Shown in pieces: positions 1-64,000 of a DNA stretch of 64,000 nt (positions are counted from its first letter, which is position 1; each line of letters opens with the position of its first letter). The stretch comes from Sphaerochaeta halotolerans (GTDB lineage Bacteria; Spirochaetota; Spirochaetia; Sphaerochaetales; Sphaerochaetaceae): positions 1 through 64,000 of the forward strand of contig NZ_QUWK01000001.1 in assembly GCF_003429665.1 (NCBI RefSeq). Reading direction: 5' to 3'. Below the pieces are notes generated by a model. The model did no database searches, was not told the origin of the DNA, and saw nothing but the letters and a program-made list of their open reading frames with translations. The translations under genes were made by a program, and so were the position numbers.

Positions 1-77
1 TAAAAAGTGTGAACCAGAGTGCCAAATGGTGAAACAGGCAAATGATGAGGAATAATAAATGATGAGGATAAGCCGAT
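1..77. other. Foreign sequence replacing the transposase 3' end
   Basis: IS66 coding homology ends abruptly near position 78. The remaining 77 bases do not encode the conserved ERD-containing C-terminus in any of the three minus-strand frames. They contain a direct repeat of 12 bases (AAATGATGAGGA) at 40-51 and 57-68, with a period of 17. This could be the end of another mobile element or a deletion junction; I cannot identify it. Confidence 0.5.
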
Positions 78-1454
78 ATTGTTAGAGAAGGGAACCCTGA
101 AGTCAGTGAAGAATCTCAGTACGTCATCCTTCAGGTCCCTTAGCCTTTCGATGAGGTTTCGCACCTTTTCCTTCTTCGGCCTGCCCCGTTTCTTTACCTT
201 CGGTTCCTGGAAGGGATTCCTTGAGAAAGCCCTTTCAAGGATCCGGTCATACTGCCTGCTGAAATCAGCCTGCATCTCCTTCGGGGCACAGCCGATCCCC
301 TGCTCCATAAGTTCCCTCTTGGTCTTGTAGAGGGTTTCAAGCAGCTTCTGCATCGACCGGGCCCACCGTTGCTTACTGTTCTGGATGACTCCCTCCAGCT
401 CCCTGTCTATGTGGGCTCCGCACACTGCATGAGTGGCAGTGTTGAACTGCTCATTGTAATAGGAACTCCAGCAATCATGGACGGCTACTCCCTCGAACTG
501 ATTCAGGACACCACCGGCAAGGATGCCTTCCACCCCCCGCCTGGGGTGGGAGCTGATGAGCGTGACCTGCTCGGTTGATGCGGTGTGCGCCCAGTGTACC
601 TTCCCCTTCACCCTGATGCCTGTCTCGTCAAAATGTACGATATCAGAAGCAGTTACATGCCTTTTCAGCTCAGGGACAAGCAAATTGCACCGCTCGGCAC
701 AATCAGAGAGGATGTTGCATACCGTACCTTCGCTCACCGATATGCCGCACATGCCTTCCATCAGCTCACAGATCCTCGAAACGCTGACCATGCCGAACGA
801 GGAGAGGGAGACAACCATCGCCTTGAGGTTGCTCCCGTATTGCAGGTAGGTGTTTACCCCCTGGGGATAGTTACCGGTGACGGTCAGCCCGCTCTTGGGG
901 CAGATGCCCTGGAGACGGTCATACCTGCTTTGCTCTGAGACGATGCGTACATCCACCACATTCCTCGAATCGATGACACAAAAGGATGAGCTGCACGTTC
1001 CGGCAAGCTGGCACTGGGCACACTGCGAGGGAAGGCAGCGGTGAACGGCATCAGGGGTTTCCTTGAGAAGCAGGGTTGTACCCTCATGGCCTTTCTGGCC
1101 CCCGGACTTTTTCTTGGGGGAAGACGATCCCTCCTTGTTGATGGAGGAGGGCTTTGGCTTGTTGAAGAAATCAGTGGAGGATGGCTTGCTGCTGTTCCGG
1201 CTGTTCTTGTTCTTCTGCTCCTCAAGCTGCGCTATCCTTGCATCCTTGGATGCTATGATCTGTTTGAGCTCATCAATGGTACAAGAAAGCTTGTCGATGA
1301 TCTGGGCCTGAGTCTTGTTCTGATCAGTGAGCTCGGAGAGCTGGGAAGACTGTTTGATTCCCTGCAGGACCAGTTTCTCATTGGTCGCGGAAAGACGGTC
1401 AATCTTGCGATTGAGTCGTTCAAATTCCTTCTTCCAAGTATCTTCTGGTGCCAT
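1..1454 (-). CDS. IS66-family transposase, partial and 3'-disrupted
   Basis: DNA transposase of the IS66 family. The frame opens at the ATG at 1454 and stays open to the window edge (484 codons). An N-terminal coiled-coil/leucine-rich part (about residues 1-90) leads to the typical KNSRNSSKPSS linker. A Cys-rich zinc-finger region follows at about residues 142-163, then the catalytic core with VHFDETGIR (first Asp, about 274) and VAVHDCWSSY (second Asp, about 325). The third acidic motif (NNxAERDxR in the family) is absent: homology stops at FSNN, about residue 459, and continues as unrelated sequence. No tnpA/tnpB precede it, so it resembles the single-gene ISBst12-like branch. It is probably inactive. 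Family assignment is secure; the cause of the disruption is not visible. Confidence 0.85.
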   Translation of the reverse strand, partial: MAPEDTWKKEFERLNRKIDRLSATNEKLVLQGIKQSSQLSELTDQNKTQAQIIDKLSCTIDELKQIIASKDARIAQLEEQKNKNSRNSSKPSSTDFFNKPKPSSINKEGSSSPKKKSGGQKGHEGTTLLLKETPDAVHRCLPSQCAQCQLAGTCSSSFCVIDSRNVVDVRIVSEQSRYDRLQGICPKSGLTVTGNYPQGVNTYLQYGSNLKAMVVSLSSFGMVSVSRICELMEGMCGISVSEGTVCNILSDCAERCNLLVPELKRHVTASDIVHFDETGIRVKGKVHWAHTASTEQVTLISSHPRRGVEGILAGGVLNQFEGVAVHDCWSSYYNEQFNTATHAVCGAHIDRELEGVIQNSKQRWARSMQKLLETLYKTKRELMEQGIGCAPKEMQADFSRQYDRILERAFSRNPFQEPKVKKRGRPKKEKVRNLIERLRDLKDDVLRFFTDFRVPFSNNIGLSSSFIIPHHLPVSPFGTLVHTF

Positions 1455-2017
1455 CTAAATCCTATCTCCACTTAAAGATAGTATAACATATTGCCTATTA
1501 AATTGCAACTGGAATTCGTTAATTTGCAAGGAATTACATCAAGATTTGGAGGACTTTTCTGACCTGTTGGAAGGGTGATTGGGTGCTTAAAATCGATAGC
1601 AAAAACATGGGGGGAAAACAAAGATTGCTCAAGAAGAAAAACCTATACCTGAGCAGTTACCTTGTAATTATATATACTGCAATAAACTTATGACATGGTA
1701 TGCAATTTTCTAAGTACATTAATTGACTCCCTTATTTTTTTCAACTTCTTCCATTGCATTTCCTATGTCAGAATGGTAGAAGTTCACATGGTAATACTTA
1801 TATAGTTTTTGTATACAATCATCATTATTTTTTACTATATTGCTGGATTGCATAGGATTAGATTGTTTCTTATATCTTTTAATCCTTTTACAAACTTATA
1901 ACATATACCATTGCTTTTCCCACAATAATAGCGTATATATTGAGAGAAGCCTTTGTGCATTGCACGAAGTATCCTAGAATGTACATTGCAAGATGTTTGC
2001 AACAAGGAAACAAGAGT
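1455..2017. other. A+T-rich intergenic region with possible GntR operator
   Basis: About 560 bases without a credible gene lie between the divergent IS66 transposase and the first GntR gene. The IS right end should fall in the first hundred bases, but I could not define terminal inverted repeats. The part nearest the GntR gene is strongly A+T-rich and contains the palindrome TTGTATACAA. Confidence 0.6.
1809..1818. promoter_or_regulatory. TTGTATACAA palindrome, candidate GntR/FadR-type operator
   Basis: A perfect 10-base palindrome about 200 bases upstream of the GntR start. FadR-subfamily GntR proteins commonly bind short palindromes with GT-N-AC symmetry such as this one, so autoregulation is possible. 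The distance from the gene is large and I see only one copy, so this is a weak call. Confidence 0.3.
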
Positions 2018-2758
2018 ATGAACGGCAACCCAATGTCCGGACAAGAGACGAAATCTACTACGATCGCCAACAAGCTAGAGGAAGAGATTCTCTCCAAGAA
2101 GTATCAAGCAGGAGAAAACCTGCCAAGCCAGCACGAGCTGGCCACCCAATTCAATGCTTCGAGCAGAAGCGTACGAGAAGCCTTCAAGAACCTTGAAGCA
2201 AAAGGCTTGATCAAAGTACGACAAGGCAAGAAAGCAATAGTACAGAGCAACAGTCTCGATCAATTCGTGGAGTCCTTATCTGCCTCCATGATGAATCAGC
2301 ATACCCCTGACAAGAAGCTGCTAACCGACCTGATGCAAGTAAGAACCACCATTGAGGTTTCAGCTACCAGGGAGCTTAGCCGAGACCCGAATCGCATGCT
2401 CATTGTCCGTTCACTCGACCGAGCATGCACCCGCATGGAACACCTGCTGCCAGGCCTTGAGGGAGGGAAAGACCCTGAATTGTTAAAACAGTTCAAATCT
2501 ACTGAATTCGATTTTCATGCTGCCCTGATCAAGTCGAATGACAACATCATCCTAAGCAGCATCTATGAAAACCTGGCTCCCCAGCTCTATTCCGCCCTGG
2601 ACAGGCTACCGGAGACCTACAGTGAACAACGGAAGAAAGTAAATGAGTACCGCTATTTGGTGGATGCTCTTGAGAACGGTCAGACGGACCTAGCTGTTGC
2701 CTTGACCCTGGTGAACCTCACCAACATCAAGGATAAATTTGAGACATTGGATCTCTAG
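2018..2758 (+). CDS. GntR-family (FadR/FCD subfamily) transcriptional regulator
   Basis: Cytoplasmic one-component regulator of 246 residues. A winged helix-turn-helix occupies about residues 15-80, with the GntR signature around LPSQHELATQFNASSRSVRE. A helical FCD-type ligand domain follows (about 95-240). I chose the ATG at 2018 because AAGGA lies 9 bases upstream; the frame is open further 5' but without a ribosome site. It is clearly paralogous to the second GntR gene at 5306: both share the LEAKGL and NGQTDLAVAL stretches. The sucrose-phosphate synthase gene lies between them, which suggests regulation of sucrose synthesis or use. The ligand is unknown. Confidence 0.88.
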   Translation: MNGNPMSGQETKSTTIANKLEEEILSKKYQAGENLPSQHELATQFNASSRSVREAFKNLEAKGLIKVRQGKKAIVQSNSLDQFVESLSASMMNQHTPDKKLLTDLMQVRTTIEVSATRELSRDPNRMLIVRSLDRACTRMEHLLPGLEGGKDPELLKQFKSTEFDFHAALIKSNDNIILSSIYENLAPQLYSALDRLPETYSEQRKKVNEYRYLVDALENGQTDLAVALTLVNLTNIKDKFETLDL

Positions 2759-2777
2759 GTGCCTTAAAACGTATGGG

Positions 2778-2818
2778 AAACTGTCGTATTTGCAACTCTG
2801 CACAACGACAGTTTTTTT
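2778..2818 (+). terminator. Rho-independent terminator after the first GntR gene
   Basis: Inverted repeat AAACTGTCGT (2778-2787) with ACGACAGTTT (2805-2814), a 10-bp stem, runs directly into a T tract. It separates the GntR gene from the downstream synthase gene. Confidence 0.85.
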
Positions 2819-2891
2819 GTAGCCAAAAGCCTTGCTTGTTTTGTAATTTGACACATATCATTATATATGAAAAAATTACTTAGAGGTGCAT

Positions 2892-5036
2892 ATGTATATA
2901 GCATTAATTAACGTACATGGACTTGTTCGCAGCAACAATATTGAAATGGGAAGAGATGCCGACACGGGTGGACAGACCCGGTATGTTGTAGACCTCGTTA
3001 AAGAGCTCTCATCAAGAGAGGATGTAGAGGTGGACCTGTTCACCCGTCTGATCAAGGACTCTCGAGTCAGCGAGGATTACCGAAAGAGCATTGAGCAGAT
3101 AGGCGAACATGCACGTATCGTCCGATTGACATGTGGAGGAACAAAATACCTCCGGAAAGAACTTTTATGGCCATACCTGGACGAGTATGTGGACAACCTG
3201 ATTTCGTTTTTCCGCACACAGAAAAGAACACCAGACATCATTCATGCCCACTATGCAGATGCGGGCTATGTAGCCACAGAGTTGGCAGCTTACTTCCAGA
3301 TTCCCTTGGTCTTTACCGGGCACTCCATGGGACGCAACAAACTTGAGTATCTCCAAAGCCAAGGAGTAAGTGAAGACAAGCTCAACCAGTATTATCATAT
3401 CTACACCCGCATCGAGCAGGAAGAGCGTACGATACGCCATGCCTCCTTGGTGATCACGAGCACCAATTATGAGAAAAATGTGCTCTATAAGCCATATGAG
3501 TCGCAAGACCTTTCCAAGATGAAGGTCATCCCTCCAGGTCTGGATTTGGATACATTCTTCCCATATTACCATTATGAAATCCAGGACCCATCCATCACTG
3601 AAGAGATGAAGCTTGCCCAATATTCCATGGTAAAGGAACTCCAACGCTTCCTTACCAATGTGGATAAGCCATTCATTCTTGCCCTCTGCAGACCGGAAGC
3701 ACGAAAGAACATCGATCTGCTCATCGATGTCTACGGCAAGAGCAAGGAGCTGCAGGCAATTGCAAACCTGGTCATCGTTGCTGGCATTAGGGATGACATC
3801 ACCAAGATGGAGGAAGGAGAGAAGCAAGTCCTCACCGACATGCTTCTACTCATGGACCGCTATGACCTCTATGGAAAGATGGCTATTCCCAAGCATCATA
3901 ATCCACAGCGGGATGTACCGGAGATTTATAGGCTGGCTGCCATGAAGCGTGGTATCTTTGTAAGCACCGCCGCCCTTGAAAATTTTGGACTTACCTTTAT
4001 AGAAGCCTCAGCAGTAGGGCTTCCCTTTGTTGGGACAGACAAGGGAGGTGTGCGGGATATTTATGAAAATTGCGAAAGTGGGATCTTGGTGGACATCTCC
4101 AACAGGAAAGCAATCGAGGAAATCCTATACACTTTGCTCACGGATACAGAACAATGGCAGAAGCTTTCCGAGAACGGAGTACAACACATCCGGCAGGTAT
4201 ACAACTGGAAAGCACATGTAGACACCTACCTCAGCCATCTCAAGACAGTTCTGAACAACAAGAAGAAGCAACCTGCCCTTGCCACCAGGATGGGATCGAT
4301 TGAACATCTTTTGGTCTGCGATATAGACAACACGCTTACAGGGGACAGAGCTGCCGCTGATGAACTAGCGAAAGTCCTGGAGGCTCATCATGACCGCGTC
4401 GGCTTTGCAATTGCAACCGGCAGGAGTTTTGAATCTGCACAGGAAGTGCTCAAGCACTACTCATTCCCGACACCGGACATCCTGATCACAGCAGTAGGGA
4501 GTGAGATCCACTACGGTTCGAAGGATGTTCCTGACAAGGGATGGACACACTATATCAGGAGACGATGGAAACCGGATGTAATCAGGGAAGTCCTCTCTGC
4601 ATTCCCTGAACTGGAAATGCAGAATGAGGAGGGAACCCAACGTAGATACAAGATCAGCTACACTATCAAGGAAGGAAGTGAAATCCCAAGCTTGATGGAA
4701 CGAATCCGAACAGCCTTATCTGAAGCAAGGAGCATGCAGCACTTGGTACTCAGTCATGACACCTACCTTGATATCCTTCCCTACCGTGCAAGCAAGGGAG
4801 ATGCCATCCACTACATTGCTTGGAAATGGGGAATTGAAGCCAGTCGAGTACTTACAGCTGGGGACTCAGGTAACGATCGTGACATGTTCTCCAATCCGCT
4901 CAGATCTATCATTGTTGCAAACCACGAGGAATCACTGAACACCATCAGGAAATCGAAACGGGTGTTCTTTGCCACCAAGGATTCGGCTGCCGGAGTACTG
5001 GAAGGATTGCGGCATTTCAAGGTGATTGAAACGTAA
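2892..5036 (+). CDS. Sucrose-phosphate synthase fused to sucrose-phosphate phosphatase
   Basis: Predicted to make sucrose from UDP-glucose and fructose 6-phosphate and then dephosphorylate it. The 714-residue protein starts with a GT4 glycosyltransferase (about 1-465): the donor-site loop DADTGGQTRYVVDL, GHSMGRNKLEYL, the R/K region CRPEARKNI and the E-x7-E region ENFGLTFIEA. A HAD phosphatase domain follows (about 470-714) with the intact nucleophile motif CDIDNTLTGD near 476 and GDSGND near 656. Some cyanobacterial homologues carry a catalytically dead phosphatase domain; this one keeps the acidic residues. AGAGG five bases before the ATG at 2892 favours that start over the GTG at 2886. Terminators lie on both sides, so it is probably monocistronic. 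Sucrose may serve as an osmolyte here (inference). Confidence 0.9.
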   Translation: MYIALINVHGLVRSNNIEMGRDADTGGQTRYVVDLVKELSSREDVEVDLFTRLIKDSRVSEDYRKSIEQIGEHARIVRLTCGGTKYLRKELLWPYLDEYVDNLISFFRTQKRTPDIIHAHYADAGYVATELAAYFQIPLVFTGHSMGRNKLEYLQSQGVSEDKLNQYYHIYTRIEQEERTIRHASLVITSTNYEKNVLYKPYESQDLSKMKVIPPGLDLDTFFPYYHYEIQDPSITEEMKLAQYSMVKELQRFLTNVDKPFILALCRPEARKNIDLLIDVYGKSKELQAIANLVIVAGIRDDITKMEEGEKQVLTDMLLLMDRYDLYGKMAIPKHHNPQRDVPEIYRLAAMKRGIFVSTAALENFGLTFIEASAVGLPFVGTDKGGVRDIYENCESGILVDISNRKAIEEILYTLLTDTEQWQKLSENGVQHIRQVYNWKAHVDTYLSHLKTVLNNKKKQPALATRMGSIEHLLVCDIDNTLTGDRAAADELAKVLEAHHDRVGFAIATGRSFESAQEVLKHYSFPTPDILITAVGSEIHYGSKDVPDKGWTHYIRRRWKPDVIREVLSAFPELEMQNEEGTQRRYKISYTIKEGSEIPSLMERIRTALSEARSMQHLVLSHDTYLDILPYRASKGDAIHYIAWKWGIEASRVLTAGDSGNDRDMFSNPLRSIIVANHEESLNTIRKSKRVFFATKDSAAGVLEGLRHFKVIET

Positions 5037-5059
5037 TTCCACGCAATTTTACGTTTTAG

Positions 5060-5087
5060 AAGGTCCTTCTTCGGAGGGACCTTTTTA
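5060..5087 (+). terminator. Rho-independent terminator after sucrose-phosphate synthase
   Basis: Stem of about 10 bp, AAGGTCCTTC (5060-5069) with GAGGGACCTT (5074-5083), containing one G-U pair. It has a TTCG tetraloop and is followed by a T run. Confidence 0.85.
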
Positions 5088-5262
5088 CGTTTGTATGTAA
5101 AAAGCACGTAAGAAGCCTCTGTATCTTATGTCCTATGTTTATGATTTATCAGAAAATATGAAAGAGGGATTACAACTAATGTCATCTTTCAAATAATTGA
5201 TATGTAAGTATTGCAAACAATTAAATATTGTTATATAGTAGGGACAAGAAAAAACTTAGTAC

Positions 5263-5280
5263 GTATGACATCTTTCATAC
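5263..5280. promoter_or_regulatory. Inverted repeat before the second GntR gene, candidate operator
   Basis: GTATGA (5263-5268) and TCATAC (5275-5280) form a 6-bp inverted repeat just before the GntR reading frame. The core CATCTTTCA is repeated at 5183-5191, 87 bases upstream, roughly eight helical turns. This spacing suggests cooperative binding of a dimeric regulator, possibly autoregulation. Not tested. Confidence 0.3.
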
Positions 5281-5305
5281 TTGATACATGGATAAGGAAA
5301 CAGAA

Positions 5306-6058
5306 ATGGAGTATATAGCTCAGACAAAGACAGCAAGAGTAGCTGCCGCCCTAGAAGAAATGATTCTTGATAAACGAATCAAAAGTGGCTCGTTTCTTCC
5401 TTCCCAACAGGTGCTTGCCCAGAGATTCAACACATCGAGCCGACCAATCAGGGAGGCTTTGAAGCTTCTTGAAGCGAAAGGCTTGGTGGTCATCATGCAG
5501 GGGCGAAGAGCCCAAGTGAGAAGCAACAGTCTCAACCAGTATGTGGAATCAATTTCCACCTCAATTGTTAATAGCAAAATCAGTCACGCAAAACTCATGC
5601 GCAACCTGATGCAAGTCAGGATTACGGTTGCCACCAGTGCAGCAAGAGAGTTCTCCCGTCTAGAGAACCGTGAGGAGTATCTAGCCCAGCTGTGGAGTGC
5701 TAGCCATAGGATGGAAGCAGCGGTTCCCTTGATCCTCCATAAAGATGCACAGGCACTTAAGAATTTCAACAATGCTGAAGCAGAGTTTCACCGCACTCTG
5801 GTCTATGCAAACGGAAACCAGATTCTCTCCACTATCTACAGCAATCTATCACCCATGCTTGATGCTGCCATGACCTCTATCAAATTCACATCCTTGGAGA
5901 TTGAGAAGCGCTCAAAGGACTACACGTATCTTTGTGAGGCTCTCCAGAATGGGCAAACTGACTTAGCTGTTGCGCTTGTGTTGGTAACACTCACTACCTT
6001 GGAGAAAAAAGTCATGGGTCACTACCCCGATGAGGATGCAATCGCCACCTACGCATAG
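5306..6058 (+). CDS. GntR-family (FadR/FCD subfamily) regulator, paralogue
   Basis: Second GntR regulator of 250 residues, with an N-terminal winged helix (about 10-75; LPSQQVLAQRFNTSSRPIRE) and a C-terminal all-helical FCD-like domain. The ATG at 5306 has AAGGA seven bases upstream and aligns with the N-terminus of the first paralogue; the earlier in-frame ATG at 5288 has no ribosome site. Similarity to the protein at 2018 runs along the whole length, so the pair arose by duplication and now brackets the sucrose-phosphate synthase gene. Both are plus-strand genes. It probably senses a sugar or organic acid; the ligand is unknown. Confidence 0.87.
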   Translation: MEYIAQTKTARVAAALEEMILDKRIKSGSFLPSQQVLAQRFNTSSRPIREALKLLEAKGLVVIMQGRRAQVRSNSLNQYVESISTSIVNSKISHAKLMRNLMQVRITVATSAAREFSRLENREEYLAQLWSASHRMEAAVPLILHKDAQALKNFNNAEAEFHRTLVYANGNQILSTIYSNLSPMLDAAMTSIKFTSLEIEKRSKDYTYLCEALQNGQTDLAVALVLVTLTTLEKKVMGHYPDEDAIATYA

Positions 6059-6070
6059 GCATCCCTGTCT

Positions 6071-6099
6071 TTGGCAAAATACCTCCGCTGTGCTATAGT
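6071..6099 (+). promoter_or_regulatory. Sigma70-type promoter of the ABC ATPase gene
   Basis: TTGGCA (6071-6076), a 17-base spacer and TATAGT (6094-6099). The predicted transcription start falls about at the GGAGG ribosome site (6106-6110), giving a very short leader before the ATG at 6117. Confidence 0.6.
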
Positions 6100-6116
6100 C
6101 GCCGTGGAGGATTTTT

Positions 6117-6896
6117 ATGGAAGAGATCATATGCCTCGAACATGCTACCGTACGGCGGCAGGACACCGCTATTCTGGACGATGTCTCATTCTCTGTGTTC
6201 AGCAATGAACATGTAGCCATCATCGGACCAAACGGAGCAGGGAAAAGCACCTTGGTGCAGGTGATTAGTGAAGAGATCCATCCACTGTACAGTGAGCACA
6301 CTAAACGAATCCTCTTTGGAAGAGAGCGTTGGCAGGTCCTGCAACTTCGCCAGCACCTAGGCATCGTAAGCCAGTCTATCCAATATCTGTGTAACTCCAC
6401 GTATCAAGCATGGGAAATTGCCATTTCTGGTTTCTTCAGCTCCATCGGACTTGATTTCCATCACCAGATAACCCAAGAACAAATCAATACAGTCGAAGTG
6501 GTAATGCGTCGCTACGGGGTATGGCATCTGAAGAACAAGCAGATGAACAGACTCTCCAGCGGAGAAGCGAGAAGGATTCTACTCTGCCGTGCCAGTGTCC
6601 ATGATCCTCAGGTGATGCTTCTTGATGAGGCAGTCTCCAATCTAGACTTCCCCAGCCGTCATCAATACAGGGAAACCCTAGATACCCTCGACCGTGCAGG
6701 AAAAACCATTATACTCGCCACGCATGAACTGAGCGAGATCATACCAGCAATCAAGAGAATTGTGGTCATGAAAGAGGGAAAAATCGTTGCAGATGGAGAG
6801 AAAAAGGATATTCTGCGAGAGGATTTACTCTCAGAGGTATATGGGGCAAACGTCTTTGTAGATGAGCGTGAAGGCCTCTACACTGCTTGGTGTTGA
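6117..6896 (+). CDS. Stand-alone ABC transporter ATP-binding protein
   Basis: ABC-type ATPase of 259 residues. Walker A GPNGAGKST is at about 37-45, the signature is the variant LSSGEARR, Walker B is VMLLDEAVSNLD and the H-loop is ATHELSE. No permease or binding-protein gene is adjacent, so either its partners are encoded elsewhere or it acts in a non-transport role. It resembles the iron/molybdate-type group of lone ATPases (family impression only). GGAGG six bases before the ATG supports the start. It has its own promoter, and a flavodoxin-like gene follows 70 bases downstream. Confidence 0.85.
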   Translation: MEEIICLEHATVRRQDTAILDDVSFSVFSNEHVAIIGPNGAGKSTLVQVISEEIHPLYSEHTKRILFGRERWQVLQLRQHLGIVSQSIQYLCNSTYQAWEIAISGFFSSIGLDFHHQITQEQINTVEVVMRRYGVWHLKNKQMNRLSSGEARRILLCRASVHDPQVMLLDEAVSNLDFPSRHQYRETLDTLDRAGKTIILATHELSEIIPAIKRIVVMKEGKIVADGEKKDILREDLLSEVYGANVFVDEREGLYTAWC

Positions 6897-6966
6897 AGCA
6901 TTTTTCCCACGGACAGGGCTTTGTGTAGTATAGTTAAAGTAAGAACAAAACAAGTGAGGTCTACAC

Positions 6967-7557
6967 ATGAAGCGTTGTTCCATCATTATTCATAGCGTAA
7001 GCGGTAATTGCTATATCATCGGTTCCTATCTGAGGGAACTCTTGGCTGTACGAAACGTCGATGCACGCCTCTACCGAGTTGACGACCCTGATCTCCATAT
7101 CTGGGCGAACACACAAGAGACAACAAACGACTACTACGAAGACATTCTTGCTCTTCCTATTGTCAGTACGTCGACCCTGCTCAAGAGCGACATGATTATT
7201 CTAGGAAGCCCAACAAGATTTGGAAATATTTCAGCCGAGATGAAGACATTCCTCGATACTACGCTCCCCCTAAGCAAGGACAAGGGCTTGGAAACAAAGT
7301 TCTTCGCTTGCTTCACCAGCTGCTCAAACTCAACCTGTGAAGGTGCACACACCCTTACATCTATGATTTACTGGGCACAGTCTATGGGGATGCTCCATAT
7401 CCCATTTGGGGTGCATGATGAACTGGATTTCTGTGATCAACCGGTATCAGGTATCGTCCATCTTGCAGGAAAGGAGGGGGCCATCCGCCCCAGCGACCGT
7501 CTTGGCAAGGAGATGGAAGTATACGCTGACACTCTCAGCGCTTACATCCAAGAGTAA
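6967..7557 (+). CDS. Flavodoxin-fold protein (WrbA / NAD(P)H:quinone oxidoreductase-like)
   Basis: Predicted cytoplasmic FMN-binding reductase of 196 residues. The N-terminal HSVSGNCYIIGSYL loop corresponds to the FMN phosphate-binding loop. LGSPTRFGNISAEMKTFLD, at about 78-96, is the typical WrbA/flavodoxin second segment. The stretch ACFTSCSNSTCEGAHT is richer in Cys than in classic WrbA. A GTGAGG ribosome site precedes the ATG. The exact electron acceptor cannot be told from sequence. Repeat copy 1 lies shortly after its stop codon. Confidence 0.8.
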   Translation: MKRCSIIIHSVSGNCYIIGSYLRELLAVRNVDARLYRVDDPDLHIWANTQETTNDYYEDILALPIVSTSTLLKSDMIILGSPTRFGNISAEMKTFLDTTLPLSKDKGLETKFFACFTSCSNSTCEGAHTLTSMIYWAQSMGMLHIPFGVHDELDFCDQPVSGIVHLAGKEGAIRPSDRLGKEMEVYADTLSAYIQE

Positions 7558-7597
7558 GAACGGTGGAAAGAGGGAAGCAGAAACGCTTCCCTCTTGT

Positions 7598-7755
7598 ATG
7601 AAAGGTATCAATACCCCAGGGCAAGCCCTGGACTCAGGAGGTGTTGCCTCCTTTTCCGCCCCAAGGGAAGGGGTATCTCACCTTGCTTTCCCGGCACTCG
7701 CTCCAGAGAGGAACCATCATGCTGATTCCTTTCCTCTCGCTTCGTTGGGGAATCA
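7598..7755 (+). repeat. Dispersed structured repeat, copy 1 (full length)
   Basis: 158-base element starting ATGAAAGGTATCAATACC and ending GTTGGGGAATCA, nearly identical to the segments at 42288 and 43916. It contains successive hairpins: CCAGGG-CAAG-CCCTGG, AGGAGG-TGTTG-CCTCCT, CCCC/GGGG, GAGAGGAA/TTTCCTCTC, and TGATTCC paired with GGAATCA near the 3' end. One frame is open throughout (MKGINTPGQALDSGGVAS...). It fills the gap between two convergent genes and its last bases overlap the stop codon of the minus-strand gene. It could act as a bidirectional terminator or be a non-autonomous mobile element. Confidence 0.9.
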
Positions 7756-8670
7756 ATTCTTGGAAAAAAGGTATCGAATCCGATTGGCCCAACGCCCTAA
7801 CCAGCCCCTTCCATAGCGGGTCTTATAGTCGTGGGTTGCACTCTCGATGCTTACCTCCTGGCTACCGCTCATATGCTTGAGATTGTCCCAGTGACGCACA
7901 ATCCACATATAGAGGTCTGCCTCGGTATTCCCTGGGAATGATGCAAGCAATTTTGCCCGTCGCACTTCCTCAACGATTGGGCGATAGACATTCTGGTACC
8001 AAGATTTTGCTCCATCCTCAAAGCTGATTTCCTCTTCCTTTCCCTCGTTGAGATAGTATTTATGTACCAAGATATGATTAACCATCTCCGGATAGGATCC
8101 AGGGGCGGTAAAAAGGATTTCCTCCATCGGGAGATAGGTAGGGTTGTACTGGGTGATGAACCGCTCTCGCTCGTAGTCAACCACACGCTTACGCAAACTT
8201 TTCATCGTCAACCCAGCTTCCAAGGGAATCTGGCTGTCCAGTTCAACAACTTCGGCATCGATGAATTCAACACCCTGGGTTTTGGCGACAGAGACACGAT
8301 GGTTCCCATCCCTTACAAAATACCACTGTCCAAGCTTATACACAGAGATGGGGGGAAGGATGACATATTCCTTCGTCGCGCGGTCAATACTCCGCCAGCG
8401 GGTTCTAAGCAATTCCTTCTTTGGGTAGAAAGCCATGGAAAAATCCTGGTATCTCCCTTCGCTGCCGATAATCTGGTTCACTGGAATGACCCTCATCCCC
8501 AGATATGTCTCATTCTTGGGTTTCAACAACTCGGTTACCGCATAGAAACTCAAAAGATCTGAATTCTTCCATGCCAGACTACTGAGCAAAGACTGGATTC
8601 TCCCTCTGGAACGAGCTTTTTCAAAGTCCTCGTTCGTTTGGGAAACCAGATCAGCGCCTATTTTTACCAT
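7753..8670 (-). CDS. ParB/sulfiredoxin-like domain protein of unknown function
   Basis: Soluble protein of 305 residues. The recognisable part is about residues 85-135, where VILPPISVYKLGQWYFVRDGNHRVSVA matches the ParB/sulfiredoxin-like fold (DGNHR motif) found in several regulators and nucleases. The rest is helical and charged with no signal peptide. It is the last gene of a long minus-strand run and overlaps the upstream phosphoesterase gene by 20 bases, so it is translationally coupled to it. The stop codon is formed by the edge of repeat copy 1. I cannot assign a function. Confidence 0.7.
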   Translation of the reverse strand: MVKIGADLVSQTNEDFEKARSRGRIQSLLSSLAWKNSDLLSFYAVTELLKPKNETYLGMRVIPVNQIIGSEGRYQDFSMAFYPKKELLRTRWRSIDRATKEYVILPPISVYKLGQWYFVRDGNHRVSVAKTQGVEFIDAEVVELDSQIPLEAGLTMKSLRKRVVDYERERFITQYNPTYLPMEEILFTAPGSYPEMVNHILVHKYYLNEGKEEEISFEDGAKSWYQNVYRPIVEEVRRAKLLASFPGNTEADLYMWIVRHWDNLKHMSGSQEVSIESATHDYKTRYGRGWLGRWANRIRYLFSKN

Positions 8671-9364
8671 CTTCTCTCCCCTTTCCTAATGCAGGGTCAT
8701 CCAGTATATAGCTCTGAAAAATATTGATGACCTTGGTCCGCTTATACACATGGTGCCGGTTGGCATTCATATCATGCAGATGAATATGGCCATGAAGCAA
8801 GTACCTAGGTTTGAACCATTGCATGAACGTCAAAAAAGTAGAGAACCCTTGGTGACAACGATCGGTATCATCGCCAAGGCCAAGGGGAGCTGCATGGGTG
8901 ATGAGTATATCCACCCACCTTCCTCGGAACAAACGGTTGAACAGCAGTCGTGGTACCATTTTCAGCATCCTGAAATACATCTCCCTTTCAGAATACTGGT
9001 GTGCCCCCTTGTTGTAGCGCATCGAGCCACCGAGACCTGCAATAATCAAATCGTGCTTCTTGTCATAGAGAACCTTGCCGTCAGAAAACTCCCCACCAAA
9101 GGGAGGAAGGGGCTGCACCTTCCCATCCTTGTACCCATACTGGTTCAATAAGAGAGAATGATCATTGAATTGATGCAAATACTCCAGGTTATGATTCCCG
9201 AAGACAAAGAAAAGAGGTTTATTCAAACTTGATATGATGAACTCATAGTATTTAAGAGGAAGATCTCCTGCTGAGATCACGGCATCAACATCTGCATATC
9301 GGCTGGCAATATTCTTGGAGTACACCAAGGGGTCTGTCTCATCTGATATGCAGAGAAGTTTCAT
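8651..9364 (-). CDS. Calcineurin-like metallophosphoesterase
   Basis: Predicted cytoplasmic dinuclear-metal phosphoesterase of 237 residues. Metal-binding motifs appear in order: ISDETD (N-terminus), SAGDLP, FGNHN, ITHAAP and HGHIHLHD. The first motif has Glu where many family members have His. The ATG at 9364 has GGGGTGAT a few bases upstream and is preferred to the GTG at 9373 that overlaps the previous stop. The substrate could be a nucleotide or protein phosphate; nothing in the sequence decides it. It sits in the purine nucleoside operon. Confidence 0.85.
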   Translation of the reverse strand: MKLLCISDETDPLVYSKNIASRYADVDAVISAGDLPLKYYEFIISSLNKPLFFVFGNHNLEYLHQFNDHSLLLNQYGYKDGKVQPLPPFGGEFSDGKVLYDKKHDLIIAGLGGSMRYNKGAHQYSEREMYFRMLKMVPRLLFNRLFRGRWVDILITHAAPLGLGDDTDRCHQGFSTFLTFMQWFKPRYLLHGHIHLHDMNANRHHVYKRTKVINIFQSYILDDPALGKGREDGKNRR

Positions 9365-9369
9365 ACTTA

Positions 9370-10074
9370 TCACCCCATCAAGTAACCACAGTCAACGCCA
9401 ACCAGCTCCCCGGTCATCGCCCTGCAGTCAGATACCAGTTGCACCACCTTCGCCACCTCTCTTGGTTCTACCAAGGAGTGGAGCAAGGAACGCTCTTCAT
9501 AGTGCTGTCTCAATGGATTTGCATCATCAAGATACGGGGCTTGCAACAGCCCTGGAGCTACAGCATTGACACGAATGGATGGGCTTAGTTCCTTTGCCAA
9601 GCTTTTTGTATAGGCAACCACTGCCCCTTTGGATGCATCATAGTGGCTCGTACCACCAAACCCCGGATGCAGTGCATTGATGCTTGCAATATTGACAATG
9701 CACCCCTTACGTTCCGTCAAGGACGGGATACACTGCTGAGTCAACCTAAACAGACCCGTTACATTGATATCAAAGATACGTTGCCATTCAGATTCCAACA
9801 ACTCAGTCGGGGTGAATACAGAGAACACACCACTGTTGTTGACCAGGACGTCAAGTCCTTCTATTTCCTGTATTGCAGAAGCAATACTCTTTGGGTCTTG
9901 AATATCGAGATGAAGAGGGATCAAGGAGGACCCATATGAATCTGCTAATGCTTCGGCTGTTTCCTTGTTTGATACATACCCACAATACACCCGATCCCCT
10001 GCTCTGACGAATTGTTCACATATCGCCCTTCCCAAGGTACTGGTTCCTCCACTCACGAGAATTGTACGCATCAT
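9370..10074 (-). CDS. Short-chain dehydrogenase/reductase
   Basis: NAD(P)-dependent oxidoreductase of 234 residues with a Rossmann fold. The N-terminal glycine motif is VSGGTSTLGRAI, VNNSG marks strand 4, and the catalytic residues are Ser in NIASINA and the pair Tyr/Lys in YDASKGA. The C-terminus VDCGYLMG is typical of SDR proteins, where the usual GG..L. tail is slightly altered. Its start overlaps the upstream cupin stop by four bases. The substrate is unknown. Its place after PNP hints at ribose or deoxyribose handling, which is only inference. Confidence 0.87.
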   Translation of the reverse strand: MMRTILVSGGTSTLGRAICEQFVRAGDRVYCGYVSNKETAEALADSYGSSLIPLHLDIQDPKSIASAIQEIEGLDVLVNNSGVFSVFTPTELLESEWQRIFDINVTGLFRLTQQCIPSLTERKGCIVNIASINALHPGFGGTSHYDASKGAVVAYTKSLAKELSPSIRVNAVAPGLLQAPYLDDANPLRQHYEERSLLHSLVEPREVAKVVQLVSDCRAMTGELVGVDCGYLMG

Positions 10075-10535
10075 CCCTCCTTCGCCAAGAATCTTCCTAT
10101 ATCAGGACACTGTGGGTACTTACCCTTCAGTTCCACCGTACCTTGTTTGTAAACTCCCTCCTCAAAAGCTGGACACATGGTAGTGGCACATAGTGCCCAA
10201 CCTTTGATTCCATGGAGTTTGGTCCCCTGCCAACACCCCCCCCTGACAATGGAGAGAGGTTGGCTTTTCCGGCCAAGCGGGCCCAAGCGACGCAACTCAT
10301 GACTGCCATCACTGTTGAGCACCAACTGGTCTAATGCATCACCTTCCAGAAAGAACCATACCTCATCAGTGGAGAGATAGTGGAGTGAGGAAAAACTCTC
10401 CTCCGTAATCAGATAATAGATGACACTACCGAGCAAGCGGCCTTCCTGCATGAAAGAATGGACCCGTTTGAAAAATCCACCTTCTCCTGGAAGAGGTTCC
10501 AAACCCAAATGCTCAATCAGTGCCTGTATATTCAT
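10071..10535 (-). CDS. Cupin, DUF985 family
   Basis: 154-residue single-domain cupin of the DUF985 group. The core FSSLHYLSTDEVWFFLEGDAL and the later VRGGCWQG and GWALCATTMCPAFE segments are the features conserved in this family. There is no signal peptide. Related proteins are proposed to bind sugars or nucleotide sugars, but no common reaction is established. ATGA overlaps couple it to both neighbours in the purine operon. Confidence 0.82.
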   Translation of the reverse strand: MNIQALIEHLGLEPLPGEGGFFKRVHSFMQEGRLLGSVIYYLITEESFSSLHYLSTDEVWFFLEGDALDQLVLNSDGSHELRRLGPLGRKSQPLSIVRGGCWQGTKLHGIKGWALCATTMCPAFEEGVYKQGTVELKGKYPQCPDIGRFLAKEG

Positions 10536-11362
10536 ACAGGCCAGACCTTCGTTACACTCCGGACCAAGGAAGTAAATGCTTCCTTTACCTGATCACCAGT
10601 CTCCATGACCTCTGCATGACTCAGTGGCTGGTCCAGGATTCCTGATGCCATATTGGTGATACAGCTGATACCCAACACCTTCATCCGCATATGACTTGCA
10701 GCAATTGCTTCAGGCACGGTAGACATACCCACTGCATCAGCTCCAAGTGTTCTGGCAGCACGGATTTCCGCAGGAGTCTCATAGGATGGGCCAGCGAAAA
10801 ACATGTAGACACCCTCTTGCAAGGAGATATCTTGTTTTTTTGCTTCCTCTTTTGCAAGAACACGCAATTGCTTGTCATAGGCATTGGTCATATCAAAAAA
10901 ACGCTCACCAAGACTCTCGTAGTTGGGACCACGCATAGGGCTGTCGGCAATCATCTTGATGTGATCACTGATAAGCATCAGATCACCCGGCTTATAGGAC
11001 TCATTCACCCCACCAGCAGCATTGGTTACCAGAAGCTGTTCGATTCCAAGTGCATGCATCACCTGAATGGGGAAGACCACTTGGTCCATTCCATATCCTT
11101 CATAGTAGTGGAAACGGCCCTGCATGCATAATACGCGTTTGCCTTCCAACATACCAGCTACCAAGCGACCCTTGTGACCAAAAACAGTTGCAACAGGGAA
11201 ATGGGGAATATCTTTGTAGGAGATTGCAACAGCTTCCTCGAGTTCATCGGCAAGGCCTCCAAGTCCACTCCCTAGTACCATACCAATTGAGACGGGCTCC
11301 TCTCCGATGCGAGAGGTGATATACATTGCAGCTTCCTGCATATTATCCATCAAATTATCCAT
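10532..11362 (-). CDS. Purine nucleoside phosphorylase (trimeric type)
   Basis: Cleaves purine (deoxy)nucleosides with phosphate to the free base and (deoxy)ribose 1-phosphate. At 276 residues it has the length of the trimeric PNP-I/MTAP family. Conserved features are the phosphate loop GSGLGGLAD (about 30-39), GRFHYYEGY, the VTNAAGG stretch, the specificity region FFAGPSYETPAEIRA and VGMSTVPEAIAA, and the C-terminal ITNMASG. AGGAGG upstream of the ATG at 11362 fixes the start. It directly follows the nucleoside transporter genes, so imported purine nucleosides would be split here. Confidence 0.93.
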   Translation of the reverse strand: MDNLMDNMQEAAMYITSRIGEEPVSIGMVLGSGLGGLADELEEAVAISYKDIPHFPVATVFGHKGRLVAGMLEGKRVLCMQGRFHYYEGYGMDQVVFPIQVMHALGIEQLLVTNAAGGVNESYKPGDLMLISDHIKMIADSPMRGPNYESLGERFFDMTNAYDKQLRVLAKEEAKKQDISLQEGVYMFFAGPSYETPAEIRAARTLGADAVGMSTVPEAIAASHMRMKVLGISCITNMASGILDQPLSHAEVMETGDQVKEAFTSLVRSVTKVWPV

Positions 11363-11380
11363 GAATTCCTCCTGAGACTA

Positions 11381-12313
11381 TTAGAAAGGTTCTCCGCTTG
11401 CCTTTGGAGCAGCGGAATTCTTCGAGAAAAGCACCAAAGCAAGCAAGGTTGCTACATAGGGGAAAATCTTAAAGAAGACAGGGGGGATTACCTGCAAGGA
11501 CGGAATGACCTGGCTGACATTGGCAATTGTTGTTGCGATTCCAAAAAAGAATGTCGCCCCAAGAATCCCCAACGGTTTCCACTGTCCAAAGATCAATGCT
11601 GCAATGGAGAGGAAGCCGAGACCGGCAACTGTACCATTGAACTCACCTGAGTAGGTGATCAGTATCACTGCTCCACCCAGACCGGCAAGGGCACCACTCA
11701 TAGCAACACCGAAATAACGCATCTTATGCACACTGATTCCTGCAGAAGCAACTGCAGAGGGGTGCTCTCCACAGGCCCGGAGACGAAGACCAAAGCTGGT
11801 CTTGTACAACAGAATCCAAGAGAGTCCCCAAATGGCCAGACAGACCCAAGTAGTCCAATATGACTGGCTGAAAAAAAGTGGCCCAATGATCGGAATCTTG
11901 GAAAGAAACGGAATATTCTTACGGACGATACCCATCATGATACGGACGTTTCCGCTTCCACTGATGGTTCGGGCAAGATACACAGTAAGGGCTGCTGCCA
12001 ACATATTGATTGCCGTTCCACTGATTACTTGATCAGCCTTCAGGTTGATTGAGGCAAAGGCATGGAGAAGGCTGAAAATTGCACCAGCAGCAACTCCAAC
12101 AAGCAATCCTATTGGAAGGGCGTTGATACCCAAGGTTGCCTCGCTCATCTTGATCGTAATGGCACTTGCAAAGTATCCAACCAACATCAAGCCTTCCAAG
12201 CCAAGGTTGGTGACACCACTTCGTTCACTGTACAAGCCCCCAAGGGAGGTCATCAACATGGGAATCGTATAGGCTATTGCATAGGGAAAAATACTTACCA
12301 AGGTATTCCACAT
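11381..12313 (-). CDS. Nucleoside ABC transporter permease, second subunit
   Basis: Inner-membrane permease of 310 residues with about eight hydrophobic segments, from the BPD_transp_2 family. It resembles the smaller permease of BMP-type purine nucleoside transporters (PnrE, RnsD, YufQ). Early sequence TSLGGLYSERSGVTNLGLEGLML and the later AGISVHKMRYFGVAMSGALAGLGGA are characteristic of the family. It follows the larger permease gene with a one-base gap and precedes PNP by 18 bases, in one transcription unit. Confidence 0.9.
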   Translation of the reverse strand: MWNTLVSIFPYAIAYTIPMLMTSLGGLYSERSGVTNLGLEGLMLVGYFASAITIKMSEATLGINALPIGLLVGVAAGAIFSLLHAFASINLKADQVISGTAINMLAAALTVYLARTISGSGNVRIMMGIVRKNIPFLSKIPIIGPLFFSQSYWTTWVCLAIWGLSWILLYKTSFGLRLRACGEHPSAVASAGISVHKMRYFGVAMSGALAGLGGAVILITYSGEFNGTVAGLGFLSIAALIFGQWKPLGILGATFFFGIATTIANVSQVIPSLQVIPPVFFKIFPYVATLLALVLFSKNSAAPKASGEPF

Positions 12314-12314
12314 A

Positions 12315-13436
12315 TTACTTTTCCTCCTTCACTGGTGTCGTTTCCACAGATTTTTCTTGAGGATTGACCCTGTTGTTTCTTCGTTTGAAAACTGCATCCC
12401 AGAAGCGTTTGAACAACACACTGGTTGCAGTGAAGTAGATGATTACTGCAATGATGGTATCGGCAATCTCGGGAGGAACGCTGGTCATGGCATTCATGAA
12501 CCCTTTCCCAGATTGCAAGACCCCAAAGAAAAGAGCACTGAAGAATACCCCGATTGGATTACTGGCACCCAGAAGCGCTACAGCGATTCCATCAAATCCT
12601 TGGGAAGGCAGGACACCGATCTGCATATTTCTTGAATACCCGGTGTAGAAGGAGAGCCCTGCTAGGCCAGCCAAACCACCTGCGATCATCATAGAGATAA
12701 CCACATTCCGGTTCACCTTGATTCCCGCATACTCAGCACAGAAGCGGTTGGCGCCAACCGCTTTCAGACTGAATCCAAGCGTTGTCTTGTCCAAGATGAA
12801 CTTGATCAAGATCACTGAGATGATTGCAATAAAGAAACCAAGATTCATGTACGAGCCGTTGAACAAGTTGGTCAACCACCCTGTTCTCAAAGACTGCGAA
12901 ACGGCAATACTGGCACTCTCCGTCTCCAAGGACGGCCCCTTCAGATATGCAGGGACAAAGTAATAGACCGACCAGTAGGCAATCCAGTTCATCATGATGG
13001 TCGCAACAACTTCATGTACATTGAATTTGGCTTTGAGAAACCCAGGGATAACACCCCAGAGTGCTCCACCGGCCAAAGCCGAGCCAATCAAAACTGCCAA
13101 AAAGAGCGGACGGGGAAGGAACACCTTATGGGCAACGATGGTTGCACAGAGTCCTCCAACCAACATCTGCCCACTTGCTCCGATGTTGAACAGTCCTGTC
13201 CTGAATGCAAAAGCGACTGAGAGCCCAACCAGCATCAAGGTAGTTGCTGTTGCCAAGGTGTTTCCGATTCTCTCAATATTCATCAAACTGCCACGGAACA
13301 AGTACCAAAATCCAGCAAAGGGATTACTTCCAATTACGGCCATAAGAAGGGCTCCGGCAATCAAACCGAGGACCACCGCACTGACTGCGACGAGGAAGGC
13401 GTTGCTTTGCAGTTCTCGTTTCTTCAATGATTTCAT
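12315..13436 (-). CDS. Nucleoside ABC transporter permease, first subunit
   Basis: Inner-membrane permease of 373 residues with about nine hydrophobic segments, matching the larger permease of BMP-type nucleoside importers (PnrD, RnsC, YufP). Family landmarks include RTGLFNIGASGQMLVGG and YAGIKVNRNVVISMMIAGGLAGLAG. The C-terminal tail is charged and cytoplasmic. Its start overlaps the ATPase stop by four bases, so the two are translationally coupled. Together with the second permease it forms the heterodimeric channel. Confidence 0.9.
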   Translation of the reverse strand: MKSLKKRELQSNAFLVAVSAVVLGLIAGALLMAVIGSNPFAGFWYLFRGSLMNIERIGNTLATATTLMLVGLSVAFAFRTGLFNIGASGQMLVGGLCATIVAHKVFLPRPLFLAVLIGSALAGGALWGVIPGFLKAKFNVHEVVATIMMNWIAYWSVYYFVPAYLKGPSLETESASIAVSQSLRTGWLTNLFNGSYMNLGFFIAIISVILIKFILDKTTLGFSLKAVGANRFCAEYAGIKVNRNVVISMMIAGGLAGLAGLSFYTGYSRNMQIGVLPSQGFDGIAVALLGASNPIGVFFSALFFGVLQSGKGFMNAMTSVPPEIADTIIAVIIYFTATSVLFKRFWDAVFKRRNNRVNPQEKSVETTPVKEEK

Positions 13437-14953
13437 TGTTCACCTTCCTTTTGCTTTACGCCGGCCATCATCAAGCCTACCTCATCCTCATTCGTCTCTG
13501 AGGTTTTCACAATATCAATCAACTCCCCACTATTCATGACAGCAATCCTGTCGGAGAGATTGAAGATTTCATCCAACTCAAAGGAAACCAGCAAAACTGC
13601 ATGTCCCTTATCACGGTGTGCAACAAGTTGGGAGTGTATATATTCGATTGCCCCTACGTCCAGTCCTCGAGTAGGTTGGACTGCAATAAGAAGCTCAGGG
13701 TCGGCAACAACTTCACGACCGACGATCAATTTCTGCTGATTTCCTCCAGAAAGCTTCCCGGCAAGGGAAAAAATGCCTTCACCACTGCGGACGTCAAACT
13801 GTGCAACCACTTTCTGAGCATATTCACGCAAATACTCAGCTTCAAGAATTCCTCTCTTACTGAATGGACTATGGTAGTACTCCTTGATGGCCACATTATT
13901 GAACACCGTAGAACTCATTACCAACCCACGCTTTTGCCTGTCCTCAGGAATATGTCCAAGTCCAATCTCGTTGCGCCTCCGAATATCTGCATTGGTGATG
14001 TCATTTCCATCAAAAATGATGGAACCACTTTCAACCTCCCTCAGCCCGGTAATTGCCTCTATCAGCTCGGTTTGTCCATTGCCATCAACTCCGGCAATAC
14101 CTACAATCTCCCCTGCTTTTACGGAAAGGGAAAAGTCCTTAACCCCAAGAACCTTCTTGCTGTTCATGACTTTCAAGTCATGGATGTCTAGTATTACACG
14201 TCCTACTTGTGCAGGTTTCTTGTCTACCTTGAAGCTAACAGGCCGGCCTACCATCATCGATGCCATTTTTGCAGTAGAGGTATCCTTTACATCAACCACC
14301 CCGATAACCTTTCCCCGTCTGATAACTGTACATCGATCGGCAACAGCCTTGATCTCATTCAGTTTATGGGTAATCAAGATGACTGATTTCCCCTCGGCAA
14401 CCAAGCTTCGCATGATACCCATCAGGTCTTCAATTTCCTGAGGGGTAAGAACTGCTGTTGGTTCATCAAAAATTAGGATTTCAGCGTTTCGGTAGAGCAT
14501 CTTCAAGATTTCCACACGTTGTTGCATCCCTACGGTAATATCGTCGATGACCATGTTTGGATCTATATTCAATCCATATTTTACTGAGAGGTCTTTAATC
14601 TTCTTGGATGCAGTCCTGCGATCAAGAAAGAAACCTCCCTCTTTTCCAAGAATAATATTCTCGGTAACAGTGAAATTCTGTACCAGCTGGAAGTGCTGAT
14701 GCACCATCCCGATACCAAGCTCATTGGCATCGTTGGGATCATTGATTCTAACTTCCTTTCCTTTGACTTTTATCTGCCCTTTATCAGCATGATACAGTCC
14801 GAAAAGTATACTCATCAAGGTAGACTTTCCTGCTCCATTCTCGCCGAGGATGGCATGAATCTCTCCCTGTTCCACTTGCAAGGTGATGTCATCGTTTGCA
14901 ACGATTCCAGGAAACTCCTTGCGTATATTCAACATCTCAATAACGTGGCTCAT
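13433..14953 (-). CDS. Nucleoside ABC transporter tandem ATPase
   Basis: 506-residue double ATPase of the sugar/nucleoside CUT2 type that energises the BMP-dependent importer (PnrC, RnsB, YufO). The N-terminal cassette has Walker A GENGAGKST (about 37-45) and Walker B EILIFDEPTAVL. The C-terminal cassette has the degenerate P-loop GVDGNGQTEL and signature LSGGNQQK, as is usual in this family, so only one site is likely to be fully catalytic. It overlaps the next permease gene and is separated from the binding-protein gene by 94 bases containing a hairpin. Confidence 0.92.
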   Translation of the reverse strand: MSHVIEMLNIRKEFPGIVANDDITLQVEQGEIHAILGENGAGKSTLMSILFGLYHADKGQIKVKGKEVRINDPNDANELGIGMVHQHFQLVQNFTVTENIILGKEGGFFLDRRTASKKIKDLSVKYGLNIDPNMVIDDITVGMQQRVEILKMLYRNAEILIFDEPTAVLTPQEIEDLMGIMRSLVAEGKSVILITHKLNEIKAVADRCTVIRRGKVIGVVDVKDTSTAKMASMMVGRPVSFKVDKKPAQVGRVILDIHDLKVMNSKKVLGVKDFSLSVKAGEIVGIAGVDGNGQTELIEAITGLREVESGSIIFDGNDITNADIRRRNEIGLGHIPEDRQKRGLVMSSTVFNNVAIKEYYHSPFSKRGILEAEYLREYAQKVVAQFDVRSGEGIFSLAGKLSGGNQQKLIVGREVVADPELLIAVQPTRGLDVGAIEYIHSQLVAHRDKGHAVLLVSFELDEIFNLSDRIAVMNSGELIDIVKTSETNEDEVGLMMAGVKQKEGEQ

Positions 14954-14999
14954 CAGTGGACTCCCTGTGTAAACAAAATCATAGCTGTGAGTTGCACAG

Positions 15000-15024
15000 A
15001 AGGGCCACCTATAGGGTGGCCCTT
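15000..15024 (-). promoter_or_regulatory. Intercistronic hairpin between binding protein and ATPase genes
   Basis: Perfect 10-bp stem AAGGGCCACC (15000-15009) with GGTGGCCCTT (15015-15024) and no strong T tract on the transcribed strand. It probably stabilises the upstream binding-protein mRNA or causes partial termination, so that the receptor is made in excess of the transporter. Confidence 0.7.
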
Positions 15025-15047
15025 GTTGTGCGAATTAATCTAAAGGT

Positions 15048-16130
15048 TTACTTGAACAATCCATCACCGGAAGCTCGTACCTTGAGTTCACCACTGGCTA
15101 TCATGGCAGAGACCTTGGAAACCTCATCGGTGACAGCCTTGTCAAGATTCGGGTTCTCGGCAGGAATACCTACTCCCTTATTTGCTGCGGTAAAGGTAAG
15201 CACCTCACCTGCAGGGAAAGATCCATTGAGCTCAGCAACAATCATGTCATAGGAAGCACGATCGAGGTACTTCATGGCGCTGGTCAGGATGATGGACTTA
15301 CCGCTAGGAAGTACACCCTCAGGATACTGGTCTACATCAACACCAATTACCCAGACATTCTGTCCACTGGAAGCACGGTTCTTTGCCTCGTTGATAACAC
15401 CAACACCAACACCACCTGCTGCAGCGAAGATTACATCCACACCACGGTCGTACATGGATGCTGCAATCTGCTGGCCTGCACTGATATTGTCAAAAGAACC
15501 CTGGTAGAGATTGTTCTCCTGCTTCATCATTATCTTGGTACCATAGTTCTCATTGGCATATGCTATACCCTGCTGGAAGCCCCAATTGAACTTCTGTACA
15601 GCTGGAATTTCCATGCCGCCGACAAAACCAAAGTCGCCTTCCTTGATCTGCAGTGCAGCAGCCAATCCAGCGAGGAAGCCTGATTCGTGTTCTGCATAAT
15701 AAACGGCAACTACGTTTGGTTCGATGCGGTACTCAGAATAATCAGCACTATGGGGTTCACCATCAAGGATGACGAACTTCACATTGGGATACTTATCCTG
15801 TGCCTCAAAGAGAGCAGTCTCAAACTTGAATCCTGGACATACAATGAAGTTATAACCAGCATCAACCAAGTTACCGATTTCCTTCAGATAGTCAGCCTCA
15901 GTGGTCCCTGCAGGCTTGAGATATTTGGCATCAAGCGCGTAGTCCTTACTTGCCTTCAAGATGCCTTCCCAAGTTCCCTGGTTGAAGGATTTATCATCAA
16001 TCGTACCAGCATCGGTGACCATTCCAACACGAAGATTACTCTTCTTTGCCTTACCCTCTTCGCTTCCTTGAGCGAAAGCAAACGAGCCAAGCATCAGAAA
16101 GATACAAAGCACTACAGCCAATTTTTTCAT
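15048..16130 (-). CDS. BMP-family purine nucleoside-binding protein (PnrA/TmpC-like)
   Basis: Exported receptor of 360 residues for a purine nucleoside ABC importer. The start at 16130 has AGGAGAAG just upstream; a longer open frame to 16208 lacks a ribosome site. Residues 1-22 are a signal peptide (MKKLAVVLCIFLMLGSFAFA) followed by QGSEEG. The mature domain opens with LRVGMVTDAGTIDDKSFNQG, the BMP signature, and includes VGGMEIPAVQKF and AAAGGVGVGV. Unlike Treponema PnrA, no lipobox cysteine is present, so it looks like a soluble periplasmic protein. It heads the operon. Confidence 0.92.
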   Translation of the reverse strand: MKKLAVVLCIFLMLGSFAFAQGSEEGKAKKSNLRVGMVTDAGTIDDKSFNQGTWEGILKASKDYALDAKYLKPAGTTEADYLKEIGNLVDAGYNFIVCPGFKFETALFEAQDKYPNVKFVILDGEPHSADYSEYRIEPNVVAVYYAEHESGFLAGLAAALQIKEGDFGFVGGMEIPAVQKFNWGFQQGIAYANENYGTKIMMKQENNLYQGSFDNISAGQQIAASMYDRGVDVIFAAAGGVGVGVINEAKNRASSGQNVWVIGVDVDQYPEGVLPSGKSIILTSAMKYLDRASYDMIVAELNGSFPAGEVLTFTAANKGVGIPAENPNLDKAVTDEVSKVSAMIASGELKVRASGDGLFK

Positions 16131-16144
16131 ACTGTCTTCTCCTA

Positions 16145-16166
16145 TTTTTGTGATCATGCACAAAAA
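16145..16166. promoter_or_regulatory. Palindrome in the leader of the purine operon, candidate operator
   Basis: TTTTTGTG (16145-16152) and CACAAAAA (16159-16166) form a perfect 8-bp inverted repeat with a 6-base spacer. It lies between the predicted transcription start and the ribosome site of the binding-protein gene, a position suited to repression. No cognate regulator is evident nearby. Confidence 0.45.
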
Positions 16167-16179
16167 ACTGTGTGAACCT

Positions 16180-16208
16180 ATTCTACATTCACCTTGTAGT
16201 GTTGTCAA
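16180..16208 (-). promoter_or_regulatory. Sigma70-type promoter of the purine nucleoside operon
   Basis: On the minus strand, TTGACA (16208-16203), a 17-base spacer and TAGAAT (16185-16180). This is a near-consensus promoter placed about 50 bases before the binding-protein start, driving the nine-gene run down to 7753. Confidence 0.8.
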
Positions 16209-16305
16209 ACAAAGAAAGCACCCACAAGAAGCATTGATTCACGGCAAACCATTGAGCAAAAATCAGTTGTCTTCTCTTTACGACGACGATTCCCATGCAT
16301 TATAC

Positions 16306-16328
16306 CCCCCCGGGAAAATACCAGGGGG
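16306..16328 (-). terminator. G+C-rich hairpin after the GH105 gene
   Basis: Immediately after the GH105 stop codon the minus strand can form an 8-bp stem of mainly C/G pairs with one mismatch and a 7-base loop. No T run follows, so it may be a stability element rather than a full terminator. Confidence 0.5.
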
Positions 16329-17429
16329 CTAGCTGGATTGTTCAGCCTCCAAACAAGCTAAGATGTAGGAACCTACACCCTTGAAATCATCCTCAACCAC
16401 AGGTTCGCACACATAGTAGTGCATTGAACCATCGCGGTAGGGGTTCCCGCCCAGCCCCGCCACAGAACAGATACCCCCTAAATGAAGTTGTCCTTTCTTG
16501 TCTTCCCTCAGATACTGGGCCTTGATGTCCTCAATTGCAAGCATTGCCTGTTTTCGGTACACCTCATTGGTGCTGATACCAACTCGTATCGCTTTCAGAA
16601 AACTGTAGGCAAACATACTGGAGCAGGAGGACTCCAGATAGTTTTCTTCCGCCTCGCTATTATCCACAATCTGATACCACATCCCACTCTCACTCTGATA
16701 GGGGAGCAGTGAATCAAGGACCTGCGTAAGAATGTGGCCAAGCTCCCCACGCTTGGGATGTGTTTCAGGGAGAAAATCCAGGATATCAAGAATAGCCATA
16801 CAGTACCACCCAATTGCCCTACCCCAGAAATGCGGGGAAAGACCAGTTTCTGCATCTGACCATCGCTGACCCCGAGATTCATCATAGGCATGATACAGCA
16901 AGCCGGTTTTTGGGTCCCTAAGTATCTGGTAGACTTTGATTACCTGGTCCACCGTATCATCAAACCCTGTCGTATCGCCACTTACCTTGCAGAACTGGGC
17001 ATTGAATGGACCCTGCATATAAACGCCGTCCAGCCAGATCTGCCAAGGATAGATTTCCTTATGCCAGAATACACCTGAGAGGGTCCTCGGATGGGAGTTC
17101 AGCTGACTCTTGAGCAACTGAGCTGCTTGAAGAAAGCGTTTCTCCTTTGTTTTATCATACAGAGCAAAAAGGTTTCTTCCAGCGTTTATCTGGTCCAGGT
17201 TGTACTCTCCTAGGCGGTAGGTTGCGATCTGTCCATCCCGACCCACCATGGGATCATACATTGCATATGCCCACTGGAATATCTCTTCTCGGTCGTAGGC
17301 CTCTCCAACCAGCAAACAACTGTGTATCACAAGCCCATGTTCATAATGCCATCGCATCTGTGAAGGTTTGTAGCGTGAAACCACACTTTCAGCCAGTTTC
17401 AACGAAAGGCGCTCACCCCTGTCCATCAT
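16329..17429 (-). CDS. GH105 unsaturated rhamnogalacturonyl hydrolase (YteR-like)
   Basis: Hydrolyses the terminal 4,5-unsaturated galacturonyl residue from oligosaccharides produced by rhamnogalacturonan lyases. The 366-residue protein has no signal peptide, so it acts in the cytoplasm on imported oligomers. It shows the (alpha/alpha)6 features of GH105: MRWHYEHGLV near the N-terminus, WLDGVYMQGPF near residue 131 with the catalytic Asp, HFWGRAIGWYCMAILD in the middle and GGICSVAGLGGNPYRDGS near the end. The gene follows an LplA-type binding protein and its permeases, the same grouping as the Bacillus ytePQRST-type locus. Assignment is firm; linkage preference is inferred. Confidence 0.92.
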   Translation of the reverse strand: MMDRGERLSLKLAESVVSRYKPSQMRWHYEHGLVIHSCLLVGEAYDREEIFQWAYAMYDPMVGRDGQIATYRLGEYNLDQINAGRNLFALYDKTKEKRFLQAAQLLKSQLNSHPRTLSGVFWHKEIYPWQIWLDGVYMQGPFNAQFCKVSGDTTGFDDTVDQVIKVYQILRDPKTGLLYHAYDESRGQRWSDAETGLSPHFWGRAIGWYCMAILDILDFLPETHPKRGELGHILTQVLDSLLPYQSESGMWYQIVDNSEAEENYLESSCSSMFAYSFLKAIRVGISTNEVYRKQAMLAIEDIKAQYLREDKKGQLHLGGICSVAGLGGNPYRDGSMHYYVCEPVVEDDFKGVGSYILACLEAEQSS

Positions 17430-17458
17430 GCTTCATTCCTTATGTTCGTGCCAAATCT

Positions 17459-17488
17459 TCCAGCTGCCGGTCATCCGACAGCTGGAAC
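17459..17488 (-). promoter_or_regulatory. Intercistronic hairpin after the sugar-binding protein gene
   Basis: 13-bp stem (TTCCAGCTG plus four more pairs) with a 4-base loop, lying between the binding-protein stop and the GH105 start. There is no T tract. It is likely an mRNA stability or attenuation element favouring the receptor. Confidence 0.7.
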
Positions 17489-17503
17489 CATGTCTTTTCA
17501 CTC

Positions 17504-19081
17504 CTACTCATTCAGCAGGTTATTCTCCTTGGCAAATGCAACACCCTTGTCATTCCAATCCTGTCCACCAAGCTTCTTGAATTCAGCAATCCAAGTATTC
17601 CAGTTTGTCCTGTTCAGCGTGCGCTTCCCAGTGATGAACTCGCTCAGACCCTGTTCATAGAAACGCTTCAGGTCAGCACTCGGAATAGGAAGCATGTCTG
17701 AGCCAATAGCTGGCGTCCACTGCTTGGACTGCATCGTACGCAGTACATCAAGAGCAGACATTTCCTTTTTACTGGTAGCAGTGATGTACTTCGGATAGCG
17801 GGCATAGAGCTCAATATCACCATTGTAGAACACCATGTTTCGCAGCTGGGTCACGGTCTGTCCGACCGGACCACTGAAAGCCAAGTCAGGATCGGGAAGG
17901 CCATCAGCAACAGGAATTCCGTTTGCATCCTTGGTGTAGTTCACACCCTCAACGCCCCAACCAAGCAAGTAGTAGCCTTCATCACTGGCCATCCACTCTA
18001 GCAGTTCTGCAATCTTTTCCTTCTTTCCCTCTTCGACAGCTTTTGCACTGATGGCATAAATACGGAAGCCTGCAGTGTAAGGCCCGATTGAAGCATGTCC
18101 CTTCGGTCCTTTGATGGGGTCCATGACCACCCACTCGCCATTGGGGAAGTTTTTGTCAAATGGTGCATAGTTGGACTGAGCAGCAAAAGCGGCATTCTGC
18201 TCTCTCATGATGCCAAAACGCCCCTGCTTCCAAGCAGCTCGGAAGTCATCCTTCTTGTAGGCAAGCCAGTTTGGATCGATGATACCCTCATCAACCATCT
18301 TCTTGAGATATACCATGGCATCATAAAACTCCGGCTTGAGAATAGTAAGACCAGCGTTGGCAACCGTCATGTCCCAGGTTCCCTCAACACCGAATGCACC
18401 AAGGATCGGCTCCAAGCGGCGGCCGGGCCATGCTTCATAGTTGTTGACTTCCTGGAAAGCACCATAGCCATAGGTGTCATTCTTTCCGTTACCATCAGGA
18501 TCATCAAAGGTGAAGGCACGCATAACATCGAGCAATTCATCAGTGGTGGTGGGTATGCTCAGGCCAAGATTGTCCAACCAATCCTTACGAATCAACAAAC
18601 CTTCGTTCTTGACGATTGAACCGGGGTCAGCCAGACCATAGCTTTTCCCATTGAACTTTGTATGGTTTCGGCTCACCTCGTTGTAGTGGGTTGCCGTGCG
18701 GGTGGGCATTTTCTCATACAAATCATCAACAGGAGCAACCAGTCCCTGCGAAACCAGACGAGCCAAAACATCGCGACGGACCATGAACAGGTCGGGGAGA
18801 TTGTTTGCTGCCGCCGCAGCCTGAATCTTTACATCCTGGTCACTCTCATTGGAAGGAAGCGTTGTAAGCTTCAGGTCAATGTTCAACTTCTCCTTGATGA
18901 TGTCAAACCCCACCCAATCGGCCGGGGGTGGACCAGCTTCGGTAACCGCAGCGCCATACCACAGATCAATGGACACAGGACCATCTACTGCAGAATCTTT
19001 AGATCCCTGGCTGAATAACGGCAGGGAAACGAAAGAGAGCAAGGCAATGAGTGCGATACATACGAAATACTGTTTCTTCAT
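17504..19081 (-). CDS. Extracellular sugar-binding protein, LplA/YtcQ type
   Basis: Binding component of an oligosaccharide ABC importer, 525 residues, a typical length for the LplA group. The N-terminus MKKQYFVCIALIALLSFVSLPLFS is a signal peptide followed by QGSKDS; there is no lipobox cysteine. The mature part carries the family stretches NNLPDLFMVRRD, LIRKDWLDNLGL and FDDPDGNGKNDTYGYG, the last resembling the Ca-binding DPDGNGxxD loop seen in related alginate-binding proteins. AAGGAGG precedes the ATG. With the two permeases and GH105 it most likely imports rhamnogalacturonan-derived oligosaccharides. Confidence 0.9.
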   Translation of the reverse strand: MKKQYFVCIALIALLSFVSLPLFSQGSKDSAVDGPVSIDLWYGAAVTEAGPPPADWVGFDIIKEKLNIDLKLTTLPSNESDQDVKIQAAAAANNLPDLFMVRRDVLARLVSQGLVAPVDDLYEKMPTRTATHYNEVSRNHTKFNGKSYGLADPGSIVKNEGLLIRKDWLDNLGLSIPTTTDELLDVMRAFTFDDPDGNGKNDTYGYGAFQEVNNYEAWPGRRLEPILGAFGVEGTWDMTVANAGLTILKPEFYDAMVYLKKMVDEGIIDPNWLAYKKDDFRAAWKQGRFGIMREQNAAFAAQSNYAPFDKNFPNGEWVVMDPIKGPKGHASIGPYTAGFRIYAISAKAVEEGKKEKIAELLEWMASDEGYYLLGWGVEGVNYTKDANGIPVADGLPDPDLAFSGPVGQTVTQLRNMVFYNGDIELYARYPKYITATSKKEMSALDVLRTMQSKQWTPAIGSDMLPIPSADLKRFYEQGLSEFITGKRTLNRTNWNTWIAEFKKLGGQDWNDKGVAFAKENNLLNE

Positions 19082-19141
19082 GGCAAATCCTCCTTATGAA
19101 TTACCAAATCCAATCAAAATCTTTCAGTGCAGGAGAGTGTC

Positions 19142-20047
19142 TTAGCCTTTTACACTTCCCAGCAATGTTCCCTTGGTAAAATACTTTTGGATAAATGGAT
19201 AGGCAGCTACCATCGGGATGGCACTCATGAAGACCGAGGCGGCCTTGATGGCGGCAATCGGGGCATCCCCGAATGCACTTACCTCCACATATTCATTCAT
19301 TCCACTGGCCATCAGTATGTTCCTGAGCAGGATAGGAAGGGGCTGCAGCGCATTACTGTTGAGGTAGAGCATTGCATGGAAGAAGTTGTTCCAGAAGGAA
19401 ACCCCGTAAAAGAGACCGATGGTCATGATGATCGCTTTTGAAAGGGGCAGAATAATCCTCAAGAGGATTTGAATCTCCGATGCCCCGTCGATACGTGCCG
19501 ACTCCTTCAACTCATTGGGAATTCCCTCGAAGAAGGACCGCATGATCAGACAGTTGTAGGTACTGATTGCGACCGGAATGTACACAGCCGGCAACGTATC
19601 AATCAATCCGATATTGGTAACCAATAGATAGGTAGGTATCATCCCAACGTTGAATACATAGGGGACGATGACAAACAGATTCAAATATCGTCTCCCGGGA
19701 AGCGTGGGTATTGACAATACGTAGGCAAGGGGTATGGTGAGCAATAGAGCGCTTGCTACCCCACCAATCAAGATCTTTACACTGTTGCCGAAGGCAAGCA
19801 GGAATCCCGCATTCCCCAACAAAGCCTCATAGGCGGAAGTTGACCAATTCCAAGGCAGCAGGAACATACCTTCCAGATTGTTGCCAATGTAGTCATTAGG
19901 CCTGAACGAGAGGGTTATGGTACTCCAAAGCGGAATTGCAATGATCAACAAAAGCAACCCTAAAAACAGGTCCACCAGAAAGTTGAAGCTGTGGTCCGCA
20001 GCCGTAGGCTTGACCGCGACAGAGGTGAATCTTCTTCGTTTTTTCAT
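19142..20047 (-). CDS. Sugar ABC transporter permease, YtcP type
   Basis: Inner-membrane permease of 301 residues with six predicted transmembrane segments. The EAA loop lies near the C-terminal third (KESARIDGASEIQILLRIILPLSKA), the contact site for the ATPase. Composition and position match YtcP/LplC partners of LplA-type binding proteins. No ATPase gene is present in the cluster; such systems usually borrow a shared MsmX-type ATPase (known for the family). The gene begins 11 bases after the first permease gene. Confidence 0.9.
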   Translation of the reverse strand: MKKRRRFTSVAVKPTAADHSFNFLVDLFLGLLLLIIAIPLWSTITLSFRPNDYIGNNLEGMFLLPWNWSTSAYEALLGNAGFLLAFGNSVKILIGGVASALLLTIPLAYVLSIPTLPGRRYLNLFVIVPYVFNVGMIPTYLLVTNIGLIDTLPAVYIPVAISTYNCLIMRSFFEGIPNELKESARIDGASEIQILLRIILPLSKAIIMTIGLFYGVSFWNNFFHAMLYLNSNALQPLPILLRNILMASGMNEYVEVSAFGDAPIAAIKAASVFMSAIPMVAAYPFIQKYFTKGTLLGSVKG

Positions 20048-20058
20048 CTCCGCACCCC

Positions 20059-20982
20059 CTAGTACAATGAACTTCCGCCGAAGCGTTTGACCAGACGGTT
20101 GGAACCAAGGATAAGGAACATCCCGATAACCCCTTTGAATAGACCGACTGCAGTAGCAAGACCGAACTGGAATTCCAGCAAGCCTTGACGATAGACCCAG
20201 GTATCGATGATATCGGCAACAGAATAGACCGGTGTCGAGTACAACATAAAGATTTGGTTGAACCCTGCATCTAGGATGGTTCCCAAACGAAGCAGCACTA
20301 CGATAACGATGACCGGTCGAATTGAGGGAAGCGTAATATACCTGACCCGTTGCCAGGAGTTGGCACCTTCCACCAAGGCAGCTTCAAAGAGCGAGGGATC
20401 GATGCCCATCAGCGCAGCAATGAAGATGATGGCGCTCCACCCCATTTCCTTCCATGCATCACTGAGAATGACAATCCAGGGAAAGGCATCGGTATTGGTC
20501 AAGAAATCAATGGGTTTGCCACCGAAAAGCTTGATTACATCATTGACAATACCGTCTCCTGGTGCCAATAGAGCGAGTAGGATTCCATACATGATGACCC
20601 ACGAAAGAAAGTGTGGGAGATAGGCGAGCGTTTGTACTGTTTTTCGAAGTATAGGGCGGTTGCTCTCATAGATGGCAATTGCCAGGATGATGGCAAGGGG
20701 AAGGCTGAAAACCAACTTCCCAAGGCTGTACATCAGGGTATTTCTGAGCAATTCAACAAAATAATAGGAATTGACGAAGGTCCTGAAGTGTTCAAAGCCT
20801 ATCCACTGACTACCAAGCACCCCGTCCAAGGCCATATAATCCTTGAAAGCTATCTGCCCATTGAATATCGGGACATATTTAAAAATAATGTAGTAGATTA
20901 AAGGGATTGCAAGCAAAGCATAGACTGATTTATGCCGCTTGATATCACGTAGCAACTGCTGTTTTGCTGTTCTTTCTGCCAT
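20059..20982 (-). CDS. Sugar ABC transporter permease, YteP/LplB type
   Basis: Inner-membrane permease of 307 residues with six membrane segments and an EAA motif (EAALVEGANSWQRVRYITLPSIRP). I place the start at 20982 (MAERTAKQQLLRDIKRHKSVYALLAIP), where the conserved N-terminal helix begins and GAGG lies upstream. A longer frame to 21177 has no similarity to permeases. It is the first transport gene downstream of the hybrid regulator gene and pairs with the YtcP-type permease. Confidence 0.9.
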   Translation of the reverse strand: MAERTAKQQLLRDIKRHKSVYALLAIPLIYYIIFKYVPIFNGQIAFKDYMALDGVLGSQWIGFEHFRTFVNSYYFVELLRNTLMYSLGKLVFSLPLAIILAIAIYESNRPILRKTVQTLAYLPHFLSWVIMYGILLALLAPGDGIVNDVIKLFGGKPIDFLTNTDAFPWIVILSDAWKEMGWSAIIFIAALMGIDPSLFEAALVEGANSWQRVRYITLPSIRPVIVIVVLLRLGTILDAGFNQIFMLYSTPVYSVADIIDTWVYRQGLLEFQFGLATAVGLFKGVIGMFLILGSNRLVKRFGGSSLY

Positions 20983-21322
20983 TTGCAACCTCACACTCTC
21001 AGCATAGGGGCAAGAGGGCAAGATTATGCAGGGCGTCTCTTGTACTTTTCCGACCTTTCCACACAGAGCGCTTGGGCACTGTTTCAAAGAATGGCTAGCG
21101 GAGGTGTTTCCCCATACCCGTTCATCTGCACAGATGGCTTTCTGAAATACCTGCATCTGGAGAAATCCTGGATACATTGGTCATCTAAGAAGTGCTGCTC
21201 CTACTCATATTCAGGAATGGTATAGCCCCATATCCTTCAGGTTCCGGTACACCCGTTCAATTTGTTTTTCCGAAGCAAGGAAACAGAGCAATAGGGGGAA
21301 TCCATGGCATGAAGGACCTATA
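20983..21322. other. Intergenic region between hybrid regulator and sugar transport operon
   Basis: About 340 bases with no supported gene. The minus-strand promoter of the transport operon should be here. A CATAAT-like -10 occurs near 21026-21031 on the minus strand, but no convincing -35 or repeat was found. The region should contain the binding site of the AraC-type regulator encoded just upstream. Confidence 0.4.
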
Positions 21323-24300
21323 TCAACGCTGTGAACGAATTTTCCCTGGGGCGCATCCCTTGATCTTCTTGAACACCCTGCAGAAATACGCTTGGTCCTG
21401 GAACCCACTCTGGCTTGCAACCTCATTGATTGAAAGAGAACTTTCTCTCAGTAACTGGGTGGCTAGAAACACCCGATGTCTGTTCAGGTAGTCCCAAGGG
21501 CTGATACCCAACTCCTTGCGGAAAATTCGGGTCAGGTAATCCTCGCTGACATTCACCGATTCAGCAAGTTGCCAGCGCGAGATTTGTTCAGTAGCATGAC
21601 TGCCCAGATAAACCACAGCTCGTTTTACCAAGGCACCGGTGAGTGGAGGAAGCAACTCATTGGTCTCCAGCAAGGCAAGCAAGCGCTCCCCAAACTCACT
21701 GCTCTCAAGCACACACTGATGGGCGATAAGCAGACGAGGAATGAGAGAGAGTTGCTCTGCCTCTTCTTTCTCCCATCGTTCGCGAATCACCACGATAGGA
21801 GCATCACAAGTTTTGCGAATAGTCCGGTAGAGAACTGGATCAAATAGTGAACCAAGTATCAGATGGACCGGCTGGTTGGCCACAACATCCAAAACATCTT
21901 CCCTTTCACTGTGAACAATGAACTCTTCATCCAAGGCAAGCAACTTGCAAAACGCTTCTGGAATTCCCTTCACCATGACCAGAACCCCATCAGAGTGATG
22001 ATGATGGGTTGCCATCAAGGAAGATGAAAGATTTTGCTGTCCCTCAGGGGCGTGGAAACAAACCATGGGAGAGAGTGATAGGGTGTTATGCCCTGCAAGC
22101 GATGTACGAAGAAGGCGGAACTCCCTTCCTTGGTTGTCTGCATCCCAGCCGATAATACCCCCCGCAATCCTGGAGAGTTCTTGTCTTTGCAAGCTTCCCA
22201 CAGGTATCACCTCACAGGAAGCAAAGGAAGTACGCAATAGCTCTGGAACCGGATCGTTACCATCAGTAGCAATGAAAAACAAGGTATCAAAGGAAGGAGG
22301 ATTGCTTTCACCCATCAAACTTGGCAGAGGCAGAAGTACAACCACTGCGTTATCTTGCAGTGAGAAAGAACCATGGCTCATCAGAATAATCCTTTGCGCC
22401 AAGGAAAGACTTGGATCCTGACTTCCCATTGAAGCCTTCCATGTACTCAAAGAGGAGGTAAAGCAGAATTGGAGGCCTTCTTTGGACAAGGTAGTCTGCA
22501 ACCGTATAGACCCGCCCTCCCTCAGGATGTACTCACAAATGATTGTGAAACTTTGAATCAACCGTTTTGTATCGACACACAGTGCAGGCATCTCATCCGG
22601 TCCTTCATAGACAAGAGGGAAGGAGCCAAGCAAGGGTGTTATCAATGTCATTGGGTTGCAGACCTTGTGCTCTAGCTCAAGATTGCCGGAGTAAGAGAGA
22701 GAAAGCTCCAGAAGATGGGTAGCAGTACGAATCTGCCCCTCTATCTGCTTTCCCATGTCACCTTCAACCTGTTTCGCAATGGAGAGAATTGTCTCAAAAG
22801 GGGTCTTGAGTCCTTCCCCAACATTGGCAAAGAATTCACTTCGTGAACGCTGGGCTCTCTCCGCATCCTCCCTTGCACGGTTTGCGGCATCCAGAAGAAG
22901 CGCACCCTTGATTGCCGAACTCAAAGCAGTTCGTAGCTCTTCCATCACGCTTCCACTGAACAGTGTGGTTCTCAGGATGAGGTACCCTATCGGTTGGTTG
23001 TCCATGAACAGCGGTTCAACCACATGCACGCCTTGACCCAAGTGATCCAAAAGCCCTTGGGGCAACAAGAGGTGTTTGGGAAACTGCTGTTTTCGCTCCA
23101 TGACCAGTGAATCAGCATATCCCCCTATGAAGGTATTTTTCGTCTCATCGCCGTACAAGACCAGGTAGCCTGCATCAATACCAAGCAATCCTAGATGTTT
23201 TGCCAAGAGAGAGGGAATGGATGAAAGAGCTCGCACTCCCAAAAGGTCATACTTCAGCATATTGAGAATGCTTGCCTGCAATGAGTGTTGGTAGGCATGT
23301 TCATGCGCAACCAAATCCCTTTGGCGTAGAAACAGGTCCCTGATAGGCCCTGCACAAAGCATTTTGAAGGAGGGAGAAGCAAAAAAGGTACAGTACCAGT
23401 GCAATGCTTCACTGAGAAGACTGGGGTCCCCACCTCGGTCCAGAAACCAATAGGAGAGATAGCCGATTAAGGAGAGTACTTCCTTCTCATCTTGCAAAGA
23501 TGCTTCCTTGAGCAACCGCTTAATCCACCCCTGCTCCTCCTCATTCGCATCGAAGACCTGAATCAGCCAAGCCTGGAAGAGTTCCAGACTTCCAACCGCC
23601 CGTCTCGCCTGCTGTTCACTGCCCAGTGAATAGGTACACCCACAGCTTTGTCGAACAATCATCTGGGAGGGCAGAAGCAAATCAAAACAAGAAAAGTCCT
23701 CCTCTCCAAGCATACCGTTAAGCAGGTTCCAAGACATTCTTGCCAATTCACCAACCGGCATTCTTGCAGTGGTGCAGGGAACCTTCAAGAGATGACTTTC
23801 CCTACTGTCATTGTATCCCACTATGCGAAGGTCCTCAGGAATGGAATAGCCAAGCGCTTCCAAGTATTTCCCTGCATCGAACATCATCAGGTCACTTGCA
23901 CAAACAAGGGTGTCAAAATCCCGTCCTGGAACCAGATTGCGTTCTTCCAACAGTTGTACAATCGCCATTCTTCCTTCAGACCAGGAAAAAGGATCGCTGA
24001 CCAACCGAGAATCAAAGAGCAGACTGGTTTGGTCAAGGGTATCGCAATAAGCTCGGTAGCGGTCCTCCGCAGAATAGTGATTCTCCGGCCCCCGAAGAAA
24101 GGCAAGCTTCCTAGCATGATGCTCCTTGATACAATGCAACATGACGCTCTGGACTCCAGAATAGGCGTCAAAGGAGATACCAGGGCACCCTTCCTTCTTC
24201 ATCCCGATGCAAACACAATCCAGGTCTTCAAGATTTTGCAAAAAAACCTGTACTTCTGAGACACTGACGGCCCCACCCAAGGCAGAAGCCCACGTAATCA

Positions 24301-24514
24301 CACCATCCAGATTATCTGTATTTACCAGAGAGTAGATGGCATTACGGAGGTACTCTTGGTTCTCCTGATATTCAAGTCTTCCTCCAGGAAAGACGAACAG
24401 GGAGTAGTCAGAACGTTGGGAATAATTGGCAATCTGTGACCAGAGCCCATTGGAGGCTCCTGTATGAATAGAGGCTAAAACCAACCCGACTCGCCTAGTC
24501 ATATGAGCACCCAC
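21323..24514 (-). CDS. Giant hybrid regulator: sugar-binding, GAF-like, kinase-like and AraC domains
   Basis: Predicted cytoplasmic transcription regulator of 1063 residues. Residues about 5-290 form a LacI/RbsB-type periplasmic-binding fold ending IVRQSCGCTYSLG. Next comes a GAF-like region (about 400-530). A histidine-kinase-like dimerisation segment near 560-580 follows, FFANVGEGLKTPF, where Glu replaces the phosphorylated His of the HELRTP consensus. A degenerate ATPase-like region, two receiver-like segments and a C-terminal AraC DNA-binding domain (about 960-1063; ISRWQLAESVNVSEDYLTRIF) complete it. The start is GTG at 24514, because GAGGAGG lies five bases upstream. It probably senses a sugar and activates the adjacent LplA/GH105 operon. 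Confidence 0.82.
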   Translation of the reverse strand: MGAHMTRRVGLVLASIHTGASNGLWSQIANYSQRSDYSLFVFPGGRLEYQENQEYLRNAIYSLVNTDNLDGVITWASALGGAVSVSEVQVFLQNLEDLDCVCIGMKKEGCPGISFDAYSGVQSVMLHCIKEHHARKLAFLRGPENHYSAEDRYRAYCDTLDQTSLLFDSRLVSDPFSWSEGRMAIVQLLEERNLVPGRDFDTLVCASDLMMFDAGKYLEALGYSIPEDLRIVGYNDSRESHLLKVPCTTARMPVGELARMSWNLLNGMLGEEDFSCFDLLLPSQMIVRQSCGCTYSLGSEQQARRAVGSLELFQAWLIQVFDANEEEQGWIKRLLKEASLQDEKEVLSLIGYLSYWFLDRGGDPSLLSEALHWYCTFFASPSFKMLCAGPIRDLFLRQRDLVAHEHAYQHSLQASILNMLKYDLLGVRALSSIPSLLAKHLGLLGIDAGYLVLYGDETKNTFIGGYADSLVMERKQQFPKHLLLPQGLLDHLGQGVHVVEPLFMDNQPIGYLILRTTLFSGSVMEELRTALSSAIKGALLLDAANRAREDAERAQRSRSEFFANVGEGLKTPFETILSIAKQVEGDMGKQIEGQIRTATHLLELSLSYSGNLELEHKVCNPMTLITPLLGSFPLVYEGPDEMPALCVDTKRLIQSFTIICEYILREGGSIRLQTTLSKEGLQFCFTSSLSTWKASMGSQDPSLSLAQRIILMSHGSFSLQDNAVVVLLPLPSLMGESNPPSFDTLFFIATDGNDPVPELLRTSFASCEVIPVGSLQRQELSRIAGGIIGWDADNQGREFRLLRTSLAGHNTLSLSPMVCFHAPEGQQNLSSSLMATHHHHSDGVLVMVKGIPEAFCKLLALDEEFIVHSEREDVLDVVANQPVHLILGSLFDPVLYRTIRKTCDAPIVVIRERWEKEEAEQLSLIPRLLIAHQCVLESSEFGERLLALLETNELLPPLTGALVKRAVVYLGSHATEQISRWQLAESVNVSEDYLTRIFRKELGISPWDYLNRHRVFLATQLLRESSLSINEVASQSGFQDQAYFCRVFKKIKGCAPGKIRSQR

Positions 24515-24561
24515 AGCAACCTCCTCATAAACGATATCACTATACCACAGGTTTTTCAGCC

Positions 24562-24591
24562 TTGACAGTCCAGCAAGGAGAAGGATATCAT
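24562..24591 (+). promoter_or_regulatory. Sigma70-type promoter of the BASS-uxa operon
   Basis: TTGACA (24562-24567), an 18-base spacer and TATCAT (24586-24591). The -10 ends eight bases before the ATG of the transporter gene, so the transcript may have almost no leader. Confidence 0.65.
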
Positions 24592-24593
24592 TC

Positions 24594-24606
24594 GGAACAA
24601 TGTTTC
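24594..24606. promoter_or_regulatory. Near-consensus KdgR box over the start of the uxa operon
   Basis: GGAACAATGTTTC fits the enterobacterial KdgR-box core RAAAYRNYRTTTY at all but one position, with G instead of A in the second base. It overlaps the predicted transcription start and the ATG of the first gene, an effective position for repression. The IclR-type KdgR candidate is the fifth gene of this operon. Confidence 0.55.
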
Positions 24607-25583
24607 ATTTTCAACCAATCGAGGCAAGGCTCAAGAGCCTGAACTATCATCTGGAGAAGGCAATGCCGATCCTCACCCCCAGCGGCGTCATCATGGGACT
24701 TCTCCTTGGACCCCTGGTCTCATGGATGAACCCATCGGTACCCTACCTATTTGGCCTCATTACCTTTATCGGTGGATTGGGCATCAGTTCAAACGCATTC
24801 TTTGGGGTCATCAAGAAGCCAAAAGCTATTCTTTTCTTCATCCTAGGGGCGAACATCATAATGCCCTTGGTGGCATGGGCATTGGCGAATCTGTTGTTTC
24901 CCGGACATCCTGAAATTATCACAGGATTCATTCTCCTGATGGCCATTCCCACTGCAATCACCGGTTACATTTGGGCAACTATCTACAAGGGGAACGGGGC
25001 ACTCTCATTGACCCTAATCATCGTATCCACTCTCCTTGCTCCTCTCCTTACCCCTTACACCGTTGCACTTCTTGCACAGACCACGGTGCAGATCGACACC
25101 AAAGGAATGATGATATCCCTACTTGGCATGGTTGTCATTCCCTCCATTGCCGGTATTCTTATCAACAATGCAACCAAGGGAAAAGTCAATGATCGTGTGG
25201 CTCCAAACCTAAAACCTTTTTCAAAGATTGGTCTCTTTTTCATCGTTGTCATCAATACCAGCCAGGTTTCCGAACGTCTTATCGCTGATGCTTCCTGGAT
25301 TTACCTGCCTATTGCACTCGCTTGTGCACTACTTGCTGCCTTAGGCTATCCACTTGCCCACTACCTGGGAAAGCTTGCCAATATTAGCTTGGAAGACCGC
25401 AAGAGCGTTACCTTTGCAGTCTCCATGAGGAATATCAGCTCAGCATTGGTGCTTGCCATTGCTTACTTCCCCCCCGAGACAGCACTTCCTGTCATTTTCG
25501 GAATCGTCTTCCAGCAAACCATCTGTGCCTTCATGGCACATACCCTTTATGGGAGAAAGAAAATACCATACCATAATAGATAA
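24600..25583 (+). CDS. BASS-family (bile acid:Na+ symporter-like) transporter
   Basis: Inner-membrane protein of 327 residues with about ten hydrophobic segments. The N-terminal LNYHLEKAMPILTPSGVIMGLLLG and the central SMRNISSALVLAIAYFPPE are typical of the BASS/YocS family of sodium-coupled organic anion transporters. No ribosome site precedes the ATG at 24600; a later ATG at 24663 has GGAG six bases upstream, but the family N-terminus starts before it. The gene is 12 bases ahead of uxaB in one operon and sits under a KdgR-like site, so galacturonate or a related uronate is the likely cargo (inference). Confidence 0.82.
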   Translation: MFHFQPIEARLKSLNYHLEKAMPILTPSGVIMGLLLGPLVSWMNPSVPYLFGLITFIGGLGISSNAFFGVIKKPKAILFFILGANIIMPLVAWALANLLFPGHPEIITGFILLMAIPTAITGYIWATIYKGNGALSLTLIIVSTLLAPLLTPYTVALLAQTTVQIDTKGMMISLLGMVVIPSIAGILINNATKGKVNDRVAPNLKPFSKIGLFFIVVINTSQVSERLIADASWIYLPIALACALLAALGYPLAHYLGKLANISLEDRKSVTFAVSMRNISSALVLAIAYFPPETALPVIFGIVFQQTICAFMAHTLYGRKKIPYHNR

Positions 25584-25595
25584 GGAGCTACATCC

Positions 25596-27080
25596 ATGCA
25601 ATCAATCACAGAAACAACGAAGACAATTGCTAGGAAGGAGAAGGTCCTCCAGTTCGGAGAAGGAAATTTTCTCCGCGCTTTTGTTGATTGGATGATCGAC
25701 ATCCTCAATGAGAAGACTGACTTTAATGGCAATGTGGTCATCGTCCAACCGCTTGAAAGAGGGCTGAGTGATATGATCAACGACCAGAAAGGTCTCTACA
25801 CCACCGTCCTAAGAGGTGTTCAGGGAGGAAAGACCGTCGAGGAATTCCGTACCATCACCAGCGTAAGCCGTTGTTTGAATCCATACAAGAAGGAAGACTA
25901 CGCCGAATACCTAAAGCTCGCAGAAAGTGAAGACTTGAGGTTCATCGTCTCCAATACCACTGAGGCAGGTATTGCCTACAGTGAGGGGAATACCCTGGAG
26001 GATGCCCCCCAAGCCGCCTTCCCTGCAAAGGTATGTGCATTCCTCTACAAGCGCTACAAAGCTTTTGATGGCGCAAAAGACAAGGGCATCATCGTCATCC
26101 CGGTCGAACTTATCGACAAGAACGGTGACAACTTGAAACGAATCGTAAAACAGTATGCAAAAGAGTGGAATCTGGAAGAAGGCTTCATGAACTGGCTTGA
26201 TGAAGCTTGTGACTTCTGCAATTCACTTGTTGACCGCATCGTTCCTGGCTATCCCCGCGCAGAAGCAACACAATTATGCGAAAAAATTGGGTATCAGGAC
26301 AATCTTCTTGATTCTGCAGAAATTTTCCATCTCTGGGTCATTGAGTGCCACAAGGAGTTCCATGAAGATGAACTTCCCTTTGGCAAGGCAGGGCTGAATG
26401 TCATATGGACCGACGATATGAGTTTCTATAGAACCCGGAAGGTACGTATCCTCAACGGAGCTCATACCATGAGTGTACTTGCCGCCTACAAGGCAGGGCA
26501 TGACACCGTCCAGGACTGTATTGCAGACAAAAAGCTGTTGTACCCATTCATGCACGGAGGAATCTTTGAGGAAATCATCCCTTCGATGGATGGCTCGAAG
26601 GAGGAGCTGGAAGCATATGCAAACGATGTGCTGGAACGGTTTGAGAACCCATACAACCCACATCAGCTGCTTTCCATTTCACTCAACTCTGTCTCAAAGT
26701 TCAAAACCCGCAATCTTCCCAGTTTACTCGGATTTATCAACAAGAGGGGATTTCTTCCCAAACGTCTGGTCTTTGCTCTCTCAGCCTTGATCAGCTTCTA
26801 TGAGGGAACTGAGTATGAAGGAAGTGCCTTGAAGGGAGAGCGGGATGGCGAGACCTATCTCATCCAAGACAGCCAGGACATATTGGAATTCTTCGCAGGC
26901 CTCTACAAGGAAGGAGGAAATGCTGAAGCCAAAGCTGAGCGCCTGAGCAAAGCAGTACTCTCCAATTTTGACTGGTGGGGACAGGATCTCACCCAGATTG
27001 AAGGTTTACAACATGAGGTAGAAAAGAACCTGAGGGCAATCTGGACGGTCGGCATGCAAAAAGCCATGCAGGCACTGTAG
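25596..27080 (+). CDS. uxaB: Tagaturonate reductase (altronate oxidoreductase)
   Basis: NADH-dependent reduction of D-tagaturonate to D-altronate, the second step of galacturonate catabolism. The 494-residue protein belongs to the polyol/mannitol dehydrogenase family. The N-terminus VLQFGEGNFLRAFVDWMID contains the nucleotide-binding loop, VSNTTEAGI lies in the Rossmann part, and KVRILNGAHT is the conserved catalytic Lys/Asn/His region. The length agrees with E. coli UxaB. It lies between the transporter and uxaA with spacings of 12 and 8 bases, in clear operon order. Confidence 0.94.
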   Translation: MQSITETTKTIARKEKVLQFGEGNFLRAFVDWMIDILNEKTDFNGNVVIVQPLERGLSDMINDQKGLYTTVLRGVQGGKTVEEFRTITSVSRCLNPYKKEDYAEYLKLAESEDLRFIVSNTTEAGIAYSEGNTLEDAPQAAFPAKVCAFLYKRYKAFDGAKDKGIIVIPVELIDKNGDNLKRIVKQYAKEWNLEEGFMNWLDEACDFCNSLVDRIVPGYPRAEATQLCEKIGYQDNLLDSAEIFHLWVIECHKEFHEDELPFGKAGLNVIWTDDMSFYRTRKVRILNGAHTMSVLAAYKAGHDTVQDCIADKKLLYPFMHGGIFEEIIPSMDGSKEELEAYANDVLERFENPYNPHQLLSISLNSVSKFKTRNLPSLLGFINKRGFLPKRLVFALSALISFYEGTEYEGSALKGERDGETYLIQDSQDILEFFAGLYKEGGNAEAKAERLSKAVLSNFDWWGQDLTQIEGLQHEVEKNLRAIWTVGMQKAMQAL

Positions 27081-27088
27081 GAGTACGT

Positions 27089-28615
27089 ATGGAGCAATGC
27101 AAATTTGTTACAATCCACCCAGATGATGTGGTAGCCGTTGCAATCGCCCCCCTGGGCAAGGGGGAAGTGATCCAGGTACAGGGAAAGGATATCCCCTTGG
27201 CGATGGATATTCCTTCTGGACACAAGTTTGCCATCAAGGATATTGCAGAAGGAGAGCCTGTCATCAAGTATGGGGCACCCATTGGGGTGGCAAAACAGCA
27301 TATTTCAAAAGGAGAGCATGTCCATGGAAGCAATATCAAGACACTGCTCTGTGAATCGGCTGGCTACCACTACAACAAAGTCCTTGCGTCTCAATTCAAA
27401 GAGAAAGCTGAGAAACGGAAAGCCTTCTGGGCTGACAAAACCCCTACAATCCAAGCCTATCGACGAGCCAATGGAAAGATCGGCATCAGAAATGAGCTTT
27501 GGATCGTACCTACCGTCGGTTGTGTGAACAAGATAGCAGAAACACTGGTCTCATGGGCCAACAAGACCTTCCCCACCAGTGAATTCTATGATGGGATCCA
27601 TGTATGGAACCACCCCTATGGATGCAGTCAACTTGGCGATGACCATGAGGCAACAAGGACCATCCTCTCTGACTTGGTTCACCACCCCAATGCAGGAGGT
27701 GTATTGGTACTCGCTCTCGGTTGTGAGAACAACACCCCAGAATCCTTCAAGGAACTGGTAGGAGCAGTTGATTCTGAGAGAGTGAAGTTTCTTACCTCCC
27801 AAGACGTGAGTGATGAAATTGAAGAGAGCAAGAAACTCCTGACAGCACTCCATAAGGCCATGCAGAGAGACCGAAGGGAACCGGTGGGGATGGACAACCT
27901 CATCGTGGGTTTCAAGTGCGGTGGCTCTGATGGCCTCAGTGGCATAACTGCCAATCCGTTGGTAGGTCGTTTCTGCGATGCTTTGACAGCCATGGGAGGA
28001 ACAGGAATTCTTACCGAGGTTCCTGAAATGTTCGGGGCAGAACAGCTGTTGATGAACCGCTGCCAGGATGAAAAGATCTATGAACAGACCGTACGCTTGA
28101 TCGATGACTTCAAACAGTACTTCATCAAGCATGAGCAAGTGGTATATGAGAATCCCTCCCCGGGAAACAAGGCGGGAGGAATCTCAACCTTGGAAGACAA
28201 GAGCCTTGGATGCATCCAGAAAGGTGGAGAGGCTATCATTACCGATGTCCTTGCCTATGGGCAACAGGTATCAAGAAGAGGTTTGAACCTTCTCTCTGGT
28301 CCAGGCAATGATATTGTCTCCACCACGGCTCTCACAGCCACAGGTGCCCATATCATTCTCTTTACCACGGGAAGAGGGACCCCACTCGGAGCTCCGGTTC
28401 CCACCGTAAAGATTTCCAGTAATAGTGCTTTGGCTGCAAAGAAGCCTAACTGGATTGATTTTGATGCAGGAAGGCTCTTGGCAGAAGATAATGAAGTAGT
28501 GCTCTCCGATTTTCTCTCCCTCATCCAGGCAGTTGCCAGTGGTGAAAAGAAGACGAGGAACGAAGAGAATGGGTATGCAGAGATATCGTTGTTCAAGGAT
28601 GGAGTTATCCTCTAG
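27089..28615 (+). CDS. uxaA: Altronate dehydratase
   Basis: Iron-dependent dehydration of D-altronate to 2-keto-3-deoxygluconate. At 508 residues it has the full two-part structure: an N-terminal SAF domain (about 1-100; DVVAVAIAPLGKGEVIQVQGKDI) and a large C-terminal catalytic domain beginning RANGKIGIRNELWIVPTVGCVNKIAE, with later GFKCGGSDGLSGITANPLVG. AGGAG a few bases before the ATG supports the start. It is the third gene of the uxa operon. Confidence 0.94.
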   Translation: MEQCKFVTIHPDDVVAVAIAPLGKGEVIQVQGKDIPLAMDIPSGHKFAIKDIAEGEPVIKYGAPIGVAKQHISKGEHVHGSNIKTLLCESAGYHYNKVLASQFKEKAEKRKAFWADKTPTIQAYRRANGKIGIRNELWIVPTVGCVNKIAETLVSWANKTFPTSEFYDGIHVWNHPYGCSQLGDDHEATRTILSDLVHHPNAGGVLVLALGCENNTPESFKELVGAVDSERVKFLTSQDVSDEIEESKKLLTALHKAMQRDRREPVGMDNLIVGFKCGGSDGLSGITANPLVGRFCDALTAMGGTGILTEVPEMFGAEQLLMNRCQDEKIYEQTVRLIDDFKQYFIKHEQVVYENPSPGNKAGGISTLEDKSLGCIQKGGEAIITDVLAYGQQVSRRGLNLLSGPGNDIVSTTALTATGAHIILFTTGRGTPLGAPVPTVKISSNSALAAKKPNWIDFDAGRLLAEDNEVVLSDFLSLIQAVASGEKKTRNEENGYAEISLFKDGVIL

Positions 28616-28638
28616 AACACGAGAAAAGGAGAACGATT

Positions 28639-30042
28639 ATGAAACAATTCATGGACGAACATTTTCTACTACAAACGAAGACAGCCCAGAAGCTGTATCA
28701 TGAGTATGCAAAAGACCAGATGATCTACGATTATCACTGCCATCTCGACCCAAAAGAAATAGCAGAGAACAAAAAGTTCTCAACCATTACCGATGCATGG
28801 CTCGGAGGAGACCACTACAAGTGGCGCGCCATGCGTGCCAATGGAGTCCCAGAGGAACTGGTTACCGGAAAGGATGTAGATCCCTATGAGAAATTCCTGG
28901 CATGGGCAGGCACTATGGAAAATGCCTTGGGTAACCCACTCTACCACTGGACCCATCTCGAATTGCAGAGGTATTTTGGCATCCATGAGGTACTCAACAC
29001 CAAGAATGCAAAGGCAATCTATGAAGAGGCAAACCGACAGTTCAAGGAAAATGAGAACCTTTCAGTCACAGGTATCATGAAGCAGTTCAAGGTCTATGCG
29101 GTAGGAACTACCGATGACCCTGCTGATGATTTGGCCTACCACAAGCAGATTGCCTCCCAGAAGGAAGTCCCTGCCACGGTAATCCCTTCTTTCCGTCCTG
29201 ACAAAGCACTGAATATTGAGAAAGAAACGTTCTCTGCCTATATGGAATCCTTGGAGACTGTTTCCGGGAAGTCTATCACTTTGGTGGCTGATGTCATTGA
29301 AATCTTAATCAGCCGTCTGGACTTCTTTGTCAGTTTGGGATGTAAAGCAAGTGATCATGCACTGGTTACTGCTCCTGCTGTATTCAAGAGCGAGAGGGAA
29401 GTGAACGAGATCTTTGCAAAGAAGATGAATGGAAAGTGCCTGAACCATGAAGAAGTGGAAGCCTACAAGACCTTTGTACTAACTCATCTTGCAAAAGCGT
29501 ATGCAAAACGGAACATCGCCATGCAACTGCATTTTGCAGCCATCAGGGACAACAACAGCTTGATGTATAAGAAACTCGGCCCTGATACCGGCTTTGATGC
29601 TTCCCATGACAAGAATCTTGCTGAAGGTCTTTCTGCCTTCCTGAACAATCTCTCTGCCACCGGGGAGGTCCCCAAGACCATTCTCTATTCGCTCAACCCG
29701 AAAGACTACTACTCCTTGGCAACCTTGATGGGCTGCTATCAGGATGGGATCCCAGGAAAAATGCAACTCGGATCTGCTTGGTGGTTTGCTGACCACAAGG
29801 ATGGTATGGAGGAACAGATGAAGCTCTTGGGCAATGTGGGTCTGCTCCCTCGCTTCATTGGAATGCTTACCGACAGTCGGTCCTTCCTCTCCTACTCCCG
29901 CCACGAATATTTCAGACGTATTCTTTGTAACATACTTGGGAATTGGGCAGAAGAAGGGGAAGTTCCCTACGACATGGAAATGCTGGGAAAGGTGGTTGAA
30001 AACATCTCCTTTGGTAATGCAAAAGCCTACTTTGAGGGTTGA
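28639..30042 (+). CDS. uxaC: Uronate (glucuronate/galacturonate) isomerase
   Basis: Isomerises D-galacturonate to D-tagaturonate and D-glucuronate to D-fructuronate. The 467-residue protein is an amidohydrolase-fold enzyme: YDYHCHLDPKEIA near residue 35 carries the HxH motif, and MQLHFAAIRDNNS, GSAWWFADHKDGMEEQ and the C-terminal DSRSFLSYSRHEYFRR stretches are conserved in UxaC. The ribosome site AAAAGGAG precedes the ATG. No fructuronate branch gene (uxuA or uxuB) is seen in this window, so galacturonate appears to be the main substrate here. Confidence 0.95.
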   Translation: MKQFMDEHFLLQTKTAQKLYHEYAKDQMIYDYHCHLDPKEIAENKKFSTITDAWLGGDHYKWRAMRANGVPEELVTGKDVDPYEKFLAWAGTMENALGNPLYHWTHLELQRYFGIHEVLNTKNAKAIYEEANRQFKENENLSVTGIMKQFKVYAVGTTDDPADDLAYHKQIASQKEVPATVIPSFRPDKALNIEKETFSAYMESLETVSGKSITLVADVIEILISRLDFFVSLGCKASDHALVTAPAVFKSEREVNEIFAKKMNGKCLNHEEVEAYKTFVLTHLAKAYAKRNIAMQLHFAAIRDNNSLMYKKLGPDTGFDASHDKNLAEGLSAFLNNLSATGEVPKTILYSLNPKDYYSLATLMGCYQDGIPGKMQLGSAWWFADHKDGMEEQMKLLGNVGLLPRFIGMLTDSRSFLSYSRHEYFRRILCNILGNWAEEGEVPYDMEMLGKVVENISFGNAKAYFEG

Positions 30043-30046
30043 TGTC

Positions 30047-30835
30047 ATGGGGAAGAAAACCAATCCAGCAGGAGAGAAACAACAAACCAGTGGAGTGATT
30101 AGAACCATCGTCATCTTGGAGACATTGTCAAAACATCAGAGTATCAATCTGGAACAACTCTCCAAGGAGACCGGTTTGCCAAAAGCAACCCTGCTCAGGT
30201 TTCTTTCCACCCTGGTCAACTTGGGTTATGTCTACCGGGATAATACAGACCTCTACAGCCTTACGCTGAAGATGTTCTCTGTAGGATCCCATGGACTAGA
30301 GCATATTGATCTGATTCATGTGGCAAACCCTGTCGCCCAACAGCTCTGTGATGAGCTGGGCGAGACGGTGCATATGGGCGTTCTGGAGGAGGACAAGGCC
30401 GTCTATGTCCTGAAAAAGGAGTCCTCTTTCACCATCCGAATGCATTCCCGTGTAGGCAAGGCAATCCCCTTGTACTGCACAGCAATCGGGAAGGTTCTGC
30501 TCAGTGATATGCCTCAAGACACCCTTGATGAATACCTCTCCACTGTCAAGATGAAACCATTCACCCCCAACACGATAACCAATAGTGAGGTATTGAAGCA
30601 GGAATTACAGCAAATCCGTGAACAAGGCTGGGCAAGCGATAATGAAGAGCACGAAATGGGCACGCTCTGCATAGGCTCTCCCATCAAGGACTATTCAGGG
30701 AAGGTGGTTGCTGCGATGAGTGTCTCCTGGCCTTTATTCCGTTTCAATCCGGAGGAACAGGAACGTATCACCAAATCAATCCTTGAGGCATGTACCAGCC
30801 TCTCTCACCTCCTGGGTTGGGAAGGCACTGAGTAG
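30047..30835 (+). CDS. kdgR: IclR-family regulator, probable KdgR
   Basis: 262-residue repressor of the IclR family: an N-terminal winged helix-turn-helix (about 15-80; INLEQLSKETGLPKATLLRFLSTL) and a C-terminal effector-binding domain (about 90-255; MHSRVGKAIPLYCTAIGKVLL and HEMGTLCIGSPI). The gene begins five bases after uxaC and ends at a terminator. KdgR in enterobacteria responds to 2-keto-3-deoxygluconate. The boxes at 24594 and 35732 fit its known operator, which supports this name over a generic IclR label. Confidence 0.82.
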   Translation: MGKKTNPAGEKQQTSGVIRTIVILETLSKHQSINLEQLSKETGLPKATLLRFLSTLVNLGYVYRDNTDLYSLTLKMFSVGSHGLEHIDLIHVANPVAQQLCDELGETVHMGVLEEDKAVYVLKKESSFTIRMHSRVGKAIPLYCTAIGKVLLSDMPQDTLDEYLSTVKMKPFTPNTITNSEVLKQELQQIREQGWASDNEEHEMGTLCIGSPIKDYSGKVVAAMSVSWPLFRFNPEEQERITKSILEACTSLSHLLGWEGTE

Positions 30836-30859
30836 AAAAACAATCCGGGGATGTTTTTT
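30836..30859 (+). terminator. Rho-independent terminator of the uxa operon
   Basis: Directly after the kdgR stop, AAAAACA-A-TCC pairs with GGGATGTTTTT, with one bulged A, and the stem's 3' arm is itself a T run. Confidence 0.65.
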
Positions 30860-30899
30860 CCCTTCCCATGGGCTATCATAGAGGAAAAAGGAGCAATCC

Positions 30900-31874
30900 A
30901 TGCAACAAATTCGATGGGGTATTATTGGGTGTGGCAATGTAACTGAAGTGAAGAGTGGTCCTGGATTCCAGAAGGCAGAAGGGGCTTCTCTTGTTGCTGT
31001 CATGAGGCGAAATGCTGAAAAGGCAGCAGATTATGCAAAACGCCATGGTGTTCCAACCTGGTATGATGACGCACTCAAGCTTATTGAGGATCCACAGGTG
31101 GATGCAATCTACATTGCAACCCATCCTGATACACACCATTACTATACGCTTCTCGCTGCTTCAAAAGGGAAACCTGTTTATTGCGAAAAACCTTTGGGAG
31201 TATCCTATGCACAAAGCAAGGAGATGGTTGAGTATTGTAAACTACACTCCATTCCCTTTTTCAGTGCGTACTATCGCAGAGCACTCCCAAAATACCTCAT
31301 GATCAAAGAGATGATTGACAGTGGAAAGCTCGGAGAGATCAGGGCAGTCCATGTGGAAATGCTACAAACCATCAAACCAGAAGACAAAGTGGGAAATGGA
31401 AGATGGAGAGTACAACCAGAAATGAGCGGAGGCTCTCTGCTACTCGATGTTGGTTCCCACTCCCTTGATTTGGTTGATTTTTATTTTGGCCCCATTGTCG
31501 AGGCAACAGGGGAAGGGAGAAACCAGAGTAAAACGTATGAAGCTGATGATATTGTCCACGGGAGTTTCAGGACGGAGCGTGGAGTATGTGGTACGGGCAT
31601 CTGGTGTTTCAACACCTGCAAGGATGAGGATACCACCACCATCTTCGGCAGCAAAGGGATTCTCTCCTACTCAGTGCTGGATGTCGGAAAACCGATAACC
31701 CTCGAGACAGCCACAGAAACACAGGTCTTTGAGGTTCCAGAACCTCCTGAACATATTGCACAACCTTTGATCCAGACCATCACCGATGAGTTGTTGGGGA
31801 AAGGCCACTGTCCCAGTACGGGAGAGAGTGGCATGCGTACTGATTGGGTGATGGAACGATTACAAGGGAAATAG
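30900..31874 (+). CDS. Gfo/Idh/MocA-family oxidoreductase
   Basis: NAD(P)-dependent sugar oxidoreductase of 324 residues. The N-terminal Rossmann fold begins IRWGIIGCGNVTEVKSGPGF, the dinucleotide motif GxGxxA/T being in its usual place. AIYIATHPDTHHYYTLLAASKGKPVYCEKPLGVS (about 70-103) contains the conserved EKP lysine. The C-terminal beta-sheet domain follows. A GGAG ribosome site precedes the ATG. It probably forms an operon with the downstream cupin gene (8-base gap). The substrate is unknown; a sugar or uronate derivative is likely from context. Confidence 0.88.
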   Translation: MQQIRWGIIGCGNVTEVKSGPGFQKAEGASLVAVMRRNAEKAADYAKRHGVPTWYDDALKLIEDPQVDAIYIATHPDTHHYYTLLAASKGKPVYCEKPLGVSYAQSKEMVEYCKLHSIPFFSAYYRRALPKYLMIKEMIDSGKLGEIRAVHVEMLQTIKPEDKVGNGRWRVQPEMSGGSLLLDVGSHSLDLVDFYFGPIVEATGEGRNQSKTYEADDIVHGSFRTERGVCGTGIWCFNTCKDEDTTTIFGSKGILSYSVLDVGKPITLETATETQVFEVPEPPEHIAQPLIQTITDELLGKGHCPSTGESGMRTDWVMERLQGK

Positions 31875-31882
31875 GAGATGGT

Positions 31883-32218
31883 ATGTTTGTATCACATCGT
31901 GATGAGATTGAAAAAAAGCAAATAGCGGATAAGGTTATCAAGCAGATTCTCATTGGCCCTGACCAAGGTTGGGAAGACTATGTAATGCGCCTTTTCACCT
32001 TGGAAAGGAATGGAAAGGCCCCTCATCATTCCCATCCCTGGCAACATGTCATCTTTGCAGTGGAAGGGGAAGGAAATCTCTTCATGGATGGAAAAGTGTA
32101 TCCCCTCACCAGTGGATCGGTAGCCTATGTGCCAGAAGAGATCGACCACCAAATTTCCAATGCAGGGGAAAAACAATTTGTGTTCATCTGTATCGTCCCC
32201 AAGCGAGGAGATGCCTGA
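31883..32218 (+). CDS. Small cupin protein, possibly KdgF-like
   Basis: 111-residue single cupin barrel. The metal-binding motif PHHSHPWQHVIFAVEGEG (about 48-65) supplies His and Glu ligands, and IDHQISN provides the second-motif His. AGGAG five bases before the ATG at 31883 fixes the start. Small cupins of this kind in pectin loci include KdgF, which converts unsaturated uronates to linear keturonates; GH105 and GH28 products would need such a step. The family is diverse, so the KdgF role is a suggestion only. Confidence 0.75.
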   Translation: MFVSHRDEIEKKQIADKVIKQILIGPDQGWEDYVMRLFTLERNGKAPHHSHPWQHVIFAVEGEGNLFMDGKVYPLTSGSVAYVPEEIDHQISNAGEKQFVFICIVPKRGDA

Positions 32219-32222
32219 TTAC

Positions 32223-33302
32223 CTATTCTTCATGATGATGATGATGATGGTCGTGGTCGTGAGGAATCTCATACAGTTCCCTAAACATATCCTGAATCAG
32301 GGTATCCATCTCTTGCTGCTGATTTCCCATGACCACCATGATGCCAATCTGCTTGCCCAGTTCTGATAGCAGCGGAAGGGTCCGCTTCCCATAACAGTGG
32401 ATTGCCTGTGGTTTACCTTCTTTTTCAAACAGTTCAAGCAAACGACTGACTATTTTCCCATGTTCCCTCTCGTAGTCCTCAACCAAGAAGACATCCAGGA
32501 CCTGATGAGATTGGGGGTCATAGGCAAGGCTATAGAATGGATAGAGTGGCCTATCGCCTTCACCAGGAAGCATGGGCTCGGCCATCATACCAATAGCCAG
32601 TGCCAAGATCTTCCCCGATTTTGCCCGCATTCTCTTATATTGCAGTTGACGTTCTTCATTGGTGAAAAATGCGTGGGGGTAGTAGAACCCATAGGCTTCA
32701 TCTTGCAATACACGTGCACTAACCTCAAAACTATCACCCTTCTTCTCCAACGTGGGTATGTATTCCTTCTTCTCTGTCTCTTCCAGTTTGAGAGAATCGA
32801 GCCAGAAAGAAAAGGTGTTGGTCTTCCGGGTTTTCTTATAGGATGCAAAATACTCCTTTGCAAACAACAGTCCTTGAAGGATAAGAATCAAATCCTTCTC
32901 CTCCTGTTCGCTGATGTACCAGGGAACCTTGTACTGCTCCTTGATTCTGAATTGAGGATAGGAGCCTTCAGTGAAAGACACCCCGCTCTCTTCAATTGCC
33001 TTGAGATCACTTTCTTCCAGATTGTCTCTTTCCGTTCGCATGATGGAGAGCAAGCACTCCTGTGCCTCTTGGAGATCCATAATTTCCATCTCCGACGCGC
33101 TTTCTTCCTGCAAGGAAAGCGCAAGGTACCCTGTCAGGCCCTTTTCTCCCCGATAGGCAGCGAATGCCGAATCAACCACCGATACGTAATAGGGAATCTG
33201 TTCCTCAGATAGAATACAGATTAGGTCGTTCTCAGAAAAAACGGAATCAATAGAAGCATCTTGATAGGCCTTGGCCAGTTCATACAGGGTTGTGTGTTTC
33301 AT
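32223..33302 (-). CDS. Hypothetical protein with C-terminal polyhistidine tail
   Basis: 359-residue acidic soluble protein that I cannot assign. The first half is Glu-rich and helical. The second half contains GKILALAIGMMAEPMLPGEGDRPLYPF and a region rich in QAIHCYGKRTLPLLSELGKQ, reminiscent of DUF6930-like domains. It ends HDHDHHHHHHEE, encoded by a GAT/CAT triplet run, which would bind divalent metals. The ATG at 33302 has no ribosome site; TATAGT lies six bases upstream on the minus strand, suggesting a leaderless transcript. It converges on the cupin gene with a 4-base gap. Confidence 0.75.
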   Translation of the reverse strand: MKHTTLYELAKAYQDASIDSVFSENDLICILSEEQIPYYVSVVDSAFAAYRGEKGLTGYLALSLQEESASEMEIMDLQEAQECLLSIMRTERDNLEESDLKAIEESGVSFTEGSYPQFRIKEQYKVPWYISEQEEKDLILILQGLLFAKEYFASYKKTRKTNTFSFWLDSLKLEETEKKEYIPTLEKKGDSFEVSARVLQDEAYGFYYPHAFFTNEERQLQYKRMRAKSGKILALAIGMMAEPMLPGEGDRPLYPFYSLAYDPQSHQVLDVFLVEDYEREHGKIVSRLLELFEKEGKPQAIHCYGKRTLPLLSELGKQIGIMVVMGNQQQEMDTLIQDMFRELYEIPHDHDHHHHHHEE

Positions 33303-33334
33303 GATTGCACTATACAAAATTCATGGTACTTATC

Positions 33335-33885
33335 CAATGGCTATCGTTTTTACTCTTGTCCCTACACGCTGCATAATGACAGGATGGAAGGAATCAAGCC
33401 CCCTTTTCACTCATATGGCCTTCATCAACTACAGCAGCCATCTTCCCTCATCGTGCCAACTATATAGTGGCAATCGATGGATTTCTAAAAAGAGAGTGGC
33501 TATTACGAAACGCAGGAGGAATCTGCAAACGAAAGTTTACCAATGACCTGAAATCCGTGAGGGGTTGAACGTCAACAAGGATATCCTGGCTCTCTGTCCC
33601 GAAGCTCGTTACTCCCTGGTTGGAACAACGGCCGCCCTTCCCGAATTCCTTGGCAAGATGGCAAAACTACTGGAAGTTCCATTTGACAACAGTGCTTTCT
33701 TCTTATCAAAACCAGCAGAGTATGAATACTTCGGTAAAGGTGACTGTGTAGACCTCTCCACCTTGGAAGATACGTACTGAAGGAACAGAATTCTCAGTCA
33801 CCAAGCTATCCTTGGCAACCGAGGAGTTGTTCATCTTTCCCAGGAATGCAGAAGTTGCTCAGCGTCGTGTAAGGATTAAGGAAAG
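33335..33885 (+). pseudogene. Decayed lysophospholipid acyltransferase (PlsC-like) gene
   Basis: Pieces of one acyltransferase can be read in all three forward frames. They are FYSCPYTLHNDRMEGIKPPF (from 33348), then HMAFIN, then TTAAIFPHRANYIVAIDGF and KREWLLRNAGGICKRKF (from 33428), then LNVNKDILALCPEARYS and GTTAALPEFLGKMAKLLEVPF (from 33565). The order and motifs (HNDRMEGIKPPF, NHxxFxD, PEARYS, LGK) match the PlsC/LPLAT family as I recall it. At least three frameshifts and a likely deletion after the LEVPF stretch inactivate it, and the catalytic HxxxxD reads HMAFIN. A possible C-terminal remnant (EFSVTKLSLATEEL) runs into the convergent DUF2202 gene. Confidence 0.72.
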
Positions 33886-34461
33886 TTCGGTATCACTGAT
33901 ATAGCGAGCTGTGTAGTCCAGCCCATATCTGCCCAGCTGCCTTACGAATGCACGCATGTGGTTCTCTGAACCTCTCAGCAGATTGTTGTATACCCAGATT
34001 TCCACTTCATCATCCGTCGCCTCAATGGAGCGTTGCAAGTCATGGATATCGAGATCCTCTATAAGGGCTCCTACCATAAAAGCCTCTTCAATGGATGTAC
34101 TGCCTTGCGCAACCAGACTGTCATAGAGTTTCGCAATTTCGGCGTTGTGGAAGACCCCAATCTCAGAGGTTTCAACAGGATTATCCATCTCCTTGTCATG
34201 CAGGACTGCAGAAACCTCATCCATGTGCTGCTGCTCTGCTTTTGCGATGTTGAGGAATACACGATTCCCCCACATTTCATACAGCGCAAGGTATACATCT
34301 CTGGCAAGCTTCTCTTCTTCTACCATATAGAGTAACCCTTGCGTTACGGAAGTTTCTACCATTGCCTCATTTTGAACCTGCTGTTCGTTCATGGGTTGAG
34401 CAGAGAGGGTGACTCCCATTGCCACTACGAAGATCACGGAAAGTATGAGTGTTTTACGCAT
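33859..34461 (-). CDS. Exported DUF2202 (ferritin-like) protein
   Basis: 200-residue protein with an N-terminal signal peptide (MRKTLILSVIFVVAMGVTLSA) and a DUF2202 domain (about 45-195). Its helices carry VEEEKLARDVYLALYEMWG, IAKAEQQHMDEV and GSENHMRAFVRQL, Glu/His patterns like those of ferritin-like diiron bundles. The start at 34461 has AGGGG seven bases upstream; a longer frame to 34557 lacks one. Function is not established for the family; an iron-related or stress role in the periplasm is possible. Confidence 0.85.
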   Translation of the reverse strand: MRKTLILSVIFVVAMGVTLSAQPMNEQQVQNEAMVETSVTQGLLYMVEEEKLARDVYLALYEMWGNRVFLNIAKAEQQHMDEVSAVLHDKEMDNPVETSEIGVFHNAEIAKLYDSLVAQGSTSIEEAFMVGALIEDLDIHDLQRSIEATDDEVEIWVYNNLLRGSENHMRAFVRQLGRYGLDYTARYISDTELSLILTRR

Positions 34462-34541
34462 AATTGACCCCTTTGTTTGTCGTTGAGCAAAGTATAGGGA
34501 TACACTGTTTACGCTATAAGAACACAAGGTAAAGGTTTGGT

Positions 34542-34576
34542 AAAGAAAGAGGAGCAACCTTCGAAAAGCTTGCTCC
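34542..34576 (-). terminator. Rho-independent terminator after kdgK
   Basis: On the minus strand GGAGCAA pairs with TTGCTCC (34570-34576 with 34551-34557) and is followed by the T-rich TCTTTCTTT. It lies between the kdgK stop and the DUF2202 start. Confidence 0.7.
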
Positions 34577-34601
34577 CTCTGTTTTTCATAGCTGCATGTG
34601 G

Positions 34602-35639
34602 TTACCGCTGTACGCGGCCACTTCCATCTCCCTTGCAGAGTGCCTCGACCTCTGCTTTGGTGCTGAGGTTGAAGTCCCCTTCTATGGAGTGCTTCAAGGC
34701 AGAGGCTGCGGCTGCAAAGTTGATGGCATACTGCTCATCATCCCCATACTCGCTGAGTGCGAAGATCAGACCTGCAGAGAAAGAGTCCCCGCCACCGACA
34801 CGGTCAATGATATCAGTAATCTCATAGTGTTTGGAAAGGTAGAAACCACTTTTACCGCTGAGCGCTGCACTCCAGCCGTTGTGGTCGGCACTCTTACTCT
34901 CCCTGAGTGTGACAGCAACCACCGAAACATTCGGGAACTGATGCTTCACCTCTTCGGTAAGCTCCTTGTAGACATCTGTATCCAACTCACCGCTGGCAAC
35001 ATCCACCTTGGCCTCGATTCCCAAACACTTCTGGATATCTTCCTCATTAGCGATGATGACATCAGCAAATTTGACCAACTCCCGCATTACCTCAGGAGCT
35101 TTCTTCCCATAGTTCCAGAGTTTCTTGCGGTAGTTCAGATCGATGGATACCGTAGCTCCGGCTTTCTTTGCTGCCTGCATTGCTGCAAGACTGCTATCGG
35201 CTGCATTCTGGCTGATAGCCGGGGTGATACCGGTAATATGGAACCATTCTGCATCGGCTAGAATTGCCTTGAAATCGAAATCTGATGGTTTGCTGAGAGC
35301 AATGGAGCTCTCTGCGCGATCATACACAACACTACTGGGTCTCTGGTTTGCTCCAGTTTCCAGGAAATAGATACCAACTCGACCACCTTTGGTCATCTTG
35401 ATGGCTGAGGTGTCTACACCGTACTTGCGAACTTCGCGTGCAGCAGCCTCCCCAATAGCATTGGCTGGAAGTGCAGTCACAAACCGAGAATCCTTGCCGA
35501 GCAACGAGAGGGAGACGGCGACATTGGCCTCTCCTCCACCAAAAGTGGCTTCCAAAGCGGGAGATTGAAAGAAACGTTCATGCCCAGGGGACTTGAGTCT
35601 CAACATAATCTCGCCAAATGTCACATATTTATTACCCAT
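34602..35639 (-). CDS. kdgK: 2-keto-3-deoxygluconate kinase
   Basis: Phosphorylates 2-keto-3-deoxygluconate with ATP to give KDPG. The 345-residue protein is a PfkB-family sugar kinase. FGEIMLRLKSPGHERFFQSPALEATFGGGEANVA at the N-terminus is characteristic of KdgK, SIDLNYRKKLW matches the substrate-site strand, and DRVGGGDSFSAGLIFAL (about 290) contains the anion hole and catalytic Asp. GGAG lies upstream of the ATG. It is divergent from kdgA across 138 bases that contain promoters for both genes and a KdgR box. Confidence 0.93.
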   Translation of the reverse strand: MGNKYVTFGEIMLRLKSPGHERFFQSPALEATFGGGEANVAVSLSLLGKDSRFVTALPANAIGEAAAREVRKYGVDTSAIKMTKGGRVGIYFLETGANQRPSSVVYDRAESSIALSKPSDFDFKAILADAEWFHITGITPAISQNAADSSLAAMQAAKKAGATVSIDLNYRKKLWNYGKKAPEVMRELVKFADVIIANEEDIQKCLGIEAKVDVASGELDTDVYKELTEEVKHQFPNVSVVAVTLRESKSADHNGWSAALSGKSGFYLSKHYEITDIIDRVGGGDSFSAGLIFALSEYGDDEQYAINFAAAASALKHSIEGDFNLSTKAEVEALCKGDGSGRVQR

Positions 35640-35682
35640 AGAAGTCTCCTCAATATTTTTATACAGGAACAGTACTATTCTC

Positions 35683-35711
35683 TTGATATTTCAAATCATA
35701 GAAGGTATGCT
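35683..35711 (+). promoter_or_regulatory. Promoter of kdgA
   Basis: TTGATA (35683-35688), a 17-base spacer and TATGCT (35706-35711) on the plus strand. The KdgR box lies just downstream of the expected start of transcription. Confidence 0.55.
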
Positions 35712-35723
35712 TGAGTCTGTCAA
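35695..35723 (-). promoter_or_regulatory. Promoter of kdgK
   Basis: On the minus strand TTGACA (35723-35718), a 17-base spacer and TATGAT (35700-35695), almost exact consensus, about 55 bases before the kdgK ATG. It overlaps the opposing kdgA promoter. Confidence 0.75.
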
Positions 35724-35731
35724 TGATATTT

Positions 35732-35746
35732 TGAAACATCGTTTCA
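35732..35746. promoter_or_regulatory. KdgR box between kdgK and kdgA
   Basis: TGAAACATCGTTTCA is a perfect palindrome (6-bp arms, 3-base centre) flanked by A/T. It meets the published enterobacterial KdgR-box core RAAAYRNYRTTTY at every position. It is downstream of the kdgA promoter and 8 bases upstream of the kdgK -35, so one dimer could control both genes. Confidence 0.75.
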
Positions 35747-35777
35747 TAATTGGAATTTCTAAGAAGGAGCAACCCCT

Positions 35778-36740
35778 ATGCATGAAGCACTGTTTGAACA
35801 AATCCATACGATCGGCCTGGTACCGGTGGTAAAGATAGATGACGCGGGTAAGGCCGAAGGCCTTGCCGGGGCCCTGATTGCAGGAGGTCTGCCCTGTGCA
35901 GAGGTGACCTTCCGCACCGCAGCAGCAGAGGAGGCAATCAAGCGCATCTGTAAGGCATACCCCGAGATGCTCGTGGGTGCCGGCACGGTGACCAACCTTG
36001 AATACGCAAAGAAGGCCGTGGACGCCGGGGCAAAGTTCCTCGTCTCCCCCGGCTTCAACCCCTCCGTGGTGGACTGGGCACTTGAGCAGGGCGTGCCCAT
36101 CGTACCGGGGGTATGCACTCCCAGCGACATCGAGGCGGGCATCAGCCGAGGACTGACCACCCTCAAGTTCTTCCCCGCCGAGGTGAGCGGAGGGGTGGAC
36201 ATGCTGAGGAACTTCGCAGGTCCCTTCCCGAACCTGAGCTTCATGCCCACCGGTGGCATCAGCACAGCGAACCTCGCCAGCTATGCCAGGCAACCCAACG
36301 TCCTGGCCGTCGGCGGGTCCTGGATGGTCAAGGCCGACCTCATCGAGGCCGAGGACTGGCAGGCCATCACAGCCTTGAGCAGGGAGGCGGTACGCACCCT
36401 CCAGGGACTGGAGTTCGCCCACATGGGCATCAACAACGAGCGTGCCGAGGAAGCTGAGAAGACCATCAGGGGACTCGAGGCGCTGGGCATGGTGAAGAAA
36501 AGTGGAAACAGTTCCACTTTCCTGGACTCCACCATCGAGGTGTTGCCAAAGCAGTACCTTGGAAAGATGGGCCACATCGGTTTCAGGTGCTTCAACATCG
36601 AGCGCACCCTCGCCTACCTCTCCCCGTTCGGTTTCTCCGTCAACGAGGAGACCATCGCCCGTGATGCAAAGGGGAACATCAAGGTATGCTACCTTGAGCA
36701 GGAGCTCAGCGGCTTCGCCATCCACCTGATCAAGGCGTAG
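35778..36740 (+). CDS. kdgA: KDPG/KHG aldolase with C-terminal glyoxalase-like domain
   Basis: Cleaves 2-keto-3-deoxy-6-phosphogluconate to pyruvate and glyceraldehyde 3-phosphate. Residues about 1-210 are the class I aldolase: LVPVVKIDD, CAEVTFRTAAA with the catalytic Glu, VSPGFNPSVV and LKFFPAEVSGG with the Schiff-base Lys. The last 60-110 residues (from about 245) form an extra VOC/glyoxalase-like domain (MGHIGFRCFNIERTLAYLSPFGFS), making the protein 320 residues instead of about 210. The gene is markedly G+C-rich: 40 of 60 bases at 36121-36180. It is preceded by AAGGAG. Confidence 0.92.
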   Translation: MHEALFEQIHTIGLVPVVKIDDAGKAEGLAGALIAGGLPCAEVTFRTAAAEEAIKRICKAYPEMLVGAGTVTNLEYAKKAVDAGAKFLVSPGFNPSVVDWALEQGVPIVPGVCTPSDIEAGISRGLTTLKFFPAEVSGGVDMLRNFAGPFPNLSFMPTGGISTANLASYARQPNVLAVGGSWMVKADLIEAEDWQAITALSREAVRTLQGLEFAHMGINNERAEEAEKTIRGLEALGMVKKSGNSSTFLDSTIEVLPKQYLGKMGHIGFRCFNIERTLAYLSPFGFSVNEETIARDAKGNIKVCYLEQELSGFAIHLIKA

Positions 36741-36760
36741 TTTCAAACTTTTTACGTCCC

Positions 36761-36799
36761 ATGCCGGTACACCCCTCTAGCTGTACCGGCATTTTTCTT
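36761..36799 (+). terminator. Rho-independent terminator after kdgA
   Basis: 11-bp perfect stem ATGCCGGTACA (36761-36771) with TGTACCGGCAT (36782-36792), followed by TTTTTCTTT. Confidence 0.92.
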
Positions 36800-36813
36800 T
36801 GATACTTGTATTG

Positions 36814-37668
36814 ATGAACATCATACAATGCAATGTTCTTACAACTGAGCAGAAACAACACATGGAAGCGCTGTATGCCCTTTGTTGCATACAGGAACCA
36901 CTCAAACAAGAGCTGTTTCTGGGCAACGATATGAATGTTGAGCCAGAGAAGCCATGCTTCTTTCTCGGGTACGAAGAAGTAGAGTTGGTCAGTTTCCTGA
37001 CGGCCTTTTTCCCTACCAAAGAAGAAGTTGAGTTTACCGGCTTTACACATCCAGAGCAGAGAAGACGGGGATACATGACGTCTCTTATTGATACAGCCAT
37101 TCCCCATTTTTCTCACTCCACATATACTCAGGCTCTCTGTATCAGAGAGAAGGGGTCGCAAAGTGGGGAGGAATACCTCAGCAAACGCTATCCAACCATT
37201 GCACGTAGTGAGTTTCTATTGGAGCTGAAGAGCAATGTCTGGAACAGCAGTACAGATGTAGGTACGCTCACTCTGGTTACTATGCAAACCAAAGACGCTG
37301 CAGTAAAGATCCTCAGTGAGATTTTTGAACAGGAGGAGGAGATCAGCCATCAACATTTACATTTTCTCCTCTCCCGTCCAGATGGTCAGGTATACCTCTA
37401 TTGGGTTGGAGGAGTGCTGATAGGAACATTGAATGTACACTACCTCTGCAATGAGGTTGCAATGATCCACGCTGTTGGAATTCATAAGGACTACAGAAGA
37501 AGGGGATATGGATACCAGATGATGATATCTCTCCTCAATACCCTCACCCAGAGGACAGCTCTGGTGAGACTGGAAGTTGAGAGTAATAACGCTCCTGCCT
37601 TTGCTTTGTACCAAAAACTTGGCTTTTATACCCTGAACCGCACTGATTACCATGCAATGTTTTTTTGA
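36814..37668 (+). CDS. GNAT-family N-acetyltransferase, tandem domains
   Basis: 284-residue soluble protein with two acetyltransferase-fold halves. The first half has TGFTHPEQRRRGYMTSLIDTA (about 70-90). The second half has the better conserved HAVGIHKDYRRRGYGYQMMISLL, an acetyl-CoA pyrophosphate loop of the form R/QxxGxG/A, followed by LEVESNNAPAFALYQKLGFYTLNR. The start is uncertain: ATG at 36814 has no ribosome site and lies just past the kdgA terminator; ATG at 36862 is an alternative. The substrate is unknown. Confidence 0.82.
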   Translation: MNIIQCNVLTTEQKQHMEALYALCCIQEPLKQELFLGNDMNVEPEKPCFFLGYEEVELVSFLTAFFPTKEEVEFTGFTHPEQRRRGYMTSLIDTAIPHFSHSTYTQALCIREKGSQSGEEYLSKRYPTIARSEFLLELKSNVWNSSTDVGTLTLVTMQTKDAAVKILSEIFEQEEEISHQHLHFLLSRPDGQVYLYWVGGVLIGTLNVHYLCNEVAMIHAVGIHKDYRRRGYGYQMMISLLNTLTQRTALVRLEVESNNAPAFALYQKLGFYTLNRTDYHAMFF

Positions 37669-37703
37669 TATTGTATTCAATTTGTAGGTTGGAATTAATT
37701 ACC

Positions 37704-37733
37704 TTGACTGTAGTAACTTCTGGGAAGTAGCAT
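37704..37733 (+). promoter_or_regulatory. Probable promoter of the ferric-type ABC transporter operon
   Basis: TTGACT (37704-37709), an 18-base spacer and TAGCAT (37728-37733), about 60 bases before the binding-protein ATG, which has GGAGG in front of it. Confidence 0.5.
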
Positions 37734-37793
37734 GAGACGTACGTTGTTCTTCGCCTATCAGTATGGACATCATACGAAATTTTGGAGGAAAGC

Positions 37794-38861
37794 ATGAAAA
37801 AAACAATTGCTTTGGTTTTGGCTCTCGTTATGGTCGTACCTGCACTGTTTGCACAGGGCGGCTAGGAAGGTGCTCCTGCACCTGTTGTAAGTGAGACTGT
37901 AGCTCCTGTTGCTGCATCTTCGGGAAGCGTAAATGCCTATACGACGCTTGAGGAACCCCTTGCCGCAAAACTGTTCCAGCTGTTTGAAGAAGAGACTGGC
38001 ATCAAGGTTAACTTTGTTCGTCTCAGTGGTGGAGAGGCCGTTGCTCGGCTCGAGGCTGAAGCATCCAATCCTCAAGCTTCTATCTGGGTTGGTGGCGTAG
38101 GTCTTGACCACATCACTGCAAAGAGCAAAGGCCTGACCACTCCTTATGTCAGCCGATACACTTCCAAGACCCCTGAGCAGTTCCGTGACCCGGACAACTT
38201 CTACATTGGTCTGTACGTTGGTCCTCTCACGTTCGTGACCAACATTGATCGTGCAGCAGAACTCGGAATCGAGCCGCCAAAGAGCTGGGCAGATCTCCTC
38301 AAACCTGAGTACAAGGGCTATATCCGCATGGCAAACCCCAACTCATCCGGTACAGCATACAACACCTTGACCACCATTCTTGATGTATTCGGAACCGAGG
38401 ACAAGATGATTGAGTACATGAAGAAACTGGACAAGAATATCGACCAATACACCAAGAGCGGAAGTGCACCTGGAAAGAGTGTTGCAACCGGTGAGATTCC
38501 TGTTGCTATCGGATATGCACATGACCAGGTCAAGCTCAAGGCAGCGGGTTCTCCGATTGTAATCACCGCTCCCTCTGAAGGAACCGGTTATGAGCTCGCC
38601 AGTATGTCGTTGATAAAGGGTGGCCCCGATACGGTCAACGCCAAGAAGCTGTATGATTGGATACTTTCCAGTCCTAAAGCCCAGAAAACCTTCACTGAAT
38701 GGTACGTGGTATTGGTTGCTGAGGGTGCTGCAAAACATCCAGATGCCCTATCCATCGATGAGATTAAGACTGTCAACCAAGACATGGTTTGGGATGGTGA
38801 TAAGGTCAACAAGACCCGTCTGCTTGATCGCTGGACCAATGAGATTGGAAACAAGAGATAA
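37794..38861 (+). pseudogene. ABC binding protein (FbpA/AfuA type) interrupted by an in-frame TAG
   Basis: From ATG 37794 (GGAGG upstream) the frame encodes a signal peptide, MKKTIALVLALVMVVPALFA, then QGG and a TAG at 37863-37865. It then continues open for 331 codons to 38861. The downstream part is a normal type-2 binding protein (VNAYTTLEEPLAAKLFQLFEEETGIKV, LYVGPLTFVTNIDRA, YAHDQVKLKAAGSP). A single C-to-T change from CAG (Gln) would explain it. No usable start codon occurs soon after the TAG, so without readthrough the exported protein is lost. It could be a young pseudogene, a sequencing error or readthrough. Permease and ATPase genes follow. Confidence 0.85.
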
Positions 38862-38890
38862 TTACCTGTGGTAATTTAGCTTTTCCTACC

Positions 38891-38914
38891 ACCCTGCAAG
38901 AGTTCTTGCAGGGT
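38891..38914 (+). promoter_or_regulatory. Intercistronic hairpin between binding protein and permease genes
   Basis: ACCCTGCAAGA (38891-38901) and TCTTGCAGGGT (38904-38914) form a perfect 11-bp inverted repeat without a T tract. As in the other transporter operons of this window, it lies just after the binding-protein gene. Confidence 0.7.
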
Positions 38915-38938
38915 GTGTAGTTCCAACGGAATGAATCG

Positions 38939-41176
38939 ATGTTTACAAAAAAACGCATCCTTCAGTTCTGCACTGCAGCGCTGATATTCCTGCTGGCTGA
39001 TTTCTGGATGTACAGCACGCTTTCTTCTGATTTCAGAGCATATGAAGCAGAGCGAAATTTTAATGAAATTGAGCTGTTCGCGAAAACAGTTCCTGATGAA
39101 AGAACCGCACAGGATTTTGCCCAGTGGGTCCCAACGGTTAAAGACATCATCCCAGGAGCTAGAGCACTCTACCTTGCATTTGACGAGCAGAACTTCAACT
39201 TTATTGCAGAAAGTGGGTCTGAAACCGCAAGAGCATTATTCCAAGCGTATAACAGCACTCCTGACTTCCAAAAAGCCATGGAGAGTGTCTATTATCTGGA
39301 GCCTATGAAACTTGGATCAACCTATCAAGCTGATTACAGCCTTGATCCTGATACGATTAGCGCGGATACCATTAGGAGCCAGGTGTACTTTGTACCCGTT
39401 GTGGATGAGACAGGGTATCAAGTATCGGGAGCTGCAATGATCCTCGTTCCAACCAGCACTGCAACAGGATACAGCAATCTGCTAAAAACCCTGTTCATTG
39501 CAGCTGCGGTGGTGTTCTTGGGCATTCTCCTCGTACTTACCTTTACCCGCGACCCATTGACGGGTTTCATGGTACTGGGATTGTTTGGCATTGTCATAGT
39601 CTTTATCGCTTACCCATTGATAGAGGCCATCAGGCTTTCCTTCATGAAAGATGGAGTATTCAGCCTGCAGACATGGAAAGAGAGTCTCTCACCAACCTAC
39701 TTGGTCGCATTATGGGGGTCTCTCAGACTGGGTGTTCTTACGGCGACTATTTCCACCTTGGTCGGGTTTATCTTTGCCTTCTTGATCGAACGGACAAGAT
39801 TTAAGCAAAAAAAACTGATGACCACCATGGCAACTATGCCCGTCATTTCTCCTCCATTCAGTCTCTCCCTCTCTATCATTCTGTTGTTCGGGAACAATGG
39901 GCTCATCAGTAAACAATTGCTCCATCTAGATACCTCCATCTATGGTTTGGGTGGGTTGACTCTTGTACAGGTCATTGGAATGTTCCCCATTGCGTTTATG
40001 ACAATCAGTGGAGTGTTGAGACAGATTGACTCTACAGTGGAGGATGCCTCCCTCGACTTGAGTGCCACCAGATGGCAGACATTTAAGGAGATTACCCTTC
40101 CTCTTTCAGTTCCTGGTATTCTCTCAGCTTGGTTGTTGGTGTTCACCAATTCCTTGGCTGACTTTGCCAACCCTTTGCTGCTGAGTGGTGACTACCGAGT
40201 ACTTTCAACAGAAGCATATATGTTGGTTACCGGTCGAAGTAACCTAGGTGCTGGTTCAGCACTCTCCTTCATCCTCTTGATGCCGACCCTCACTGCCTTC
40301 TTGGTACAGCGTAACTGGGTTGCAAAGAAGAGCTATGTAACAGTAACAGGAAAGCCATCCACCACCCTCACCGAACTTACCAACAAACCAGTACGGATTA
40401 CCATGGAAACCTTCTCTTGGATTTTCCTTGGTTTCATTGCCTCACTCTACCTGACCATCGTTGCTGGGTGTTTCGTGGTAAACTGGGGTATTGATTACTC
40501 CTTTACATTAGCAAACTGGGGCGAAGCACTTGCTCGTGGGTGGACATCCATCCGTGATACAGTAACCCTGGCAGCTATCGCGACACCGATAGCAGGACTC
40601 CTTGCCATGCTTGCCGCAATGCTGATTGTAAGAAAGAACTTCCCAGGAAAACGGATTCTTGAGATGTTGATCATGACTCCCTATGCCATTCCTGGAACCT
40701 TGATTGGTATCAGTTACATTCTGGCATTCAACCGGCAACCTCTATTGCTGGTAGGAACTGGAGCAATCATCGTCATAAACTACATAATCCGCGAACTGCC
40801 GGTAGGACTGGAGAATGGTATTACGGCCTTGCACCAGATTGATCCGGCCATTGAGGAAAGCGCAGCGGACCTGGGTGCAGATGTTCCCACAGTCTTCAGG
40901 ACAATTGTACTTCCCTTGATCCGTCCGGCATTCCTGTCCAGCATGTCCTACACATTTGTACGGTCCATGACTGCTGTCAGTGCCATCATCTTCTTGATTT
41001 CGGCTCGCTGGAATCACCTGACCGTTTTGATCTTCAACTTCTCAGAAAATCTTCGCTTCGGTCTCGCTAGCGTCTTGTCAACCATCCTGATTGTCATCGT
41101 CCTCTCTGTTTGGGCTCTGATGCAAATTGTGGTTCGTGATGACAAGCTCACCCAGAAAACTATTTCAACCCGCTAA
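38939..41176 (+). CDS. Fused two-domain ABC permease (FbpB type) with extra N-terminal domain
   Basis: 745-residue inner-membrane protein. Two permease halves each carry an EAA-type loop, VEDASLDLSATRWQTFKEITLP and IEESAADLGADVPTVFRTIVLP, as in ferric iron FbpB and related permeases of about 500-560 residues. The excess is at the N-terminus: one membrane helix (about 10-28), a periplasmic segment of about 150 residues (roughly 30-180) and a second helix near 185-205. That segment could dock the binding protein. The gene follows the TAG-interrupted binding-protein gene and precedes the ATPase by 11 bases. Confidence 0.88.
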   Translation: MFTKKRILQFCTAALIFLLADFWMYSTLSSDFRAYEAERNFNEIELFAKTVPDERTAQDFAQWVPTVKDIIPGARALYLAFDEQNFNFIAESGSETARALFQAYNSTPDFQKAMESVYYLEPMKLGSTYQADYSLDPDTISADTIRSQVYFVPVVDETGYQVSGAAMILVPTSTATGYSNLLKTLFIAAAVVFLGILLVLTFTRDPLTGFMVLGLFGIVIVFIAYPLIEAIRLSFMKDGVFSLQTWKESLSPTYLVALWGSLRLGVLTATISTLVGFIFAFLIERTRFKQKKLMTTMATMPVISPPFSLSLSIILLFGNNGLISKQLLHLDTSIYGLGGLTLVQVIGMFPIAFMTISGVLRQIDSTVEDASLDLSATRWQTFKEITLPLSVPGILSAWLLVFTNSLADFANPLLLSGDYRVLSTEAYMLVTGRSNLGAGSALSFILLMPTLTAFLVQRNWVAKKSYVTVTGKPSTTLTELTNKPVRITMETFSWIFLGFIASLYLTIVAGCFVVNWGIDYSFTLANWGEALARGWTSIRDTVTLAAIATPIAGLLAMLAAMLIVRKNFPGKRILEMLIMTPYAIPGTLIGISYILAFNRQPLLLVGTGAIIVINYIIRELPVGLENGITALHQIDPAIEESAADLGADVPTVFRTIVLPLIRPAFLSSMSYTFVRSMTAVSAIIFLISARWNHLTVLIFNFSENLRFGLASVLSTILIVIVLSVWALMQIVVRDDKLTQKTISTR

Positions 41177-41187
41177 GGTGGTGATGT

Positions 41188-42288
41188 ATGGAAAAGAAAA
41201 GCGTATCGGTAACCCTTGAGCATGTAACCAAGAGATTCAAGGATGTAAAAGGAAAGTCTGATGTCATTGCTGTCAATGATTCTCACTTCGTCATCGAGCC
41301 TGGTGAGTTGGTAACCCTGCTCGGTCCTTCCGGTTGTGGAAAAACTACCACGCTTAGAATGATTGCAGGGTTCGAGCTTCCCACTGAGGGTAAGATCTAT
41401 ATTGGAAACGAGGAAGTAACCATGCTCCCCCCGAACAAACGTGACACTGCCACAATGTTCCAGAGCTATGGCCTCTTCCCTCATATGACGGTCTTCGACA
41501 ACGTTGCCTATGGATTGAAACTCCGCAAGATTCCCCATGAGGACATCGTGAAACGGGTAAATGAAACCTTGGCTTTGGTTGGGCTTTCAGACTATGGGGA
41601 TCGTGCACCATCCAAGCTCTCTGGAGGGCAACAACAGCGAGTTGCTCTTGCACGAAGCCTCATTGTCACCCCATCAGTGTTGTTGCTTGATGAACCACTG
41701 TCCAACCTTGATGCACTGCTTCGCGAGCAAATGCGTGTGGAAATACGCAAGATCCAGAAGGAATTGGGCATCACTGCTGTCTATGTTACCCACGACCGGG
41801 TGGAGGCCATGAGTCTCTCTGACCGAGTGGTTGTCATGAAAGATGGTTTCATCCGCCAGATTGGTTCCCCGATTGACATCTATGAGAACCCTAACTCCCG
41901 CTTTGTTGCTGGGTTTGTCGGTAAGGCAGCCTTCTTCCCTGTTAGGGTAAAGAAACAAGAAGCAAACCTTTGGACTTGCCAGCTTGGGGAGAAGGAGGTT
42001 GTGGTAGAACGTGCTACCACTGATGTAGAGGTTGGTACTGAGGCAGTTCTGATGGCACGCCCTGAATCACTTCGAGTTACTGAAAAAGGTAAAGGTAAAA
42101 TTGAAGGCAAGGTCAGAATGAATGTCTATCTTGGAAACAGTATGGAAGCATTCATCAATACCTCCTTCGGAGAAGTGCTGGTCCAGATTGACGACCCCCA
42201 TGCAAAAAAGGTATTTGAGGAAGGAGAAGAGGTCTCTATCGACTTCACTCCTGATCGGGTCAGATTGCTCAATGAAAATGAAGCGTAA
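41188..42288 (+). CDS. ABC transporter ATPase (FbpC/PotA type)
   Basis: 366-residue ATPase: Walker A LGPSGCGKTT (about 44-53), Q-loop in MFQSYGLFPHMTVFDN, signature LSGGQQQRVALARSL, Walker B VLLLDEPLSNLD and H-loop THDRVEAMSLSDR. Arg follows HD where Gln is usual. A C-terminal TOBE-type regulatory domain (about 240-366) is present. It completes the three-gene ferric/polyamine-type importer whose substrate cannot be fixed by sequence. Its TAA overlaps the first base of repeat copy 2. Confidence 0.9.
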   Translation: MEKKSVSVTLEHVTKRFKDVKGKSDVIAVNDSHFVIEPGELVTLLGPSGCGKTTTLRMIAGFELPTEGKIYIGNEEVTMLPPNKRDTATMFQSYGLFPHMTVFDNVAYGLKLRKIPHEDIVKRVNETLALVGLSDYGDRAPSKLSGGQQQRVALARSLIVTPSVLLLDEPLSNLDALLREQMRVEIRKIQKELGITAVYVTHDRVEAMSLSDRVVVMKDGFIRQIGSPIDIYENPNSRFVAGFVGKAAFFPVRVKKQEANLWTCQLGEKEVVVERATTDVEVGTEAVLMARPESLRVTEKGKGKIEGKVRMNVYLGNSMEAFINTSFGEVLVQIDDPHAKKVFEEGEEVSIDFTPDRVRLLNENEA

Positions 42289-42406
42289 TGAAAGGTATCA
42301 ATACCCCAGGGCAAGCCCTGGACTTAGGAGGCGTTGCCTCCTTTTCCGCCCCAAGGGACGGGGTATCTCACCTTGCTTTCCCTGCACTCGCTCCGTTGGG
42401 GAATCA
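42288..42406 (+). repeat. Dispersed structured repeat, copy 2 (internal 39-base deletion)
   Basis: 119-base copy that begins on the last base of the ATPase stop codon and ends GTTGGGGAATCA. Compared with copy 1 it lacks 39 bases between two CTCGCT direct repeats, a likely slippage deletion that keeps the reading frame (13 codons). The CCAGGG/CCCTGG and AGGAGG/CCTCCT hairpins are intact. It lies between two convergent genes, as copy 1 does. Confidence 0.9.
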
Positions 42407-42481
42407 GATGATGCTTGATTCGAGAGGCAGCCTATCTTTTTCTCACAGCAAGGCCAATGTATCATTATACAGAATTAGTCA

Positions 42482-43852
42482 CTATCCACGCGTGAGAAAA
42501 ACGCCTTCTTCAATGACATACGGAGCTGAAACCCCCTGAACACGTACATCTTGGGCTGTTAATGATACATTACGTAGCCTGATACCACGTCCCTCCTGAT
42601 CCGGGAGCCCTTCATACATCTCACTTTCATGTACCGGTACCAGGTTCTCTGGCGCAACAGTAAATACACAGTTTGAGACGACCAAATCACGGATAGGGGA
42701 TTCCGGGAGTCCCACAATGAATGCAGCACTGGATCTACTATTGGTACTTGTGCAACCTTCAATAGTGACATGCTCAATATGGGGAGTGGTGGGGAGCACT
42801 GGTTTCTTCTCCAAGGAAAAATCTTCAGCATCCAGGCTGCCACAGCGATAGTACATGCTAACGGTAAGAGGACAGAGGTTGTTCTCCATCCTGATATCTT
42901 GGAAATGCAGGTCAGAAATAACCCCTCCCCGACCTCGTCTGGTCTTGATCCTGATGCCTCTATCTGTACCATCAAAGAGACATGAACGCACCACCACAGC
43001 ATGGATGCCTGCAGCGGTTTCGCTACCGATGACAGCACCTCCATGAGCATGTCTTACAGTACATCCCTCGATAAGGATATCACTGGTACTACGATTCACC
43101 GCAACCCCATCCTTTCCGCTTCCGCTCTTGAGGGCAATGCCATCATCCCCAACATCGATTACACAATTCTTGATAGTCACAAAGCGACAAGAATCCACAT
43201 CGATACCATCGGTGTTGGGTGCATCCTGAGGGTTAATCACAGAAAGATCCCTGAGAATGATATTGGTGCTGTACAGGGGATGAACCGTCCAGAAGGGGCT
43301 GTTCTGTATGGTCAATCCTTCAATCTCAACATTGTTGCTCTCCTTGATCTGCAACAAGGGAGGACGAAGGAATTGACTCTCACGTCCTCCTCCCCCTCCA
43401 CTCTGTCTCTCATACCCAGGATTCAGCTTGGCCAATTTCGTCTCGATTGTGGAAACAGGTCCCACTTGTGTATTCCGCTTCTGTTGAGCGGCGAGCCACC
43501 ACCAGGAACCATTGCCATCTATGACGCCTTCCCCATGGAGGATGAGACCATCAGATTCATTGATTAGCAAACAAGGATGCATGCAATAACAGTTCACCCC
43601 TTCCCAACGTGAATAGAAAGGTTTGTAGAGGTTCTCATCAGCAATGAAGGTTATGGTTGCACCCTTTTCAAATTCCACCACAAGATTCGTTGCAGTAATC
43701 TGGATTGGACCACTCAGGTAGTTCCCTTTTTCGATACACAAGTGCCCGCCGTTATGCAAGGCTTCAAACGCTCGTTTGAAAACCTCACTATTGTCAAACG
43801 TTCCATCACCTTTTCCCCCGAAATCTGCAAGTGTATATTCCTTGTTCATCAT
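42482..43852 (-). CDS. GH28 polygalacturonase/galacturonidase, cytoplasmic
   Basis: Hydrolyses alpha-1,4-galacturonan, releasing galacturonate. The 456-residue protein is a right-handed parallel beta-helix of family GH28. Catalytic motifs in order: NTDGID (about 215), VGDDGIALKSG (about 237), AHGGAVIGSE (about 272) and RIKTRRGRGG (about 302). There is no signal peptide, so it probably acts as an exo-enzyme on imported oligogalacturonides. It is divergent from the epimerase gene with 48 bases between the start codons. AAGAGGTG precedes its ATG. Confidence 0.93.
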   Translation of the reverse strand: MMNKEYTLADFGGKGDGTFDNSEVFKRAFEALHNGGHLCIEKGNYLSGPIQITATNLVVEFEKGATITFIADENLYKPFYSRWEGVNCYCMHPCLLINESDGLILHGEGVIDGNGSWWWLAAQQKRNTQVGPVSTIETKLAKLNPGYERQSGGGGGRESQFLRPPLLQIKESNNVEIEGLTIQNSPFWTVHPLYSTNIILRDLSVINPQDAPNTDGIDVDSCRFVTIKNCVIDVGDDGIALKSGSGKDGVAVNRSTSDILIEGCTVRHAHGGAVIGSETAAGIHAVVVRSCLFDGTDRGIRIKTRRGRGGVISDLHFQDIRMENNLCPLTVSMYYRCGSLDAEDFSLEKKPVLPTTPHIEHVTIEGCTSTNSRSSAAFIVGLPESPIRDLVVSNCVFTVAPENLVPVHESEMYEGLPDQEGRGIRLRNVSLTAQDVRVQGVSAPYVIEEGVFLTRG

Positions 43853-43864
43853 TTCACCTCTTTC

Positions 43865-43893
43865 TTTACTTTTGCCACCCTGTCTCCTACAAT
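43865..43893 (+). promoter_or_regulatory. Promoter of the epimerase gene, possibly leaderless
   Basis: TTTACT (43865-43870), a 17-base spacer and TACAAT (43888-43893). The -10 ends seven bases before the ATG at 43901 and no ribosome site is present, so transcription would begin at or next to the start codon. Confidence 0.55.
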
Positions 43894-43900
43894 ACCAGCT

Positions 43901-44932
43901 ATGAAACAGTTAGGAATGAAAGGTATCAATACCTTAGGGCAAGCTCTGGACTCAGGAGGCGTTGCCTCCTTTCCCGCCCCAAGGGACGGGGTATCTCACC
44001 TTGCTTTCCCGGCACTCGCTCGGGAGAGAAACCATCATGCTGATTCCTTTCCTCTCGCTCCGTTGGGAATCAGAGCTCATGATCTTGGTACGTTCGATAC
44101 CATCAAAGACCTTGCCAGCGAGATTTCCCGCTATGGGGACGCCATCCCTATTCAACTCGCTCTTGGGAAAGTTCTCAAGAATGCTCCGGATGCAGAAAAC
44201 TACACTGAGCAGTTCATCATTTCCGTTCGCGATGCACTCAAGGAAAAAGGTGCATATGTAGGTGTTTTTGGAAGCTACATCAACCCAGTACATCCTGATG
44301 AGACAGCGAGAGATGCAGAGTTGCGTACATTTGAAAACCACCTCAAATATGCCAACCTCCTTGGATGCCCTTTGGTGGGAACCGAAACCGGCTCCTTCCA
44401 CAGCGATAATGCCTACCACCGTGACACAGCAAGTGCCAAGGTGCTCGATATCTTCTACCGAAGCGTAGAGCGGCTTCTAGAAGCTGCCGTAACATATGAT
44501 GCAATCGTCGGTATCGAAGCGGTAAGCAAACAACATACCATCAGCACCATCTCACGAATGGCAACCTTGTTGGAGAAGTTTGACAGCCCTCACCTCAGGG
44601 TCATATATGACCCAGTGAACCTTGTCCCGTGGACCGGTATAAGCGAGGCAGATGGAAGCGTTATGGGAATACCCTCATCTGCCGCCCAGAAGGACTTCTT
44701 CTGCTCAGCCCTCGATGCTTTTGGAGATAAGATTGCAGCAATCCACGTCAAGGACTACAAACTCAACGAACAAGGGTTCAAGGTCGGGGATCTGACAGTA
44801 GGAGAAGGAGTTCTTGACTGGAAATTCCTGTTTGGGGAATTGCGAAGACGGAATATTGAAGTCCCTACCCTGCTTGAAGATCTTACGGTCTCTACCTTGA
44901 AGGAGACACTCGCGTTACTTTCTACATACTGA
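43901..44932 (+). CDS. Sugar phosphate isomerase/epimerase with repeat-encoded insertion
   Basis: TIM-barrel protein of the xylose isomerase-like/AP endonuclease 2 family, 343 residues as read. The normal part resumes at IRAHDLGTFDTIKDLASEI and carries GVFGSYINP, GTETGSFHS, VGIEAVSKQ, VIYDPVNLV and AAIHVKDYKL, the metal-binding strands of the barrel. Codons 1-5 (MKQLG) are separated from IRAHDLG by 51 codons of repeat copy 3. Removing the repeat gives the expected MKQLGIRAHDLG start. The insertion falls in the first beta-strand, so activity is uncertain. It is likely involved in pectin-sugar metabolism next to GH28. Confidence 0.85.
   Translation: MKQLGMKGINTLGQALDSGGVASFPAPRDGVSHLAFPALARERNHHADSFPLAPLGIRAHDLGTFDTIKDLASEISRYGDAIPIQLALGKVLKNAPDAENYTEQFIISVRDALKEKGAYVGVFGSYINPVHPDETARDAELRTFENHLKYANLLGCPLVGTETGSFHSDNAYHRDTASAKVLDIFYRSVERLLEAAVTYDAIVGIEAVSKQHTISTISRMATLLEKFDSPHLRVIYDPVNLVPWTGISEADGSVMGIPSSAAQKDFFCSALDAFGDKIAAIHVKDYKLNEQGFKVGDLTVGEGVLDWKFLFGELRRRNIEVPTLLEDLTVSTLKETLALLSTY
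43916..44068 (+). repeat. Dispersed structured repeat, copy 3, inserted in frame
   Basis: 153 inserted bases (51 codons) nearly identical to copy 1, entered in the same reading frame (MKGINTLGQALDSGGVAS...). GGAAT occurs at both junctions (43913-43917 and 44066-44070) and may be a target duplication, or the shared edge of the element and target. Copy 3 has one G fewer at its right end than copies 1 and 2, which restores the downstream frame. No stop codon interrupts the fusion. Confidence 0.9.
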
Positions 44933-44936
44933 ACCA

Positions 44937-44977
44937 CGCCAGAAGAGCCCACAAGGGCTTTTCATGGCGAGTTTTTG
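44937..44977 (+). terminator. Terminator after the epimerase gene
   Basis: Long stem CGCCA-GAAGAGCCC paired with GGGCTTTTC-A-TGGCG, loop ACAA, followed by GTTTTTG. It may serve both the epimerase gene and the convergent thymidine kinase gene. Confidence 0.85.
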
Positions 44978-44992
44978 TATCTTTCCGTTCTC

Positions 44993-46135
44993 CTACAACA
45001 AGAGTGGTTGCTCGAAAGAAACTGGCCTCTTGTTGTCTGAAAGTACCTTGGAAAGGTAATTGGTATCCAAGTCAAGCTCTGAAACCAAGCGGAGTAAGAC
45101 TTCTTCCGGCACAAGATTCTGCTCACAAAAGAGAAACACCAGTGCCTTCTCTGCAATGTTTTGCGGGAGAAGGGCATTGAAGAATATCTCTTCATCGGTC
45201 TTCCCACGGTATCGCTCACAGAAGTTCTCATAGAGCATTGACTGCTCAATATTGCCCTTCAATGCAGCAAGTTCATTTCTCAATGGTCTTTCATTCCCAC
45301 GGGAAGCAAGCTCCCCTAGTGGTTTGAGGTGGAAGAAGGTGTATTCTTTCCCGGGAAGATAATGGTGTGTATCACAACGAGCAGCATAGTTCGGTTCCAA
45401 GGTGCTATCCTTATGGGAATCCCCTCCAACAATAATGAGGGGATCGAAATAGAGGGCAGGGCACTCCTTTCCTTCCACCTGGTAATACCGGTATGTATAG
45501 AATGCATCATTGATACAGTCTGGATGCTCACAATATGCAGTCAGAGGGATTACATCGGTCGCAATATCAAGCATCAATCGGGCTGTAGAATTGAACAAAT
45601 CCCGGCGGAAATTCAGAATCAAGGTAGGAAAAATGAACATCACACCACGTTCATAACTATGATTACGTACCACGTAGGCAAGCCGCTCATCAAAGAATGA
45701 CGCTTCATCAATAATGAAGGTCCCTACAGTAGGGTTGTCATTGAGCACCTGTTCCAAACCGAATGAGTCCTTGATCTTGGCAATATTCTCTCCACAGCTT
45801 ATATACCCACTGCGATAGCAGAGGGCGTCCTCAGGATAGTCGGTAAATCGTGCACCATCGATTTCGGAACGGATGAAAAAGACCTTCCTACGGTCAACCT
45901 GCCCACTGCTGGTCAGAATCCTTACCTTTTCTCCCTTCTTCTGCGCAATGGCAGCATCCCGCCATACCCGTGCTGCAAACTCAGTCTTGCCCGAGCCCAT
46001 GGGCCCTATCAAAAGAACCCTTCGCCCAGGCGAGGTAAAGTCGAAATGTGAGAATGTTTCATGGACATCAAGCGTAGGAAACCCCAGACTCTTGAGGAAA
46101 TCGGCACTCTCTATCTTCTGTTCAATTTGCGCCAT
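44993..46135 (-). CDS. Thymidine kinase-like protein with N- and C-terminal extensions
   Basis: 380 residues, about twice the usual type II thymidine kinase. The core has the P-loop GPMGSGKT at 44-51, the Walker B/catalytic segment [10 protein letters not shown], and a zinc-site-like lid region with Cys at AYCEHPDC and CDTHH plus PLIIVGGD, matching the CxxC...CxxH layout of Tdk. About 40 residues precede the core and about 110 helical residues follow it; the latter match nothing I recognise. It overlaps deoC by 14 bases, so deoxynucleoside salvage is the probable context. Confidence 0.8.
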
Positions 46136-46793
46136 GCGACCCCTCTACAATTGCAATACCGCTCGAGGCTCCGATCCTTGTAGCCCCTGCTTCAATCATT
46201 GCAATGGCATCCTCGTAGGTACGCACCCCTCCGGAGGCCTTCACACCTAACTGTGGACCAACTGTCTTACGCATCAGTGCTATATGCTTGGCAGTAGCGC
46301 CCCCAGTGGAAAACCCTGTAGAAGTTTTTACAAAATCTGCACCACTGGCTTTTGCCAATCTACAAGCACGCACAATCTCTTCTTCATTTAAAAGGCAGGT
46401 CTCTATGATTACTTTCAGCAGGGCGTTCCCACATGCCTTTTTCACTGCAGTGATGTCATCTTGCACCAAATCATCATCATGATTCTTCAAGAATCCAATG
46501 TTGATGACCATATCAACTTCTTCGGCCCCAGCTCTCACTGCTGTCTTGGCTTCAAATGCTTTGCTCTCTGTAGCCATCGCACCGAGAGGGAACCCTACTA
46601 CGGTACAAACCTTTACATCACTTTTTCCCAACAATTTTGCACACAGGGGAACCCAACAGCTGTTCACGCATACTGAAGCAAAATGGTATTGGTCTGCTTC
46701 CTTACAAAGTTTTTCTATCATAGGACGAGTCGCAGTTGCTGCGAGCACCGTGTGGTCGATGTATTTAGCAACATCTTCTTGTTTCATTGGCAT
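46122..46793 (-). CDS. deoC: Deoxyribose-phosphate aldolase
   Basis: Cleaves 2-deoxyribose 5-phosphate to acetaldehyde and glyceraldehyde 3-phosphate. At 223 residues it has the short bacterial DeoC length. [15 protein letters not shown] is at the N-terminus, [11 protein letters not shown] in the middle, KVIIETCLL contains the proton-relay Lys region, and [17 protein letters not shown] contains the Schiff-base Lys. [14 protein letters not shown] follows. GGGAGGA precedes the ATG. It completes degradation of deoxynucleosides together with the kinase-like neighbour and PNP elsewhere in the window. Confidence 0.95.
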
Positions 46794-46902
46794 CCTCCCT
46801 AGTTTTAGGTACTACAGCTAGCTTACTCCAAAAATTACCTATGAGCAACGAGAATAGCGTCCCAAGCTTGACGAAGGAGCCTGCTCCCTATACCCTAGCA
46901 TC

Positions 46903-47847
46903 ATGATTCTTCAAACCATCGAACAATACTATACTTGGGCCTTGATCGCTATCCTTTTACTGAATCTTGCCCAACGAAAAATTCCGGGAACCTATAAAAA
47001 ACGGTTTGCCACCATTTACCTAGCATCCTTCTTGCTTCTTTTTGAAGTAGGAGTGGTTACCATACTCGCCAGGGATCTTAACCACAACCTAGCTTGGTTG
47101 GTCGTTGTACTCTGCGCTGGACTTCTGTTCCTGCTAAGAGAGCGAGCCCTTCCGTTCCGTTTTCACTGTGTTGAGTGTAACAAACGACTCGATTTCAACC
47201 ACGTCATTGGCCATGACGACAATCTTTGTCAGGAGTGTTACGATAAAGCTCATCCCGATGAAGCCAAGGCAGAAGAAGAAAAAAAGAAAGAGCTTGTAAA
47301 ACCAGAGGAAGCACAAGAAGATGACCGCTATCGTGATGCAGAGACGGTAGCAGATATCGATTGGGACCTATGGGAACCAAAGGAAATCTGTGTCATCACC
47401 TATCTATTCAATGATGATCAAGTGCTGCTCATCGACAAGAAGACCGGCTTGGGTTCCGGACTGGTGAATGCTCCGGGTGGACATATTGAAGAGACTGAAA
47501 CAGCTCTTGAAGCAGCCAAGCGTGAATTTACCGAGGAAACAGGTCTCGAGGTTGATGACCTGCAACAGGTTGGGAAGCTTAACTTCCAGTTCCGTGACGG
47601 CCTCTCTGAACGTGGATATGTCTACTTTGCCCACTCCTTTAAAGGTGAGCTTCAAGAAACCGATGAAGCTCGCCCATTCTGGTGCCCTGTCTCCGAAATT
47701 CCCTATGACAAGATGTGGGAAGACGATATCCACTGGCTTCCGCTTGCCATGGAAGGAAAGCGCTTTGAAGGCTCTTTCATCTTCGATGGCCAAACGATGG
47801 TAGACAAGCTGGTTACCACCGAAGAGGACGATGAAGAGGAGCTCTGA
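46903..47847 (+). CDS. Membrane-anchored Nudix hydrolase
   Basis: 314 residues. Three N-terminal hydrophobic segments (about 10-25, 38-55, 63-80) anchor it in the membrane. A zinc-ribbon-like CVEC...CQEC pair (about 89-110) and a Glu/Lys-rich linker follow. The Nudix domain (about 155-300) has the box GGHIEETETALEAAKREFTEETG intact. It probably acts on nucleoside diphosphate derivatives at the inner membrane face. No ribosome site precedes the ATG; a TATACC -10-like hexamer ends eight bases upstream. The 3' end overlaps the aldo/keto reductase gene by 17 bases. Confidence 0.83.
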   Translation: MILQTIEQYYTWALIAILLLNLAQRKIPGTYKKRFATIYLASFLLLFEVGVVTILARDLNHNLAWLVVVLCAGLLFLLRERALPFRFHCVECNKRLDFNHVIGHDDNLCQECYDKAHPDEAKAEEEKKKELVKPEEAQEDDRYRDAETVADIDWDLWEPKEICVITYLFNDDQVLLIDKKTGLGSGLVNAPGGHIEETETALEAAKREFTEETGLEVDDLQQVGKLNFQFRDGLSERGYVYFAHSFKGELQETDEARPFWCPVSEIPYDKMWEDDIHWLPLAMEGKRFEGSFIFDGQTMVDKLVTTEEDDEEEL

Positions 47848-48736
47848 CTTAGCTTTAGGAAGCTGGCAGTTCGGTCCCAGCCATGGGTTTTGGACCGGAG
47901 GTACCATACAGGCTTCCCGTCTCACCATCCGCGCTGCATACAAGGCAGGTATCAGACATTTTGATACCGCCCCAGCGTATGGGAATGGCCTTGCTGAGCA
48001 ATTGCTCGGTTCAGTTCTTTTCCAAAAAACAGTCATTATTGACACAAAATTCATGCCCAAGCATCCTAGCTTGGTGGCACAAGATGTTCAGAAGAGCCTC
48101 GATCGTTTAAAGAGAACTTCCATCAACACCCTCTATCTGCATTGGCCAAGCTCCTCAGTGGACCTAAGGCCAATCGTACAATCTGCAGCACGTCTTATCG
48201 AACAAGAAAAAGTCCACCATCTTGGTCTTTCCAATACCCCGCTCTCCTTGGTACAGACGTTGCAAGACCTACCCATCACATTCCTTCAGGTACCCTGTTC
48301 TCTGCTATGGACAAGGGGTCTTGAGGAATACAAGCAGTATGCAAAGAAGCAGGGCATATCCTTAGTGGGGTACAGCCCCCTTGGTCTTGGCTTGCTCAGT
48401 GGTAAGTATCCAGAGAAACCGAACGATAGGAGAGGGGACCTCTATGTGTACCAAGGCACAGCCTATCCCATTTATCGGGAACTGTTGGAACTTCTCTCCT
48501 TTCTTGCAAGAAAAAAATCAATCAGCATGGCCCAGCTTGCCTTGGTTTGGGCACGGAGCCAGGATTTTGAAACCGTCCTCATGGGAGCACATTCTCCAGA
48601 ACAACTGTCCCCACTCCTGGAAACTGATACATTCAGCCTTGACGAAGGAGAGAAAAGGTTGTTGGATGAAGTGGCCGGGCGATTATGCGCATGCGCTCCC
48701 CCTTCATGGGACAACCTTTTCGGACATAGGTGGTAG
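47831..48736 (+). CDS. Aldo/keto reductase
   Basis: NADPH-dependent carbonyl reductase of 301 residues with a TIM-barrel fold. The catalytic tetrad is visible: Asp and Tyr in FDTAPAYGNG (about 45-56), Lys in IIDTKFMP and His in LYLHWPSS. The cofactor region includes VGYSPLGLGLLSGKY. It is short at the N-terminus compared with typical members but begins at the first barrel strand (LALGSWQFG). Its start lies inside the end of the Nudix gene, so translation is coupled. The substrate is unknown. Confidence 0.88.
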   Translation: MKRSSDLALGSWQFGPSHGFWTGGTIQASRLTIRAAYKAGIRHFDTAPAYGNGLAEQLLGSVLFQKTVIIDTKFMPKHPSLVAQDVQKSLDRLKRTSINTLYLHWPSSSVDLRPIVQSAARLIEQEKVHHLGLSNTPLSLVQTLQDLPITFLQVPCSLLWTRGLEEYKQYAKKQGISLVGYSPLGLGLLSGKYPEKPNDRRGDLYVYQGTAYPIYRELLELLSFLARKKSISMAQLALVWARSQDFETVLMGAHSPEQLSPLLETDTFSLDEGEKRLLDEVAGRLCACAPPSWDNLFGHRW

Positions 48737-48737
48737 G

Positions 48738-49337
48738 ATGAGGATACTGAAAGAACGGGCACAGTGCGAAATTGAGGTAAAAAAGTCCCGATTCATTGCT
48801 ATTGCCCAACCTGTCCAAGCACTCTCCCAGATCAAGGATTTTGTTACGGAAACGAGAGCCAACCACCCAGGGGCCAACCATGTGGTTCATGCTGCAGTCA
48901 TTGGACCAAAGGGAGATCTCTATAGCTATAGTGATGACCATGAACCAAAGAATACTGCCGGCAGACCTGCCCTTGAAGTACTGAAAGGGAGCGCTGTAAC
49001 CAATATTTTGATTCTCATCGTCCGCTACTTCGGTGGAACATTGTTGGGAACAGGAGGACTGGTAAAAGCCTATGGGGACAGTGCAAAGGAACTACTCTCC
49101 ATCATCAAAACTGAGGAGTTGATTGAAAAGATGAGGTTCTCCTTTACAATACCCTACAACCTCTATGAGCTAGTTAAAATTGATCTTAATTTACTTGAAG
49201 CAGATATCGAACATGAAGAATTTACCACAGATGTAACCATCTCAGGGACACTGCCAAAAACCAATGCAGAACATATATTTTCCCGAATTAGAGAACGCTC
49301 CGGAGGACAGTGTTCCGTCTCTTTTACCGATTTGTAA
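48738..49337 (+). CDS. YigZ/IMPACT-family protein
   Basis: 199-residue two-domain protein. The N-terminal UPF0029/Impact domain (about 1-120) has KSRFIAIAQPV, the FSYSDDHEPKNTAGRP-like stretch and VRYFGGTLLGTGGLVKAYGDSA. The C-terminal half is the DUF1949 ferredoxin-like domain. ATG 48738 follows the aldo/keto reductase stop by one base, and GGTAGG lies just upstream. The cellular role of YigZ is not settled; the eukaryotic homologue modulates Gcn2. It overlaps the convergent peptidase gene by 14 bases. Confidence 0.9.
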   Translation: MRILKERAQCEIEVKKSRFIAIAQPVQALSQIKDFVTETRANHPGANHVVHAAVIGPKGDLYSYSDDHEPKNTAGRPALEVLKGSAVTNILILIVRYFGGTLLGTGGLVKAYGDSAKELLSIIKTEELIEKMRFSFTIPYNLYELVKIDLNLLEADIEHEEFTTDVTISGTLPKTNAEHIFSRIRERSGGQCSVSFTDL

Positions 49338-50715
49338 GTTTTGAGAATACCAAGGAAGCTTCATTTGGTACGCCCTTCTCTTGTTCCTCCATCTCTTCCC
49401 ACAATCGGTTACCATCTATCATATCGGTAAGTTTGATGGCTATGGAGAGAGCTCTTTCCAATGCGCCCGGCTCAACCGCTTCCACGGTATCATTACGTGT
49501 GTGCTGCACCGATGGTTTGCTCCGGTCATCCCATGCAACTGCGGTCAAGGTGGTAGCTGAAATACCACATCTGCTTGCCTCCGCTGCATCCGTCCCTCCC
49601 CAAAGCCGTGGGATTGATTCACTCCTGGATTCATACCCCATTGCATGGGCAATTTCTGTACAACGCCTTGCCAAGGAGGCATCAAGCGGCTGGGTACCAT
49701 TCACATCCTTCTCCAAAAAGGTAATCTTATCACCGTAGTAGACAGAGTCAAAGTTCAATACCACCGGATCGATGAAGGCAGAAGCCATGGTTGAGAACCA
49801 GTGTCTAGAGCCTTGTAGTGCTGCTTCTTCTCCATCAAAGGAGCAGAATACCAACCGGGTATGGGAAAGAGGCTTCCCACAATCCTTTCTCCAATGAAAG
49901 TACCTGGCAAGCTGTACGGTCATTCCCACTGAAACCAGATTATCACCAGATCCGGGAGAGCCCTCCTTCTCATACATCGAACGAAGAGGAAGCAACAGAG
50001 GGGTGGCACCCAAAAGGAATAGAAGAAGTATGAGATTTGCAAGGGATGGAACATTCGGTAAAAATAATACGCGTGCAAGCAACTCAGAAAACACTTGTAC
50101 CAATGCGAGAAAGCCGGAAACAATGAACAATCCAACCGGCAGGAGTACATTTCTTGCATAGGATACCCACTCAAGTTGGTTGTATCGGTATAAAGGAGCA
50201 CTGTCATGATGTGCGCTGAAAATAAGCGTGTGGAGCACCTCTTCTTTTGGCTCCAAGACTCCATGGACATTTACTCCCTCTGCATTACAACGGTTTTTTC
50301 GGGGAAATGGTCGGTAGAGATAGAGCTCTCTCATGGTGTACCAGCCAAACCCAAGAAAGAGCAGGAGGGAAAGCCAAGGCAATCCAACCAACATAAGTAC
50401 CACGAGCAGAGGATAGAGAACAATTACAATGGTAAAGGGTTGGCTATGCGCCTTTGTATCGAGGGGAAACCTTGTACTAGCTGTTTCGTCGCAGAAGGGT
50501 TTATACGCTTCCTCAACTGCTTCAGCAGCACTATGGGCAGCATCACTACCTGCTACTCTTGGACCATATAGATCAATAAGTGACCTAGCAAACTCCAAGG
50601 CAAGAGAAGAGAGCTTGCCGGCTTTCAGTGTCTCAAGCTTTTGCCTGGGTATCTCTTTCTGGTCTTCTACCAGCGTTGGCGTCTTTTTACGTTTTCTCGG
50701 GTGAGGGAACTTCAT
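49324..50715 (-). CDS. M28-family zinc aminopeptidase with membrane segments
   Basis: 463 residues from the preferred ATG at 50715; a frame reaching 50772 is possible. The M28 metal ligands are all visible: SAHHDSAP (His/Asp), GSGDNLVSVG (bridging Asp), FDGEEAALQGS (Glu-Glu), NFDSVYYG (Asp) and QHTRNDT (His). Between the first and second motif and before the first there are hydrophobic blocks (about 97-125 and 195-265), giving an integral membrane peptidase. The N-terminus is very basic. The substrate is unknown. Confidence 0.85.
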   Translation of the reverse strand: MKFPHPRKRKKTPTLVEDQKEIPRQKLETLKAGKLSSLALEFARSLIDLYGPRVAGSDAAHSAAEAVEEAYKPFCDETASTRFPLDTKAHSQPFTIVIVLYPLLVVLMLVGLPWLSLLLFLGFGWYTMRELYLYRPFPRKNRCNAEGVNVHGVLEPKEEVLHTLIFSAHHDSAPLYRYNQLEWVSYARNVLLPVGLFIVSGFLALVQVFSELLARVLFLPNVPSLANLILLLFLLGATPLLLPLRSMYEKEGSPGSGDNLVSVGMTVQLARYFHWRKDCGKPLSHTRLVFCSFDGEEAALQGSRHWFSTMASAFIDPVVLNFDSVYYGDKITFLEKDVNGTQPLDASLARRCTEIAHAMGYESRSESIPRLWGGTDAAEASRCGISATTLTAVAWDDRSKPSVQHTRNDTVEAVEPGALERALSIAIKLTDMIDGNRLWEEMEEQEKGVPNEASLVFSKLTNR

Positions 50716-50808
50716 GGTTGTTCCATCATGACGAGCACAAGCATACCTGTCAAGAAAGTGAATAGCGTGCATTTCCTGTAGGGGTATTTTTTTCTCCCAT
50801 CAGAGTTC

Positions 50809-50837
50809 TTGACAAAGATTGAGGCACTCACTATAGT
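50809..50837 (+). promoter_or_regulatory. Promoter of the tRNA cluster
   Basis: TTGACA (50809-50814), a 17-base spacer and TATAGT (50832-50837), 49 bases upstream of the first tRNA. This is close to consensus, as expected for a stable RNA operon. Confidence 0.8.
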
Positions 50838-50885
50838 GATAACCCGATTGATATTCTTGTCAGTAGCAGGATATCATGTCTGTTT

Positions 50886-50970
50886 GGAGAGATGTCCGAG
50901 CGGTCGAAGGAGGCGGTCTTGAAAACCGTTGAGGCGAGAGTCTCCGAGGGTTCGAATCCCCCTCTCTCCG
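50886..50970 (+). tRNA. tRNA-Ser (UGA)
   Basis: Class II tRNA with a long variable arm. Acceptor GGAGAGA pairs with TCTCTCC, the anticodon loop CTTGAAA carries TGA, and the T arm GGTTCGAATCC is intact with discriminator G. First gene of a five-tRNA cluster. Confidence 0.96.
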
Positions 50971-51007
50971 TTCATTCATCTATCTGGATGAATTTGTTTT
51001 TCCCTAT

Positions 51008-51094
51008 GGAGAGGTGCGAGAGCGGCCGAATCGGGCTCCCTGCTAAGGAGTTGACCTGGTAACGGGTCCGGGGGTTCGAATCCCCCCCTCTCCG
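51008..51094 (+). tRNA. tRNA-Ser (GCU)
   Basis: Class II tRNA with acceptor GGAGAGG/CCTCTCC, anticodon stem CTCCC...GGAG enclosing TGCTAA with anticodon GCT, a long variable arm and a T arm with GGTTCGAATCC. It reads AGC/AGU. Confidence 0.95.
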
Positions 51095-51115
51095 TTTTTG
51101 ATTTTTTTTAGTATT

Positions 51116-51189
51116 GAGATCATAGCTCAGCTGGATAGAGCATCAGTTTGCGGAACTGAGGGTCGGAGGTTCGAATCCTCTTGGTCTCA
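51116..51189 (+). tRNA. tRNA-Arg (GCG)
   Basis: Class I tRNA. Acceptor GAGATCA pairs with TGGTCTC, with one U-G pair. Anticodon stem TCAGT/ACTGA encloses loop TTGCGGA, so the anticodon is GCG. A20 and C35, both arginine identity bases, are present, with discriminator A. Bacteria usually carry ACG (inosine-modified) here. Confidence 0.9.
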
Positions 51190-51222
51190 TAATTCGTTTT
51201 GTATGAAACGGTCATAACACTG

Positions 51223-51310
51223 GGAGAGATGTCCGAGTGGTCGAAGGAGACGGACTCGAAATCCGTTGTACCGTCTGACGGTACCGAGGGTTCGAATCCC
51301 TCTCTCTCCG
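51223..51310 (+). tRNA. tRNA-Ser (CGA)
   Basis: Class II tRNA with acceptor GGAGAGA/TCTCTCC, anticodon loop CTCGAAA (CGA), a long variable arm with GTACCGTC...GACGGTAC pairing, and a standard T arm. It reads UCG. Confidence 0.96.
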
Positions 51311-51353
51311 ATAGCTTGGATATTTTTTAGGGTTACCGTTTATTTCGTTCCTT

Positions 51354-51438
51354 GGAGAGGTGTCCGAGTGGTCGAAGGTGCACGCTTGGAAGGCGTGTGT
51401 GCTGAAAGGCACCGGGGGTTCGAATCCCCCCCTCTCCG
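51354..51438 (+). tRNA. tRNA-Ser (GGA)
   Basis: Class II tRNA with acceptor GGAGAGG/CCTCTCC, anticodon stem CACGC/GCGTG enclosing TTGGAAG (GGA), a long variable arm and a T arm with GGTTCGAATCC. It reads UCC/UCU. Confidence 0.96.
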
Positions 51439-51445
51439 TTTAGTT

Positions 51446-51559
51446 CCCAGTCAACAGATTCTGTGCTATGTGCATTCGCCCAACCCCGTCAGGACCGGAA
51501 GGTAGCAGCGGTAAGTGAATAGCCCATGAGACACAGGCGATTTGTTGGCTGGGTTTTTT
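51446..51559 (+). ncRNA. ffs: SRP RNA (4.5S, small bacterial type)
   Basis: Contains the conserved SRP RNA apical core: GTCAGGACCGGAAGGTAGCAG includes the GGAA tetraloop and the Ffh-binding symmetric and asymmetric loops. The closing stem is formed by CCCAGTCAACA at the 5' end and TGTTGGCTGGG at the 3' end, followed by TTTTTT as terminator. About 110 bases, between the serine tRNAs and dnaX. This order is common near dnaX in bacteria. Confidence 0.93.
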
Positions 51560-51614
51560 AATGCAATCAACCCCTTTCCCCACACCGGCACTTCTGTTCC
51601 TAGATAGCAAAGTA

Positions 51615-51623
51615 TGGTATACT
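51615..51623 (+). promoter_or_regulatory. Extended -10 promoter element before dnaX
   Basis: TGGTATACT, an extended -10 (TGn plus TATACT), about 29 bases before the dnaX ATG. There is no clear -35, as is usual for extended -10 promoters. Confidence 0.5.
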
Positions 51624-51651
51624 CGCAGGGTACGTTCACAGAGGAGCTCTC

Positions 51652-53307
51652 ATGGCATATGAAGTAACAGCTACCAGGAAACGCCCCCAGTCTTTTGACA
51701 GACTTGTTGGTCAGGAATTCGTGGTATCAACCATTAAACATTCAATCGAACAAGGAAGAATTGCTCACGCCTATCTATTCAGTGGACCAAGAGGTGTAGG
51801 AAAGACTTCATCGGCCCGTATACTGGCAAGGGCATTGAACTGTGAACAAGGGCCAACTGCCACCCCTTGTGGTGTTTGTTCCAACTGTCGTGAAATCACC
51901 CAAGGAAACAGCGTTGATGTTATCGAAATCGATGGTGCAAGCAATACAAGTGTCAATGATATCCGGCAGATCAAAGACGAGGTCCTTTTCCCTCCCCAGA
52001 CCAGCAAGTACAAGATTTATATCATCGATGAAGTCCATATGCTCTCCACCAGCGCTTTCAATGCACTGCTGAAAACCATTGAAGAGCCCCCTGCATACAT
52101 CATCTTTATTTTTGCAACCACAGAGCTGCAAAAAGTACCGGCTACCATCCGCTCCCGTTGTCAGCAGTTTCATTTCCAGCTTATCGACTTGGACACCATA
52201 AAAAGCAGTTTGAGAGAGGCTGCAACCGAGTTGGAAGTTGAAGCCGATGATGATGCCCTGTTCTGGATTGCAAAGGAGTCTACCGGCTCCATGCGTGACG
52301 CCTACACGCTCTTCGACCAGGTGGTCTCCTTCAGCCAGGGGCACATCACCATGGAGAAAATCAGCAGCAAGCTGGGCTTGGTAGGCGTCGACCAGATAGC
52401 ACAAATTGTCTCCTACCTTCTGGAAGAACACACCGACCAGGCGCTACTGGCAGTCCAGGACCTACTCCAAGCAGGTGTATCGGTAGAACAGTGCATAAAG
52501 GATTTCACCCTCTTCTTCAGAAGTCTGTTATTTATCAAGGCAGGAATACACGATGATGCAATCCTTGGAGTGCAATCAGACAGGATCCCACTTGCGCTGA
52601 GAAACGCATACTCGAGTGAACAACTGGAAGCTGCCATTGAGTTGCTTCTTAAACTCTACCGGGAGATTCGGTACTCCCTGAACCCAAGGTTTGAACTCGA
52701 GTTATTCATTTCCCGAATAGGAAGCCTTCCTTCTCTTGCTTCACCAACAACCTTGGTGAAAAAGATTACCCAGATGCGGGATGAGTTGCTCTCAGGAGCA
52801 GTGAAACTCCCGCCAAAAAAGCTCGAAGTACAACCTGACCTTATTGCCACGAACCAGATGATTAAACCCAGTACAAAGGCTGTCCCATCCAGCAGTGTTG
52901 CTGCAATCGAGACGAGAAATGAGGAGGCCAAAGAGCAGAGCGATCCTGTAAAGCCAGCGCCTGTAGTGAGCCGCCCATTCACCAAGGGAGATCTCCCTGC
53001 CTTGGTAAGCAGGCTCTCCAGTACGCCATTGCTCAGCCAAGTGGCCCAGGCAATTACCGATGTAGGCCATGAAGAGGGGGTATTGAACCTTACCTTCTCA
53101 ACTGCTTTCTGCCAGAACAAGGCAGAAGAAAGTGCTGAGAAGTTCAGATCTTTGATCAAAGAGATATCAGGTTTTGATGGACCAATCCGTTTCCACTGCC
53201 TTGAGACAGAAAAACAGGAAGAGACTCCACAGACTGAAGATTCAGTAGTCTCAAAGATAGCCTCGATATTCCGAGGAGAGATTACCCAACAAACCAATGA
53301 AATGTAA
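51652..53307 (+). CDS. dnaX: DNA polymerase III subunit gamma/tau
   Basis: Clamp-loader ATPase of 551 residues. The AAA+ module (about 1-225) has RPQSFDRLVGQEFVV, Walker A GPRGVGKTS, four zinc-binding cysteines in the CGVCSNC region, Walker B YIIDEVHML, sensor 1 ATTELQKVPATIRSRC and sensor 2 GSMRDAYTLFDQ. Domain III follows to about 365. A Pro/Ser/Glu-rich linker leads to a C-terminal domain of about 120 residues. GAGGAG precedes the ATG. The order dnaX-ybaB-recR is the widespread bacterial arrangement. Confidence 0.96.
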   Translation: MAYEVTATRKRPQSFDRLVGQEFVVSTIKHSIEQGRIAHAYLFSGPRGVGKTSSARILARALNCEQGPTATPCGVCSNCREITQGNSVDVIEIDGASNTSVNDIRQIKDEVLFPPQTSKYKIYIIDEVHMLSTSAFNALLKTIEEPPAYIIFIFATTELQKVPATIRSRCQQFHFQLIDLDTIKSSLREAATELEVEADDDALFWIAKESTGSMRDAYTLFDQVVSFSQGHITMEKISSKLGLVGVDQIAQIVSYLLEEHTDQALLAVQDLLQAGVSVEQCIKDFTLFFRSLLFIKAGIHDDAILGVQSDRIPLALRNAYSSEQLEAAIELLLKLYREIRYSLNPRFELELFISRIGSLPSLASPTTLVKKITQMRDELLSGAVKLPPKKLEVQPDLIATNQMIKPSTKAVPSSSVAAIETRNEEAKEQSDPVKPAPVVSRPFTKGDLPALVSRLSSTPLLSQVAQAITDVGHEEGVLNLTFSTAFCQNKAEESAEKFRSLIKEISGFDGPIRFHCLETEKQEETPQTEDSVVSKIASIFRGEITQQTNEM

Positions 53308-53322
53308 GCGAGGAACCTTAGT

Positions 53323-53640
53323 ATGGATATGAACCCTTTTGAACTCTTGAAAAACATGAAAGGTATTCAAGAGAATGTGAAGAAAATGCAGGAAATGCTT
53401 CCCACCATTACAGCAACAGGGAGTGCTGGAGCAGGCATGGTTGAAGTGACTATCAACGGAAAGTTCATTGTAACTGATATACATATCGAAAAGGATATTG
53501 TTGACCCGGATGATTTGCAGACCCTTCAGGTATTGTTGACCAGTGCCTTCAACGACGCATCAGCAAAAATCCAGCAAAAGATCCAGAGTGAGGGCATGAA
53601 ATATGCCGGTCCTTTGGGTGCATTGACCCCACAGGCCTAG
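53323..53640 (+). CDS. ybaB: YbaB/EbfC nucleoid-associated protein
   Basis: 105-residue DNA-binding protein of the YbaB/EbfC family. FELLKNMKGIQENVKKMQEML forms the N-terminal helix. GSAGAGMVEVTINGKFIVTDIHIEKD is the conserved strand region with the GxGxVxVxxNG motif. The C-terminal helix and a short tail follow. It sits 15 bases after dnaX and 2 bases before recR. EbfC in Borrelia, another spirochaete, binds DNA broadly and sequence-preferentially. Confidence 0.95.
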   Translation: MDMNPFELLKNMKGIQENVKKMQEMLPTITATGSAGAGMVEVTINGKFIVTDIHIEKDIVDPDDLQTLQVLLTSAFNDASAKIQQKIQSEGMKYAGPLGALTPQA

Positions 53641-53642
53641 TC

Positions 53643-54233
53643 ATGACAGCATTGGAAAACCTTATCCAAACCCTTTCCCGTCTCCCGGGCATCGGCCCAA
53701 AGAGTGCATCCAGACTTGCCTACCACCTGATAAAAACCGAGAAGCGTTATAATCAGAACCTCAGCCAAGCAATCGCCACCATCCAGGACCGGATTTTCCC
53801 CTGTTCAATATGTGGAAGCTTTACAGAAACTGATCCTTGTCCTGTATGCAGTGATGCTTCCCGGGATAGAAGCCTGCTGTGCGTGGTGGAGGAACCTCAG
53901 GATGTGCTGACCATCCAATCAAGTGGGGCATATAATGGTTTGTATCATGTGCTTGGGGGTGCGATCAGCCCGCTTGATGGCATCGGGCCTGAGCAGCTCT
54001 CATTCTCCCGCCTCCTGCAGCGCATCAAGGAGGGTCAATTCACTGAATTGATTATAGCCACAAACCCAACAGAAGAGGGTGACACAACGGCTCTCTACAT
54101 CAGACATATACTCAAGGATTATAAGGAACTCTCCATTACACGGCTGGCCAGCGGCCTGCCAATTGGTGGAGATCTGGAATATGCGGATCGAATTACCTTG
54201 GCAAGATCCTTACGGGGAAGGGTGACGTTCTAG
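53643..54233 (+). CDS. recR: Recombination protein RecR
   Basis: 196-residue recombination mediator acting with RecO/RecF at gapped DNA. The N-terminal helix-hairpin-helix (LSRLPGIGPKSASRLAYHLI) is followed by a C4 zinc finger (CSICGSFTETDPCPVC) at about 57-72. The Toprim domain has LCVVEEPQDVLTIQ and TNPTEEGDTTALYI, and the C-terminal ARSLRGRVTF completes a normal-length RecR. The stop overlaps the convergent DnaJ-domain gene by four bases. Confidence 0.96.
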   Translation: MTALENLIQTLSRLPGIGPKSASRLAYHLIKTEKRYNQNLSQAIATIQDRIFPCSICGSFTETDPCPVCSDASRDRSLLCVVEEPQDVLTIQSSGAYNGLYHVLGGAISPLDGIGPEQLSFSRLLQRIKEGQFTELIIATNPTEEGDTTALYIRHILKDYKELSITRLASGLPIGGDLEYADRITLARSLRGRVTF

Positions 54234-54997
54234 CGGATTCCGCGCTCCTTCTTGATAGCATCATACGCATCCTGGATTTCCCGGAACTTTGCAGTAGCAT
54301 GCCCCAAGAACTCTTCTCCCATGCCTTTGGAAGCAAGGGTGTCTGGATGGAACTCGATGCTGAGCTTCCGGTAGGCTCGTTTCACTTCATCATCAGTAGC
54401 AGTACGAGGGATATTGAGAATAGCATATGCCTTGTCCGATGCATCACTGCAACCACCATAGCGATTACAAAGCATCTCTACAAAGCTATCACTCAGGCGG
54501 AAAATCTTTGCAGCCCGCCTGATCATCTCTTCTTCTTCACGGTTGATCGTACCATCGGCAGCAGCAACACGATAGAAGATATCGATCATCAACTGCAAGA
54601 TGTTTGGTGCCTGGCTAAAGTTCTGATAGAACTGCGAAGCAAACTGGTCGAACGTCCCGCCACCGGTAAGTGCGGTATCGAAGACTCGCATGGCAGCCTC
54701 TTCTTCACGATACCCCAAACGAAGGTCTTGACGAATAAACTCCAACACTTTTTGACGCTCATGTGATGATACCGAGCCATCAGAGGACGCAATCCTTGCA
54801 AGCATCGAAAATGCACCCACGAAAAAGAGCATTTGCTCTCTATCAAGGGTGGTATAGGTGCTTTTTGTTGCCTGTGTGGATCCTACATCTCCGGCCTTGT
54901 CAAACATATGGCCGAACGCGATACCAGCAATCATCCCCAAAGGTCCTCCGAACATAAAGCCGAAGGTACCCCCAAACAGTTTACCAAGCCACGCCAT
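54230..54997 (-). CDS. DjlA-like TerB/DnaJ membrane co-chaperone
   Basis: 255 residues. The N-terminus MAWLGKLFGGTFGFMFGGPLGMIAGIAFG is a Gly-rich membrane segment as in DjlA. Residues about 50-175 form a TerB domain (acidic DGSVSSHERQKVLEF and DGTINREEEEMI repeats). Residues about 188-255 form a J domain with the HPD tripeptide (EFHPDTLASKG). It would present clients to DnaK near the membrane. It ends convergently with recR and starts three bases after the stop of the upstream glycosidase-like gene. Confidence 0.9.
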   Translation of the reverse strand: MAWLGKLFGGTFGFMFGGPLGMIAGIAFGHMFDKAGDVGSTQATKSTYTTLDREQMLFFVGAFSMLARIASSDGSVSSHERQKVLEFIRQDLRLGYREEEAAMRVFDTALTGGGTFDQFASQFYQNFSQAPNILQLMIDIFYRVAAADGTINREEEEMIRRAAKIFRLSDSFVEMLCNRYGGCSDASDKAYAILNIPRTATDDEVKRAYRKLSIEFHPDTLASKGMGEEFLGHATAKFREIQDAYDAIKKERGIR

Positions 54998-55000
54998 AAT

Positions 55001-56425
55001 CTACAGCTTGTCGATCAACATCGAGCATTTGCCGGACGGAATTGGAAGAGTCTTCTTCTTTTTCTCCCCAAGGATCTCGATGGTGAAGTAATAGAGCTTT
55101 TCGCTCTCAAGACGAATTTCCCAGCCACGGTCTGTCTTGTTGCTGAGAATAGTAATCATATTGCGTTTCAGGGAGAGATTCTCTATTCCCATAGCCTCAA
55201 GGGAGGGCATTACCCAGTCCACAGTCTTTCGGGGAAGAGAAATATTCAACCCGATGATGTTCTCAATCATCAAGGTAATGGTGACCACTCCTGCATAGGG
55301 CATTAATCGTCTACGCGGGAAGTCAGGAATCTCATCTGTCTTGGAGAATCCCTCCTTGTTTGGAAGGTATGCTTCCCACACATCACCTATGGTTTCAGCA
55401 TCGGGATGCAGAGTATCAAGCAAGAAATACATGTGTCTAATGGCACACTCCCTTGCAAAAATGAACTCGTTGAATTTTTCCAAGCCCTTGATCACCATAT
55501 AGGTATTAATTGGAACAACGCCGCCACAATAGCCATTGCCTTCCTCGCTGAACACAGGAGAAGAGACCGGAACGCTTGGGAACGGGTTATCGGTCCCAAA
55601 CTCTTTCGGATCCTTAAGGTACTCGATCAAGTAAGCAGCTCGCTCATCATTGGGAATCTCCGCGAGCATTGTCCAATACGCACCGATATACTTAGTATTG
55701 ATACGGTTTTCCTTGATATCCAAATCATAGTAGAAATTGGTATCAGGATCCCACATCATACTGTTTATCCTCGTCTTCAAGGAGAAGTAAATCCGTTTGT
55801 AACGGAAACTCAACTCCTTGTCATTGAGAATATCACCGATTGCGGACATGTACAGTGCATTAACTGCAAGCTGAGCATTGAAGTCTAATGGATAGTACAC
55901 ATGGTCACGGGGAATATTACCACTCTGACATGCTTCGATAGGTACAGAGTAGAGCCCATTGGGCTTTTGGAACGTAGCCTGGATCCAAGAGAAGTATCGC
56001 TCCAGTACGGGAACGATCTCCTTCAGCCTTTTCTTGTTTCCAATCTTATGGTAAAAGCCATGTTCAACATAGGCAAAAAGAGGGGGAAAAATCCCTTCAG
56101 GGTTTGCTGCCGTAAAGACAGGCTTCCCATCCTCAATGGAGTACTCACCGCGAATAGCACCATTTGCTTCCTGTTTCTGGTAGAAATAGTCGAGCATGGG
56201 GAACGGCGAGTTATTCTGGTTGCTATACACCAGAAAAAGAGAAGAGAAACAGGATAAATACTGATTGAAGGTTGTCTGGCCAGGGTATGAAAGATAGGAA
56301 CCGTTCATGCCATTGGCTTCGGTTCCTTGCTTCCAAAGTTCGTCTATCCATACCCAAGACCTGTCATACATGTCGACAAAATCTTGATCATAAAAATGTA
56401 CGAACGGCACCATATCCTTTATCAA
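55001..56425 (-). CDS. Trehalase/GH63-like (alpha/alpha)6-barrel glycosidase
   Basis: 474-residue cytoplasmic protein (no signal peptide) with the helical barrel pattern of trehalase, GH63 and MGH1-like enzymes. WSWVWIDELWKQG-like and YLSYPGQTTFNQY lie near the N-terminus. YPLDFNAQLAVNALYM and NSMMWDPDTNFYYDLD are in the middle, the latter being the family's MWD...YD motif. GGVVPINTYMVIKGLEKF and WEAYLPNKEG come later. The start is TTG at 56425, where TAAGGAG lies eight bases upstream. A trehalose, mannosyl or glucosyl substrate cannot be chosen from sequence. Confidence 0.75.
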   Translation of the reverse strand: MIKDMVPFVHFYDQDFVDMYDRSWVWIDELWKQGTEANGMNGSYLSYPGQTTFNQYLSCFSSLFLVYSNQNNSPFPMLDYFYQKQEANGAIRGEYSIEDGKPVFTAANPEGIFPPLFAYVEHGFYHKIGNKKRLKEIVPVLERYFSWIQATFQKPNGLYSVPIEACQSGNIPRDHVYYPLDFNAQLAVNALYMSAIGDILNDKELSFRYKRIYFSLKTRINSMMWDPDTNFYYDLDIKENRINTKYIGAYWTMLAEIPNDERAAYLIEYLKDPKEFGTDNPFPSVPVSSPVFSEEGNGYCGGVVPINTYMVIKGLEKFNEFIFARECAIRHMYFLLDTLHPDAETIGDVWEAYLPNKEGFSKTDEIPDFPRRRLMPYAGVVTITLMIENIIGLNISLPRKTVDWVMPSLEAMGIENLSLKRNMITILSNKTDRGWEIRLESEKLYYFTIEILGEKKKKTLPIPSGKCSMLIDKL

Positions 56426-56718
56426 ATTGGGAACTCCTTAGGTATTCGGTAAACATGAGAAAAACTACATAAGACGCGCATTGTTAAAGATAAACTCTCT
56501 TAGAGGAGAAGTCAATCACATTCATGGTAAGTTTTGGAAACACTCCTCTTTTCCGAAAATCAAACATACAACGTTATAAGCCAATTCCTAATCATTTATA
56601 TAATATCTAATTATTGAATAATTGAAAAGAGCTACTTTTTAGCAAAACTAGAATATGTCTATGATTTTCTCCTATCGAGCTCAACATCTAGACACGGTTT
56701 GCCTAAAAACCCCAACTC
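56426..56718. other. A+T-rich intergenic region
   Basis: About 290 bases between two minus-strand genes. I see no gene or strong hairpin. It should hold the promoter of the glycosidase-like gene and the 3' end of the lipid-kinase-like transcript. Confidence 0.5.
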
Positions 56719-57648
56719 TCAGCAAAATACCGGGAGAATTGCTTCCAAAAGCTTGACAGAAAACTCCATGCAACCTTTGGAAATCTCTTCACCATCTACA
56801 TGGACAGGCATTGGATGATCACTACTGACCATATGCACTTGCTTTACTCTGGAGACACTGAACTCCTTATGCTTTACCTGTCCTCCCTTGAAAAAAGTGA
56901 GAGCCAAAGGAACCAGTTTCCAGCTAGGAATAGGAGCATTGGCATATACCACGTCAAACAATCCATCATCAAAGAGCGCATCAGGCCCCATCAGGAATGC
57001 TGAACCCATTCTTCTCCCATTACATATGGAAAGTTGTTGGGTTTGTAGTTTTTGTGTCCTGCCGTCCAAGGTAAGATCTACCGAATAGGGTGGAGGATAG
57101 TTAATCAAAATCCTGATGAGAGCAAATACATAACTGGGAGTCCCAGAAACATGCTTGAAATCACTGGCAAGGAAATTTACCAGTGGTTCGAATCCGACGC
57201 CAAGCCCATTTACAAAGTATCGTCCCTCAGGATACTTGCCCCCATAGACAATTCCCGCATCAATTGTTCGTTTGGTACCTTGGAGAATAATGGAGCATGC
57301 TTCCGTCAAAGATTTTGGGATTTGCATACCCCAAGCAAAATCGTTACCTCTTCCAATGGGTATTACTCCGAGATTAGGAACAGGCAGCTGTTTTTCTGCT
57401 GCTGCCTTCAACATCCCATTGACCGTCTCGTTGATGGTTCCGTCCCCACCGGCAGCAATGATTGCATCGCGCCTTTCACAGGTTGCCTGCCATGCCAGCT
57501 TCTCTGCTCCTTCGCCCTTCTTGGTATAGACCAGTTCCACATGATTGCCATCCTGAGCAAGCAAGGTCTTGATCATCTCGCCTTGCTTGTTTGCTCTTCC
57601 CTTCGCAGCATGTGGATTCAGAATAACGAAAAGCTCTCGATCGGCCAT
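56719..57648 (-). CDS. YegS/BmrU-type diacylglycerol (lipid) kinase
   Basis: 309-residue lipid kinase of the DAGK catalytic family. ILNPHAAKGRANKQ lies at the N-terminus. AAGGDGTINETVNGML (about 64-79) is the nucleotide-binding GGDGT motif. GVIPIGRGNDFAWGMQIP follows, and a beta-rich C-terminal domain contains the acidic metal site near FDDGLFDVV. It phosphorylates a lipid such as diacylglycerol or phosphatidylglycerol, which cannot be told apart here. It is divergent from the YgiQ gene. Confidence 0.9.
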   Translation of the reverse strand: MADRELFVILNPHAAKGRANKQGEMIKTLLAQDGNHVELVYTKKGEGAEKLAWQATCERRDAIIAAGGDGTINETVNGMLKAAAEKQLPVPNLGVIPIGRGNDFAWGMQIPKSLTEACSIILQGTKRTIDAGIVYGGKYPEGRYFVNGLGVGFEPLVNFLASDFKHVSGTPSYVFALIRILINYPPPYSVDLTLDGRTQKLQTQQLSICNGRRMGSAFLMGPDALFDDGLFDVVYANAPIPSWKLVPLALTFFKGGQVKHKEFSVSRVKQVHMVSSDHPMPVHVDGEEISKGCMEFSVKLLEAILPVFC

Positions 57649-57692
57649 GGCTGTACCCCTTATTCCTATTTACACCCGAGGACCGATGACCT

Positions 57693-59564
57693 ATGATGGG
57701 CGTTGTGAAAACATATGCCCCTCGCACTACATTTCTTCCTACAACGCTAGAAGATTTGCAACAACGGTCCTGGGACCAGATAGACATCGCCTTCATTAGT
57801 GCAGACGCCTACGTCGACCACCCCTCTTTTGCGCTTGCCCTCTTGGCACGTTTATTGGAAAAGGAAGGATATCGTGTGGGTATTATCGCACAACCCGACT
57901 GGAACTCAACAAAAGATTTCCTCAAATTGGGGAAACCCCGTCTATGTTGCCTCATAAGTGGAGGAAATATAGACAGCATGGTCTCCCATTATACCGCCAA
58001 TGTAAAGCCCCGTAGCAAGGACGAATACAGCCCTGGCGGTAAGTCAGGACTGCGCCCTGATCGTCCGACCTTGGTGTATACTGCGAAGGCAAGACAAGCT
58101 TACGGCAAAGACACCCCAATCATCATTGGGGGATTGGAAGCTTCTCTGAGAAGGCTCAGCCACTATGACTACTGGAGTGACAAGGTTCGCAAACCTATTA
58201 TCCTTGATGCAAAGGCAGATCTTTTGGCCTATGGTATGGGAGAGAGACAAATCCTTGAGATTGTCCATCGTCTGGATAGGGGGGAACCTGTCTCTCAGCT
58301 AACGGATATCAAGGGAACTGTGTACGTGGCCAAGCCAAATACCTTTGAAATCCAAGCCGAACCAACGGTCACCCTTCCCTCTTATGAAGAAGTCAGTGAG
58401 CGGGACAAACAGTCCAATACACCGACTGAAGCGGGGAAAAAGGCGTATGCAAAAGCATTTGGCCTGCAGATGCAACAAGAGAACCCTATAGCTGGGAAAA
58501 GAGTCATCCAATCCTGTATGCAACGCATAGTCGTCCAGAATCCACCTGCCCTACCCTTGGAGGAAGCATTCTTTGACGCATTGCATGAACTTCCTTTTAC
58601 CCTCGACGCGCATCCAGACTATGAAAAAGCCGGAGGAGTGCCTGCCTTACAGGAAGTCCAGTTCTCCATCACGAGCAACCGCGGGTGTTTTGGGTCCTGC
58701 TCATTCTGCGCTATCACCAGCCACCAGGGGAGAATGATTCAGACAAGAAGCAAGGAGTCACTGGTAAAGGAAGCCAAACGGATGAGTGAGCACCCTGCAT
58801 TCAAGGGATATATCCATGACCTAGGAGGTCCAACGGCAAACTTCCAAGGCTTGGCTTGCGACAGGCAGCAAACCTATGGGCCCTGTCCAACAAAGGAATG
58901 CCTCTATCCGCTACCCTGTGCGAACTTGAAGGACTACCATGGACGGTATCTCGATGTACTTGAGGCCATTGAGTCACTTCCCGGAATTAAGAAAGTTTTC
59001 ATCAGGAGTGGTATACGCTATGACTATCTCCTGGAGGTGTGTGACGAAAAGACAAGACAACGGTTCATGAACCATCTTGTAAAGCACAATATCAGCGGTC
59101 AGCTCAAGGTTGCTCCCGAACATGTCAGCGACAAGGTGCTTGATGCAATGGGAAAGCCGAGAGCAGCACTATTTGATGAGTTCACCGAACTCTATCAGGA
59201 AACCACAGAGAAAGCAGGGAAGAAACAGTACCTGATACCTTACTTCATTGCTGCCCATCCCGGCAGTACGCTGGAGGATGCCATCACACTGGCCCTATAC
59301 CTGCACAAGCTTCACTTCATTCCTGACCAAGTGCAGGAATTTTATCCAACCCCTGGGACAGTCTCAACCTGTATGTACTATACTGGTCTCGATCCACGAC
59401 CTGGAAAGCGGTTTGCCAGCGTGTATGTCCCCAAAGGACGTGAGAGACATCTGCAGCGCGCCCTTCTGCAATACAACAAGAAAGAAAATCGCCCCTTGGT
59501 TCTTGAAGCCCTGGAAAAAACTCAGAGGAAGGACTTGTCGAGAATACTTCTCACAAGACGGTAA
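57693..59564 (+). CDS. YgiQ-family radical SAM protein
   Basis: 623-residue iron-sulfur protein. The N-terminal domain (about 25-180) resembles the B12-binding-like fold of YgiQ (FISADAYVDHPSFALALLARLLEKEGYRV). The radical SAM core begins near 330 with NRGCFGSCSFCAI, the CxxxCxxC cluster ligands. RSGIRYDYLLE and PYFIAAHPGSTLEDA complete it. A C-terminal DUF3362-like region is short. Function is unknown across the family. A GAGGA stretch precedes the double ATG. The MATE exporter gene follows directly. Confidence 0.93.
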   Translation: MMGVVKTYAPRTTFLPTTLEDLQQRSWDQIDIAFISADAYVDHPSFALALLARLLEKEGYRVGIIAQPDWNSTKDFLKLGKPRLCCLISGGNIDSMVSHYTANVKPRSKDEYSPGGKSGLRPDRPTLVYTAKARQAYGKDTPIIIGGLEASLRRLSHYDYWSDKVRKPIILDAKADLLAYGMGERQILEIVHRLDRGEPVSQLTDIKGTVYVAKPNTFEIQAEPTVTLPSYEEVSERDKQSNTPTEAGKKAYAKAFGLQMQQENPIAGKRVIQSCMQRIVVQNPPALPLEEAFFDALHELPFTLDAHPDYEKAGGVPALQEVQFSITSNRGCFGSCSFCAITSHQGRMIQTRSKESLVKEAKRMSEHPAFKGYIHDLGGPTANFQGLACDRQQTYGPCPTKECLYPLPCANLKDYHGRYLDVLEAIESLPGIKKVFIRSGIRYDYLLEVCDEKTRQRFMNHLVKHNISGQLKVAPEHVSDKVLDAMGKPRAALFDEFTELYQETTEKAGKKQYLIPYFIAAHPGSTLEDAITLALYLHKLHFIPDQVQEFYPTPGTVSTCMYYTGLDPRPGKRFASVYVPKGRERHLQRALLQYNKKENRPLVLEALEKTQRKDLSRILLTRR

Positions 59565-59566
59565 CC

Positions 59567-60934
59567 TTGGTGGAAACAACAATTTCCGAACGTAGGGAGT
59601 TCTATCAGAAAATGGTGACCATCGCCCTGCCGGTGGTCTTTCAAAGCCTACTCACCAACTCCTTATCCTTCGTCGATACTGTGATGATCGGGCAACTCGG
59701 AGAGTCCTCCATTGCAGCTGTTGCTCTGGGGAACCAGATGTTTTTCCTGATCAGTGTCTTGTTCTTTGGCGTCTCTAGTGGCTCTGCAATTTTCCTCTCC
59801 CAGTACTGGGGAGCCAAGAATGAAACAAACATCCAACGGGTACTTGGACTCTCTTTCGCCCTCGCAGGAACTGGAGCACTGCTTTTTGCCTTGGCATCTT
59901 TGTTCATGCCCCGCCAGATCATGCATATCTTCACCACCGAAAGCGAAGTGGTCAACCAAGGCATCGCTTACCTCAGGATTGTCGGCATCAGCTATCTGTT
60001 TACCGCTATCAGCCAAATACTTGCCACAGCGCTGAGGGTCATTGGATATGCAAAGATTCCCTTGCAGGTGGCTCTCTTCTCATTGACCTTGAATGCTGGG
60101 GGGAATTACCTCCTGATTTTTGGTATCGGACCATTTCCTGAACTCGGTGTAGCAGGAGCCGCAATCGCCACCACCATAAGCCGTTTGGTTGAAGTGCTTG
60201 CACTCCTATGGATTGTCTACCATCACCATCCTGTCATTGCTATCAAGAAACGGGATGCATTCCGGTGGAACAAAACCTTTCTGATGCATATCATCCCCAC
60301 CAGCTTGCCAGTAATCATCAATGAATTTTTCTGGGCGCTGGGAATGGCCACCTACAAGGTTGCATACAGCAAGATGGGAATTGAAGCCATCGCTTCCATC
60401 AATGTTGCCGAATCGGTGGGAAACCTCTTCTTTGTCCTGATGATGGGAGTCAGCAATGCCAGTTTAATTATGATCGGGGTCAAGATAGGGGAAAAACAAA
60501 GACACCTTGCCTTGCTCTATGCGAAACGGTTTATCACCACAGCCATCCTGGTGGGCCTCGCCATGGGTGTCTTTGAGTTCCTCTTTGCCCCTCTGTTCAC
60601 CTCCTTCTTCAATATCTCGGAAAGGGTAAGGCAAATGGCAATCTACTGTCTTTCCATCAATGCAGTTTTGCTCCCAATCAAGAGCATCAACATGGTCATT
60701 ATTGTGGGAGTTCTCAGAAGTGGAGGAGATACCAAATACTCCATGTTCGCAGAAATGTTTGGAGTTTGGGCCATCGGGGTTCCTCTTGCTTTCATCGGGG
60801 TTTTCCTTCTCCATCTCAACACCTGGCAACTCTACCTGCTTTTAGGAATGGAAGAGGTCACCAAGCTGTTCCTTGGCCTATACCGTATCAAGAGAGAGGC
60901 ATGGATTAATGACCTGACAGCTACCTTTCATTGA
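59567..60934 (+). CDS. MATE-family multidrug/Na+ exporter
   Basis: 455-residue inner-membrane transporter with about twelve hydrophobic segments in two similar halves. TIALPVVFQSLLTNSLSFVDTVMIGQLGE is the typical first helix, and GVAGAAIATTISRLVEVL and INVAESVGNLFFVLMMG lie in later helices. The start is uncertain: TTG 59567 or GTG 59570 lie two to five bases after the YgiQ stop without a clear ribosome site, and ATG 59612 is an alternative. The substrate is unknown; cationic drugs are usual for the family. Confidence 0.9.
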   Translation: MVETTISERREFYQKMVTIALPVVFQSLLTNSLSFVDTVMIGQLGESSIAAVALGNQMFFLISVLFFGVSSGSAIFLSQYWGAKNETNIQRVLGLSFALAGTGALLFALASLFMPRQIMHIFTTESEVVNQGIAYLRIVGISYLFTAISQILATALRVIGYAKIPLQVALFSLTLNAGGNYLLIFGIGPFPELGVAGAAIATTISRLVEVLALLWIVYHHHPVIAIKKRDAFRWNKTFLMHIIPTSLPVIINEFFWALGMATYKVAYSKMGIEAIASINVAESVGNLFFVLMMGVSNASLIMIGVKIGEKQRHLALLYAKRFITTAILVGLAMGVFEFLFAPLFTSFFNISERVRQMAIYCLSINAVLLPIKSINMVIIVGVLRSGGDTKYSMFAEMFGVWAIGVPLAFIGVFLLHLNTWQLYLLLGMEEVTKLFLGLYRIKREAWINDLTATFH

Positions 60935-60982
60935 CCTAGGTTGCGTATGAACGTATAGTTGTTAATGAAGAGAGGTATCCAT

Positions 60983-62167
60983 ATGAGTCTACGAACCGTA
61001 CTTACCAACGGCACTGTCGTAACTGGTTATGCGAAACTGAAAGATTGTGCCCTCTATATAGATGAGAAAGGGGAGATTGGAGACATCTTCAATATGCGAA
61101 GGTTGTCAGAAAAACAATTCCCCAGCGACACCACCATGATTGATGTAGGAGGCTCCTACATCATGCCTGGATTCATCGATTCCCATATTCATGGAATCGG
61201 GGGGTTTGGAACCGAGGACTGTAAGGCATCCAGCATTCTGGGAATGAGCGAACGACTTGCTGACTTTGGGGTAAGCGCATTCATGCCCACCGTATACACA
61301 GACAAGCTTGATATGATGAAAGCCAGTACCAAGGCAATCGCAGAAGCAATGGGAAGTGAGCAGGGTGCCAAGATAATGGGAATCAATCTGGAAGGGCCCT
61401 TCATCTCCATGGAACGTGTAGGAGCCCAGAACCCAGAGGGAGTCATACCCGTCAGTCTTGAGATCTTCAATGATCTAATCGATACAGGACAAGGCAAAGT
61501 CATTTGCATGACGGTAGCCCCTGAGCTCAAACGCATGCGTGAATTGGCCCTCTTGGCAAGGGAAAGGAACATCGTTCTGCTTGCTGGCCATACCAACGCC
61601 AGCTATGAAAACATCATGGAAGGAATGCAGTGTGGCATCTTCCACTCCACTCACTTCTTTAATGCAATGAGCCGTTTGCATCACAGAAACCCAGGAACCG
61701 TTGGGGCAATTCTTATACAGAGAGACATGCAGTGTGAGATCATCTGTGACGGAGTTCATGTACACCCAGAACTGGTGAAAATGTTGCTTCGCGAGAAACC
61801 ACTAGACAACATCGTCATGATAACCGACAGCCTCAAACCCACTAAACAAAGAAGTGGTCCCATGATAGCCAATGGGATGGAATGTGCCATGGGAGAGGAT
61901 GGCGCTTTCGTCAGTATCAAGGACCCCGACCTGTTCATAGGTTCTGCGCTTACCATGCTCCAGGGCATGAAGAATGCAGTCGACTGGGAAATACCTATTC
62001 AACAAGCAAGCCAGATGAGTTCCACAAACCCTGCACGCATCTACAGCTTCACCAAACAAGGAATGCTGGTTCCTGGCTACAAGGCAGATGTAGTGGTCTT
62101 GGATGAAAATATGCAGATGAAAGGCCTGTTTGTCGATGGAAATCTGATTCGCGACCGCTTTGCCTGA
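60983..62167 (+). CDS. nagA: N-acetylglucosamine-6-phosphate deacetylase
   Basis: Removes acetate from GlcNAc 6-phosphate. The 394-residue amidohydrolase has GFIDSHIHGIGGFGTED (about 65) with the HxH metal site, NLEGPFIS with the metal-binding Glu, GHTNASYE and HFFNAMSRLHHR with metal and substrate His, GVHVHPE, and VMITDSLKPT with the catalytic Asp. ATG 60983 has GAGG seven bases upstream; the frame extends to 60959 without support. No nagB lies next to it. It is followed by pepD after 24 bases. Confidence 0.93.
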   Translation: MSLRTVLTNGTVVTGYAKLKDCALYIDEKGEIGDIFNMRRLSEKQFPSDTTMIDVGGSYIMPGFIDSHIHGIGGFGTEDCKASSILGMSERLADFGVSAFMPTVYTDKLDMMKASTKAIAEAMGSEQGAKIMGINLEGPFISMERVGAQNPEGVIPVSLEIFNDLIDTGQGKVICMTVAPELKRMRELALLARERNIVLLAGHTNASYENIMEGMQCGIFHSTHFFNAMSRLHHRNPGTVGAILIQRDMQCEIICDGVHVHPELVKMLLREKPLDNIVMITDSLKPTKQRSGPMIANGMECAMGEDGAFVSIKDPDLFIGSALTMLQGMKNAVDWEIPIQQASQMSSTNPARIYSFTKQGMLVPGYKADVVVLDENMQMKGLFVDGNLIRDRFA

Positions 62168-62191
62168 AACAACAACAAGGAGTAAGAGACT

Positions 62192-63637
62192 ATGCAAGAT
62201 GCAGTGAAGGGGTTGAAACCCCAAGCACTCTGGAATTATTTTTCTGAACTCTCCGACATTCCCCGTGAATCGGGAAATGAGGAAGGGATACGCCAATACC
62301 TACTCGCTTTCGCAAAGCAACATGAGCTTGAAGCTATCGTCGATACTATAGGCAATGTGATTATACGAAAGAAAGCCTACCCAGGGTATGAAAAGAGGCC
62401 TTCGGTCGCTTTGCAGGGACATATGGATATGGTCTGCGTCAAGGAATCCTGGAGCAAGCACGACTTTTCCAAGGATCCCATTGAGCTTGTGTGCGATGGA
62501 GATTTCCTCAAGGCAAACGGTACCACCCTCGGTGGAGACAATGGAATTGCAATCGCCCTTGCACTCGATATCCTTGCAGACAAGGAAGCTAAACATGGCC
62601 CCTTGGAAGCACTCTTCACCGTCAGTGAAGAGACAGGCCTTACTGGGGCGTTCCACGTCGAGCAGGATACGATACAGAGCAGACTCCTGATCAACTTGGA
62701 TAGTGAAGAAGAAGGGGTTCTCTATATCGGCTGTGCTGGCGGCATTGAGGTTGCTGTAACACTTCCAGTGCAGTGGGAGCCGGTCCCTTCTTCCTCCAAG
62801 GCATTCACCTTGACTGCCGACGGGATGCTGGGAGGGCACAGTGGAGGAGAGATCCATAAGCAGCGGGCAAATGCCATCAAGGTAGCGGCCCGTGCATTGA
62901 GCCAGATTCCCTCCTTAATGGTATTCAAGGCTGAAGGAGGGACCAAGCGGAATGTTATTCCTTCTGTTTGTACCCTATCCTTTGCTGTTCCTTCCGGGGA
63001 GGTTGAGACACTGAAAGCTTTCGTCTCCCAAACCTGGCAGGTACTCAGTGATGAGTATGCACTCAATGACCCGGATGTACGCCTCACCTTGGAAGAGACA
63101 GAGCTTCCCTTGAAAGCGGTTAATAGCCGGATCAGCAAGCAGATCATTACTGCGCTCTATGCTGCGCCCCATGGGGTCGATGCCATGAGCCTCAGGATTC
63201 CCGGTATCGTGGAGACCTCCTCCAATCTGGCAATTCTTCGATTGGATGAAGAGGCTTTCCGTGTTACCAGCAGTCACCGGTCCTCAGTGCTCTCTGCACG
63301 AGACGATATTGCTCGTAGGTTTGCTTCTGTCTTTACGCTTGCCGGTGCCAAGACAGCCATGGAAGGAGCCTATCCTGCCTGGACACCAAACCCCGATTCA
63401 GCATTGACTGGATTCTGTGCAAAGGCATATGAGGAGTACACGGGAAAGAAGCCAGAAATTACAGCAATCCACGCCGGACTTGAATGCGGCATTATCAACA
63501 GCAAGATTCCAGGGATGGACTCTGTCTCCTTTGGTCCCAACATGTTTGATGTCCACTCCACCAAGGAGCGTCTCAGCATCTCCTCTGTTGAGCGCATCAG
63601 TGGATTCACCCGTCACCTACTCTCCATCATTGCATGA
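62192..63637 (+). CDS. pepD: Aminoacyl-histidine dipeptidase (peptidase D, M20 family)
   Basis: Cytoplasmic zinc dipeptidase of 481 residues, the usual PepD length. Active-site features: GHMDMVCVKE (His/Asp, about 75), NGTTLGGDNGIAIA (bridging Asp), SEETGLTGA (catalytic Glu-Glu), LDSEEEGVLYIGCAGG, the dimerisation lid region GMLGGHSGGEIHKQRANA and the C-terminal His in FDVHSTKERLSI. AAGGAG precedes the ATG. Its TGA overlaps the ATG of the next gene, giving coupled translation. Confidence 0.94.
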   Translation: MQDAVKGLKPQALWNYFSELSDIPRESGNEEGIRQYLLAFAKQHELEAIVDTIGNVIIRKKAYPGYEKRPSVALQGHMDMVCVKESWSKHDFSKDPIELVCDGDFLKANGTTLGGDNGIAIALALDILADKEAKHGPLEALFTVSEETGLTGAFHVEQDTIQSRLLINLDSEEEGVLYIGCAGGIEVAVTLPVQWEPVPSSSKAFTLTADGMLGGHSGGEIHKQRANAIKVAARALSQIPSLMVFKAEGGTKRNVIPSVCTLSFAVPSGEVETLKAFVSQTWQVLSDEYALNDPDVRLTLEETELPLKAVNSRISKQIITALYAAPHGVDAMSLRIPGIVETSSNLAILRLDEEAFRVTSSHRSSVLSARDDIARRFASVFTLAGAKTAMEGAYPAWTPNPDSALTGFCAKAYEEYTGKKPEITAIHAGLECGIINSKIPGMDSVSFGPNMFDVHSTKERLSISSVERISGFTRHLLSIIA

Positions 63638-64000
63638 GCAGGCCGATCATCGCGATAGGCGGAACCTATGGCCAGGCTCCGCCTACCTCTGCGTTTCCCA
63701 CCCTTCGGAGGATTTTCACCAATGAAGGATATGTTTCAAAACTAGAACAGAGTGGGGCTTCTGTCATCCTCATCCCCAATACAGAGACCAATATTGATAC
63801 CCTCATTTCCCTTTGTGATGGTCTTTTATTACCGGGTGGTCCGGACATTGAGCCATCATTGTATCATCAGGAGCGCCACCCCTCCTGTGGGAAAAGCGAT
63901 GTAGAGAGCGATACGTTCCAGATTGCTCTCTACCATGCTGCAAAGAAACTGGAAAAACCTATCATGGGTATCTGCCGAGGATGTCAGTTGATCAACGTAG
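63634..64000 (+). CDS. Gamma-glutamyl hydrolase/class I glutamine amidotransferase-like (PuuD type), 3'-truncated by window
   Basis: First 122 codons of a peptidase C26 protein. RPIIAIGGTYGQ lies at the N-terminus, DGLLLPGGPDIEPSLYHQE (about 51-69) is the loop typical of PuuD-like gamma-glutamyl-GABA hydrolases, and PIMGICRGCQLINV carries the nucleophilic Cys in GxCxG. The remaining His/Glu part is outside the window. ATGA overlap with pepD suggests joint peptide/amide turnover. Confidence 0.88.
   Translation, partial: MSRPIIAIGGTYGQAPPTSAFPTLRRIFTNEGYVSKLEQSGASVILIPNTETNIDTLISLCDGLLLPGGPDIEPSLYHQERHPSCGKSDVESDTFQIALYHAAKKLEKPIMGICRGCQLINV

Follow-up and report, generated by a model that had tools for sequence, protein, structure and literature searches.

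The window, the whole 64,000-nt stretch of Sphaerochaeta halotolerans DNA analysed here, contains a hairpin-rich sequence three times, which raises the question of what kind of element this is, how it reached its positions and whether it serves the genes that it touches. The preliminary description had placed copies at 7598, 42288 and 43916, with several hairpins and one frame open from ATG in common, and copies with these properties are present at all three positions. The features are as follows.

7570..7595, plus strand: older hairpin terminator of the upstream FMN-reductase-like gene, adjoining the insertion point of copy 1; relatives have this terminator but not the element
7598..7753, plus strand: copy 1, full-length element of 156 bp (net insertion 154 bp), with 94-98% identity to 40 further scored copies
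7602..7684, plus strand: 5' domain of copy 1, AAGGT/ACCTT and ATACC/GGTAT closing stems around three hairpins (cloverleaf), from fold and covariation
7688..7752, plus strand: 3' domain of copy 1, TTCCC/GGGAA closure and inner hairpin, from fold and covariation
7754..7758, plus strand: right flank of copy 1, CAATT; the element's last AAT and the flank give AATCA, the target motif
42288..42404, plus strand: copy 2, 117 nt, with an internal deletion of 39 nt (3' hairpin gone)
43916..44070, plus strand: copy 3, 155 nt, one G missing, near the 5' end of a xylose-isomerase-like (AP_endonuc_2) ORF

Copies 1 and 2 had been described as lying between convergent genes and touching stop codons, and the ORF coordinates agree. 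Copy 1 is located between ORFs 6967-7557 (plus strand) and 7753-8670 (minus strand), its right end overlapping a TGA stop (TCA on the plus strand) at 7753-7755, i.e. the AATCA at this end contains the stop of the minus-strand gene. Copy 2 is located between ORFs 41188-42288 (plus strand) and 42482-43852 (minus strand), base 42288 being common to its start and to the TAA stop of the former. The hairpin arms, reported as kept in both copies, are kept in the 5' domain only, as copy 2 lacks the 3' hairpin. Copy 3 is hosted by ORF 43901-44932, which matches PF01261, with surroundings that read ATGAAACAGTTAGGA^ATCAGAGCT (M K Q L G I R A). Owing to the loss of one base, its net insert is 153 nt, so that the predicted xylose-isomerase-like ORF keeps its frame with 51 extra codons.

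Copy number, host range and fold

A 24-nt core pattern matches 76 sites in the 2.93-Mb genome, compared to none for the reversed control pattern, and BLAST detected at least 41 copies, all with at least 94% identity (40 candidates scored). The repeat is thus real and dispersed, and local duplication is excluded by this genome-wide count together with copies in congeners, other genera and other families. Named records of this sequence belong to Sphaerochaeta species and other Sphaerochaetaceae, and the element is found in 10 of 26 Sphaerochaeta genomes, with congeners that hold many copies, as well as in two other genera of the family. Using a covariance model (R2) whose structure was checked by hand, homologues with the same fold were identified in 19 of the 297 Spirochaetia genomes searched; these belong to seven families (f1, f8, f9, f14, f18, f20 and f60) and often have 10 copies or more. 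A patchy distribution together with high copy numbers is characteristic of mobile elements. The proposal of a REP/MITE-type element able to invade genes is therefore supported in the sense of a dispersed, mobile repeat that occasionally enters genes. A literature search of limited scope returned no earlier description of what is an abundant mobile family in spirochaetes.

Weak covariance-model matches in G059 (L284) and G015 (L285) resembled ordinary sequence and were dropped. Matches in five Treponema-like genomes (L375-L379; G415, G450, G435, G414 and G463) have only CCGCCCCAAGGGGCGGGGTAT in common with the element and were judged to be a different palindrome; they represent a separate repeated palindrome, CCGCCCCAAGGGGCGGGGTATT, common to one hairpin of the element. 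One element copy (L370, positions 3016-3164 of IMGVR_UViG_2820424542_000002) resides on a contig classed as viral in IMG/VR.

The element, ATGAAAGG...GTTGGGGAAT, comprises 156 nt in two folded domains. In the 5' domain, the hairpins CCAGGGC-AA-GCCCTGG, AGGAGGC-GTT-GCCTCCT and CCGCCCC-AA-GGGGCGG form a cloverleaf, and in the 3' domain a TTCCC/GGGAA closing stem surrounds a single variable hairpin. The folding z-score of a single copy is -2.1, which is weak if taken alone. Among 37 sequences, 92.8% of cells pair, falling to about 56% when partners are slid by one base, and 14 pairs have changed on both sides, a pattern matched by 0 of 500 shuffles. Larger replacements follow the same rule: the 3' closing stem changes jointly to GTTGCC/GGCAAT in some relatives, entire stems are swapped for other complementary sequences in distant ones, and two otherwise near-identical copies of G551 (L479 and L483) differ in their whole closing stem, ATACC/GGTAT versus GTAGAAC/GTTCTAC, with pairing retained. 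Rfam gave no gathering match at the element within the window, the only hit being a chance one (E=0.75), and a known Rfam structured RNA was consequently rejected. Elsewhere in the window, positions 50886-51550 hold a tRNA gene cluster, several members having long variable arms (serine-like), followed by a bacterial small SRP RNA.

Two further structural observations were made. The direct repeats ACTCGCTC (window 7696-7703) and TCTCGCTT (7735-7742) flank the inner 3' hairpin and co-vary in relatives (both are CTCATT in G513, G525 and G551), as if one partner might bind both. In G404 and G532, a short form of about 95 nt (L392 and L393), with the outer stem and the 3' domain and without cloverleaf arms, occupies the same place in two species, just before a ribosomal-protein-like start (MAKKKI...).

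Target site, strand and proposed mode of transposition

The insertion sites were mapped to a short AATGA-like motif, AAT[G/C/A]A. The left end, ATGA, is the same in all 63 unique copies, with A before it in 59, and the right end reads AAT, then G (38), C (16) or A (9), then A. On the minus strand, the copies are positioned 3' of TT[C/G/T]AT|T in the left flank and have TTTCAT at the right end, the second T of the target being found in 61/63 and the +1 T in 59/63. Empty sites in relatives, CTCTCCA^ATGAGAGCC and GCA^ATGAAGAACC, compared to the filled arrangement A|ATGAAAGG...GGGGA|ATGA, demonstrate mobility and show that insertion adds a net 154 bp at A^AT[G/C/A]A. In other species, the unoccupied sequences are CTCTCCAATGAGAGCCC and GGCAATGAAGAACC, and two more such loci agree save single substitutions. 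The AATGA present at both ends is not a true 5-bp target duplication, because the left end is invariant and the right copy alone varies with the site. A classical MITE was likewise rejected, as the ends ATGAAAGG and GGGGAAT are not inverted repeats and there is no true duplication.

At one locus (L015), a single insertion joined two target-like sites that are about 530 bp apart in G018 and G024, with deletion of the intervening DNA. At L192 (G000:C43:147599-154599), the element (3430-3585) replaced about 530 bp seen in relatives and ends at two different AATNA-like sites; here, a Fic-like ORF is fused in frame to an ADP-ribosylglycohydrolase-like ORF via the element.

The orientation of the copies is linked to GC skew, used here as a proxy for replication direction. 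Of 75 copies in the own genome, 61 have the plus strand of the element on the strand with negative skew (p=4e-8), and copies on the same contig agree in orientation in 66 of 76 cases (permutation p<=5e-5). The repeats of G016 display the same bias (38 of 46 copies, p=9e-6; 18 of 21 loci), and in G067 and G056, where numbers are small, it stays below significance. In a logistic model with both predictors, skew is informative (LRT p=1e-9) and the direction of the neighbouring gene is not (p=0.8). If, as presumed, the leading strand is the G-rich one, the minus strand of the element would be the one on the lagging-strand template, in the own genome as well as in G016. Two independent lines, the skew-linked orientation and the IS200/IS605-like reading of the minus strand, hence point to the same strand, and the lagging-strand template is also the known target of IS608 and ISDra2 (PMC6006769). 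Counts of G-T versus A-C mismatches as a test of the folded strand (30 vs 43) lean slightly towards the minus strand and are not decisive.

Based on this anatomy, we consider it likely that the repeat is a non-autonomous, gene-free element of 154-156 bp whose movement follows the single-strand 'peel and paste' route of IS200/IS605 transposons. The minus strand would become exposed as single-stranded DNA on the lagging-strand template and fold into the two hairpin domains, which an HUH tyrosine (Y1) transposase may then recognise in trans. Cleavage would take place at TTCAT, the right end of the element, followed by insertion of the element 3' of TT[C/G/T]AT|T, and the resulting copies would be tolerated mainly between genes. 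No autonomous copy with a transposase between the element ends was found near the Y1 genes of the genus, and inspection of the minus strand by eye yielded no clearly assigned guide tetranucleotide pairing with the cleavage site. Taken together, the fold, the exact target and the skew-linked orientation make single-strand transposition a testable proposition on sequence evidence alone.

Alternatively, the element could be a circular cassette inserted through site-specific recombination (integron attC-like, or by a tyrosine or serine recombinase) at an AATGA core. The presence of this short core at both ends and in the target, the structured site and head-to-tail tandem copies in G056 are compatible with such a cassette. 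However, the copies are scattered singly rather than arrayed at one locus, and single-strand transposition better explains the skew-linked orientation, making recombination improbable. The tandem locus of G056 (L256, G056:C92:16505-16965) comprises three head-to-tail copies with a period of 153, and its junctions resemble a right-end/left-end circle junction.

Gene context and the open frame

Gene contexts were assigned to genome stretches with a home-made, approximate gene caller. Of 75 copies, 32 are located between co-directional genes, 18 between divergent and 14 between convergent ones, 9 overlap a gene and 2 are at a contig edge. Convergent gene ends, suggested initially from copies 1 and 2, are accordingly not the rule. 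In total, 64 of the 75 copies are intergenic, compared to 10% of the target-like sites in the window, an excess that indicates selection against gene disruption. In eight copies, a predicted stop codon is only a few bases away. Such contact can largely be traced to the target motif, as AAT[G/C/A]A contains TGA on one strand or the other.

It has also been suggested that the element ends transcription from both sides, and more generally it may be kept for a host function at gene ends, as a terminator, an mRNA stabiliser or another structured RNA. The strong structural covariation and the intergenic excess are what such a role would predict. The excess is nevertheless accounted for by selection against gene disruption, and the contexts are mixed, with only 14 of the 64 intergenic copies in convergent settings. 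Around copy 1 (7400-7900), no terminator-like site was predicted, and the hairpin terminator of the neighbouring gene predates the insertion, leaving the bidirectional terminator unsupported. Copies are found beside or inside older terminators, one of them (L009) having split the loop of an existing one. Moreover, positions are empty in sister species, and orientation tracks skew rather than transcription. We therefore regard a host function as quite unlikely, in favor of a transposing element tolerated between genes.

The conserved open frame raises a different possibility, namely a coding cassette like the Rickettsia palindromic elements, inserting 52 codons in frame. The element is 156 nt long, one frame is open in 56 of 58 own-genome copies, and in copy 3 and L192 this frame is continuous with that of a gene. 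Yet the frame is closed in all 17 copies of the close relative G016 and in both copies of G007, and it is open in about half of those in G056 and G067. Changes are spread evenly over the codon positions (74/88/70), synonymous and nonsynonymous counts are as expected, and 1 stop was observed against 3.0 +/- 1.7 expected. In addition, the net insertion of 154 nt is not a multiple of 3. The frame is thus not under coding selection, and the coding cassette, contradicted by the codon-position data and by the frames of relatives, was rejected as extremely improbable. Stop-codon contact and an open frame in repeats of this type can arise from the target motif and chance.

Related elements and candidate transposases

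A hairpin-folded element at 76 places or more permits the question of which enzyme moves it. Among known systems, IS608 inserts 3' of a TTAC that stays in the left flank, and the corresponding site of ISDra2 is TTGAT|G (PMC5934647). As in these IS200/IS605 members, the spirochaete element has a short left-flank motif, a matching right-end motif and hairpin ends, no target duplication and a preference for the lagging template, but it differs in having neither tnpA nor tnpB and in its far larger hairpin domains. With non-autonomous (PATE/MITE) derivatives of the group it shares the one-strand left-flank motif, the hairpin ends and the lack of duplication, and, in two species (61/75 and 38/46), the lagging-template bias; what sets it apart is that near the Y1 genes of the genus it has no ends in common with a tnpA-bearing element.

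The element also resembles the REP/REPIN repeats served by RAYT proteins (PMC6006769, PMC8266576, PMC3733652), being a non-autonomous, folded extragenic repeat with an intergenic bias and rare in-frame gene insertions, and co-occurring in the family with a single-copy RAYT. In contrast, its fold has two domains and 156 bp rather than a 20-40-bp hairpin, neither end has a GTAG or CGTC foot, and the RAYT is devoid of flanking copies except in G067. TIRYT/TIR systems (PMC3733652, PMC6006769) are similar in their subclass-2.1-like tyrosine transposase and in the repeats of some such genomes, and dissimilar in that the element has no terminal inverted repeats and no transposase bracketed by such repeats. 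By analogy, the element would work in the manner of REPs and of the IS200/IS605 elements that are not autonomous.

Its nearest counterpart by size, copy number and target is bcr1 of the Bacillus cereus group (PMC6542083, PMC2267715), a folded, MITE-like element of 147-167 bp that is present in tens to more than 100 scattered copies, most of them chromosomal, is mobile although no enzyme is known for it, and has a TTTAT site motif (PMC6542083) comparable to TT[C/G/T]AT. It belongs to another phylum and was compared by description only; of the two, the spirochaete element alone has been shown to fold its 5' domain into a cloverleaf, to be oriented according to skew and to occur in at least seven spirochaete families.

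The own genome encodes two IS200-type TnpA proteins (C4:75463 and C48:179915) and a single-copy RAYT-like protein of 270 aa (G000:C16:10001-10810). The latter matches Pfam Y1_Tnp (E=1e-9) and NCBIfam REP_Tyr_transpos (E=6e-17, below that model's cut-off) as well as, by profile, E. coli TnpA-REP 4er8, and its HUH (NHYH) and Y (YIVQNP) motifs are intact. Judged from its NHYH and Y--NP motifs, length of about 270 aa and long C-terminal tail, it seems to resemble subclass 2.1 of Quentin et al., who found no REP for this subclass (PMC6006769).

The distribution of RAYT follows that of the element within the family, where it is present in 12 of 14 carriers and 5 of 105 element-free genomes (Fisher p=5e-11, not corrected for phylogeny), and within the genus (9 of 10 carriers, 4 of 16 non-carriers, p=0.004). 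At the class level, any RAYT is present in 10 of 19 carriers and 43 of 278 others (p=4e-4), and in G023 and G025, assembled in 1-2 contigs, RAYT is the sole Y1 protein found. In the RAYT-bearing relatives G001 and G003, element-detecting searches recovered no element. The search for a matching transposase therefore yielded an associated protein, not a proven partner: the single-copy RAYT is the most likely one, but it is to be taken as a lead, since outside the family only 4 of 12 carriers have any RAYT and no Y1 protein was detected in six carriers outside Sphaerochaetaceae (G513, G515, G525, G404, G532 and G551), some of these Y1-less genomes being fragmented and perhaps holding only relics of the element.

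Mobilisation by an ordinary IS200-type TnpA of about 150 aa would make the element a classical, PATE-like IS200/IS605 derivative rather than a RAYT client. The anatomy fits this equally well, and besides the two genes of the own genome, others exist in the carriers G016, G018, G020, G367 and G406. On the other hand, no match was obtained in carriers G023, G025, G017 and G019 despite their element copies, and the 1.5-kb TnpA flanks contain no IS with the ends of the element, only short-word matches besides ordinary nearby copies (L127, L147 and L149). We consider this option rather unlikely. With RAYT as the candidate enzyme, we tentatively propose, as a possibility, that cloverleaf single-strand elements form a class-wide spirochaete family and are the substrate so far lacking for subclass-2.1-like RAYT proteins, a group to which surveys assign no repeat. 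Were RAYT the partner, the largest RAYT subclass would gain a candidate substrate and a candidate role.

Copies of the element flank RAYT neither in the own genome nor in most relatives; in G067, the sole exception, the RAYT stop codon overlaps one partial copy. As seen on sequence inspection, the RAYT gene (L221/L144) immediately follows a DprA-like gene, a position that it also has in several Sphaerochaeta species and in G067, an arrangement suggestive of a domesticated transposase adjoining a DNA-uptake gene.

Follow-up and report, generated by a model that had tools for sequence, protein, structure and literature searches.

The DNA analysed, referred to here as the window, is a stretch of 64,000 nucleotides from Sphaerochaeta halotolerans 4-11T (contig NZ_QUWK01000001.1, positions 1 to 64,000), and it carries an ABC transporter operon in which the gene for the solute-binding protein is interrupted by an in-frame stop codon (Table 1). 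The binding-protein frame opens with the ATG at 37794, downstream of a good GGAGGAAAGC ribosome-binding site, and reads MKKTIALVLALVMVVPALFAQGG before it meets the TAG. From there, 331 sense codons run to the TAA at 38859-38861, such that the frame amounts to 355 residues if the TAG is counted as one. The preliminary description of this DNA had reported a TAG just past the signal peptide and the residues QGG, followed by more than 300 uninterrupted codons and by intact permease and ATPase genes, and all three statements are borne out by the window sequence. The next in-frame start after the TAG is the GTG at 38235, which lies within the binding domain and is not followed by a signal peptide; no ATG, GTG or TTG occurs in frame before codon 148. 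Judged by its sequence, the frame is not a chance open frame: its dN/dS is about 0.04, and six genomes of the genus have orthologs at 94-95% amino acid identity.

Table 1. Features of the interrupted transporter operon, in window coordinates
Feature	Position	Strand	Remark
Signal peptide and first three mature residues, MKKTIALVLALVMVVPALFA then QGG	37794..37862	+	Cleavage point placed by eye
In-frame TAG, codon 24	37863..37865	+	Gln codon in most other orthologs
Possible RNA hairpin, AGGUGC-UCCU-GCACCU, 6 bp, -10.2 kcal/mol	37868..37883	+	2 nt past the TAG; noticed post hoc
331 codons and TAA of AfuA-like solute-binding protein (SBP_bac_6/SBP_bac_8/SBP_bac_1)	37866..38861	+	Conserved; no usable start before 38235
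Intact permease, 745 aa, two BPD_transp_1 domains in one chain	38939..41176	+	Single open frame
Intact ABC ATPase, 366 aa, same operon	41188..42288	+	Single open frame

The binding protein belongs to the Pfam group SBP_bac_6/8/1/11, and its likeliest identity, to go by its sequence, is the binding component of an AfuA-like transporter for phosphorylated sugars, with a sugar phosphate as the probable substrate. This assignment is based on match scores to structures in the PDB and on three aligned ligand residues. The best-scoring chains are 8x1a (221 bits), AfuA 4r72 (192.7 bits over residues 46-351) and P5PA 6wce (159 bits). His205, Asp206 and Glu229 of AfuA align with H243, D244 and E267, with the numbering offset taken from the printed alignment. 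In the available part of the report on AfuA, the hexose-phosphate binding protein of AfuABC (PDB 4r72-4r75; PMC4546632), mutation of these three residues abolished binding of glucose-6-phosphate, and all three are matched here. The S. halotolerans operon differs from AfuABC, as described in that part of the report, in its broken binding-protein gene and in its permease, which is fused into one chain and extended at the N-terminus. P5PA, a pyridoxal-phosphate binding protein, is homologous and scores below AfuA; its distinguishing ligand contact is Gln267, according to the accessible text on that protein (PMC8427247). The NCBIfam equivalog model phnS2 matches the binding protein at 208.4 bits, short of its cut-off of 392.75, and the PhnU2 and PhnT2 models likewise score under their cut-offs at the transporter locus.

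The N-terminal extension of the permease (38939-39570) consists of about 210 residues that precede the two transport domains and lie beyond the PhnU2 match. Gene content differs among relatives downstream of the ATPase gene. In relative G011, a five-gene oligopeptide-type ABC operon, its genes named by eye, lies between the ATPase gene and a polygalacturonase-like gene, and an insert of like length is found at this place in relatives G001 and G017; S. halotolerans (window 42288-42482) and relative G019 have no such insert.

Orthologs of the binding protein were sought in 60 genomes as well as in all 26 members of the genus. The gene is present in 19 of the 26, and only in S. halotolerans 4-11T is it interrupted by the stop. 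Within the aligned stretch, no stop was seen at any of 80 loci from a second collection, which includes some of the same genomes, and a second S. halotolerans strain was not among the genome collections searched. An in-frame TAG in relative G021 was set aside, as it belongs to the C-terminal end of a distantly related paralog and is irrelevant to the stop at codon 24; a match with a TAA in G014 is 39% identical to the binding protein. The site of codon 24 is occupied by Gln in 12 of the 18 other orthologs (CAA in seven, CAG in five) and by Lys, Ala or Pro in the remaining six. Therefore, the codon sits in a variable Ala/Pro linker. CAA is the codon in each of the six nearest relatives; the five orthologs with CAG come from more distant ones. 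A single change of CAG to TAG had been put forward as the origin of the stop, and this stands insofar as CAG, on comparison of the orthologous codons, was probably the immediate predecessor on the S. halotolerans lineage; it does not describe the difference from the nearest relatives, whose CAA departs from TAG at two codon bases.

The coding sequence after the TAG has not detectably decayed. Comparison was made with four relatives, in which syntenic stretches match the window over most or all of its length, with about 80-87% of nucleotides identical. Against these, dN/dS is 0.037-0.050 for the broken gene, 0.036-0.040 for the permease gene and 0.038-0.046 for the ATPase gene. The lineage-specific N:S of the broken gene is 13:51, a mid-field value in that 31 of 50 window genes have a lower ratio; this set leaves out the antisense ORFs at 35691 and 37770, as well as genes for which fewer than three relatives were available. 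Had constraint gone early on the branch, N would be expected to approach 2.7 times S. The neutral share of the branch, estimated from N:S, is about 1-9%, with upper bounds of 8-15% that vary with the baseline. In the same gene, the singletons of the relatives number 1:47 (Fisher p = 0.003 against 13:51), which hints at some mild relaxation earlier on the branch. The intact permease gene shows a like rise in N:S (25:134 versus 2:66 in the relatives, p = 0.006), so that the effect is not confined to the broken gene; the branch as a whole may have undergone a mild shift. The highest two ratios of the 50 belong to the acetyltransferase gene that immediately precedes the broken gene (36799-37668, N:S 0.80) and to the gene for a predicted secreted protein of 232 residues (33859-34557, N:S 1.00).

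The machinery for decoding TAG was surveyed across the genome. The preliminary description had proposed a search for an amber suppressor tRNA, and none emerged: with anticodons read for all 45 tRNA genes, none is CUA. The list of tRNAs is not absolutely complete, because tRNA-Ile(GAU) and tRNA-Ala(UGC) are absent from it; both would probably lie in rRNA operons that were not assembled. A search for CUA anticodon loops by a six-base pattern gave 580 matches and was uninformative. The best match to the pyrrolysyl-tRNA synthetase PylS reaches 28.0 bits against a cut-off of 178.15, and pyrrolysine decoding was rejected on this result. Release factor RF1 is intact (505 bits, cut-off 423), with no stops and with its GGQ present. 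TAG is the terminator of 16 of the 50 window genes (16 of 52 before the two antisense ORFs were dropped). No internal stops were found in matches to the ABC families, whether PF00528 (0 of 84), PF01547 (0 of 30, a count outside which the present stop falls, as the PF01547 match of the broken gene begins past the TAG) or PF00005 (0 of 112). Genome-wide recoding of TAG was rejected on the grounds of the tRNA and PylS results, the intact RF1, the window genes that end in TAG and the absence of stops from all 226 ABC-family matches.

S. halotolerans 4-11T is an oil-field isolate obtained in pure culture, and its draft genome was assembled with SPAdes from Illumina 250-bp single-end reads at 119x (run SRR8109312; PMC6284720). 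The assembly comprises 2,927,075 bp in 49 contigs, of which the largest is 334,155 bp, with an N50 of 187,017 bp. The published annotation counts 34 pseudogenes among 2,788 genes (PMC6284720), a rate at which about 0.6 would be expected per 50 genes. The window also contains, at 33381-33901, the deletion remnant of a gene for 439 residues, in which residues 72-116, 351-394 and 396-439 are left and about 0.8 kb is missing; this gene is open in all four relatives. Given this background rate and the remnant, one fresh nonsense mutation is ordinary for the genome.

That the stop is an error of sequencing or assembly, and that the cell has a sense codon at 37863-37865, would agree with a gene that looks functional throughout by dN/dS and N:S. 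The TAG is moreover preceded by GGCGGC and followed by an inverted repeat, and contexts of this type are prone to Illumina errors. Such an error is nevertheless very unlikely, because the assembly derives from a clonal isolate read with 250-bp Illumina reads at 119x (PMC6284720). The window, compared with the ORFs of the four relatives, holds no other credible in-frame stop; the further flagged stops that were looked at belonged to start extensions upstream, to antisense ORFs or to the deletion remnant.

There is likewise only a slim chance that the TAG is functional through amber readthrough, in which a near-cognate tRNA such as tRNA-Gln(CUG) would read the UAG, perhaps aided by a hairpin, to give a low level of full-length protein. 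The conserved coding sequence past the stop is equally expected under readthrough, codon 24 lies in a variable linker where the residue could be anything, and Belinky et al. 2021 argue that in-frame stops of this kind are often tolerated (PMC7918605). The hairpin 2 nt past the UAG is one pair short and weaker (-5.2 to -6.5 kcal/mol) at the same site in the six nearest relatives, and its energy is reached by 82 of 18,453 in-frame 25-nt stretches of window genes. It is a weak lead, however, given that it was noticed afterwards, that the fold around the TAG is not unusual over spans of 50, 78 and 147 nt (z of -0.45, -1.05 and -0.68), and that the codons of an Ala/Pro linker predispose to pairing. 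The more specific proposal that the UAG and the newly gained hairpin form a cis element for readthrough by a normal near-cognate tRNA, throttling rather than abolishing the binding protein, is highly improbable. Against readthrough in general stand the lack of a suppressor tRNA and of a pyrrolysine system, and the intact RF1. A recent stop also predicts like conservation, and no sign is seen of selection keeping the stop, because no relative examined shares it.

The observations are best accounted for by a genuine nonsense mutation that very recently inactivated the AfuA-like binding-protein gene, the only copy in 4-11T, a reading to which a probability of roughly 0.86 is assigned. Very recent loss had been offered as one of three options in the preliminary description, and it is now clearly favoured, with the stop in one of 19 orthologs, no detectable decay and no suppressor tRNA. 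A second gene copy that makes up for the loss was considered and rejected, because the next best match in the same genome is only 28% identical. Under nonsense loss, ribosomes would release after 23 codons, leaving only the signal peptide and QGG, and reinitiation could not restore an exported binding protein, because no start is available in frame until codon 148. The permease and ATPase frames remain intact, but the binding protein would be gone. Ribosomes would leave about 1.07 kb of mRNA before the permease gene untranslated, which may have polar effects on the genes downstream. In sum, the binding protein would presumably not be made, and uptake would be lost. As a variant of recent loss rather than a contrary to it, the TAG may be a polymorphism of the strain or have arisen during laboratory growth, and not be fixed in the species. 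This fits the very young age of the stop, and, in the accessible part of Belinky et al. (PMC7918605), most shared in-frame stops last no longer than population polymorphisms do; it is regarded as possible, though not as the expected outcome.

Nonsense loss is a well-known kind of event, and the closest parallels are the in-frame stops of Belinky et al., which, as far as the available portions of that paper go, are likewise single in-frame TAGs for a Gln codon (the worked example is TAG/CAG), with low dN/dS and a short life (PMC7918605). Carbohydrate transport and metabolism is among the commonest categories of genes with such stops in those portions (PMC7918605). Their set consists of stops common to at least two genomes, whereas the S. 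halotolerans stop is found in one. Belinky et al. describe bacterial in-frame stops as mostly short-lived and interpret their low dN/dS as pointing to readthrough, again in the text available (PMC7918605); here, the low dN/dS is explained by a recent stop without readthrough. A stop that arose within about the last tenth of a branch leaves dN/dS untouched, and conservation past an in-frame stop therefore does not on its own point to readthrough. In this respect the S. halotolerans gene can serve as a calibration case: the loss is clean and very young, the isolate has a name, its reads are public, and it has close relatives. Readthrough, if shown, would matter far more.

The presumed predecessor of the TAG site would contain CCAGG, a Dcm-type site in which the changed base is the inner C, and deamination of a 5-methylcytosine there would be a candidate route to the TAG. 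On the lineage, C-to-T changes affect 22 of 188 inner C of CCWGG, compared with 13 of 188 outer C (p = 0.15) and 58 of 609 middle C of ACWGG, GCWGG and TCWGG taken together (p = 0.41); the rate at the inner C is higher than at all other C (p = 0.02). The genome has one C5-cytosine methyltransferase, within an MzaC/MzaD/MzaE-like island. There (C12:20000-26629), the MzaC/MzaD/MzaE-like genes are followed by the methyltransferase gene at the end of the contig, an arrangement that resembles an MZA-type anti-phage island.
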